Positions 1-35,594 of a DNA stretch of 35,594 nucleotides are shown piece after piece. A model generated the notes under the pieces. It was not told the origin of the DNA. It ran no database searches and saw only the letters and a list, made by a program, of their open reading frames with translations. The translations under genes and the position numbers were made by a program. Origin of the DNA: Chloroflexota bacterium (GTDB lineage Bacteria; Chloroflexota; Dormibacteria; Dormibacterales; Dormibacteraceae); contig VBEK01000145.1 in NCBI GenBank assembly GCA_005889135.1, positions 1 through 35,594 of the forward strand. Reading direction: 5' to 3'. The number at the start of each line of letters is the position of its first letter. Positions within the stretch are counted from its first letter, which is position 1.

Positions 1-169
1 GCCGGGGACGTCCAGGGACGTGAGGCGCGGCGATCTGGTGGCGGCGTGGAACGAGCATCGCGACCTCGGCGCCGCCTGGGCGGAGCTGACGGGTCAGACC
101 CAGGGCGAGCACAGCCAGGTGTTCACCGTCTACGTGGACGGGCACGGCAAGGTTCGCTCGGTCAAATAG
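1..169 (+). CDS. C-terminal fragment of unknown protein
   Basis: An open frame enters from the left edge (first full codon at base 2) and stops at TAG 167-169, giving 55 residues that end in VDGHGKVRSVK. Almost every third codon position is G or C, as in the real genes nearby, so I take it as coding. No motif is recognisable in the part that is visible and the start lies outside the window, so no function can be given. It is followed by a 126-bp gap holding an inverted repeat. Confidence 0.55.
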   Translation, partial: PGTSRDVRRGDLVAAWNEHRDLGAAWAELTGQTQGEHSQVFTVYVDGHGKVRSVK

Positions 170-187
170 ACGGCCGCCGCTTTCCAT

Positions 188-245
188 CGAATTCGCCGTC
201 AGTAGGCCTACAAGGCCGGATGTAAGCCCACTGCTGGCGAATTCG
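188..245. repeat. Long inverted repeat (possible terminator)
   Basis: The arms CGAATTCGCC (188-197) and GGCGAATTCG (236-245) are perfectly complementary over 10 bp. The pairing continues inwards with about 3 mismatches to roughly 19 nt, leaving a loop of about 20 nt. It follows the stop of the leftmost gene by 18 bp, so it may end that transcript. There is no T-run after it, which argues against a textbook intrinsic terminator. The stretch 170-295 is otherwise empty and richer in A/T than its surroundings; its right half probably carries the promoter of the gene at 296. Confidence 0.5.
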
Positions 246-295
246 TTAACAGCCAGGGTTGTGCGGACGTTGGCTGGCCGGGCAGCCTACGTCCC

Positions 296-1162
296 GTGCC
301 CCGCGCTGCGCGAATACCCGCCGATCTCGCCAATCGTCCTTTCAACCTGAACGAAGCGAGAGAGCACGGGCTCACGAAGCACCACCTGGTCGGAGCCCAG
401 TGGAGAAGACTGGGGGGTGGGTATTACGCGTCTTCGGCAATCGCCGACGCGCCGATGGTGAGGCTTACTGCGGCCCTGCGCCGCCTCCCAGACGGGGCGG
501 TGCTCTCTGGGCGTTCAGCTGCCTTTCTTCACGGCCTCGACTATCCGCCGTGCAGCCCGATCGAGGTAACGATCAGAGGCACATCGCGCTTCGCCGGGCT
601 GACGATTCGCAGAAACGTAGTGCCTTCCGAGGACATCGTCATGCGCAAAGGCCTGCGCGTGACATCCCCGTTGCGCACCGTCGTCGATCTTGTGTCTCGG
701 CTGACGACGGTCGAAGGAGTTGTCGCACTCGACGCAGCCCTGCACAAGCGGTTGCTGAGGCTCGAGCAGGTTCGGGCTTGGGCTGATGTGCATCCGAGGC
801 ATCGAGGGGTAGCTAAGCTCAGGCGAGCTATCGACCTTGCCGAGCCAAAGGCCGAAAGCCCTATGGAGACGAGGCTGCGTCTGGTCCTCGTGTTGGCGGG
901 ACTACCACGCCCCCGGGTCCAGGTTTCGCTCGGTAACGAGGACACGTTTCTGGGCCGAGCGGACCTCTACTACGCAGGCCCTCGACTGATAATCGAATAC
1001 GACGGCGGTACGCATCGCGACCGCCTCGCCTATGACGACCGCCGTCAAAACCGCCTGGTCGACGCGGGCTACCGCCTCCTCCGATTTACCGCCGCCGACA
1101 TCCTCGAATCCCCCGCCTCGATCGTCGCGCTCGTGCGCCGCAACCTTGCTTTAGACTCGTAG
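296..1162 (+). CDS. AbiEi-like HTH / DUF559 nuclease-fold protein
   Basis: A 288-residue protein, GTG start. Its N-terminal two thirds resemble the winged-helix and antitoxin-like region of AbiEi-type proteins (around residues 15-130: LTKHHLVGAQWRRLGGGYYA, LSGRSAAFLHGL, TSPLRTVVDL). Its C-terminus (about 185-285) looks like the DUF559/Vsr-like nuclease fold: E191 in SPMETRLR, D223 in GRADLYY, E234 and D236 in IIEYDGGTHR, then RLLRFTAADI. This architecture is very common and multicopy in high-GC soil bacteria, and its role is unsettled. A DNA-cleaving function is inferred from the fold. No AbiEii-like toxin partner is next to it. The next gene, another nuclease-fold protein, starts 6 bp later, so the two are probably co-transcribed. 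Confidence 0.85.
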   Translation: MPRAARIPADLANRPFNLNEAREHGLTKHHLVGAQWRRLGGGYYASSAIADAPMVRLTAALRRLPDGAVLSGRSAAFLHGLDYPPCSPIEVTIRGTSRFAGLTIRRNVVPSEDIVMRKGLRVTSPLRTVVDLVSRLTTVEGVVALDAALHKRLLRLEQVRAWADVHPRHRGVAKLRRAIDLAEPKAESPMETRLRLVLVLAGLPRPRVQVSLGNEDTFLGRADLYYAGPRLIIEYDGGTHRDRLAYDDRRQNRLVDAGYRLLRFTAADILESPASIVALVRRNLALDS

Positions 1163-1168
1163 CCGAAC

Positions 1169-1771
1169 GTGCGTTCGGTTGGGGATCGCCTGGTGGTGGG
1201 CGGCGGGGCCCGGGCCGTCGTGCTGCGCCGATGTCGGGAGGCCTGCGAGGGCTGCGGCCTGGCGTGGCCCTGGGCACTCTACCTCTTCCGTCTCGACGAG
1301 ACCGGCCCTGCCGCCTCGGCCAACCTCGTCGCCCTTTGCGCCGCCTGCGCGGGTGACCGGCCCGGCGCCTTCGCCCCACTGCTCAGCGAGCGCACCCTGC
1401 GGGAGCGGATGCGAGCCGCGAACAACAGGCGCACCGGCGCGCTCGCCCTGACCGCGTCCCGCCGGAAGCGACTCGTCGCCGAGAGGGGCGGTCGCTGCGA
1501 GATCTGCGGCGTCGACGGCGCACAGCGGCAGCTCGACGTCCACCACCGCCTCGGCCTGCTCCAGGGCGGCGACGACTCGGACGAGAACCTCATGGTGCTG
1601 TGCATCGCCTGTCATCACCACCTGCAGCCGTGCGCCAACGGCTGTGGCCGCTGGGCGCGGAAGCCTGCCACCGTGTGCACGCGGTGCCGCGTCCGGCGCC
1701 GGCTAGAGGAGCTCTACTCCGGACTCACATGGGAGGAGATCAAGGCCCGCCACCCGAGCCTGTCGCCCTAG
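1169..1771 (+). CDS. HNH endonuclease with duplicated HNH region
   Basis: A 200-residue protein, GTG start. A canonical HNH/McrA-type domain spans about residues 98-152: CEIC (C110, C113), DVHH (H125, H126), DENLMVLC with N140, and CIACHH (C145, C148). Residues 22-60 look like a second, decayed copy: CEGCG (C26, C29), NLVALCAAC (C57, C60), but FRLD stands where the catalytic histidines should be. A third Cys cluster follows at 155, 159, 170 and 173 and may be a zinc ribbon. HNH domains of this kind bind one metal and nick or cut DNA. Here the substrate is unknown and no methylase or phage gene is nearby. The 3' end overlaps the convergent carbonic anhydrase gene by 32 bp. Confidence 0.85.
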   Translation: MRSVGDRLVVGGGARAVVLRRCREACEGCGLAWPWALYLFRLDETGPAASANLVALCAACAGDRPGAFAPLLSERTLRERMRAANNRRTGALALTASRRKRLVAERGGRCEICGVDGAQRQLDVHHRLGLLQGGDDSDENLMVLCIACHHHLQPCANGCGRWARKPATVCTRCRVRRRLEELYSGLTWEEIKARHPSLSP

Positions 1772-2255
1772 CCAACACCTCGTTGATGGCGTTTTTCTCG
1801 AGGTCGTACATGAACCCGCGGATCTTCTCCCGGTGCGCGAGGTGGGGCGAGCGCTTGAGGCGCTCGACGTCCTCGACCACGGCCTCGATCGGGTCGGCAA
1901 ACGTTTCGAGCTTCTCGTGGAACGCATGGCCGGTCGCGGCCTCGATGCGGGCCGCCATCTCGGTCGCCTTCATGCGCCCCATGGCGCACTCGGTGTGGTG
2001 CAGGACCATGACCTCGCGCGTGCCGAGCACCGCCTGCGAGATGGCGAGGGCCGCGACGGCGTCGTCGGTCGCGCGGCCGCCCGCGTTGCGAAGCACGTGC
2101 GCGTCGCCCGGTCGCAGGCCGAGCAGCCCTGCCGTGTCGATGCGCGCGTCCATGCAGGTGAGGATCGCGAGGCGCATCACGGGTTGGATCGTGCGCGCGG
2201 CCATGCCGAGGTAGTGCAGCCTTGAGTTCATCAGCACCTGGTCGATCGCGTCCAC
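1740..2255 (-). CDS. Beta-carbonic anhydrase
   Basis: A 171-residue beta-class carbonic anhydrase that interconverts CO2 and bicarbonate in the cytoplasm. Zinc ligands are Cys34 (in CMDARID, with the Asp36/Arg38 dyad), His87 and Cys90 (HHTEC). RNAGG at 56-60 is the usual second signature. The length fits the compact single-domain class close to mycobacterial Rv1284. Start: GTG at 2255 gives MDAIDQVL, but ATG at 2231 (MNSRLHYL) is also possible and neither has a clear Shine-Dalgarno. It lies 13 bp downstream of the KaiC-like gene on the same strand, so it may be read from the same transcript. Confidence 0.92.
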   Translation of the reverse strand: MDAIDQVLMNSRLHYLGMAARTIQPVMRLAILTCMDARIDTAGLLGLRPGDAHVLRNAGGRATDDAVAALAISQAVLGTREVMVLHHTECAMGRMKATEMAARIEAATGHAFHEKLETFADPIEAVVEDVERLKRSPHLAHREKIRGFMYDLEKNAINEVLARATGSGGGP

Positions 2256-2268
2256 GGGCGCGAGAAGC

Positions 2269-3660
2269 CTAGCGCCGCACCGTCAGCACGTCGCCGAGGA
2301 CGAAACCGTGGTCGGTGATCTCGTAGCGGTGCACCACGGGGCGATGCTCCTGGGCGCGGGTCTTCAACAGGGTCAGCGCCCTCGCCAGCTCCGCTCCCTC
2401 CTGCACGTACTGGAGGAGGATGACGTTGTCCGCCAGATGCGAGATGCCCTGCTCGGAGATGCGCTCGACCTGGAACAGCTCCGGCACCTCAATGATCAGC
2501 ATCAGGCTTACACCCGCGCGCGTGAAGCGCTGGGTCAGCGAGAAGATCCACTCCCGGAATCTGATCGGGTCGCCGGCTGCGATCTCGACGTCGGGCAGGC
2601 TGTCGATGACGATGCGCCTGGCGCCCACACGATCGGCCAGTTCGATGAGCTCGTACACCCACTCGTCGACGTTCATGCCGACGACGCCGCGGGCCATCAC
2701 GTGCACGTCTGGGTTGTCGGTCGACCATCCGAAGCTCTTGACGATCCGGCCGAGCTGCGTCTCGTTCTCGTGGAACGTGGCCAGGACCCCCGGCTCCCCG
2801 ATCTTGGCGCCATGAAAGAGAAAGTGGAGGCCCATCAGCGTTTTGCCGATACCCGAGGGTCCCGTGATCAGGGTCGTGGACCCCGCCCAGTAACCACCGG
2901 CTCCAAGGAGAGCGTCCAGGGCGGCGATCCCGGTCGCCGATTGCTCAGTCCTGAGCTGGTAGGGCGTTTCGATCTGCTCCTCCGCCAAACGCGGAAAGAC
3001 CACGAACCCATCATCCGAGATGCGGTAGCTGTGCTCGCCCGACCGATACTGGCTGCCCCGCAGCTTCAGCACCTGGAGGACACGGACCTCCCGCTCCGCC
3101 ATCTGCCTGACGTCGAGCGAGAGGACCGAGTCCGCCACCGCCGACTCGGCCTCTTCGATGGCCTGGGAGCGCGTGTAGGGTGCGTTCCAGATCGACGTCG
3201 CCGCCGTCGCCGACAGGCGCCGGAGCAGACCGTAGAGGAACTGGCGGAACACGCTGATGTCGCCCGCGATCGATTGGAAGGCGCGAAAGCTGTCGATGAC
3301 GACGATGCCTGGCCGGACTCGCCTCAGCAGTTGGTCGACGGCGTTTAGGACCTCGCCCAGGCTGCCTTCCCCGAGCGGCTGGCCGATGTCCTCGTAGACC
3401 ACGCGCCCATCGCGTACCGCGTGCGGGTCGAAGAAGCTCAAGCCCTCGCCGTACCGGAGGATCTTGTCGAGGGGCTCCGACAGCGTCGAGAGATAGAGCG
3501 AAGGTCTCTCCGCGGTGGCGTTGCGGAAGGCGACCTGCTGGCTGAGGATCGTCTTGCCGCTGCCGGGCACGCCGACGATGAGGTTGATGGCGTGCTTGAG
3601 CAGGCCGCCGTTCAGGATTTCGTCCAGGCGCGCGGTGCCGGTGGGGATGCGGTCGTTCAA
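2269..3660 (-). CDS. KaiC-like double RecA-domain ATPase
   Basis: A 463-residue KaiC-family protein with two RecA-type domains. Walker A motifs are GVPGSGKT (30-37) and GPSGIGKT (267-274). Walker B strands are VVIDS (around 123) and IVIDS (around 353). LKLRGSQYRSGEH (about 199-210) matches the KaiC linker. Cyanobacterial KaiC has a paired Glu after each P-loop; here S61-E62 and H297-E298 keep only one Glu each. At the KaiC S431/T432 site it has S407-H408, so one phospho-acceptor is kept and the Thr is lost. It is shorter than the 519-residue clock KaiC and no kaiA or kaiB is nearby. It overlaps the MerR/receiver gene by 4 bp, implying one signalling unit. True clock function is not implied; many bacteria use such proteins in redox or stress signalling. 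Confidence 0.9.
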   Translation of the reverse strand: MNDRIPTGTARLDEILNGGLLKHAINLIVGVPGSGKTILSQQVAFRNATAERPSLYLSTLSEPLDKILRYGEGLSFFDPHAVRDGRVVYEDIGQPLGEGSLGEVLNAVDQLLRRVRPGIVVIDSFRAFQSIAGDISVFRQFLYGLLRRLSATAATSIWNAPYTRSQAIEEAESAVADSVLSLDVRQMAEREVRVLQVLKLRGSQYRSGEHSYRISDDGFVVFPRLAEEQIETPYQLRTEQSATGIAALDALLGAGGYWAGSTTLITGPSGIGKTLMGLHFLFHGAKIGEPGVLATFHENETQLGRIVKSFGWSTDNPDVHVMARGVVGMNVDEWVYELIELADRVGARRIVIDSLPDVEIAAGDPIRFREWIFSLTQRFTRAGVSLMLIIEVPELFQVERISEQGISHLADNVILLQYVQEGAELARALTLLKTRAQEHRPVVHRYEITDHGFVLGDVLTVRR

Positions 3661-4334
3661 CGCTCGACGCGGCGCTCCGGCGGCCGCTCGACGAGCGCGC
3701 TCGAGCCCAGCAGGTCGTGGATGGTGGACAGAAGCGTCAGCGGGTCGAGCGGCTTGCGCAGGAACGCCGCCGCACCGGCGGCCATCGCCTCGCCGGCGCT
3801 GTCGAGCGAGGAGACAGCGACGACCTGCGCCGTGTGCTTCTCGGTGAACTCATGGAGCAGCCTGAATCCGGCCCCGCCGGAGAGCAGCAGATCGAGAAGC
3901 ACCACGTCCGGAGACCGTTCCTCGATGTGCAGCTTGGCCTGCGTCGCATCGAGCGCGATCACCACGTCCCAGCCCTCGGTGCGGAGGAAGTACTCCGCGA
4001 GGTCGGCGGCGTAGCTGTCTCGCTCGGCGATCAGGATCAATGGACGGCCGCCGATGAAGCTGGCGGTGGGCTGGGCCGGAACGTGGCCCTCGCGCAGCTG
4101 ATCGGCGAGCAGCCGGTGCGCGTCGGCGGCGCTGACGCCTGACTCGATCCGCGACTTGATGAAACGGAGCTTCTCCACCTGGCCGCGGGAGTACAACCGG
4201 TGGGCACCTTCGCTCCGGGTGGGCGTGATCAGCGCGTAGCGCTCCTCCCAGGCGCGGAGCGTGGAAGCCGGCACACCCAGCACCCTGGCCACCGCGCCGA
4301 TCGAATAGATCGGCTGATCGGATCCGCGCGCCAT
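3657..4334 (-). CDS. MerR-type HTH fused to receiver domain
   Basis: A 225-residue regulator. Residues 9-75 are a MerR-type winged helix: YSIGAVARVLGVPASTLRAW, then HRLYSRGQVEKLRFIK. Residues 98-212 are a CheY-like receiver with phospho-acceptor D148 (VVLLDLLLSGGAG) and the conserved Lys194 (FLRKPLDP). In MerR proteins such as CarH this position holds a ligand-binding domain, so replacement by a receiver suggests control by phosphorylation. I start it at ATG 4334 because the frame upstream (open to 4787) loses family similarity and runs over the divergent promoter region; the Shine-Dalgarno there is weak. Its stop overlaps the KaiC-like gene start by 4 bp. No histidine kinase is visible here. 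Confidence 0.85.
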   Translation of the reverse strand: MARGSDQPIYSIGAVARVLGVPASTLRAWEERYALITPTRSEGAHRLYSRGQVEKLRFIKSRIESGVSAADAHRLLADQLREGHVPAQPTASFIGGRPLILIAERDSYAADLAEYFLRTEGWDVVIALDATQAKLHIEERSPDVVLLDLLLSGGAGFRLLHEFTEKHTAQVVAVSSLDSAGEAMAAGAAAFLRKPLDPLTLLSTIHDLLGSSALVERPPERRVER

Positions 4335-4522
4335 CTGGTAAGTCCGCCAGTCTATTCCTCCCACACTGACCTTCTTCCAATAGTTTATGCGCACCTCTTG
4401 CAGAGATATAGCCCTAATGGTAAGGTGATAAGGCGATACTGCGGAGTAATTGCATATGGCCTCTCGAGAAGGAAGCCAGGCTGGCGGAAGGGGCGAAGAA
4501 TGGGGGGAGTCGCGCAGCGATC
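4335..4522. promoter_or_regulatory. Divergent promoter region, candidate promoter
   Basis: This 188-bp gap separates the MerR-receiver gene (minus) from the stand-alone receiver gene (plus). Its middle (about 4362-4460) is clearly richer in A/T than the rest of the window. On the plus strand TTGCAG (4398-4403), a 17-nt spacer and TAAGGT (4421-4426) resemble a sigma-70 promoter for the receiver gene, with a long leader of about 90 nt. I could not pick a convincing minus-strand promoter, nor a clean MerR dyad operator. A MerR-type protein binding here is inference from position. Confidence 0.4.
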
Positions 4523-4951
4523 GTGCTAGATGCGATCGGTCCGGAGCGAGGTGGGGGCCGCGGCGGCCGGTGGGCAGTCCTGCTCGTTGAGGACGATGCC
4601 GGCACCTCCGAGACTTACCGCGCGGGCCTCGAGGCGTTCGGCTTTCGGGTCCGGGTCGAGGTCGACGGCGCCGGCCTGTTCCGGGCGGTGGAGTCCGAAT
4701 TGCCGGACATCGTCGTCCTCGACTGGGAGCTCCCGGACATGAGCGGCGACGAGGTGCTGCACAGAGTGCGACTGGACGAACGCACACGCTCGCTGCCGGT
4801 GTTCATACTCAGCGACTTTCCCGCCTCATCGAACGGCGAGGTCGACCGTGTGTTCCTCCTGGGGGCGCTGGCCTGGCTGCAGAAGGTCAAGACACCTCCT
4901 GCTCAGCTCGCAGAAAAGTTGACGGAGGCCCTGACGGCAGGCCGGGACTAA
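4523..4951 (+). CDS. Stand-alone response regulator receiver protein
   Basis: A 142-residue single-domain response regulator without an output domain. The acidic pair ED lies in VLLVEDDAG (about 19-27), the phospho-acceptor Asp in IVVLDWELPDMSG, and the conserved Lys region in LAWLQKVKTP. GTG at 4523 is chosen, with the G-rich GGGGGGAG about 13 nt upstream; GTG at 4569 would trim a glycine-rich N-terminus that looks non-essential. It is divergent from the MerR-receiver/KaiC-like pair, so it probably belongs to the same circuit, passing or competing for phosphate. Confidence 0.83.
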   Translation: MLDAIGPERGGGRGGRWAVLLVEDDAGTSETYRAGLEAFGFRVRVEVDGAGLFRAVESELPDIVVLDWELPDMSGDEVLHRVRLDERTRSLPVFILSDFPASSNGEVDRVFLLGALAWLQKVKTPPAQLAEKLTEALTAGRD

Positions 4952-4969
4952 GCGGGCGTCCGCTCTCGG

Positions 4970-5215
4970 CTACCGGAAGCGGCGCACGAACAGGAACATC
5001 GCGGGCACCCACTGCTCGTCGGACACGGGTCGCCTGCGGCGCAGACGGCGGCGGATGAAGCCCCACACCGCAAGCTCGCCCGCGCGCGTCGGGTTGGCCC
5101 TGTCGTCGAGCTCGAGCTCGCGCGACAGTCCGTCGTCGCCGGGCAGCGGCGCGAAGATCGAGTACATGCTCTGCCGCTCCAGGCTGCGCAGGTCCCTCTC
5201 CTCGAGATGGCCCAT
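4970..5215 (-). CDS. Small hypothetical protein
   Basis: An 81-residue protein with no recognised domain. It has an acidic N-terminal half (MGHLEERDLRSLERQSM, ELELDDRANP), a basic stretch RRRLRRRR and a hydrophobic-aromatic end. Third codon positions are almost all G or C, supporting real coding. I prefer ATG 5215, which has AGGGA 8 nt upstream, over GTG 5239. It converges with the receiver gene, 18 bp away, and is divergent from the ECF sigma factor gene. The shared upstream gap of 92 bp carries two GTGACACC repeats, so it may be co-regulated with the sigma factor. Confidence 0.6.
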   Translation of the reverse strand: MGHLEERDLRSLERQSMYSIFAPLPGDDGLSRELELDDRANPTRAGELAVWGFIRRRLRRRRPVSDEQWVPAMFLFVRRFR

Positions 5216-5232
5216 GTCGATCTTCCCTGATT

Positions 5233-5259
5233 GTGACACCGCACCCGCCGGGTGACACC
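5233..5259. repeat. Paired GTGACACC direct repeats
   Basis: GTGACACC occurs at 5233-5240 and again at 5252-5259, 19 bp apart, in the 92-bp gap between the divergent small gene and the ECF sigma gene. The second copy sits in GGGTGACACCC, which is one base short of a palindrome. Two equal boxes about two helical turns apart in an ECF upstream region may be an operator or the -35 elements recognised by the sigma factor itself. This is inference from position. Confidence 0.35.
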
Positions 5260-5307
5260 CTTGATCGTGGTGGGCCCGTAGAACAGGTGTGGAGCGGTGT
5301 GTAGGTA

Positions 5308-5850
5308 ATGCTGGGCGACGATGAGGCTGCCCTCATCGCGCGCGCCAAAACCGGTGACCAGTACGCGTTCGAGCGCCTTCTCGGACCGGCGGTCCGCCCA
5401 GCGTCCCGCCTTGCGTTTGCCATGCTGCGCGACACCGCCCTGGCGGAAGACGCGTTTCAGGAGTCGGCGCTCCGGGCCTGGCGCAGGATCGGCAACCTGC
5501 GCCCCGGGGCCAGGTTCCAGCCGTGGTTCCTCGGCATCGTCGCGAACCAGTGCCGCGAGGTCCGCCGGGGAAGGTGGTGGCAGGTGATCCGCCTGCCCGA
5601 GATCGCAACGACCGCGGCGCTCGATGCGACGGCGGCGTGGCTCGAGGGCGAGGACCTGCGCCAGGCGCTGCAGACGCTGCCGTTCGACCAGCGCGTCGCG
5701 ATCCTTCTGCACTTCCACCTCGACATGCCTCTCACCGACGTCGCGCTCGCGCTCGACGTCTCGGTGGCCGGCGTGAAGACGAGGATCAACCGGGCGCTCA
5801 AGCGCCTGCGCCCGGCCGTGACCGCAGCGGAGGCCAAGGCCGATGGCTGA
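5308..5850 (+). CDS. ECF-type RNA polymerase sigma factor
   Basis: A 180-residue extracytoplasmic-function sigma factor. Region 2 covers about residues 20-85 (LRDTALAEDAFQESALRAWR, RFQPWFLGIVANQCREVRR). Region 4 covers about 115-170 (LRQALQTLPFDQRVAILLHF, then the HTH MPLTDVALALDVSVAGVKTR). There is no C-terminal SnoaL-like extension. ATG 5308 is the first start after the intergenic gap; its ribosome site is weak. The end overlaps the next gene by 8 bp, so the two are translationally coupled, the normal arrangement for an ECF sigma and its anti-sigma factor. The target genes are not evident in the window. Confidence 0.93.
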   Translation: MLGDDEAALIARAKTGDQYAFERLLGPAVRPASRLAFAMLRDTALAEDAFQESALRAWRRIGNLRPGARFQPWFLGIVANQCREVRRGRWWQVIRLPEIATTAALDATAAWLEGEDLRQALQTLPFDQRVAILLHFHLDMPLTDVALALDVSVAGVKTRINRALKRLRPAVTAAEAKADG

Positions 5851-7474
5851 AGAGTCCCTGCGCCGCAGCCTCGACGCCGCTTTTGACCCCGGGCCCGACT
5901 TTCCCGACCCGCGGCTGCTCTCGCGCACCATGGCGACGCTGGCAGAGGTCGAGTCGGCGCCCACGAAGCGTGCGCCGGCAAGGCGCACGCCGATCGTCCT
6001 GGAGCCCACGACCCGCGGAGGGCGCCTGGTTGCGGCGGCGCTGATCGTCCTCCTGCTGCTTGCGGCCGCCGGCGCGTTCATCGCCGTGCAGCACTACTTC
6101 GTCTCCCCCATCCCGGCCGGATGGCGCGCCTGCGGCGGCAGCTTCCAGTGCGCCGACGTCAGCGTGCCGCTGGACTATACGAACCCCGGCGCGGGTTCGA
6201 TCACGATCGCGGCGGTCCGCAAGCCGGCGACCGACGCCTCGCACCGCATCGGCGCGCTGGCGCTGAGCCTTGGCCTGCCGGTCGTGTCCGGGATCGACTA
6301 CCTGCGCGACAACTCCGTGCTCTACGACAAGTTCAACTCTCGTCTCGACCTCATCGGGTTCGACGTGCGCGGCACTGGCCGCAGCGCGCCGGTGCGCTGC
6401 CTCACAGGCCCCGAGACCGACGCGATCAACCAGGTCGACACCGTCCTGGACGACGCGCGTGAGAAGCAGCTCTTCATCGAATCGGCGATCGCCCACGCCC
6501 AGGCATGCGAGCAGACGAGCGGGCGCATCCTGCCGTTCGTCGACACCGCCAGCGCGGCGCGCGACCTCGACGCGATCCGCAGGTCGCTGGGCGACTCGCA
6601 GCTGACAATCATGGCGTTCGGCTACGGCACGCTCCTGGGCGAGATTTACGCGCGCCTCTTTCCCTCGCACCTCCGGGCGATGGTGCTCGACGGCGTCTAT
6701 GACCCCTCGCTCAGCGCGACGGACGCCTGGCTGCGGCGCGCCGCGGGCTACGAGGAGAGCCTGCAGGCGTTCCTCGCCGACTGCCGCGATTTCGCCGGGT
6801 GCGAGCTCGGCAGCGACCCGGCGGCGAAGCTGAACGCGCTCTTGCGACGCGTCGACGAGGCGCCGATGACCGTCGGGTCACGCACGCTGAGCCATCGCCT
6901 CGCGATCTCGGCGGTGCTGCTCGGGCTCGAGCCCGACAACTGGCGCCGGCTCGACGCGGCCTTGAGCGAGGCGGCAGGGGGCGATGGCAAGGCGCTGCTG
7001 GCGATGGCCGACGAGTATTACGGCCGCCAGCCGGACGGCTCCTACTCGTTCAACGGCGACGCCGTGGCCGCGGTCACGTGCCTCGACCAGCCCGCGCCCA
7101 AGGACGTGAGCGCCTACGACCAGCTCGGTCCGGCGATGGCCGCGGCCTCCCCCACCTTCGGCCCGGCCTTCCAGTACGTGGCGCTTCAATGCGCGTACTG
7201 GCCGGCGCAGCCAGGACCGAGGGCGCAGCCGCAGAGCGCCGGCGGCGTGCCGCCGATCCTGCTCGTTGGGGCCACCCACGACCCGGGTTGGTCCTACGCC
7301 GGGGCGAAGGGGGTGAACCGGCAGCTCCCCGGCTCAGTGCTGCTCACCCGTGACGGCTACGGGACCCTGTCGTACCCCAGGAGCGGGTGCGTGCGCGTGG
7401 CGGTCGACGCCTATCTCCTCCGGCTGAGCATGCCCGCGTCGGGCACCGTCTGCGCGTCCGACTACCCTGCCTAG
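5843..7474 (+). CDS. Membrane-anchored pseudo-hydrolase, candidate anti-sigma
   Basis: A 543-residue protein with a cytoplasmic N-terminus (1-60, containing FPDPRLLSRTMATL), one membrane span (about 61-83) and an outside domain (about 90-543) of the tripeptidyl-aminopeptidase/SlpD-like alpha/beta-hydrolase family. Fold motifs are kept: FDVRGTGRSAPVRC (173-186), LFPSHLRAMVLDGVYDPS (272-289), LPGSVLLTRDG (495-505) and the GTVC end (534-537). The catalytic parts are not. The nucleophile elbow, normally G-x-S-Y-G-T, reads AFGYGT with Gly260 for Ser (codon GGC). The oxyanion motif NPGGPGGSG is replaced by LGLPVVSG. The His expected after DGYG is Thr508. Only the Asp (D480, in THDP) survives. Translational coupling to the ECF sigma gene suggests an anti-sigma factor sensing an outside ligand. 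This role is inferred; the loss of catalytic residues is seen. Confidence 0.85.
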   Translation: MAEESLRRSLDAAFDPGPDFPDPRLLSRTMATLAEVESAPTKRAPARRTPIVLEPTTRGGRLVAAALIVLLLLAAAGAFIAVQHYFVSPIPAGWRACGGSFQCADVSVPLDYTNPGAGSITIAAVRKPATDASHRIGALALSLGLPVVSGIDYLRDNSVLYDKFNSRLDLIGFDVRGTGRSAPVRCLTGPETDAINQVDTVLDDAREKQLFIESAIAHAQACEQTSGRILPFVDTASAARDLDAIRRSLGDSQLTIMAFGYGTLLGEIYARLFPSHLRAMVLDGVYDPSLSATDAWLRRAAGYEESLQAFLADCRDFAGCELGSDPAAKLNALLRRVDEAPMTVGSRTLSHRLAISAVLLGLEPDNWRRLDAALSEAAGGDGKALLAMADEYYGRQPDGSYSFNGDAVAAVTCLDQPAPKDVSAYDQLGPAMAAASPTFGPAFQYVALQCAYWPAQPGPRAQPQSAGGVPPILLVGATHDPGWSYAGAKGVNRQLPGSVLLTRDGYGTLSYPRSGCVRVAVDAYLLRLSMPASGTVCASDYPA

Positions 7475-7500
7475 CCCCGCGCCCTAACCTTCTATTCGGG

Positions 7501-8469
7501 ATGCGGGAGGACTTCGCCGCCGGCGCGCGCAACGCTGTGCGCGCGTGTCTCAACATCGGCGAGCGCGACCGCGTCTTCATCATTCGCGACCAAGCGAGGA
7601 CCGAGATCGCGGAGGCGATCGAGGAAGAGGCGAAGAGCACGGGAGCGACCGTGAAGGCGTGGACGATCGAGGAACACCTCCAGCGGCCGGCGACGACGTT
7701 TCCCAAGGAGCTCGGCGAGGAGGTGATTCGCTACCGGCCGACAGCGTCGTTCTACATCGGCACCGGGATGCGCGGCGAGCTCGGTTTCCGGCAGCCGATG
7801 CTGCACCTGCTCGCGGACGAGCTGCGGGCCAGGCACGGGCACATGATCGGCATCAACGACGAGGTCATGACCGACGGCATGGCCGGGGACTATGACGCCA
7901 TCTACAAGATGACCCACAAGGTGTTCGACGTCGCGCGCCAGGCGAGGACGATCGCGGTCCAGACGTCGCTCGGCACCGACCTGGTGGCGACTTTCTCGCC
8001 GTCGCTGAAGTGGACGCCCTCCGACGGACGCTTCTGGGAGCAGGGCCGGTGGGGGAACCTGCCCGAGGGCGAGACGTTCACGTGCCCGGCCTCTGTCGAC
8101 GGGGTGCTCGCCGCCGAAGAGCTGGGCGACTGGTTCACGGAGCGGTACGGCATGCTGTCGCCGCCGCTCCGAATCGTCATCCGCGCCGGCCGCGTGGCGT
8201 CGCTCGAGACCTCCAACGCGCAGCTGGAGTCGGAGTTCCGCGAGTACCTGGGCCAGCACCCCAACTCCAACCGCGCCGGCGAGTTCGCGATCGGCACTAA
8301 CGTCGGCCTCACTCGCATCATCGGCAACTTCCTGCAGGACGAGAAGTTCCCGGGCGTGCACATCGCGTTCGGCGACCCGTATGGCTTCGAGACAGGTGCG
8401 GACTGGCAGGCGCCCTCGCACGTGGACGCTCTGGCGTCGCACGCGACGGTCACGGTGGACGGCCGGCGG
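7501..8469 (+). CDS. M29-family aminopeptidase, 3' end lost
   Basis: A metallo-aminopeptidase of the thermophilic-aminopeptidase (AmpS/AmpT, M29) family, starting at ATG 7501 with MREDFAAGARNAVRACL. About 323 residues match the family, including GEFAIGTNVGLTRIIGN, PGVHIAFGDPYG and SHVDAL, which carry the Glu and His metal ligands. Such proteins remove N-terminal residues from peptides in the cytoplasm using two metal ions. The similarity ends at TVTVDGRR (near 8469) where about ten more residues and a stop are expected. The frame instead stays open to TGA 9037-9039, running antisense through the dioxygenase gene. The end given is therefore the end of similarity, not a stop codon. It follows the pseudo-hydrolase gene by 26 bp. 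Confidence 0.8.
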
Positions 8470-9231
8470 ACCGAAGCTCGCCGCGTAGCCGCTGCCGGAC
8501 TTCGACACGTTCGCCAGCAGCGACGCGCCGCTGTTGTTGTTGGACGTGTAGACCATGTCGTTGGCGTTGCGCATGTCCCGGACGCCGCGCGAGCTGTAAG
8601 GCGACTTCTGGAAGACCTCGTCCGAGACCGCGTCGTCGAAGAAGATCTGCGAGGTGAACTCGGTTCCCTGGTGTCGGACCTTGAAATGGATGTGCACCGC
8701 GCGCCCGCGATACCAGCCTGGGTAGACCGTCGTGAACGTCACCTTGCCGCTCGCGTCCGTGACCTGGTAGCCGCGGAGAAACTTCTTGCCCACGCTGCTC
8801 TGGGCGCTCACGTCCGAATAGACGCCGAGCGCGTCGCAGTGCCAGACGTCGACCTGCGCACCCGGAAGCGCGGTGCACGAGGCGCCAACCCTGGCCACGC
8901 TGAAGGTCATGGCCAGCGGCACGCCGGTCCGGTCGTCACGAATGTCGGAGCGGTTGAGGCGCTCGTCGACGAAGTAGGGACCTTCGGTCTCCGACGGCGT
9001 GACGACGCACGCGGGCAATGGGACCGAGGTGGCGCTTGATGTGGACGATGGCGACGCTGAGGTGGTCGCGCCCGTCTGCGTCCCGCCACCGCACGCCGCG
9101 CCCACCGCGGCGTAGACCGCCCCAAGTCCCGCAACGATCATGCGCCGCCGCGAGATCGTGGCCGCGAGCAGGCCCTCGAGCTGACTCACCGGGCGAGTAT
9201 CGCGCGCAAGCCTGGGAGCTGGCTCCAGCAT
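8470..9231 (-). CDS. Tat-lipoprotein intradiol ring-cleavage dioxygenase, 3' end lost
   Basis: An extracellular lipoprotein relative of catechol/protocatechuate intradiol dioxygenases. The N-terminus has a twin-arginine-like stretch ISRRRMIVAG and a lipobox VGAAC (Cys47), followed by a Ser/Thr-rich linker. The dioxygenase domain shows TPSETEGPYFVDE, VDVWHCDALGVYSD and GWYRGRAVHIHFKV, which supply the two Tyr and two His iron ligands. I use ATG 9231; GTG 9189 is possible. Similarity ends at GYAASF (codon at 8473-8475). No stop occurs there, and the frame stays open antisense through the whole peptidase gene to 7492. The coordinate 8470 marks the junction, not a stop. It is divergent from the MsrQ-like gene. 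Confidence 0.8.
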
Positions 9232-9309
9232 CGCTGGGACGTCACTCACACTCCATTCCAAGTCAGTTTTGAGCCTCGGCGCACAGGATGGTGCACAGGG
9301 GCTCGCGGC

Positions 9310-10074
9310 ATGGTCGCAGATCTGGCGGACCGCGGATACGGGGCGATTGGCGTGTGGTTCTTGCGGGCGCTGCTGCTCATCCCTTTCGTGCTCATGGCGC
9401 CCGAGGTGGGCTCCGCGATCCTGGGCCGCCCTGGCGCAGTGGCGAACATCTCCGCCTCGGTCGCCGATGTTCTCGGCACCTCGACGTTTCTCATCTTCGT
9501 TCTGATGCTGACGGTCACGCCCCTCCGCACCATCACGGGGTGGCGCTGGCACCTGATCCTCCGCCGCGACTACGGGATCGCGATGTTCGCGACCGCGGCG
9601 CTGGACATCACGCTGGCGGCCACGACCACGGGCGACACGTTCCCGGGCACGCCGCTGACGCGAGTGGGCGGCCACAGCTTCCTGGTCGCGGGCACGCTCT
9701 CGACGCTGCTCCTCGTGCCCCTCGTGATCACCGCCAACCGGCCCGCGCAGCAGTGGCTCGGCCGGCACTGGAAGTCGGTTCAACGGCTCACCTACGCGGT
9801 GTGGGCGATGATCCTGGTCCACCTCTTTCTGCTGTTCGGCCTGACCTCGATCTTTCTCGACGCGCTGGCGGTCAGCGCGCCGCTCGCGCTGATGCGCGTG
9901 CCTCCGGTGCGTCGCTGGTGGGACTCTGCTCGTCGGGCCGATCGCCACCGCGCGCTGCGCGCCGTGGCCGCGGCGGTCATGCTCACGGTCTTCGCCTCCG
10001 GTTTCGTCCCGCTGGCGCGCGAGCTGGCGGAGAGGGGCGCCGCGGCGTTCGTGCAGCAGCCCGTCCGTGACTGA
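9310..10074 (+). CDS. MsrQ-like ferric-reductase-type membrane protein
   Basis: A 254-residue protein with about six membrane spans. It resembles the ferric reductase-like transmembrane domain of MsrQ, the heme subunit that feeds electrons to the periplasmic methionine sulfoxide reductase MsrP: LTVTPLRTITGW, RRDYGIAMFATAALD, FLVAGTLSTLLLVPLVITAN, WKSVQRLTYAVWAMILVHLF. MsrQ normally has His where this protein has D99 and Q158; only H171 of the three expected heme ligands is clearly kept. Heme loading and partner are therefore doubtful, and no msrP is nearby. ATG 9310 has AGGGG about 9 nt upstream. The end overlaps the next gene by 8 bp. Confidence 0.75.
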   Translation: MVADLADRGYGAIGVWFLRALLLIPFVLMAPEVGSAILGRPGAVANISASVADVLGTSTFLIFVLMLTVTPLRTITGWRWHLILRRDYGIAMFATAALDITLAATTTGDTFPGTPLTRVGGHSFLVAGTLSTLLLVPLVITANRPAQQWLGRHWKSVQRLTYAVWAMILVHLFLLFGLTSIFLDALAVSAPLALMRVPPVRRWWDSARRADRHRALRAVAAAVMLTVFASGFVPLARELAERGAAAFVQQPVRD

Positions 10075-10360
10075 CCGGCCGGCGCGGCGTCACCGCGCCA
10101 AGCAGCTGATGGACGGCGTGACCGTGGCCTGCGTCGCCCTCGCCCTCGCCATCGGCACCGGCCAGCTGGTCCGGGAAGGGCTGCAGGAGTTTCTCTACCG
10201 GCCGCCGGGAGTCGGGGCGTCGCCTTCGGAGGCGGAGACGGCGCCCGGCGTCGCGGAGGCGCAGCTGCCACCGCAGACCGCGCAGCTAGTGCCCAACGCG
10301 CCGGTGCCCTCGGCCACGCCCGTCCAGCGAGATCGCCACCATGCCGCTCACAACCGTTAG
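10067..10360 (+). CDS. Small single-span membrane protein
   Basis: A 97-residue protein of unknown function, GTG start. The basic N-terminus (TDRPARRHRAKQ) is followed by one membrane span at about 15-35 (VTVACVALALAIGTGQLV) and a Pro/Ala-rich tail probably outside. It overlaps both the MsrQ-like gene (8 bp) and the next membrane protein gene (20 bp), so the three are likely one operon. It could be a small accessory subunit of the MsrQ-like protein, but only the gene order supports that. Confidence 0.65.
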   Translation: MTDRPARRHRAKQLMDGVTVACVALALAIGTGQLVREGLQEFLYRPPGVGASPSEAETAPGVAEAQLPPQTAQLVPNAPVPSATPVQRDRHHAAHNR

Positions 10361-10820
10361 GCGGCGAACACTCCTCGCTCTGATCCTTGCGCTCGGCTTC
10401 TACGCGCTGAGCGACATTCTGCTGTGGCAGCGCATCTTCGAGGCTCACGGCCTTTCGGCGTTCGATCCCGAGTACCAGACGGGCCACATCGCGATCCTCG
10501 TCGGCATGATGGCGGTCGGCGCGATCCTGCTCCTCGATTCGGGCTGGTGGGCGTTGTGGTACCAGGGTGCCCTGTACACGTTCGCCTTCGGCGGCGTCGA
10601 GGACGTCCTCTACTACTGGCTCGACGGGAGGGCGATCCCCGGCTTGCTGCCGTGGCTCGATCGCTCGCGCCTGATCTTCGTGCGACCGCTGGCCGGTGAC
10701 GTGACCAACGTCGAGCTGCTCGCCTCGGCGGCGCTCTGGGTCACGTTGTGGTTGTCGGTGCTGGCGCTCGGGCCTGGGTTGCTGCGACTGCTAGTCGCCA
10801 GGCAACTCTCCAGAGCCTAG
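10341..10820 (+). CDS. Four-span membrane protein of unknown function
   Basis: A 159-residue hydrophobic protein with about four membrane spans (near 8-28, 48-66, 72-92 and 128-152). Between spans 3 and 4 is an acidic-aromatic region (GGVEDVLYYWLDGRAIPG) that could be functional. I recognise no family. ATG 10341 overlaps the upstream small gene by 20 bp. The 3' end overlaps the convergent small gene on the minus strand by 30 bp. Confidence 0.72.
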   Translation: MPLTTVRRRTLLALILALGFYALSDILLWQRIFEAHGLSAFDPEYQTGHIAILVGMMAVGAILLLDSGWWALWYQGALYTFAFGGVEDVLYYWLDGRAIPGLLPWLDRSRLIFVRPLAGDVTNVELLASAALWVTLWLSVLALGPGLLRLLVARQLSRA

Positions 10821-11048
10821 CAACTCCTTGATTCGCTGCCGCGTGAAGCGGCCGACGAAGAGGGGCACGAACTGGGTCACCCGCGATCCCGCCAGGCGCC
10901 GCAGAGACTCGCCCGCGGCCTGGTCGATCAACTCCTCCGAGAGGCGGTCGCGGTACTCGGCCTTGATGCTGCTGACCTCGGACTGCACCTGCCTGAGCAC
11001 GGTGTCGTCGAAGCCGATCTCAGGCCCCTCGCGCACGGTCAACACCAT
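10791..11048 (-). CDS. Small helical protein, three-helix-bundle type
   Basis: An 85-residue protein starting at ATG 11048, which lies inside the end of the upstream quinone reductase gene (10-bp overlap). The pattern VQSEVSSIKAEYRDRL, LIDQAAGESLRRLAGSRV, TQFVPLFVGRFTRQRIKELL resembles the small three-helix-bundle dimerisation domain often found in actinobacterial proteins, sometimes attached to low-molecular-weight phosphatases. The family call is tentative. Translational coupling with the reductase gene is suggested by the overlap. Confidence 0.65.
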   Translation of the reverse strand: MVLTVREGPEIGFDDTVLRQVQSEVSSIKAEYRDRLSEELIDQAAGESLRRLAGSRVTQFVPLFVGRFTRQRIKELLGSGELPGD

Positions 11049-12037
11049 AACCCAGGCCGGATCCACAGCGTGAGGATGACGTTGCCGACCTTCTGCTCGG
11101 TCTCCACATACCGGCTGGCCTCCACCACATCGTCCAGTGGATAGGAACGGTCGACGACGGGCTTGAACTCTCCTGACTCGACCAGGCCCTTGAGAAAGTA
11201 CACGTCCTGCTTCGTGTAGCGGGGCGGGATGGAAAAGATCACCTTCTTGTCGCCGAAGCGCGAGTTCCACACCGCGCGCATGAGGTTGGAGAAGCCGTCG
11301 GTGGCCAGGTATCTGCCGCCCGGCTTCAGCGATTGCTCGCACCTCGCAAACGATTGCTTGCCGACCGCGTCGAAGATGACGTCGTACGCCCGGCCGTTCT
11401 TCGTGAAGTCATCGCGTGTGTAATCGATGACGGTCTCCGCGCCGAGTGCGCGGACGAGGTCGACGTTCTTCGTGCTCGTGACCCCGGTGACGTGGTAGCC
11501 GAGGTGCTTCGCGAGCTGGACGCCCGCCGTCCCGATCGCGCCCGATGCGCCGTAGACCAGGATCGACTGCCCCGAGCGCGGCTTGGCGAGACGGAGGCAC
11601 CACAGCGCGTTGAGTCCGCCGTCGGTGATCGAGGCCGCCTGCTCGAAGGACAGCCGCGCGGGCATGGGCGCGATGCGCGCGCTCTCGCGCACGCGGACAA
11701 ACTCGGCGTAAGCGCCGAATCGAAAGCCCGTCGAACCGAAGATTGTGTTTCCGACCTGGAACTCCTTGACCGCCGCTCCGACCTTTGCCACCTCGCCCGC
11801 GAACTCGCTGCCGAGGATGGGCTGTCGCGGGCCGCGAACCCCCGAGACCAGGCGGCTGATGACCATGACGGCAGGTCCCCCGTTGCGGTTGGCGTCCCGG
11901 GTCGCCACGTCCGCGCGCGTGACCGCGACCGCGCGGACCCTGACCAGAATCTCGTCGTCCAGCGGCTCCGGGCGCGGCACGTCCGCGACGTGTAGCAGCT
12001 CGGCCGGCCCATAGCTCTCGAAGACGACGGCCTTCAC
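11039..12037 (-). CDS. MDR-family NAD(P)H:quinone oxidoreductase
   Basis: A 332-residue zinc-free medium-chain dehydrogenase/reductase. The catalytic domain (1-125) starts MKAVVFESYGPAELL and has GSEFAGEVAKVGAAV. The nucleotide-binding domain carries ILVYGASGAIGTAGVQLAK (about 158-176), the NAD(P)H loop. No structural-zinc Cys cluster is present. It likely reduces quinones or enones with NADPH in the cytoplasm; the substrate is not readable. GTG 12037 is the start, only 20 bp from the divergent aldo/keto reductase start. Confidence 0.88.
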   Translation of the reverse strand: MKAVVFESYGPAELLHVADVPRPEPLDDEILVRVRAVAVTRADVATRDANRNGGPAVMVISRLVSGVRGPRQPILGSEFAGEVAKVGAAVKEFQVGNTIFGSTGFRFGAYAEFVRVRESARIAPMPARLSFEQAASITDGGLNALWCLRLAKPRSGQSILVYGASGAIGTAGVQLAKHLGYHVTGVTSTKNVDLVRALGAETVIDYTRDDFTKNGRAYDVIFDAVGKQSFARCEQSLKPGGRYLATDGFSNLMRAVWNSRFGDKKVIFSIPPRYTKQDVYFLKGLVESGEFKPVVDRSYPLDDVVEASRYVETEQKVGNVILTLWIRPGLWC

Positions 12038-12040
12038 GCG

Positions 12041-12059
12041 ATGATGGTTGCACCATCGT
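12041..12059. promoter_or_regulatory. Dyad between two divergent start codons
   Basis: GATGGT (12043-12048), TGC, ACCATC (12052-12057) is a perfect 6-bp inverted repeat that extends by a G-T and an A-T pair. It fills the 20-bp gap between the GTG start of the quinone reductase (minus) and the GTG start of the aldo/keto reductase (plus). Such a gap has no room for two promoters, so promoters must lie inside the genes or the messages are leaderless. An operator shared by both genes is inference. Confidence 0.35.
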
Positions 12060-12819
12060 GAAAATCGGCGAGTTCGAGATCACCAAACGGGTCGGGCTCG
12101 GGACCAACCGGCTCACAAAGGCGCCGGCCAACGTGGAGCTCATCAGGGAGGCGGTCGCGGCCGGTGTGCAGATGATCGACACGGCGCACCTGTACGCCGG
12201 CGGCCAGAGCGAGGAGACGATCGGCGCGGCTCTGCATCCGCTGCCGGACACGTGCATCGTGGCCACGAAGGGAGGGTTCGGCGGCGCCGGCCGCGGCCGC
12301 CCGGAGGTGCTGCGCGCCGAGATCGAGGAGAGCCTCCGCCGCCTGCGGACCGACGTCATCCACCTCTACTACCTGCACCGCGTCGACCCGGAGACGCCGA
12401 TTGAGACCAGCCTCGGAGTGATCAAGGAGCACGTCGACCGGGGCACGATCCGGCACGTCGGGGTCTCCGAGGTCAGGGTCGAGCAGATCGAGCGCGCGCG
12501 CAAGGTCCTGCCCATCGTGGCGGTGCAGAACCACTACAACCTGTCCGAGCGCAAATACGACGACGTCATCGACTACTGCGAGCGCGAGGGGATCGTGTTC
12601 GTGCCCTTCTTCCCCCTCCGTGGCGAGCGCTCGCCCGCGATGGCGCGGCTGGGAAGGCGTCACCGCGCGACGTCGCGGCAGGTGATGCTGGCCTGGCTGC
12701 TGAAACGCTCGCCGGTCGTGCTGCCCATCCCCGGCACGCTGTCTTTGGAGCACCTCAAGGAGAACCTCGCGGCCGGGAGGATCGACCTGGACGAGGAGGA
12801 GTTCGCGAGCCTCGTCTAG
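12058..12819 (+). CDS. Aldo/keto reductase
   Basis: A 253-residue aldo/keto reductase with a TIM-barrel fold that reduces aldehydes or ketones with NADPH. The catalytic tetrad is visible: Asp and Tyr in MIDTAHLYAGG, Lys in VATKGG, His in YYLHRVD. GVSEV, VQNHYNLSER and PIPGTLSLEHLKEN are standard cofactor-site segments. At 253 residues it is shorter than the usual 280-320. GTG 12058 starts right beside the divergent quinone reductase. Its stop shares the bases CTAG with the convergent cydB stop. Confidence 0.92.
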   Translation: MKIGEFEITKRVGLGTNRLTKAPANVELIREAVAAGVQMIDTAHLYAGGQSEETIGAALHPLPDTCIVATKGGFGGAGRGRPEVLRAEIEESLRRLRTDVIHLYYLHRVDPETPIETSLGVIKEHVDRGTIRHVGVSEVRVEQIERARKVLPIVAVQNHYNLSERKYDDVIDYCEREGIVFVPFFPLRGERSPAMARLGRRHRATSRQVMLAWLLKRSPVVLPIPGTLSLEHLKENLAAGRIDLDEEEFASLV

Positions 12820-13790
12820 CTTTCCGGCGACTCCAGGGCGCTGCGCTGGTCGAGGTAGTAGAGAAGGCCCATCGCCGGTCCGATCACCAGGACGACCACC
12901 GCGGCGACGACCAGCAGCAGCACCTGCGTCGGCGGGGGCGCGATCGCCTGGCTGATCGTCAGCTGGCCGGGGACCAGGTACGGCGACTGCGCGAACGCCC
13001 AGGCGAAGACCATCGATCCCACGGCGGCCACCGTGAGGACGCGGTACCAGCGAAAGATCCCGCGCCAGATCAGGAACGTCGCCAGCGGCGTGAGGATCAT
13101 CGTGGCCAGCGCGAAAGGCAGTCCCTTGCCGGCAAGCATCGAGCGCAAAAGGTCGGGCGCTTGCCACCAGATCACGCCCAGGGCGAAGGTGCCGACGGCG
13201 ATCAGAGCCGCCGCCGCGACCACGGTGCGGCGCTGGAAGTGGACCACCAGCTCTGGCGCGCCGTAGCGGCGGGCGTCGCCGACCAGAAACGACGCCCCGC
13301 TGAACGCCGTCGCCGCCAGCGAGACGAGGCCAAACGCAACCGACATCGGGCTGAACGGCACGAGGTGCCCGGACGCGATCGCGCCCAGCGAGGCCGCGAA
13401 GAAGAACGGCGTCAGCAGCGACGAGAGGCCGAAGACGACGTCCGCGATGCGATGCGCGCGCGGCTCCTCGGCGACGTGGCGGAAGGCGAAGAAGGCGCCG
13501 CGCAGGACAAGTCCCAGCAGGGCGAACGTGAAGAGTGGGTAGAGAGAGCTGAAGACCTGCTGGAAGAGGATCGGAAAGCCGGTCCATGTGAGCACGATCG
13601 CCAGCACGAGCCAGACGTTGTTCACCTCCCACACAGGCGCCATCGCGTGGTCGATCAGGGCGCGCGCCTCGCGGCCGCGTGGGCTGTTGCCCGCCATCAG
13701 GTCCCAGATCCCGGCTCCGAAGTCGACACCGCCGGCGGTGCTGTAGGCCGTGATCGCGAGGAGAAGGACGAAGGCGATGAGGTCAGGCAC
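12816..13790 (-). CDS. cydB: Cytochrome bd ubiquinol oxidase subunit II
   Basis: A 324-residue subunit II of cytochrome bd, an inner-membrane quinol oxidase that reduces O2 to water at low oxygen. N-terminal LAITAYSTAGGVDFGAGIWD and HAMAPVWEVNNVWLV are family signatures, and eight or nine hydrophobic spans follow. I choose GTG 13790 (VPDLIAFVLLL) because it overlaps the cydA end by 8 bp and has GGAAG about 10 nt upstream; a longer start at 13820 would add an unlikely basic leader. It forms an operon with cydA. No cydX or cydDC is visible here. Confidence 0.93.
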   Translation of the reverse strand: MPDLIAFVLLLAITAYSTAGGVDFGAGIWDLMAGNSPRGREARALIDHAMAPVWEVNNVWLVLAIVLTWTGFPILFQQVFSSLYPLFTFALLGLVLRGAFFAFRHVAEEPRAHRIADVVFGLSSLLTPFFFAASLGAIASGHLVPFSPMSVAFGLVSLAATAFSGASFLVGDARRYGAPELVVHFQRRTVVAAAALIAVGTFALGVIWWQAPDLLRSMLAGKGLPFALATMILTPLATFLIWRGIFRWYRVLTVAAVGSMVFAWAFAQSPYLVPGQLTISQAIAPPPTQVLLLVVAAVVVLVIGPAMGLLYYLDQRSALESPES

Positions 13791-15192
13791 CGGTCTCGAA
13801 CTTCCCCGACCGCGGGCCATACGGCACGCCCACCTCCGGCGCCTCCTCGCGCAGGTCTTCTCGCTTCCAGCGCGCGCTCAGCCGCAGCAGAAGCGTGATG
13901 AAGAAGTAGGCGATGACGCCGTAGACGACGACGAGCGCGGCCAGCATCGACCACACGAACGATGCGGGAGCGTCGGTCACCGCCTCCGAGACGCGCATCG
14001 TGTCGTAGACGATCCACGGCTGCCGCCCGACCTCGGTCGTGATCCACCCCGCCTCTACGCACACGTACGCGCCTACCCCCGCGAGGGCGGCGAGGCGGTA
14101 GAACCAGCTCGAATCCGGCAGCCGGCGGCGACGCCAGATCACCCACAGGTACCAGACCGACAGCGCGGCGCCGACGCTGCCGAGGCCGACCATGGTGTCG
14201 AAGGCGAGGTGGGTGATGTTCGCCTCCACGGTGGTCGGGCGCGCGTCGGCTGGAAACGCGGAGAGGCCGCGGACGGTGGTGTTAGGCGAGTAGCCGACGA
14301 GGATCGAGTCGAGGGCGGGGATCGAGAGGCCGAGGTGGATCTCCCCCTGGTCGTCGATCAGACCGAGGACGACCTCGGGGTTGTGGTCCCTCGTCTGCCA
14401 CGTGATCTCCATGGCCGCGAACTTCTGCGGCTGGTCTTCGGCCATGGCCCGGGCGGCGAGGTCGCCGATGAGCAGCTGCCAGGGCGTCAGCAGGGCGGCC
14501 ACCGTGAAGGGCACGGCGAACGCGAGGCGCTGGTAGTGGTCGCGCCGGCCGCGCAACCAGGCCACGGCGTAGACGGACGCGACCATGAATCCGGCGGTCA
14601 GGTAGAGCGCGACGAGGAAGTGCCAGAACTCGTGGCCGAGCGCGCGGGTGAAAAGCGCGCCCATGACGTCGACGTCGGTGACCTGGCCGTTTGCACCCAG
14701 CGTCACGCCGCCGGGCGTGTTCATGAAGGAGTTCGAGGCGAGGACGCCGAAGGCTCCGAGCAGTCCCGCCGGCGGAAGCACGAGCCCGAGCAGGAAGTGC
14801 GTCCGCGGCCGGAGACGGTTCCAGCCGTAGAGATAGATGCCGATGAAGATCGCCTCGAGGAAGAAGGCCCAGCCCTCGATCGCAAAGCCCAGACCCATCG
14901 CGGCACCGAAGCGGCCCATGAGGCGCGGCCAGAGGATGCCGAACTCGAAGGAGAGGATGGTGCCGGTGACCGCGCCGACCGCGAACTGCACCGCCATCAC
15001 CACCGACCAGCGACGCGCGATCTTGAGCGCGACCGGGTCCTTGCGATAGATGCCGATGCCTTCCATGAGCAGGGTCAGCGAGGGAAGGGCGACTCCCAGG
15101 GGCACGAGGAGGACGTGGTAGGCGAGCGTGAAAGCCATCTGGATGCGGCTCGGAAGGAGTGCCGGCTCCAGCGCGTCCACGTCGACATCCAT
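13783..15192 (-). CDS. cydA: Cytochrome bd ubiquinol oxidase subunit I
   Basis: A 469-residue heme-bearing subunit I. Near the N-terminus SRIQMAFTLAYHVLLV has His26 (b595 ligand in the E. coli enzyme). E106 and E113 in FAIEGWAFFLE match the proton-channel glutamates. H191 in EFWHFLV and the Met in FDTMVGLG fit the b558 ligands, and GRQPW is the usual signature. The quinol-binding loop is short, as in the cyanide-insensitive/short-Q-loop subfamily. ATG 15192 lies 33 bp from the divergent DNA ligase gene. In this window it is the only terminal oxidase and could take electrons from the formate dehydrogenase via the quinone pool. Confidence 0.95.
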   Translation of the reverse strand: MDVDVDALEPALLPSRIQMAFTLAYHVLLVPLGVALPSLTLLMEGIGIYRKDPVALKIARRWSVVMAVQFAVGAVTGTILSFEFGILWPRLMGRFGAAMGLGFAIEGWAFFLEAIFIGIYLYGWNRLRPRTHFLLGLVLPPAGLLGAFGVLASNSFMNTPGGVTLGANGQVTDVDVMGALFTRALGHEFWHFLVALYLTAGFMVASVYAVAWLRGRRDHYQRLAFAVPFTVAALLTPWQLLIGDLAARAMAEDQPQKFAAMEITWQTRDHNPEVVLGLIDDQGEIHLGLSIPALDSILVGYSPNTTVRGLSAFPADARPTTVEANITHLAFDTMVGLGSVGAALSVWYLWVIWRRRRLPDSSWFYRLAALAGVGAYVCVEAGWITTEVGRQPWIVYDTMRVSEAVTDAPASFVWSMLAALVVVYGVIAYFFITLLLRLSARWKREDLREEAPEVGVPYGPRSGKFETGA

Positions 15193-15225
15193 CGTGGCAG
15201 AGCGGCTCGGTAGACTCGGCCGGCG

Positions 15226-16119
15226 ATGACGGAGTTCGCGCCGGCGCGGCTGCAGGCGACCAAGGAGCTTCCGCTCGGGGAGGGCTGGCTCTACGAGCCG
15301 AAGTTCGACGGCTATCGAGGACTCCTGGTCAACAGCGCCAGCGGCAAGGGGTCACTCTGGAGCCGCAACGACAAGGACCTCGGGCGCTGGTTCCCCGAGC
15401 TCATCGCCCTGGCCGGTCGACTGCCGCGCGGAACCGTGCTCGACGGCGAGATCGTGATGCCCACACCGACCGGGGTGAGCTTCCTCGCCCTGCAGGGCCG
15501 GCTGGCGTCGCTCGGTCGCGAGTCGCCCGTCGCGTTCATCGCCTTCGACGTCCTTCGATGTGGCGATGACCTGCGCGGGCGCGCTCTGTCACAGCGGCGC
15601 CGGCGACTCTTGCGTCTCGTCGACGAGGTCGCCGACACATCCCTGCAGCTGATGGCGCAGACGAGCGATCGGGACGCTGCTCTGGCGTGGCTGGAGGAGG
15701 ACCTTTCGATCAGCGGCATCGAGGGCGTGGTGGCGAAGCTCGACGAGCCTTACCCCAAGCCCGAGGTCAAGCGGTGGCGAAAGGTGCGCCGCACGGCCAC
15801 GATGGAGCTCGCCGTCAGAGGGTTCGTTCCCGAGGCGAACGGGGCGATGCGACTGGTGCTCGCGGACGGCCCCAACCTGGTCGGCACCACCTATCCGATC
15901 GCGGGCGCCGATGCCAAGGCGATCCAGAGCATCGCCTTGAATGCGACTCCAGCCGAGCATCGGATCTGGGCTCCATTCGAGGACGGCCGGCGCGATTGGC
16001 TCGAGCTGCCGTCCGGGATCGAGCTCGTGGCCGAGGTCACGGTCACGACCCTCGACTCGGGCACGCTGCGCCAGCCCGCGCGATTTGTCCGGTGGCGAGT
16101 CAGGGAGCCTTCCGAATAG
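15226..16119 (+). CDS. ATP-dependent DNA ligase (LigC-like)
   Basis: A 297-residue ATP-dependent DNA ligase made of only the adenylation and OB domains. Motif I has the AMP-accepting Lys in YEPKFDGYRG (about residues 23-32). Other motifs: WSRN, LDGEIV, FIAFDVLR, GIEGVVAK and WRKVRR. The C-terminal OB part ends VRWRVREPSE. The lean form resembles LigC enzymes of mycobacteria, used in nick sealing during repair rather than replication. No Ku or primase-polymerase gene is adjacent. ATG 15226; divergent from cydA. Confidence 0.92.
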   Translation: MTEFAPARLQATKELPLGEGWLYEPKFDGYRGLLVNSASGKGSLWSRNDKDLGRWFPELIALAGRLPRGTVLDGEIVMPTPTGVSFLALQGRLASLGRESPVAFIAFDVLRCGDDLRGRALSQRRRRLLRLVDEVADTSLQLMAQTSDRDAALAWLEEDLSISGIEGVVAKLDEPYPKPEVKRWRKVRRTATMELAVRGFVPEANGAMRLVLADGPNLVGTTYPIAGADAKAIQSIALNATPAEHRIWAPFEDGRRDWLELPSGIELVAEVTVTTLDSGTLRQPARFVRWRVREPSE

Positions 16120-16122
16120 AGA

Positions 16123-16196
16123 ATTCCGCACGTTTCCGCCATCTCGTGCGTTTCGCCGGCCGAGGATCCGAACGTTTCGGCCAACTCGTGCGGAAT
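16123..16196. repeat. REP-like repeat pair between convergent genes
   Basis: Two units of about 28 bp repeat directly with a 41-bp period: one begins CCGCACGTTTCCGCCA at 16127, the other CCGAACGTTTCGGCCA at 16168, each followed by a CTCGTGCG block. About 24 of the first 27 positions agree. The outer ends also form a perfect 10-bp inverted repeat, ATTCCGCACG (16123-16132) with CGTGCGGAAT (16187-16196). Each unit can fold alone (CGCACG with CGTGCG; CCGAA with TTCGG). It fills most of the 94-bp gap between the ligase and the giant membrane protein, both ending here, so it may stop transcription from both sides or be a dispersed palindromic repeat. Confidence 0.6.
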
Positions 16197-16213
16197 GGGC
16201 CTGGCGACCCGAG

Positions 16214-19200
16214 TCAGTCCCAGTGCGAGAACTGCGCCCGCATCCCCGAGGCGTAACGCTCGCGGCCAAGCGCCAGGGCCGTGGCCAGGACCAGCAGCAC
16301 GATGGCGACGGCCGCGAAGGCGATGAACAGGTAGCCCGCCGCTGCGATCAGGAGCATCGCCCGGAGCGACGCAAAGGCAAGCGCCAGGCCGCCGGCGGCG
16401 AGCATGGTCGAGCTGCGGAGGCCGACGCTGATGGCCACCGTCAGGGCGCCCTCCACCAGGAGCACGACCAGCCACCACACGTCGCCCTGCAGCGTCTGCG
16501 CCGCCGCCCAACCCATCACCAGCAAGAGGCCGAACGCAACGCATGCCCGCCTGAGCCACATGTCGACCCGCAGCTGGGCGTCCTGGCGCAGAAGGATGCC
16601 GACGAGCACAAGCCCGATGCCTGGGCCGATGAGCTCCCACGGACGCATGTCGACGAAGCGAGCGCCGAAGAACGCGGCCGTGCACGTCGCGACGATCGCC
16701 GCGTAACGGCCGGCACGGAACTTGTAGGTGTCGCTGTCGAGCCAGAACACCAACCCGTTGACCAGGAGAGCGAAGGCCGCGAGCGCAGCGCCCAGGCTGA
16801 ACGCCCCCGTGCGCGTCGGGAAGAAGAAGCCCGAGCCGGCCGCAGCGACGAGCGTGCCGAGGCCGAGGTAGCGGTGCATGTCGACGACCGGGTGGCGGCC
16901 GAGGAACGCGAAGGCGGCCCGGCCCAGCACCCACGTCGCCAGGCCGACGACGCCGAGGGCGGCCGCGTACAGGATCGTGTCCGCGCTGCGCGAGGCGAGC
17001 AGGATCGCCGCACCGATGAAGGCGGCGGCGGGCGCGAACGGAATCGCCCAGCGCAGCCGGTCCTGCATCGCCGATGTGTAGACCAGCGGCGCGAAGGCGA
17101 GCAGAGCGATGCCGGCGGCGTCGGGGTCGTTGTTGCCGGCCATCGCGGTGAGCGTGACCACTGCGATGCTCGCCGCCGCCGCCTCGACGCTCCACGCCCA
17201 GCGGTTCGGGAAGCGCGTCCTCAGACCCAGGCCTGCGAAGCCGGCGACCCACGCCAGGACGGCAAACCCGTTCTCGATCACCCGGTCGTCGGTCACGCCG
17301 GCGGCGACGAAGGCCACCCGCAGCGCGGGCACGAGCGCGAGCACGGCCGGGTAGGCGCCGTACCACCGTCCGGACCGCACGGCGGTGGCCGCGACAAGGG
17401 CGGCGATGACGACGAGCTCGACCGCCACGAGCGCCGCGGGCTCGTGCGCGTACGGCCACAGGTAGAGAGCCGGCGCTGCCGCGACCGTGATCACGGCCGC
17501 ATACCACCGCTCGACCTCGGTGCGCCCGCGCACAGACCACTCCGCGTGCGCCGCCGCGAGGGCGATGGCGACGAGGCCGAAGAGCCCGCTGTTCAGCTGG
17601 AGCACCCCGCAGGCGATCAGGGTGGCGATGACGCCCAGGAACGAGGCCGCGGCGCGCTGATACGGCCGCCACTCCGGCAGCGGCGCCTCCGACGCGAGCA
17701 GCGACCACGCGGCGAGCAGTCCCGCCGCGAGCAGGAACGCCGTGGCCTGCGGCCATGTGGGCAGGGCCTCGCGCATCGCAAGGTCGATGCCGGCGGCCGC
17801 CAGCACGGTCAGGACGATGAACCCCGCCGTGGGCAGCCGCTTCCGGCTCAACACCTGGCGGACCGCGTACCAACCACCTGTCAGGGCTACGGCCACGCCG
17901 GCCACCGCCGCGCCCTGCCACCTGTCTGGAATCACCGCCATTGCCACGCTCGCGGCGCCACCCGCTGCGCTGGACCATGCCAGCCAGGGCAGCTCGGGCT
18001 CGTCGCGAGTCAGGACCAGCCACCAGTAGGCCACCGCGATGACGGCAAGCGCGGCGGCAAGACGCCACCAGAGCTCGTCCGGCGAGCCGGTGAAGCACAG
18101 CGCCAGCGAGATGGCCGCGCCCCCGTGGACGAACCAACGACGCGAGGCGCTGGCGACCTGGTGCCGCGCCAGCGAGCGGACCTGGGCGGCCATGACGTAG
18201 ACCAGCGCCAGCACCGCGTCGAACGGACCACGCCATCCCTGGGCGCCGGCCGCGTCGACGCCGGCGAACCACGCCAGCGAGAACAGTCCTCGGGCGGCGA
18301 GCGGGCTGTAGCGCACGGCGCCGAACTCCGCGGCGGCGCCGAAACCGACCGCGGAGATCGCGAGCGCGGCGGCGATCTGCCAGTGCCCTGTCGCCACGAC
18401 GGAGCCAGCGAGGTTCGCGACCACCACGACCAGCGCGCCGTAGAAGAACAAGGAGTCGTGGCGGCGCAACGGGGCCATGCTCTCCCTCGTGTAGGGCACC
18501 GCATAAGCGAGGAGCCCGAGCGCGGCCACGGCCGCGGTCCATGCCCCGAGGTCGAGGGCCCGGCCAGTCGCGGCGAGGGCGAGCACCAGCGCGGCACGCA
18601 GGGTGTAGCCGGTGAGCGCCGAGGCCTCGGCATAAAAGTCGGCGCTGTACAGCGCGAACGCGATCCACAGCCCCACCGCCAGCGAGCGCTCCTCGCCGAG
18701 GGCGTACGCCCACGTCGCCAGCCCAAGGCCGCACACGACGGCGAGGTGCAGGTGGGCGACGTGCGGGCGGTACATCTCCCCGTAGCGGCCTAACAGCTCG
18801 GGCTGCCGGCTCAGCACGATCAGGGGGACGGCGACGACGAAGGGCAGGACGAAGTGGCCGCCTCCCACTCCCAGTGGTCCAGACGCTGCGCTCGCCGCGA
18901 GGATTGCGGCGGCCTCGCCCGCCCACGCCCTCTCCCGGCGGACAGCGAGGGCCTGAGCCGCGAGGTACGACAGCGCGAGCACGGCGAGGGTCACGGTCCA
19001 CAGCCAACCGTCCGGCTGGTAACGCACGGCGGCTCCCAGCGCGACCAGGGCCGAGGCGTGGCCGAACCACCGGAAGTCGGCGAAGACGCGGGCGCGAAAG
19101 ATCCACTCCCACGCCGCGTACACGAGCGGCCCGGCGGCGACGCCGGCCGCGGTCCAGTAGTCGCCGCCGATCCAATCGGAGGCGCTGAACAGCGCGAGCA

Positions 19201-20056
19201 GGACCGCGACGCCAGCCAGCTCGCCATACGGGCGCAGGTCGAGGCGCCTGGCTAGGACCCCATAGACGACCATGCAGGCGCTCGAGGTGATGGCGACCGC
19301 CTGGGGCACGGTCACGCCGCGGTGGCCGAGCTCGAGGAACGTCCACGCCGCGACGCCGACGAGCGGGAGCAGGACGGCGGCGAGCGCGATGTAGATGTGG
19401 CCCACGGACTGGAGGCCGGGCCGGCGGCGGGCGAGGTAGCCCGCGACGGCGAAGATGAGGTTGAGCGCGGCGACGGCGCCGACCCTTGCCTCTCCGCCCA
19501 GGCCGACCGAGCCGTACAGCTCGAAGAGGACGGTGGCGACGACAAGGAGGAAGGCGCCGAGGGACGCCAGCACCAGGACCGAGTTCTCGGCGAACAGGTC
19601 GCGAAGCGAGAAGGGCGCCGCGGGCGGGGCGGGTGGCGCCGGCGGCGCGCCTCCGGCCTCGGCCACGCCGGGGAGCGCCGCCGCAAGCTGCGGCGCCGGC
19701 GCAGGCGCCGGGGCGGTCGCGGGCCGGCGCCAGTCGGGCGAGAGCGCGGCCTCGACCTCGGCCCGGCGAGCCGAGTACCTGGCGATGAGGTCGACCGGCG
19801 CGCCGGCGCGGCCCAGGTCTTCGATCACCGACTGGATCCAGGTCCGCTCGCCCTCGAGCTGCTTCAGGTCGGCGATGGTGCCCCGGCGCGCCGCGATCCT
19901 CGCCGCCGCCATCGCCGCTGGCGTCGTGGCTCCGTGGCGGAGGAGCCTCAGCGCCGCCTCCGCCGCTTCGTCGGTGTGGGGCTCGAGCAGCTGGCCGCGG
20001 GCCCACTCGTGCCACTGCCGGTCGACATCGCCGTCGTGCGTCGGGGCGTCGCTCAC
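16214..20056 (-). CDS. Giant polytopic membrane protein
   Basis: A 1280-residue protein. Residues 1-105 are soluble and charged (WHEWARGQLLEPHTDEAAEA, then a likely coiled region to DWRRP). An Ala/Pro-rich linker follows (about 110-148), and from FSLRDLFAENSVLVLASLGA onward there are, by eye, more than 30 hydrophobic segments to the end. No catalytic or transport motif is visible. The architecture resembles very large actinobacterial membrane proteins with an SCO7613-type C-terminal region, whose function is unknown; the match is by general look only. GC-rich codons leave a second frame open along most of its length, but the hydrophobic pattern fixes this frame. It lies downstream of the M23 peptidase on the same strand with a 131-bp gap that contains only a short CAGTCTCA direct repeat. 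Confidence 0.8.
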   Translation of the reverse strand: MSDAPTHDGDVDRQWHEWARGQLLEPHTDEAAEAALRLLRHGATTPAAMAAARIAARRGTIADLKQLEGERTWIQSVIEDLGRAGAPVDLIARYSARRAEVEAALSPDWRRPATAPAPAPAPQLAAALPGVAEAGGAPPAPPAPPAAPFSLRDLFAENSVLVLASLGAFLLVVATVLFELYGSVGLGGEARVGAVAALNLIFAVAGYLARRRPGLQSVGHIYIALAAVLLPLVGVAAWTFLELGHRGVTVPQAVAITSSACMVVYGVLARRLDLRPYGELAGVAVLLALFSASDWIGGDYWTAAGVAAGPLVYAAWEWIFRARVFADFRWFGHASALVALGAAVRYQPDGWLWTVTLAVLALSYLAAQALAVRRERAWAGEAAAILAASAASGPLGVGGGHFVLPFVVAVPLIVLSRQPELLGRYGEMYRPHVAHLHLAVVCGLGLATWAYALGEERSLAVGLWIAFALYSADFYAEASALTGYTLRAALVLALAATGRALDLGAWTAAVAALGLLAYAVPYTRESMAPLRRHDSLFFYGALVVVVANLAGSVVATGHWQIAAALAISAVGFGAAAEFGAVRYSPLAARGLFSLAWFAGVDAAGAQGWRGPFDAVLALVYVMAAQVRSLARHQVASASRRWFVHGGAAISLALCFTGSPDELWWRLAAALAVIAVAYWWLVLTRDEPELPWLAWSSAAGGAASVAMAVIPDRWQGAAVAGVAVALTGGWYAVRQVLSRKRLPTAGFIVLTVLAAAGIDLAMREALPTWPQATAFLLAAGLLAAWSLLASEAPLPEWRPYQRAAASFLGVIATLIACGVLQLNSGLFGLVAIALAAAHAEWSVRGRTEVERWYAAVITVAAAPALYLWPYAHEPAALVAVELVVIAALVAATAVRSGRWYGAYPAVLALVPALRVAFVAAGVTDDRVIENGFAVLAWVAGFAGLGLRTRFPNRWAWSVEAAAASIAVVTLTAMAGNNDPDAAGIALLAFAPLVYTSAMQDRLRWAIPFAPAAAFIGAAILLASRSADTILYAAALGVVGLATWVLGRAAFAFLGRHPVVDMHRYLGLGTLVAAAGSGFFFPTRTGAFSLGAALAAFALLVNGLVFWLDSDTYKFRAGRYAAIVATCTAAFFGARFVDMRPWELIGPGIGLVLVGILLRQDAQLRVDMWLRRACVAFGLLLVMGWAAAQTLQGDVWWLVVLLVEGALTVAISVGLRSSTMLAAGGLALAFASLRAMLLIAAAGYLFIAFAAVAIVLLVLATALALGRERYASGMRAQFSHWD

Positions 20057-20187
20057 AGCGCCATCGTCGACACGGCCGGTATCACAGGCAGTCTCAGGCC
20101 AGTCTCAAAATGCAACGGCGCGAGCGGCCGGGGGGCCGGTTACGCTGCGGGCAGCCTAGGCCCGCTCCTGAGGCATGTCAATCGCGC

Positions 20188-21159
20188 TCACGCACAGCCG
20201 ACGAGCGGCAGCGGGTCGGCGGGCACACCTCCGACCTGGAGCTGGAAGTGGAGATGCGACCCGACGGAGAGACCGGTGCTGCCCACCGACCCCACCCTCT
20301 GGCCCTGCTGGACCTCGTCGCCGACGTTGACCGCGGTGTCTTCCATGTGGGCGTAGATCTCGACCAGTCCGTAGCTGTCCGTGACCTCGACGCGAAGGCC
20401 GAAGTAGTCGGCGTAGCCCGCTGCCGTGACCCTGCCACCCGCCGCGGCGAGGATGGGCGTCCCGTAGTCGGCGAGCAGGTCCACTCCGGAATGGAAGTGG
20501 AGGTAGCCGGCGTACGCGGGCTCGAGCGAGAAGTTGGTCGGCCCGAACTTCTGGATGATCTTCGCGCCCTGGATCGGGCACACGAGCTGACCGGGGTGCA
20601 GCGGGTCGGCCGGCGCGCCCGTGGGCAGGTTCGGGCTCGTCTCGGGGTCGAGCGGGATCACGAGCACCATGCCCGGCGTCAACACCGGGCCGCGGACGCT
20701 GTTGAAGCCGAGGATGGTGGTCGGGTCGACACCGAAGGCGTTCGCGAGGCTCGCGGCGGAGTCGTTGCGTTTGACGACGACGACCACGCCGGGCACCGGG
20801 GGCAGGGCCAGCGTCTCGCCTTGCTTGAGCGGAAGGCGCAGCCCGGGGTTGGACCAGAGGACCTCCCTGAGGGTGAGGCCGAAGGTGCGCGCGATGCCGT
20901 CGAGCGTGTCGCCGTCCAGCACCGGGTAGCGGATCGCCTTACGGTTGGGGAGCGCCGTCGTCGGGAGCGAGACCGGCTTGATGATCGTGCTGTCGCGGCC
21001 GAGGGCGACGTCGCCGAACTGGCCCTCGTTGGCCGCCCTGGCGTTGAGGGCGACGGTCCGGGCCGCGGATGACGTGGTGAGATCCGCGGCGCTGTAGCCG
21101 GAGATCGCGGTCGCCATCAAGAGGACCGCCGCGTGGCTCGCATAGCGGTAACTGCGCAA
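20188..21159 (-). CDS. LysM / M23 family metallopeptidase
   Basis: A 323-residue secreted or membrane-anchored cell-wall hydrolase. The N-terminus has one hydrophobic segment (HAAVLLMATAISGYSAADL). Two LysM-like peptidoglycan-binding units follow (YPVLDGDTLDGIARTFGLTL; VVKRNDSAASLANAFGVDPT). The C-terminus is an M23 lysostaphin-type domain with zinc ligands in HFHSGVDLLADYG (H and D), the metal-binding HLHF (SVGSHLHFQLQVGG), and YAHM. It should cut peptidoglycan cross-links. I use TTG 21159, preceded by GGGGGT at a good distance; ATG 21117 would cut off most of the signal segment. A good promoter lies at 21216-21245. Confidence 0.9.
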   Translation of the reverse strand: MRSYRYASHAAVLLMATAISGYSAADLTTSSAARTVALNARAANEGQFGDVALGRDSTIIKPVSLPTTALPNRKAIRYPVLDGDTLDGIARTFGLTLREVLWSNPGLRLPLKQGETLALPPVPGVVVVVKRNDSAASLANAFGVDPTTILGFNSVRGPVLTPGMVLVIPLDPETSPNLPTGAPADPLHPGQLVCPIQGAKIIQKFGPTNFSLEPAYAGYLHFHSGVDLLADYGTPILAAAGGRVTAAGYADYFGLRVEVTDSYGLVEIYAHMEDTAVNVGDEVQQGQRVGSVGSTGLSVGSHLHFQLQVGGVPADPLPLVGCA

Positions 21160-21215
21160 CGCCTACCCCCAGGGCTTGGCTTTCCCCACCCTCTTCAGGC
21201 GCGGAAGTCCGGGCC

Positions 21216-21245
21216 ACCGTAACAAAGCCCCCGGGCGAGCGTCAA
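21216..21245 (-). promoter_or_regulatory. Sigma-70-like promoter for the M23 peptidase
   Basis: On the minus strand TTGACG (21245-21240) is followed by an 18-nt spacer and TACGGT (21221-21216). Transcription would start near 21209 and leave a leader of about 50 nt before the TTG start at 21159. The -35 box matches the consensus in five of six bases. Confidence 0.5.
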
Positions 21246-21287
21246 ACACGGGCCCGCGCCACGCCCTGGCGGTCTTAGTCTGGTCAG

Positions 21288-21707
21288 GTGATCAAAGTCG
21301 GGGTCAGGATGCCATCCGACGTCGACGACGCGGGCGACTACCTGGCCAACGCGAGGGCGCTGGAGGCGGCGGGAGCGGGGCTGATCACCCTGGACGGCGA
21401 GGCACCGGACCGCTGGGTGCTGCTGGGCGCGATCGCGGCCGTGACCGAGCGCGTCCAGCTCCTGGCGGACGGCTCCGAGCCCGAGAGCCTGCGTGCCCTG
21501 AGCCGGGGCCGCCTGGTCGCGGACTCGGGCGAGTCATGGGTCGAGGTCGACGTGCCGGCGGACCGCGCCTCGTGGGTGGCGATGCTCGAGGACCAGGAAT
21601 CCGCCGGCGCCACGGGCGTCATCATCCCCTGGGACCCGCGCCTGATCGACCTGCTTCGCAACCCGGACCCGGACGACAGGAGCGACCTGCTGATCGCGAC
21701 AGGCTGA
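21288..21707 (+). CDS. Short luciferase-like (LLM) domain protein
   Basis: A 139-residue protein, GTG start. Its first 60 residues recall the start of F420/FMN-dependent luciferase-like monooxygenases: IKVGVRMP, then a helix ANARALEAAGAGLITLDG, then WVLLGAIAAVTERVQL. The rest (SWVEVDVPADRASW, GATGVIIPWDPRLIDLLRNP) fits the last strands and helices of such a barrel, but at 139 residues it is less than half the usual 300-350. It may be an internally deleted relative or an independent small protein; no active-site residue is recognisable. The formate dehydrogenase promoter lies just after it. Confidence 0.6.
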   Translation: MIKVGVRMPSDVDDAGDYLANARALEAAGAGLITLDGEAPDRWVLLGAIAAVTERVQLLADGSEPESLRALSRGRLVADSGESWVEVDVPADRASWVAMLEDQESAGATGVIIPWDPRLIDLLRNPDPDDRSDLLIATG

Positions 21708-21716
21708 GAGCCGAAC

Positions 21717-21745
21717 TTGACTCCCAAGCGAGGCTGAGCTAGCTT
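21717..21745 (+). promoter_or_regulatory. Promoter of the formate dehydrogenase operon
   Basis: TTGACT (21717-21722), a 17-nt spacer and TAGCTT (21740-21745) form a near-consensus sigma-70 promoter. Transcription would start near 21752, 16 nt before the TTG start codon. The ribosome site GGGGGG (21757-21762) lies between them. No clear activator site (FNR or FhlA type) is evident upstream. Confidence 0.55.
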
Positions 21746-21767
21746 CAACTCAGATAGGGGGGTCGAG

Positions 21768-24700
21768 TTGCCGACAGTAACGCGTCGGGAATTCCTAAAG
21801 GTGGGTGTGGCCGGAGCCGGCGCCCTGGCGGCGTCTGGCCTCGGCTTCGATGACGCGCTGGCAAAATCCACCCAGATCAAGCAGAAGCTCCGCATCGAAG
21901 GCGCCAAAGAGCTGCACTCGGTCTGCCCCTACTGCGCCGTCGGCTGCTCGCTCGTCGCCTACACGAGAGCGAAGAGCAACGGCACGACCGAGCTCCTCCA
22001 GATCGAAGGCGATCCCGACAGCCCGGTCAACGAAGGCCGCCTCTGTCCGAAGGGCGCCACGGCGATGCAGCTCGCGGTCTCGCCCCGGCGGGTCGAGAGC
22101 CCGCTGTACAGGGCGGCGGGGGCGACCCGCTGGCAGAAGATGTCGTGGGACGAGATGCTCGACAAGATCGCGAAGAACATCAAGTCCTCTCGCGACGCGA
22201 CCTTCGTCACCACGGACGGCAACGGCAACACCGTCAACCGCACCGAAGGCATCGCCTTCGCGGGAGGCGCCGCGTTCAGCTCGGAGGAGGGCTACTTCGC
22301 CACCAAGCTGATGCGGGGCCTGGGACTGGTACATCTCGAGCAGCAGGCCAGGGTTTGACACGGCCCCACGGTGGTCAGTTTGGCCGCCACGTTCGGAAGG
22401 GGAGCGATGACCAACCACTGGCGCGACATCAAGAACGCCGACCTGATCCTGATCAACGGCGCCAACCCGGCTGAGGCGCACCCCGTCGGGTTCCAGTGGT
22501 TCATGCGGGCGAAGCTCGACCGCGGGGCGAAGATCATCCACGCCGACCCGCGGTTCACGCGCACCTCCGCGGTCGCGGACATGTACCTGCGCATACGAAC
22601 GGGCAGCGACGTCGCCTACTTCGGCGGGCTCATCAACTACGTGCTCCAGAACAACCTGTTCCACGACGCGTACGTGCGCAACTACACCAACGCGTCGTTC
22701 ATCGTCAAAGACGGCTACTCGTTCAAGGACGGGCTCTTCTCCGGTTACGACGCGAGCAAGCGCACGTACAACATCGCCACCTGGAGCTACGAAACCGACT
22801 CCGCCACCGGGTTCGCGATGCGGGACCTGACGCTCCAGCACCCACGCTCGGTGTTCCAGCTCATGAAGCAGCACTACTCGCGCTACACGCCGGAGATGGT
22901 CTCGAGCATCACCGGCATCCCGGTCGCGGACTTCAAGAAGGTCGCCGAGCTCGTCGGCCAGATGGGCAAGCCCGACAAGGTGATGACGATCGTCTACGCG
23001 GTCGGCCTGACGCACCACACGACGGGCGGCCAGCTCATCCGCTCGGGCGCGGCGCTGCAGCTGCTGCTGGGCAACATGGGCCGGCCCGGCGGCGGCATGA
23101 ACGCCGAGCGTGGGCACGCCAACATCCAGGGCAACACCGACCACGCGATCTCCTGGGAGATCCTGCCGGGCTACCTGCGGATCCCCGCGCCGGGCCAGAA
23201 GACGATCGCCGAGTACGTGGCCGCAAGCGCGCCCAAGAAGTCGGACAAGAACTCGTGGAACTTCTTCGGCACCAACTACAGCAAGTTCATGGTCAGCACG
23301 CTGAAGGCGTGGTTCGGCGACGCCGCGAAGAAGGACAACGAGTTCGCGTTCGACTTCATCCCCAAGCCCGCGTCCAACGCGTCCTGGATGACGATCTACG
23401 ACCAGGCGCTGAAGGGCAAGATGGAGGGGCTCATCCTCTCGGGCATGACCGCGGCCAGCATCGGCCCGGACAGCAACCAGGTCCGCGACGCGCTGGGCAA
23501 GCTCAAATGGCTCGTGGTGATGGACGCGCTGCCGACGACGAGTTCCGAGTTCTGGCATGCGCCGGGCGTCGACGCGGCTTCCGTGAAGACCGAGGTCTTC
23601 ATGGTCCCGACCACGCACTGGATCGAGAAGGACGGGTCGTTCGTCAACAGCGGTCGCTGGTCGCAGTGGAAAGACCAGGTGCTGCCGCCGGAAGGACAGG
23701 CCCGCCACGACCACTGGATCCTCGCCGACGTCTTCCAAAGGGTGAAGAAGCTGTACCAGTCGCAGGGCGGGAAGTTCCCCGACCCCGTCATGGCCCTGAC
23801 CTTCAACTACAAGGACGCGACCAAGCCAGAGCTCGACGAGATCGCCAAGGAGATCAACGGCAAGGACCTGACGACGGGCAAGCAGCTGGCGTCGTTCGCC
23901 CTGCTGAAAGACGACGGCACGACGACAACCGGCGACTGGATCTACACGGGCAGCTACACCGAAGCCGGCAACCTGATGAAGCGCCGCCAGGGCGTCCAGG
24001 ACCCCAAAGCCAACGACCCGACCGGCATGGGCTTCTTCGCCAACTGGGCGTGGAGCTGGCCGCTCAACCGCCGCGTGATGTACAACCGCGCCTCCGCCGA
24101 CCTCGACGGCAAGCCGTGGGACGCCACCCGGCCAGGCATCACCTGGGACGGGAGCAAGTGGGTCGGAGACGTGCCCGACTACCCGCCGACGATGGATCCG
24201 CACGACCCGGCCTCGTGGCTGCCGTTCATCATGAACGGCGAGGGCGTCGGGAGGCTGTTCAGCAACAGCATGATCGACGGCCCGTTCCCCGAGCACTACG
24301 AGCCGGTCGAGTCGCCGGTGGCGAACCCGCTGCACCCTGCCAACTCCGCGTCGCCGGTGGCGTTCCTCTACGACCAGGCGGCCGGGAGGCCCAACCGCTT
24401 CGGCGACGCCAAAGAGTTTCCGTACATCGCGACCAGCTACCGCCTCACCGAGCACGAGCACTACGTCACCCAGCACGTTCCCCATCTCGTGCAGCTGCAG
24501 CCGAAGGCGTTCGTCGAGATCCCCTACGAGCTGGCGAACGAGAAGGGGATCAAGAACGGCGAGCAGGTCCGGGTCTCGTCCAAGCGAGGCAAGCTGGAGG
24601 TTGCCGCGCTGGTGACCAAGCGCCTCGGGGCGCTGACGGTCGCCGGCCAGAAGGTGTACCAGATCGGCATCCCGATCCACTGGGGATACGTGGGCCTGTC

Positions 24701-24824
24701 CGCGGACAGCGACCCGGGCAAGGGCAGGTACTGGCTCGCCAACGCGCTGACGCCTTTCGTCGGCGACGCGAACGCACGCACGCCCGAGTTCAAGGCGTTC
24801 CTGGTGAACGTGGAGAAGCTGTGA
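21768..24824 (+). CDS. fdnG: Formate dehydrogenase catalytic subunit, selenocysteine-containing
   Basis: A 1018-residue molybdopterin (or tungsten) enzyme oxidising formate to CO2, matching FdnG/FdoG in length and order. TTG 21768 is the start, preceded by a G-rich ribosome site. The Tat signal TRREFLKVG (5-13) sends the folded protein outside the membrane. A [4Fe-4S] cluster is bound by C53, C56, C60 and C93 (CPYCAVGC, LCPKG). TGA at 22356-22358 is codon 197 and must be read as selenocysteine: the flanks LEQQARV and HGPTVVSLAATFGRGAMTNHW are continuous with the family, where Sec sits at exactly this point, and the frame does not change. Annotation software would split this into a 196-residue piece and a GTG-started piece at 22371. 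The stop overlaps fdhE by one base. It needs SelA/SelB/SelD and tRNA-Sec from elsewhere. Confidence 0.96.
22370..22388 (+). promoter_or_regulatory. SECIS-like hairpin for selenocysteine insertion
   Basis: Starting 12 nt after the TGA, GGTGGTC (22370-22376) pairs with GGCCGCC (22382-22388) to give a 7-bp helix with two G-U pairs, closed by the loop AGUUU (22377-22381). Bacterial SECIS hairpins sit just downstream of the UGA inside the coding region and keep a G in the first two loop positions for SelB; here the second loop base is G. The surrounding codons (HGPTVVSLAATFG) are also conserved as protein, so the RNA role is inferred from geometry. Confidence 0.65.
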
Positions 24825-25693
24825 TGACGGTCGCGGTCGCCGCGAGATCAGGGGTCTGGGCGGAGAGGCGCCGGCGGGTGGCCGAGCTGCGCGCGCGCCA
24901 GGGCTTCGCCCGGCAGCTGCTCGACTTCTACGGCGCGCTCCTGGGCGTCCAGGAAGCAGCGTTTCTCGAGGCGGCGGCGTCGCCGCCGCCGGCTGCGGAC
25001 CTGGCCGCGTACGTGGCCGAGACGGTGCTGCCGGGGATCGTCGACGTCGGCGTCGCGGCCGGCCCGGACAGCCTCCGCTCGGACCTGATCCGCCGTTTTG
25101 GCGCGTTCGAGGCCCACGAGCTGGTACGCGGCTGGATGCGCGGAGAGGAGCAGACCATGGTCGACCGCTTCCTCGCCCGCGCGTCGCTGGGGCCTGTGCT
25201 CGAGGCGCTCGACCAGGACGCCAAGGCGCAGTGCGCCGGCCCGCGCGACGCTCGCCACTGCCCGGAGTGCGGCGGCCCTCCCCAGCTCAGCTTCTCGGCA
25301 GCCGCGTCCGATGACCTCGCCACCGGGCGCAGATTTCTCGTCTGCGCGCGGTGCGCCGCCGCCTGGGGTTTCGCGCGCATGACATGCGCCGGGTGCGGCG
25401 AGGATGCGAGCGCCAGGCTGAGCGTGTTCAGCGAGCACGGCACGACCTCGGGGGAGCGCGGGAGCGTCGTCCGCGGGCTGCCGACTGGCGCGCCGGCGGC
25501 GGCGCACCGGCCGGTGTTCCCGCACACGCGGATCGAGGCCTGTGACACCTGCCACCACTACGTGCTGAGCATCGACCTCGCCATCGATCCGGCCGCCGTG
25601 CCGGTCGTGGACGAGATGGCGGCCATCCCCCTCGACCTCTACGCGCGTGAGCGCGGATATACGAAGGTCATCACCAACCTCATGGGCTTCTGA
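24824..25693 (+). CDS. fdhE: Formate dehydrogenase accessory protein FdhE
   Basis: A 289-residue cytoplasmic maturation factor. FdhE proteins are rubredoxin-like iron-binding proteins required for active formate dehydrogenases of the N/O type. The C-terminal half carries four Cys pairs: CPECGG (about 146-151), CARCAAAWG, CAGCG and CDTCHHY. The N-terminal half is helical (WAERRRRVAELRARQGFARQ). The ATG overlaps the fdnG stop (ATGA), and fdnH starts 2 bp after its stop, so supply of the factor is tied to its client. In E. coli it is last in the fdo operon; here it lies between the catalytic and iron-sulfur subunit genes. Confidence 0.93.
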   Translation: MTVAVAARSGVWAERRRRVAELRARQGFARQLLDFYGALLGVQEAAFLEAAASPPPAADLAAYVAETVLPGIVDVGVAAGPDSLRSDLIRRFGAFEAHELVRGWMRGEEQTMVDRFLARASLGPVLEALDQDAKAQCAGPRDARHCPECGGPPQLSFSAAASDDLATGRRFLVCARCAAAWGFARMTCAGCGEDASARLSVFSEHGTTSGERGSVVRGLPTGAPAAAHRPVFPHTRIEACDTCHHYVLSIDLAIDPAAVPVVDEMAAIPLDLYARERGYTKVITNLMGF

Positions 25694-25695
25694 GC

Positions 25696-26502
25696 ATGGC
25701 GACGAAGATCAAGGCAGGCGAGTCCTACGGCTTTTTCACCGACACCAGCGTGTGCATCGGGTGCAAGGCCTGCGAGGTCGCGTGCAAGGAGTGGAACGAG
25801 CTCCAGGGCAACAACGCGACATTCCTCGCCGACAGCTTCGACAACACCGGGGCTCTGGACGCGCAGAACTGGCGCCACGTCAAGTTCGTCGAGCACGTGC
25901 CGGACAAGCCCGCGACCGAGGGGAACGGCTTCGCCTGGCTGATGATGTCGGACGTCTGCAAGCACTGCAAGCAGGCGAGCTGCATGGAGGTCTGCCCGAC
26001 CAACGCCATCATCCGCACCGAGTTCGACACCGTCTTCATCCAGCAGGACGTCTGCAACGGCTGCCGGAACTGCGTCGCGGCCTGCCCTTACGGCGTGATT
26101 GGAATGAACAGCCAGACCGGCACCGCGCACAAATGCACGCTCTGCTACGACCGGCTGCAGGGCGGGCTCGAGCCGGCGTGCGCCAAAGCATGCCCGACGC
26201 AGTCGATTCAGTTCGGTCCGCTCGCCGAGCTGCAGCAGGCGGCCGACGTGCGGCTGGCGGCGCTGCACAGCCAGGGGCAGACCCAGGCCCAGCTCTACGG
26301 GCGCGACGACAAGGTCTACGGCGGCCTGAACGCTTTCTTCCTGCTCATGGACAAGCCCGAGACCTACGGCCTTCCGAACGCGGACAACGCGAAGCTCCCA
26401 AGCCGGAACAACGTTGGGGGCTACGTCGGCGCCGCGATCACGGCGGTCCTGGCGGTGGTCGCGGGCCTCGTGGCGTTCCGGCGTCGAGGCGAGGCCGCAT
26501 GA
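25696..26502 (+). CDS. fdnH: Formate dehydrogenase iron-sulfur subunit
   Basis: A 268-residue electron-transfer subunit. Four ferredoxin-like Cys groups are visible: CIGCKACEVAC, CKHCKQASCMEVCP, CNGCRNCVAACP and CTLCYDR with CAKACP. Together they hold four [4Fe-4S] clusters, as in FdnH. A C-terminal membrane span (about 240-262, VGAAITAVLAVVAGLVAF) followed by RRRGEAA anchors it, as in FdnH. It passes electrons from the selenoprotein to the membrane subunit. Its stop overlaps the next gene by 4 bp. Confidence 0.95.
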   Translation: MATKIKAGESYGFFTDTSVCIGCKACEVACKEWNELQGNNATFLADSFDNTGALDAQNWRHVKFVEHVPDKPATEGNGFAWLMMSDVCKHCKQASCMEVCPTNAIIRTEFDTVFIQQDVCNGCRNCVAACPYGVIGMNSQTGTAHKCTLCYDRLQGGLEPACAKACPTQSIQFGPLAELQQAADVRLAALHSQGQTQAQLYGRDDKVYGGLNAFFLLMDKPETYGLPNADNAKLPSRNNVGGYVGAAITAVLAVVAGLVAFRRRGEAA

Positions 26503-27413
26503 TCTACCTCGAGGCAGAGCACTTCGTCCGCGCCCCGGAGTGGACTTGGTACATCCTCTTCTACTTCTTCTTTGCGGGGCTTGCGGGCGGCGCCTACGTG
26601 CTCGGGAGCCTTCTCCGTCTCTCAGGCGACGCGCGGGATGAGCCCGCCGCGCGCGTCGCATTCCTGGTGAGCCTGCCCGCCACCCTGATCTGCCCGATCC
26701 TGCTGACGGCCGACCTCAACGCAAGCTGGATGAGGTTCTGGCACATGATGGTGAACACAACGCCCGGCGACGCGGGCCTGAACTTCAAGTACTGGTCACC
26801 GATGTCGGTGGGCGTCTGGGGCCTATTGCTCTTCGGTTTCTTCGTCGGCATCTCGGCGCTGGACGCATGGCTGCGCAACAGGGGCAGCTTTGGCCTTCTT
26901 CCCATGGCGGTCAATCGCGTCTTCAACGTGCTCGGGTCGCTCGTCGGAATCTTCATCGCTTCCTACACGGGCGTCCTGATCAGTGTCAGCAACCAGCCGG
27001 TGTGGAGCGATACGTGGGCTCTCGGCGGCCTGTTCCTCGCCTCCGGGCTCAGCGGCGCCGCGGCGCTGCTCGCGCTCCTCATCCGCAACCGCCCTGAGGC
27101 CAGCTTCAGCCTCGGCCGGCTCCACCAGGCGGACGGATACTTCTCCGCGCTCGAGCTTGCGCTGATCGTCGTCTTCTTCATCACCGTGGGCGCGGCCGGC
27201 AGCCTATCCCGCGAGGTGCCGTGGCTCCCGCTCTGGGCGCTCGCGGTGGTCGGAGTCGCCGCGTCCCTGGTCGAGGCGCGAGGGCACATGCGAATGCGAC
27301 CGAGCGGTTCGGGCACAGTTGCCGGAATCCGTCTCGACACCGTCGTGGTCTCGCTGCTCGCCCTGATCGGAGTCCTCGCCCTGCGAGCAGCGGTGATCTT
27401 CAGTGCCCAGTAA
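26499..27413 (+). CDS. NrfD/PsrC-type membrane subunit
   Basis: A 304-residue polytopic protein of the NrfD (polysulfide reductase PsrC) family with about eight membrane spans: FYFFFAGLAGGAYVLGSLLR near the start, later FNVLGSLVGIFIASYTGVLI. These subunits bind quinone without heme. Classical FdnGHI enzymes instead have a diheme cytochrome b as third subunit; no such gene is present here. The protein therefore probably links formate oxidation to the quinone pool through an Fe-S/NrfD route. ATG 26499 overlaps the fdnH stop; the end overlaps the Mrp gene by 11 bp. Confidence 0.9.
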   Translation: MIYLEAEHFVRAPEWTWYILFYFFFAGLAGGAYVLGSLLRLSGDARDEPAARVAFLVSLPATLICPILLTADLNASWMRFWHMMVNTTPGDAGLNFKYWSPMSVGVWGLLLFGFFVGISALDAWLRNRGSFGLLPMAVNRVFNVLGSLVGIFIASYTGVLISVSNQPVWSDTWALGGLFLASGLSGAAALLALLIRNRPEASFSLGRLHQADGYFSALELALIVVFFITVGAAGSLSREVPWLPLWALAVVGVAASLVEARGHMRMRPSGSGTVAGIRLDTVVVSLLALIGVLALRAAVIFSAQ

Positions 27414-28476
27414 GGACGAGATCCTCAACGTCCTGTCCGCGATCAAGGACCCCGACCTCGGGCGCGACGTGGTCAGCCTGGGCATGATCAAAGACCTCGA
27501 CGTCAGCGACCAGGGTCGCGTCAGCTTCACGTTTGAGCTGACGACGCCGGCGTGCCCGGTGCGTGACCGGTTTCAAAACCTGGCGCGGCAGCTGGTCTCC
27601 GACATCCCGGGGGTCACGGCGGTCGACCTGAAGATGACGGCGCAGGTGCGCGCCGCCTTCAACGGCCGCTCGCCGACGGCCGCGATCCCGGGTGTGAAGC
27701 ACGTGATCGCGGTGGGATCGGGCAAGGGTGGCGTGGGCAAGTCGACAGTGGCCGTGAACCTGGCGGCGTCTCTGCGTCTGGCGGGCGCGCGGGTCGGCCT
27801 GCTCGACGCCGACATCTACGGGCCTTCGGTGCCGGGCATGCTCGGCGTCACAGCGCAGCCGCAAGTGCGCGAGCAGCGGCTGGTGCCGCTGGAGGCGTAC
27901 GGCATGCAGGTCATCTCCATCGGCCTCCTCGCCGGCTCAGACAAGGCGATGGTGTGGCGGGGTCCCCTGGTCTCCCGAGCGATCGAGCAGATGCTGGGCG
28001 ACGTCTGGTGGGATGAGCTCGACTACCTGGTCGTCGACCTGCCGCCCGGCACCGGCGACGCGTCGCTGACCCTCGCCCAGGCAGTGCCGCTAACGGGCAT
28101 CGCCATCGTCTGCACCCCGCAGGAAACGGCGTTGAGGATCGCCCTCAAGGCGCTGCAGATGTTCCGGGGGCTGAACGTGCCGGCTCTGGGGTTGATCGAG
28201 AACATGAGCTGGTTCGTGTGCGACGGCTGCGGCAAGGAGCACTACGTGTTCGACCACGGCAAGGCCGAGCGTTCGGCCCAGAGGCTGGGGGTGCCGTACC
28301 TGGGCGCGATACCCATTGAGGGGTCGATCCGCGAGGAGGCGGACGCGGGGGTCCCGGTGGTCGTGTCGCGGCCTGACACGGCGGGGGCTCAGGCGCTGAG
28401 CAAGGTCGCGTCGGCGTTGGCGGCGAGGGTGTCGGTGCAGAGCTTTCGCCAGCTGCCGGTGATCAGCGTCCGCTAA
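27403..28476 (+). CDS. mrp: Mrp/ApbC-family iron-sulfur carrier ATPase
   Basis: A 357-residue protein. The N-terminal MIP18/DUF59 domain (about 1-85: ILNVLSAIKDPDLGRDVVSL, TTPACPVRD) is followed by a P-loop ATPase with the deviant Walker A GSGKGGVGKST (about 105-115), DADIYGPSVPGML, and YLVVDLPPGTGD. A CxxC lies in FVCDGCGKEHY and may hold a bridging cluster. Such proteins load Fe-S clusters onto target enzymes in the cytoplasm. GTG 27403 lies inside the end of the NrfD gene. Co-translation with a formate dehydrogenase carrying about five clusters suggests a dedicated role here, though Mrp proteins are usually general. Confidence 0.93.
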   Translation: MPSKDEILNVLSAIKDPDLGRDVVSLGMIKDLDVSDQGRVSFTFELTTPACPVRDRFQNLARQLVSDIPGVTAVDLKMTAQVRAAFNGRSPTAAIPGVKHVIAVGSGKGGVGKSTVAVNLAASLRLAGARVGLLDADIYGPSVPGMLGVTAQPQVREQRLVPLEAYGMQVISIGLLAGSDKAMVWRGPLVSRAIEQMLGDVWWDELDYLVVDLPPGTGDASLTLAQAVPLTGIAIVCTPQETALRIALKALQMFRGLNVPALGLIENMSWFVCDGCGKEHYVFDHGKAERSAQRLGVPYLGAIPIEGSIREEADAGVPVVVSRPDTAGAQALSKVASALAARVSVQSFRQLPVISVR

Positions 28477-28579
28477 GGGCGGGCGCTTATTCGCGCTTTT
28501 CGATCACGACGCGCCTATTGGCGCTGTCCGAGGCACGCCTTTTGATCGATACGCGCCCCTGATAGCCTGCCCGGCACAT
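28477..28579. repeat. Degenerate repeats in convergent gap, weak terminators
   Basis: The 103-bp gap between mrp and the convergent quinone reductase has three related blocks: GCGCTTATTCGCGC (28483-28496), GCGCCTATTGGCGC (28511-28524) and GCGCCCCTGATAG (28553-28565). Each of the first two is followed by similar text, and TTTTCGATCACGACGCGCC (28497-28515) resembles TTTTGATCGATACGCGCCC (28540-28558). The first block can fold (GCGC, loop TTATTC, GCGC) and is followed directly by TTTT, which may end the formate dehydrogenase transcript. The second is a perfect 5-bp stem with a TATT loop but no T-run. Confidence 0.4.
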
Positions 28580-29578
28580 CTATAGATCGCGCGCGCGCAC
28601 GAGGACGGTCTTTCCGGTACTGCGGCCGGCGGCGACGTCGGACAGCGCCTCGGCCGCTCGCTCGAGCGGCACCCGGCGCGACACGAGCGGGGCGATGCGT
28701 CCGGCCGAGTAAAGCCTCAGCAGCTCTTGCGTGCACTCGTCGACGAGGTCGCGCCGGCGCTCGTTGTACAGGCCCCAGTGCAGTCCGACCACGGAGTAGT
28801 TCTTGACCAGGACGTGGTTCGCGCGCGCCTGCGGGATCTGGCCGGACGCGAAGCCCACCACGACCAGACGACCCTCGAAGGCGATGCACTTCGTCGAGCG
28901 CTCGAAGGCGTCGCCCCCAACCGGGTCGTAGACGACGTCGGCGCCATGACCGCGGGTGAAGTCCTTCACCGCCTGGGCGACGTCTTGCTCGTGGTGCTGG
29001 ACCACCAGGTCGGCGCCGAGCCTCCTGCAGACTGCGGCCTTCTGCGCCGAGCCGACCGAGGCGATGACGACCGCACCGGCGGCCTTGCCGAGCTGGACGG
29101 CGGCGCTGCCGACGCCGCCCGCGGCGCCGTGCACCAACAGGAACTCGCCGGGCTGGAGCTGCGCCCGGCGGTTCAGGCCGAACCAGCCCGTCTGGTAGTT
29201 GATGAAGAACGCGGCCGCCTCCTCGAAGGACATCGAGTCCGGAATCTTGAGCACGTCCTCCGGGCGCGCATGCGCGAGCTCGGCGTAGCCGCCGCCGCCA
29301 AGACCGTCCGCCTGGACCCGCGCCAGGACACGGTCGCCGGCCTCGAAACCGCTGTCGCGGGGAACGCCGACCACGACGCCCGCCACCTCGGCGCCGGGTA
29401 CGAACGGCAGGTCTGGTTTCTGCTGGTAGGTCCCCGCGACCAGGAGGGAATCGAAGAAGTTGACGCCGGCGGCTTCCACCGCGATGCGCAGCATGCCAGG
29501 CGGTGTGCCGGGGTCGGGTAGGTCTTCGAAGGTCATCGAGTCCGGGGGTCCGTTGCGACGCACCACCCAGGCCTTCAT
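28580..29578 (-). CDS. MDR-family quinone oxidoreductase
   Basis: A 332-residue zinc-free medium-chain reductase of the NADPH:quinone oxidoreductase type. MKAWVVRRNGPPDSM starts the catalytic domain. GVNFFDSLLVAGTYQQKP and VPGAEVAGVV are standard, and LLVHGAAGGVGSAAVQLGKA is the nucleotide-binding loop. I start at ATG 29578, which has GGAGAG at a good distance; a longer open frame reaches 29659 but adds no family sequence. Substrate unknown; it differs in sequence from the reductase at 11039-12037. It is divergent from the membrane protein gene at 29683. Confidence 0.9.
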   Translation of the reverse strand: MKAWVVRRNGPPDSMTFEDLPDPGTPPGMLRIAVEAAGVNFFDSLLVAGTYQQKPDLPFVPGAEVAGVVVGVPRDSGFEAGDRVLARVQADGLGGGGYAELAHARPEDVLKIPDSMSFEEAAAFFINYQTGWFGLNRRAQLQPGEFLLVHGAAGGVGSAAVQLGKAAGAVVIASVGSAQKAAVCRRLGADLVVQHHEQDVAQAVKDFTRGHGADVVYDPVGGDAFERSTKCIAFEGRLVVVGFASGQIPQARANHVLVKNYSVVGLHWGLYNERRRDLVDECTQELLRLYSAGRIAPLVSRRVPLERAAEALSDVAAGRSTGKTVLVRARDL

Positions 29579-29682
29579 CTCCGCCTCTCCATCCAGCTCA
29601 TGGCCGACCCGAGCGTACTCCGGCCTCCACAGTCGTCGATCGCTCATGCTGCACCACAATCACTTCGCTGGAGGTTCTAAGG

Positions 29683-30381
29683 ATGCAGCGCGAGGACGGC
29701 GACGCCATCGGACGGTACGCCCGGCTCGGCCTGTGGGCGGTGCCGATCTACGCGCTCCTTCTAGGAGCTGGGACCATCACGCATCAGCCAGAGCCGCAAA
29801 CGCACCTTGGCGAGTGGTCCAGGTACGTCACCACGGACGAGTTCCTCGTCAGCCACCTCGTCGCGAGCATCGGGGGCGCGGTGTTCGGCGCTCTGGGCGC
29901 GGTCGCCCTGGGTATCGTGTTCATGAGGCGGGGCTCGGTCCGCCTCGGCCTGGCCGGACTGCTGACCGGCGTGGCCGGGAACGTGCTGATCACATCGTTG
30001 TTCGGAGTCGCCGCCTACACCCAGCCCGCGATCGGCCGCTTCTACCTCGCGGGACACCAGGACCTCGCGCAGGGTCTCTACTACGACGCCGCGCAGCCGG
30101 TCGCCCTGGTGGTCGTCGGCCTACTGAGCGTGGCTCTTCTCAGCGCGAGCTTCATCGTCTTCGGCGTCGCGGTGGCGCGGACTTCAGATTTGCCTCGACT
30201 TGCAGGGATCGGGCTGGCGGTCTCGATCGTGCTGTTTGCGCTTGTCGGCTTCGTCCTGGACAACTGGGTGCAGAGCGTCGGCGCAGCGCTGATGACCGTT
30301 TGCGCCGTGTGGATCGCCGTCGTGGCCCGCGGGCGGGCACAACCCGTGGGGCAGCCCGACCGGGATTCGGTGGCGGGCTAG
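29683..30381 (+). CDS. Six-span membrane protein of unknown function
   Basis: A 232-residue membrane protein. ATG 29683 is preceded by a perfect GGAGG with 8-nt spacing. About six hydrophobic segments are visible: YARLGLWAVPIYALLLGAG, HLVASIGGAVFGALGAVALG, LGLAGLLTGVAGNVLITSLF, VALVVVGLLSVALLSASFIV, LAGIGLAVSIVLFALVGFVL and ALMTVCAVWIAVVA. Charged loops contain HQDLAQGLYYD. I recognise no family. The next gene, 52 bp on, has its own strong ribosome site. Confidence 0.75.
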   Translation: MQREDGDAIGRYARLGLWAVPIYALLLGAGTITHQPEPQTHLGEWSRYVTTDEFLVSHLVASIGGAVFGALGAVALGIVFMRRGSVRLGLAGLLTGVAGNVLITSLFGVAAYTQPAIGRFYLAGHQDLAQGLYYDAAQPVALVVVGLLSVALLSASFIVFGVAVARTSDLPRLAGIGLAVSIVLFALVGFVLDNWVQSVGAALMTVCAVWIAVVARGRAQPVGQPDRDSVAG

Positions 30382-30433
30382 ACTTCCCGCTCGCCGGTCA
30401 GCTGCATAGATAAGAAGGAGGATCCAACCGAGC

Positions 30434-31474
30434 GTGCCCGCGACGATGGCGAAGGCCGCAGTCTTCACCGGGCCTCGCCAGGTCGAGGTGCACGAGGTCG
30501 AGGTCGCGACGCCGGCCGCGGGCGAGATCCAGGTCGCGACGATGTTCTCCGGCATCAGCGCGGGCACGGAGATGAACGTGTACCGCGGCCGCGCGCCTCA
30601 GTGGCAGCAGCGACTCGACCCGGCGACGCGGCTGTTCGCGCGCTCCGACAAATCGGAGTGGACATACCCGCTCACGTACGGCTACGCGAACGTCGGCCGG
30701 GTCGTGTCCACGGGGCCCGGGGTGGCGTCGCCTTCGGTCGGGGACGCTGTCTTCACGTACACGCCTCATCAGAGCGTCGTGCTGGCGGCCGCACCGGGCG
30801 CGGTTCGACTGCCCAACGGGATCGATCCCAGACTGGGCGTCCTGAACGCGAACCTGAACACGGCCCTGAACGGTGTGCTGGACGCGCGGCCGGCGATCGG
30901 TGACGCGGTCGTGGTGTCAGGGCTTGGCGTGATCGGTCTCCTCGTCACGCAGCTCGTCCGCCGCGCGGGCGCCGGCCTGGTCGTCGGGGTCGACCGGGTG
31001 CGGTCGCGTCGCGACCTCGCGGGCCGGTTGGGGGCCGATCTCGTCCTCGACCCGGCCGACGGCGTCGCCGAGCGCGTCCGTGCCGCGACCCACAACCGCG
31101 GAGCGGACATCGTGATCGAAGTCTCCGGCGCGGCGCCGGCGCTGAACGAGGCGATCCGGACGGTGGGTTTCGGCGGGCGCGTGGTCGCGATGAGCTGGTA
31201 CGGCGGGACGTTTGAAAGCCTCAACCTCGCGGGTGAGTTCCATCACAACCGGCCGCGGATCATCTCGTCGCAGGTGGGATCGGTCAATCCCGACCTGGGT
31301 CCACTTTGGGACACGGCGCGGCGGCAGGAGATGGTCAGCCTGCTCCTCCCCGAGCTCGACCTCAAGCCGCTGTTCACGCACGAGTTCCCGATCGACCGCG
31401 CCGCCGAGGCGTACGCGCTGGTCGACCAGGCGCCGGATGGGCTGGTGCAGTGCGTCCTGAGCTATGGCGAATGA
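30434..31474 (+). CDS. MDR-family dehydrogenase lacking zinc ligands
   Basis: A 346-residue medium-chain dehydrogenase. The cofactor domain shows VVVSGLGVIGLLVTQLVRRA, then VGVDRVRSRRDLA. Zinc-type members normally have a catalytic Cys where this one has Ser (FSGISAGTE), and the four-Cys structural zinc lobe is absent, so zinc catalysis is unlikely despite the usual label. GTG 30434 follows AAGGAGGAT at about 12 nt; ATG 30446 is possible. The stop overlaps the next gene by 4 bp, and two sugar-isomerase-like genes follow, so it probably oxidises a sugar or polyol derivative, or a glyoxylate/tartronate-type intermediate. Confidence 0.82.
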   Translation: MPATMAKAAVFTGPRQVEVHEVEVATPAAGEIQVATMFSGISAGTEMNVYRGRAPQWQQRLDPATRLFARSDKSEWTYPLTYGYANVGRVVSTGPGVASPSVGDAVFTYTPHQSVVLAAAPGAVRLPNGIDPRLGVLNANLNTALNGVLDARPAIGDAVVVSGLGVIGLLVTQLVRRAGAGLVVGVDRVRSRRDLAGRLGADLVLDPADGVAERVRAATHNRGADIVIEVSGAAPALNEAIRTVGFGGRVVAMSWYGGTFESLNLAGEFHHNRPRIISSQVGSVNPDLGPLWDTARRQEMVSLLLPELDLKPLFTHEFPIDRAAEAYALVDQAPDGLVQCVLSYGE

Positions 31475-32232
31475 GACTTTCGGCGTGCATCGAGTGGCTT
31501 TTCGCCGAGGGCGGACGGCCGTTTCCTGACCGCATCCGCGCCGCGGCTGACGCCGGCCTCGAGCGCATCGAGTTCTGGAACCTGGGTGATCGGAACGTCG
31601 ACGCGATCAAGTCGGCGCTCCGAGAAACCGGCGTGCGTGTCACCGGTTTCGTTTCCGAGCCGGCTGCGAGGCTGGTCGACCCGGCCACGCATGACGAGTT
31701 CGTCGCCGGCGTGCGCCGCTCGGCGGAGATGGCTTCGCGACTCGGCGCCCACGGCCTGATCGTCGTGTCGGGTAACACGCGGCCGGGAGTGTCACGCACC
31801 GAGCAGCGCCACGCGATCGCCGGCGCCCTGCGGCGTGCGGCGCCGATCGCCGCTGAGCACGGCGTTTGTCTTCTGCTCGAACCTCTGAACTCCTTGATCG
31901 ACCACGAGGGCTACTTCCTGGACTCGACGCCGGAGGCACTCGGCATCGTGCGGGACGTCGGTCACCCGTCGGTGCGGTTGCTCTACGACCTGTACCACTC
32001 GACCGTCATGGGCGAAGATCCGGCGATGGTGCTTACCGGTGCCGGCGATCTTGTCGGTCACGTCCACCTCGCGGACGTCCCCGGCCGGCACGAGCCCGGG
32101 ACCGGAGGCATCGACTGGCCACGGCAGCTCGCGGCCCTGAGGGCGGCGGGCTACACAGGGGCGTTAGGGCTCGAGTACATGCCCCTCCGGGACACGACAT
32201 CGAGCCTGGCCTTCATCCGGCGGCTGGTTTGA
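31471..32232 (+). CDS. Hydroxypyruvate isomerase-like TIM barrel
   Basis: A 253-residue protein of the AP-endonuclease-2/xylose-isomerase TIM-barrel superfamily, closest in pattern to hydroxypyruvate isomerase. Metal/catalytic Glu in LLLEPLN (about 130-136), LLYDLYHS, VGHVHLADVPGRHEPGTG and the final Glu in GALGLEYMP are family features. It likely interconverts a 2-keto acid or keto sugar and its aldose-type isomer. It overlaps both neighbours by 4 bp, forming a tight three-gene operon. Confidence 0.87.
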   Translation: MRLSACIEWLFAEGGRPFPDRIRAAADAGLERIEFWNLGDRNVDAIKSALRETGVRVTGFVSEPAARLVDPATHDEFVAGVRRSAEMASRLGAHGLIVVSGNTRPGVSRTEQRHAIAGALRRAAPIAAEHGVCLLLEPLNSLIDHEGYFLDSTPEALGIVRDVGHPSVRLLYDLYHSTVMGEDPAMVLTGAGDLVGHVHLADVPGRHEPGTGGIDWPRQLAALRAAGYTGALGLEYMPLRDTTSSLAFIRRLV

Positions 32233-32966
32233 ACATCGCGGCGCAGCTCTACACGGTCCGGGAGCTGCTGCGAGACCCGGGCGGGGTGGGCGGCGTCCTC
32301 GACCGCCTGCGCGCGATCGGCTACACGGCGGTCGAGGTGGCGGGGGTCGAGCCATCGATCGCTGCGGCGTTCGACGAGGCGCTGGCTCGATCCGGTCTGG
32401 TCGCGTGCGCCGCGCACGTTTCCGTGCAGGCGCTGCAACGCGACCTCGCCACGGAAGCCGGGCGGTGCGTGCGTTGGGGCTGTCGGTACGTCGTGATTCC
32501 CAGCCTGCCGGCGGAGTATCACTCGGCCGCCGGCTTCGAGCGATTCGGGCGGGAGGCGGTGGGCATCGCCTCCGCGCTGGAGCAATTCAGCCTCGAGCTC
32601 GTGTATCACAACCACGACTTCGAGCTGACGCGCTGGGGCGGGCGAAGCGGGCTGGAAAGGATCCTCGAGTCCTCGCCCGTGATGGCGGAGCTCGACACCT
32701 ACTGGCTCCGCTTCGCCGGGGCAGACCCCGCGGAGTGGATCCGCCGGCTGCCCGGGCGCGTGCCTCTCGTCCACCTCAAGGACATGACGCGGGACCGCGC
32801 TCAGACCGAGGTCGGCGCGGGCGAGCTCGATTGGGCGGGCATCCTGGAGGCTTGCCGGGAGGCGGGAACGCGCTGGCTGGTGGTCGAGCAGGACGAGTGC
32901 GCGGGCGACCCGCTCGACAGCCTCGACCTCAGCTACCGCAACCTCTCGCGGCTCCTCGTCACCTAG
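32229..32966 (+). CDS. Sugar phosphate isomerase/epimerase family protein
   Basis: A 245-residue TIM-barrel of the IolE/IolI-type sugar phosphate isomerase/epimerase family. Start is TTG 32229, overlapping the upstream TGA (TTTGA), giving NIAAQLYTVRELL, a typical opening. LELVYHNHDFEL (about 119-130), MAELDTYWLRFAG and LVHLKDMTRD hold the metal-binding His, Asp and Glu residues; VVEQDEC is the last Glu strand. It is last in the operon with the dehydrogenase and the hydroxypyruvate isomerase-like gene; together they look like a small sugar or inositol-type catabolic set without its transporter. Confidence 0.87.
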   Translation: MNIAAQLYTVRELLRDPGGVGGVLDRLRAIGYTAVEVAGVEPSIAAAFDEALARSGLVACAAHVSVQALQRDLATEAGRCVRWGCRYVVIPSLPAEYHSAAGFERFGREAVGIASALEQFSLELVYHNHDFELTRWGGRSGLERILESSPVMAELDTYWLRFAGADPAEWIRRLPGRVPLVHLKDMTRDRAQTEVGAGELDWAGILEACREAGTRWLVVEQDECAGDPLDSLDLSYRNLSRLLVT

Positions 32967-32983
32967 GCGGCGCATCGTGAGGT

Positions 32984-33010
32984 CTCGCCCGGCCGAGCCA
33001 GCCGGGCGAG
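32984..33010. terminator. Strong bidirectional stem-loop
   Basis: CTCGCCCGGC (32984-32993) and GCCGGGCGAG (33001-33010) form a perfect 10-bp GC-rich stem around a 7-nt loop. It lies between two convergent genes (isomerase stop at 32966, CHRD gene stop at 33030), the expected place for a shared terminator. There is no T-run on either side. Confidence 0.6.
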
Positions 33011-33029
33011 CCCCACAAACTGTTCGGAC

Positions 33030-33563
33030 TCAGTCGTCGTTGTCGTCGTCGCCAGGGCGAAGCTGTCCGCGGATCTCACCCGCCGGAAAGGCGGTCGTGT
33101 GGACGTTCACGTACGCATCGCCGGAGCGGAGTATGCGTAGCGCGCTCGCGAAGTCGCCGGCCGGCACATGCTGCCCCGCCACGGCTATCAAGTCCGCGGC
33201 GCCGACCGTTCGGCTGACCGTTCCGCCGCCCGCTGGGCACGCCGGCGTGCCGGCAGGGCCGTTGCCCAGGTTCGAGCACAGGAACAGGAAGATCCCTCCG
33301 TTGACGCCTCGCTGTGCGAAGTGGATGTGCGACTGCGTCACGGGGGCTGAGAGCCCGGAGAAGGTCTCCGTGTAGGTGATCTGGGTTCCCTGGACGGTGG
33401 CATGGAACGTGCCCGTGCCCTCCGTCAGGATGGGCGCCACCTCGTTGAAGCCCGAGAGAGTCGCCCGAAACGAGGTGGGTCCATCGTTCGCGTTGACGAT
33501 CGTGACGCTCATCGCGATGATCCCGAGGACCCCCAGCAAGCGAATCGCCCAAGACAGTCTCAT
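33030..33563 (-). CDS. Secreted CHRD-domain protein
   Basis: A 177-residue exported protein. A signal peptide (about 1-25, LLGVLGIIAMSVTIVNA) is followed by a single CHRD (chordin-like) domain: FRATLSGFNEVAPILTEGTG, then THIHFAQRG-like text (SHIHFAQRGVNGGIFLFLC) and YVNVHTTAFPAGEIRGQLRP. The protein ends with the acidic tail DDDNDD. CHRD domains are beta-rich, extracytoplasmic and of poorly known function in bacteria, possibly metal- or surface-binding. ATG 33563 has AAGGAGG at optimal distance. A promoter and an unusual repeat array lie upstream. Confidence 0.92.
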   Translation of the reverse strand: MRLSWAIRLLGVLGIIAMSVTIVNANDGPTSFRATLSGFNEVAPILTEGTGTFHATVQGTQITYTETFSGLSAPVTQSHIHFAQRGVNGGIFLFLCSNLGNGPAGTPACPAGGGTVSRTVGAADLIAVAGQHVPAGDFASALRILRSGDAYVNVHTTAFPAGEIRGQLRPGDDDNDD

Positions 33564-33631
33564 ACGCGTCCTCCTTGTCGGTGAGTCGGAGTCGCCGGCG
33601 CGCCTCCAACGCGTCCCCTCTATGAGCTCAG

Positions 33632-33660
33632 ATCCTGAGATCGCCCGGCCGCGGTGTCAA
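33632..33660 (-). promoter_or_regulatory. Promoter of the CHRD gene
   Basis: On the minus strand TTGACA (33660-33655) is a perfect -35 box. A 17-nt spacer leads to CAGGAT (33637-33632), a moderate -10. Transcription would begin near 33625, giving a leader of about 60 nt. The -10 region overlaps a small dyad, CTCAG-ATC-CTGAG (33627-33639), that could be an operator. Confidence 0.5.
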
Positions 33661-33681
33661 ATCTCCAACGGCGCAAGCTCC

Positions 33682-33704
33682 AACCGCCATCCAGGCTGGC
33701 GGTT
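33682..33704. repeat. Perfect 8-bp inverted repeat upstream of CHRD promoter
   Basis: AACCGCCA (33682-33689) and TGGCGGTT (33697-33704) are exact complements around a 7-nt centre. It lies 22 bp beyond the -35 box of the CHRD promoter and 12 bp before the tandem array, so it may be a protein-binding dyad. Confidence 0.45.
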
Positions 33705-33715
33705 CCTGGAGGATT

Positions 33716-33860
33716 CACGTTAGTCGCGACTATCCGGCCTTTTGGTCCCGGAGAACCCACGTTAGTCGCGACTATCGTGCCCTTTGGTCCCGGAGAAGCC
33801 ACGTTAGTCGCGACTATCGTCCCCTTTGGTCCCGGAGAAGCCACGTTAGTCGCGACTATC
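33716..33860. repeat. 42-bp tandem array with 12-bp palindromes
   Basis: CACGTTAGTCGCGACTATC occurs exactly four times, at 33716, 33758, 33800 and 33842, with a strict 42-bp period. The 23 bp between copies are also repeated with few changes (CTTTGGTCCCGGAGAA core). Each copy contains TAGTCGCGACTA, a perfect 12-bp palindrome. The period is 14 codons, so both strands show open repeated peptides (for example SPGPKGTIVATNV on the minus strand), but neither has a plausible start, signal or family. It fills the gap between the CHRD gene and the enoyl-CoA hydratase gene; the remainder of 33564-33897 holds the CHRD promoter. Confidence 0.9.
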
Positions 33861-33897
33861 CGGGGTATTCGCCTCGCACCCAGGCGACGCCGATGGG

Positions 33898-34698
33898 TCA
33901 GCGGCCGCGAAACTCGGGTTTGCGCTTGCCCGTGAAGCCGGCGTGGAACTCCCGGAAATCCTCCGCGGTCATCAGCAGCGTCTGCGTGAATGCCTCCATC
34001 TCGATCGCGCTGGAATAGTCGGACGAGGCCGCCCGGTTGAGCATCTCCTTCGTCATCGCCAGGCCCCAGGGAGCAAGGTCCTTCAGGGCGGCGACGTATT
34101 CATCCACCGCCGCATCGAGCCGGTCGTCGGGCACGACGCGGGCCGCAAGTCCCCAGGCCAGGGCCTGCTGGCTCGTGATCTTGCCGCCGAGAAGCAGCGC
34201 CTCCGTCGCTCTGCCCAGACCGATGATGCGCGGGAGCAGCCAGCAGATGCCCATGTCGCCTCCCGAGAGGCCGACGCTGGTGAACAGGAAGCGGAAGCTG
34301 GCGGACTCGGCCAGCACGCGGATGTCCGCGGCCGCGGCGAGCACCGCCCCGGCGCCGGCCGCCACCCCGTTGACCGCGGCGATCACCGGCTGCGGCATCT
34401 CCCGCAGGTTGCGCACGCACTCGCCCGTCATGTGCGCGAACTCGAACACCTCCCGTGTGCCGCGCTTCAAGAGCTGACCGATGATCTCGTCGACGTCACC
34501 GCCCGAGCAGAAGCCACGGCCCCGACCCCGGATCACCAGGACCCGGACCTCGGCGCCTCGCGATCTCAGGGCGCGCGTGAGATCGCGGATGTCGGCGTAG
34601 ACCTCGAACGTGAGCGAGTTGAGCCGCTCGGGCCGCGAGAACGTGACCGTGGCCACGCCGTCCCGCTCCTCGTAGTCGAAATGCTCCCAGCGCCTCAA
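33898..34698 (-). CDS. Enoyl-CoA hydratase/isomerase family protein
   Basis: A 266-residue crotonase-fold protein. TTG 34698 overlaps the ridA stop (TTGA) and gives LRRWEHFDYEERDGVATV, a normal N-terminus. The oxyanion-hole segments are GFCSGGDVDE (about 66-75) and AAVNGVAAGAGAVLAAAADI. At the usual catalytic-Glu region it reads FTSVGLSGGDMGICWLLPR, so the classical hydratase Glu164 is not obvious; the protein may be a hydrolase or isomerase variant. Close relatives in actinobacteria lie beside RidA and an aryl-CoA ligase, as here, suggesting a role after ring cleavage of an aromatic acyl-CoA. Confidence 0.9.
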   Translation of the reverse strand: MRRWEHFDYEERDGVATVTFSRPERLNSLTFEVYADIRDLTRALRSRGAEVRVLVIRGRGRGFCSGGDVDEIIGQLLKRGTREVFEFAHMTGECVRNLREMPQPVIAAVNGVAAGAGAVLAAAADIRVLAESASFRFLFTSVGLSGGDMGICWLLPRIIGLGRATEALLLGGKITSQQALAWGLAARVVPDDRLDAAVDEYVAALKDLAPWGLAMTKEMLNRAASSDYSSAIEMEAFTQTLLMTAEDFREFHAGFTGKRKPEFRGR

Positions 34699-35087
34699 GC
34701 GCCGCGCACCGCCACGGCGTCGATCTCGACCATCGCGTCCGCCTCGAGGAGCGAACGCACCTCGACCAGGGTCGACGCCGGATAGTGGCGACCGAAAACC
34801 TGTCGATACGCGTCGCCGAGCTCGCGCCGGTGGGCGCGATACGCGTCGAGATCGGTGACGTAGTAGGTCAGCTTCACGGTGTCCTGCGGCTCGAGGCCGG
34901 CGGCCCGCAGCGCGACGGCCACGTTGCCGATGGCGCGCGCGAACTGGGCGACCAGGTCGCCGCGCTCGACCACCTTGCCTGTCGCGTCGGAACCGATCTG
35001 GCCGCCGAGCCAGACGGTGTCTCCAGCCACCGTCGCGTGGGAGAAGCCTCGCGCTGGCCCAAGCTCCTCGGGGTTGACGTTCCGCAC
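34695..35087 (-). CDS. ridA: RidA family protein
   Basis: A 130-residue Rid/YjgF-type protein. These trimeric enzymes hydrolyse reactive enamines or imines to ketones and ammonia. Features: FSHATVAGDTVWLGGQIGSD, DTVKLTYYVTDLDAYRAHR, YPASTLVEVRSLLEADAMVE; the Arg in VEVRSL is the usual carboxylate-binding residue. GTG 35087 gives VNPEELGPARG and a normal length. There is no Shine-Dalgarno before it and the divergent ligase start is only 36 bp away, so the message may be nearly leaderless. Its end overlaps the enoyl-CoA hydratase start by 4 bp. The context suggests removal of an imine made during breakdown of an amino-aromatic acid. Confidence 0.92.
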   Translation of the reverse strand: MRNVNPEELGPARGFSHATVAGDTVWLGGQIGSDATGKVVERGDLVAQFARAIGNVAVALRAAGLEPQDTVKLTYYVTDLDAYRAHRRELGDAYRQVFGRHYPASTLVEVRSLLEADAMVEIDAVAVRGA

Positions 35088-35123
35088 CAGGGTAGTATCG
35101 ACGCAGAGAACCGCGGAGGGAAC

Positions 35124-35594
35124 TTGACGCAGGTCGCACGATCGGCGCACGTCGACACCTTCACCAGGGACAACCTCCCTCCCCCATCGCAGTGGCCCGA
35201 GTTCCTGTTCACCCTGCCGGAGCTCCAGTACCCGCCTGCGCTCAACTGCGCCACGGAGCTCCTCGACCGCCACGTCCAGGCCGGCGCCGGCGCCAGACGG
35301 TGCCTCCTGACCGACACGGAGGAGTGGTCCTACGCGGAGCTACTTGCCCGGTCCAACCAGGTCGCGCGGGCTCTCGTCGACGAGATGGGCCTGGTGCCCG
35401 GCAACCGCGTGCTTCTGCGAGGCCCCAACAATCCCTGGCTCGTGGCGAGCTGGCTCGGCGTCATCAAGGCGGGCGGAGTCGCCGTGGCGACCATGCCGCT
35501 TTTGCGGCAGCGCGAGCTGGAGACGATGATCGAGATCGCGGAGGTCGGGATGGCGATCTGCGACCACCGCTTCCACGAGGACCTTTTCAACGCG
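35124..35594 (+). CDS. Aryl-CoA ligase (benzoate/2-aminobenzoate type), N-terminal part
   Basis: An AMP-forming acyl-CoA synthetase that runs off the right edge; 157 codons are visible. TTG 35124 follows GGAGGG closely. SAHVDTFTRDNLPPPSQWPE and LQYPPALNCATELLDRHV are typical of benzoate-CoA and 2-aminobenzoate-CoA ligases. VLLRGPNNPWLVASWLGVIK and GGVAVATMPLLR are the first core motifs of the ANL superfamily. The P-loop and adenylation motifs lie beyond the window. It is divergent from ridA and the enoyl-CoA hydratase gene, and would activate an aromatic acid to its CoA thioester as the first step of an aerobic CoA-dependent pathway. Confidence 0.88.
   Translation, partial: MTQVARSAHVDTFTRDNLPPPSQWPEFLFTLPELQYPPALNCATELLDRHVQAGAGARRCLLTDTEEWSYAELLARSNQVARALVDEMGLVPGNRVLLRGPNNPWLVASWLGVIKAGGVAVATMPLLRQRELETMIEIAEVGMAICDHRFHEDLFNA

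What the first reader, a model, noticed from the sequence alone, without database searches (positions are those of the whole stretch)
5308..7474. ECF sigma factor coupled to a membrane-anchored dead hydrolase
The gene overlapping the ECF sigma gene should encode its anti-sigma factor. It encodes instead a cytoplasmic stretch of about 60 residues, one membrane span and an outside alpha/beta-hydrolase of the tripeptidyl-aminopeptidase type. That domain lost its Ser (Gly260), its His (Thr508) and its oxyanion motif while its fold motifs are intact. The pattern suggests an enzyme turned into a ligand sensor that controls sigma release: a transmembrane receptor built from a pseudo-peptidase, perhaps binding peptides or esters. 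The missing residues are read from the sequence; the signalling role is inference.
Basis: partly seen in the sequence, partly recalled or inferred. Interest (0 to 1): 0.85.

Follow-up and report, generated by a model that had tools for sequence, protein, structure and literature searches.

The report
Anti-sigma receptor with dead peptidase ectodomain
A bacterial gene switch seems to be held at the membrane by a protein whose outer part is a peptidase that lost its cutting residues and probably now serves as a sensor, while close relatives carry the same inner part with a quite different outer part.

Summary
An ECF sigma gene (5308-5850) overlaps by 8 bases a gene (5843-7474) for about 57 cytoplasmic residues, one membrane helix and a Hip1/TAP-type hydrolase with Ser->Gly260 and His->Thr508. 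The loss is conserved: 4 of 4 sigma-linked receptors found (one genus) have Gly for Ser, T/F/V/A for His and W/Y for an active-site Thr; 31 of 31 free relatives read keep Ser, Asp and His (11 of 42 were not read). The oxyanion loss is not conserved (2 of 4 keep the motif). The receptors form one clade under purifying selection.

New here: the sigma's next relatives (66-69% identical) share the N-terminal segment and promoter motif but carry an unrelated ectodomain. Of 113 distinct sigma/next-gene pairs of this class, 108 have a short N-terminal segment, a membrane helix and varied ectodomains. So the pseudo-peptidase looks like one exchangeable sensor on a modular, probably two-helix anti-sigma receptor. 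A model of a relative puts the helices on a closed sigma factor (one of five models confident). Three related genomes lack the pair at the same locus. Sigma binding, ligand and release are inferred. Precedents: RsgI6-GH10, RsiV. New variant of a known kind.

The parts
5242..7482 (+). approximate extent of the sigma/receptor unit, absent between the same neighbours in G009, G012 and G014
   Evidence: neighbour genes C and M29 lie 41, 19 and 19 bases apart there
5253..5280 (+). putative sigma-dependent promoter TGACACC-N16-CCGTA
   Evidence: same motif upstream of all six close sigma genes; the only exact match in G000, G003, G005 and G006; use not tested
5308..5850 (+). ECF sigma factor, 180 aa, regions 2 and 4
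5843..7474 (+). putative anti-sigma receptor, 543 aa
5846..5953 (+). residues 2-37: two predicted helices (2-13, 23-37) round a Pro-rich linker; putative sigma-binding segment
   Evidence: pLDDT there only about 43-51; binding inferred
6014..6100 (+). membrane helix, residues 58-86
6110..7471 (+). pseudo-hydrolase ectodomain, about residues 90-543, Hip1/TAP fold
6620..6622 (+). Gly260 in place of the catalytic Ser
7280..7282 (+). Asp480, catalytic Asp kept
7289..7291 (+). Trp483 in place of the active-site Thr (Hip1 Thr466 by alignment)
7364..7366 (+). Thr508 in place of the catalytic His
4970..5239 (-). conserved flanking small gene C (no Pfam match)
7501..8469 (+). conserved flanking M29 aminopeptidase (residues 1-323 as conserved in relatives), 26 bases behind the receptor

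Best explanation
A one-spanning anti-sigma receptor. Its first 37 residues, two short helices round a Pro linker as in class II anti-sigma domains, hold the ECF sigma factor inactive at the membrane. Outside, a Hip1/TAP-type hydrolase that lost Ser, His and an active-site Thr serves as a binding module. Binding of an unknown ligand or partner would expose the short stretch next to the membrane to a first protease; an M50 protease in the membrane and cytoplasmic proteases would finish, and the freed sigma factor would transcribe its own operon from TGACACC-N16-CCGTA. Shown: anatomy, conserved pairing, conserved loss, one origin, purifying selection, N-terminus shared with proteins of other ectodomains, conserved promoter motif. 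Inferred: sigma binding, ligand binding, proteolytic release, promoter use.
For: Overlapping genes, paired in 4 of 4 genomes with this receptor. Ser and His lost in 4 of 4, kept in 31 of 31 free relatives read. Of 147 columns conserved in the free rows, receptors depart together at 10, including Ser, His, the Thr and its neighbour. One clade, 100/99; dN/dS about 0.31-0.38. Sigma relatives at 69 and 66% have the same N-terminus and promoter motif with another ectodomain. 108 of 113 distinct pairs show short N-terminus plus membrane helix. Model of a relative: helices packed on sigma, nearest solved forms SigW with RsiW, RpoE with NepR, CnrH with CnrY at TMt 0.70-0.77, RNA-polymerase-bound forms about 0.4. 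M50 proteases in the genome.
Against: No binding or activity data. No sequence match of the N-terminus to a solved anti-sigma domain or to Pfam. In the window's own model the N-terminal helices have low confidence. Only 1 of 5 models of the relative was confident, it was not the window's pair, and there was no sigma-alone control. Other inhibited complexes (MucA, RseA, RskA, RsbN) fit poorly, TMt 0.39-0.49. Covariation inconclusive. Strict promoter matches give a regulon of little more than its own operon.
Confidence: 0.74

Rival explanations
1. Anti-sigma receptor as above, but the ectodomain senses a protein partner or works as a shield for the cleavage site rather than binding a small ligand in the old active site; the site died because it was no longer used.
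For: The pocket-side Thr is W or Y in 4 of 4 receptors and His is replaced by unlike residues (T, F, V, A), as if the site were relaxed or filled. The other ectodomains, such as propellers, are common protein binders (role recalled).
Against: Departures shared by all receptors are few (10 of 147 columns) and centred on the active site, which also fits a reshaped binding pocket.
Confidence: 0.3
2. The second gene is not an anti-sigma factor but a membrane protein made under the sigma factor's control.
For: No direct binding evidence; the shared promoter would make both.
Against: The short N-terminal segment follows the sigma gene in 108 of 113 distinct pairs while ectodomains vary; no other anti-sigma candidate was seen next to the pair in the window (small genes not all examined).
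Confidence: 0.1
3. The ectodomain is still an enzyme through other residues.
For: Asp480 and much of the fold are kept.
Against: Neither nucleophile nor base is kept in 4 of 4.
Confidence: 0.03
4. A decaying gene.
For: Absent from other genomes of the genus; oxyanion motif lost in two of four.
Against: Frames open, dN/dS 0.31-0.38, one clade, promoter motif and C-terminal SDYPA conserved.
Confidence: 0.01

Closest known systems
RsgI6 of Clostridium thermocellum, anti-SigI6 with a GH10 ectodomain (PMC4711584, passages)
   Same: anti-sigma factor with one membrane span and an enzyme-derived ectodomain with very low activity that kept binding; family with different ectodomains
   Different: RsgI N-terminus of about 165 residues and a SigI factor without region 4; periplasmic autocleavage domain (PMC12203970, passages); here an ECF sigma with region 4, about 57 cytoplasmic residues and about 10 residues between membrane helix and hydrolase
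RsiV of Bacillus subtilis, lysozyme receptor (PMC5014341, passages)
   Same: anti-ECF factor that is itself a receptor; release by proteolysis
   Different: DUF4163/DUF3298 ectodomain; ligand known there, unknown here
CnrY, class II anti-sigma factor (PMC7406223, passages)
   Same: short two-helix cytoplasmic segment; first helix on region 4, second on region 2 in CnrY
   Different: no detectable sequence match; large ectodomains here
Hip1/carboxylesterase A of Mycobacterium tuberculosis
   Same: fold over the whole ectodomain, 32-33% identity, TMt 0.87-0.89
   Different: Hip1 keeps Ser228 (PDB titles) and His; no sigma partner or cytoplasmic segment (recalled)
ECF57 sigma factors with WD40-like C-terminal extensions (PMC8999054, passages)
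   Same: sigma factors linked to propeller-like domains
   Different: there fused to the sigma factor itself, here on a separate membrane protein

Membership tests
ECF sigma factor | regions 2 and 4 without region 3 | tested here: met
   Pfam finds only regions 2 and 4
Class II (CnrY-like) anti-sigma factor | cytoplasmic part under 50 residues forming two helices | tested here: inconclusive
   two helices within residues 2-37 (pLDDT about 43-51 there), confident in one model of a relative; membrane helix from about residue 58
Class II (CnrY-like) anti-sigma factor | sequence similarity to CnrY | tested here: not met
   profile of 79 segments finds no anti-sigma chain in the PDB up to E 10
Class II (CnrY-like) anti-sigma factor | binds regions 2 and 4 of its sigma factor | not testable with these tools
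   model of a relative only
Class I anti-sigma factor | domain of about 100 residues | tested here: not met
   about 57 cytoplasmic residues, no Pfam match in residues 1-90
TAP/Hip1 serine hydrolase | fold | tested here: met
TAP/Hip1 serine hydrolase | Ser-Asp-His triad | tested here: not met
   Gly260, Asp480, Thr508
RsgI family | RsgI N-terminal domain and periplasmic autocleavage domain | tested here: not met
   no such Pfam match; about 10 residues between membrane helix and hydrolase
RsiV family | DUF4163/DUF3298 ectodomain | tested here: not met

The most novel reading that the evidence does not exclude
Bacteria of this class (closest named match Candidatus Dormiibacterota) run a large family of sigma/receptor pairs built on one tiny two-helix anti-sigma segment whose ectodomain is freely exchanged: propellers, AMIN-like domains, and here a TAP peptidase that was captured once, disabled at Ser, His and Thr, and kept as a sensor in a 2.2-kb unit that is present or cleanly absent at one locus.
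Probability: 0.66. Interest if true: 0.72.

Novelty: new variant of a known kind. Interest (0 to 1): 0.62.

Why it matters
If right, this is a natural ectodomain swap on anti-sigma receptors in which both an intact free enzyme of the same family (in the same genome) and an alternative ectodomain on the same N-terminus can still be seen. It points to a very small sigma-binding segment that tolerates many sensors, and gives a second, testable case after RsgI6-GH10 of an enzyme turned into a receptor for a sigma factor.

Tried and rejected
Pfam (residues 1-90) and PDB profile searches gave no family for the N-terminal segment. A genome-contig scan with the receptor found no relative; one with the sigma alignment did. 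Covariation between sigma and N-terminal segment (109 rows, one a duplicate; Neff 43): best corrected value 0.254 against mean 0.178 and highest 0.215 of 20 random re-pairings; kinship is not controlled, so inconclusive. Over all 109 rows sigma identity correlates with N-terminal identity (0.72) hardly better than with ectodomain identity (0.68), since many rows are orthologues; the swap rests on named pairs, not on this. Profile matches outside the class were weak (best E 3.5e-4 in a small set, two Chloroflexi contigs) and not followed. A looser promoter pattern gave 1-4 sites per genome against 0-3 in the reversed control, not pursued. Selection was estimated by a simple Nei-Gojobori count of my own.

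Full report
Observation. The sigma protein has regions 2 and 4 only. The second protein has 543 residues; residues 99-537 match M. tuberculosis Hip1/carboxylesterase A at E 1.7e-67, with Pfam TAP-like and Abhydrolase_1 domains. The model has mean pLDDT 82.7, helices 2-13, 23-37 and 58-86 and then the hydrolase; the first two helices have low confidence, about 43-51. Its nearest PDB chains are six Hip1 entries, TM-score by target 0.87-0.89, identity 32-33%.

Active site. Gly260 and Thr508 replace Ser and His; Asp480 stays. One search covered 101 genomes and listed 47 places; 5 are receptor pieces of 4 genomes of one genus. All 4 receptors have Gly for Ser and T, F, V or A for His. Of the other 42 places I read 31 (28, 3) and all keep Ser, Asp and His; 11 were not read. 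In a 28-row alignment 147 columns are at least 90% conserved in the 23 free rows; all receptors depart at only 10: Ser, His, the Thr at 483 (W/W/Y/W), its neighbour 482, the lipobox Cys, and 87, 142, 175, 218, 299. By alignment the Thr is Hip1 Thr466 (numbering by an offset of 28 residues, total length recalled). The oxyanion motif is lost in the window and G005, kept in G003 and G006. The genome also holds an intact free relative at 47% identity (L002); its upstream side ends after 58 bases at a contig end, so that neighbour is unknown.

Maintained. The receptors form one clade (100/99; the G006 row was partial). In three pairwise comparisons the ectodomain has dN 0.30-0.36 and dS 0.89-1.01, ratio 0.31-0.38.

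The family. The next sigma relatives, G033 (69%) and G026 (66%), sit beside proteins with the same N-terminus (50-53% identical), a membrane helix and another ectodomain (identity to the window's 18-19%, background). I then took sigma places of this class by sigma similarity, not by the next gene: 30 loci given, 8 loci and 80 places picked by hand from the list, skipping several near contig ends. Of 118 sigma/next-frame pairs 112 have a strong hydrophobic helix starting at residues 28-71; without duplicate records 108 of 113; two further sigma hits had no next frame in reach. Of the 112, 105 have a Pro in residues 10-32. Consensus: m....LRrelr.AFD...gpP.PgLr.RV. Pfam on 109 rows, one a duplicate: YCF48-like/BNR in 25, AMIN-like in 21, Abhydrolase_1 in 4 (the receptors above), others in fewer; many rows may have no match. 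So the pseudo-peptidase looks like one ectodomain among many.

Anti-sigma role. No sequence match to a solved anti-sigma domain. In six relatives the two genes are in one frame; I modelled L166 read through its stop. The best model has pTM 0.76 and pLDDT 85-88 over residues 181-210; the other four are poor (61-67). Foldseek ranks SigW with RsiW and RpoE with NepR first, CnrH with CnrY 20th, TMt 0.70-0.77; polymerase-bound sigma factors reach about 0.4, and so do the complexes with MucA and RseA, those with RskA and RsbN 0.49. This is the closed form of some inhibited complexes, in a relative, without a sigma-alone control. Binding stays inferred.

Promoter. TGACACC-N16-CCGTA lies upstream of all six close sigma genes. 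Exact search: one match each in G000, G003, G005 and G006, always this site, none in the reversed control; two each in G026 and G033, one in G033's control.

Locus. In G009, G012 and G014 genes C and M29 are 41, 19 and 19 bases apart, without the pair or the promoter motif; G009 also keeps the KaiC, MerR/response-regulator and ferric-reductase-like neighbours. Gain or loss cannot be decided. M29 starts 26 bases behind the receptor and could share its promoter.

Known. RsgI6 carries a GH10 domain of very low activity that still binds (PMC4711584, passages); RsgI signals through autocleavage, RseP and ClpXP (PMC12203970, passages); RsiV is a lysozyme receptor cut by signal peptidase and RasP (PMC5014341, passages). 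M50 proteases are present here. CnrY's first helix binds region 4, the second region 2 (PMC7406223, passages). In the listings I met no anti-sigma factor with an alpha/beta-hydrolase ectodomain and no paper on this family; most subscription papers are not held, and the ECF reclassification paper was not read.

Verdict. Most likely a modular anti-sigma receptor with a pseudo-peptidase sensor; ligand and release step unknown.

Noticed in passing
window 7501-9039 (+): M29 aminopeptidase frame is conserved over residues 1-323 and then runs on open to 9039, whereas three relatives have open frames of 336 residues.
   Followed up: partly
L032 (G003) 7859-7972: Only a 38-residue match to M29 remains behind the receptor in G003, as if the gene were mostly deleted.
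   Followed up: no
window 7457-7471: All four receptors end in C-x-SDYPA, absent from the free enzymes of the alignment; role unknown.
   Followed up: no
window 2269-4787 (-): KaiC-like double ATPase next to a MerR/response-regulator protein, kept with the locus in G003, G006 and G009.
   Followed up: no
window 4970-5239 (-): Small conserved protein of 89 residues without Pfam match, divergent from the sigma gene.
   Followed up: no
L166, L169, L187 and similar loci: A large subfamily of sigma/receptor pairs with short receptors of about 240-255 residues; AMIN-like ectodomains were found in 21 of 109 rows, probably these.
   Followed up: no
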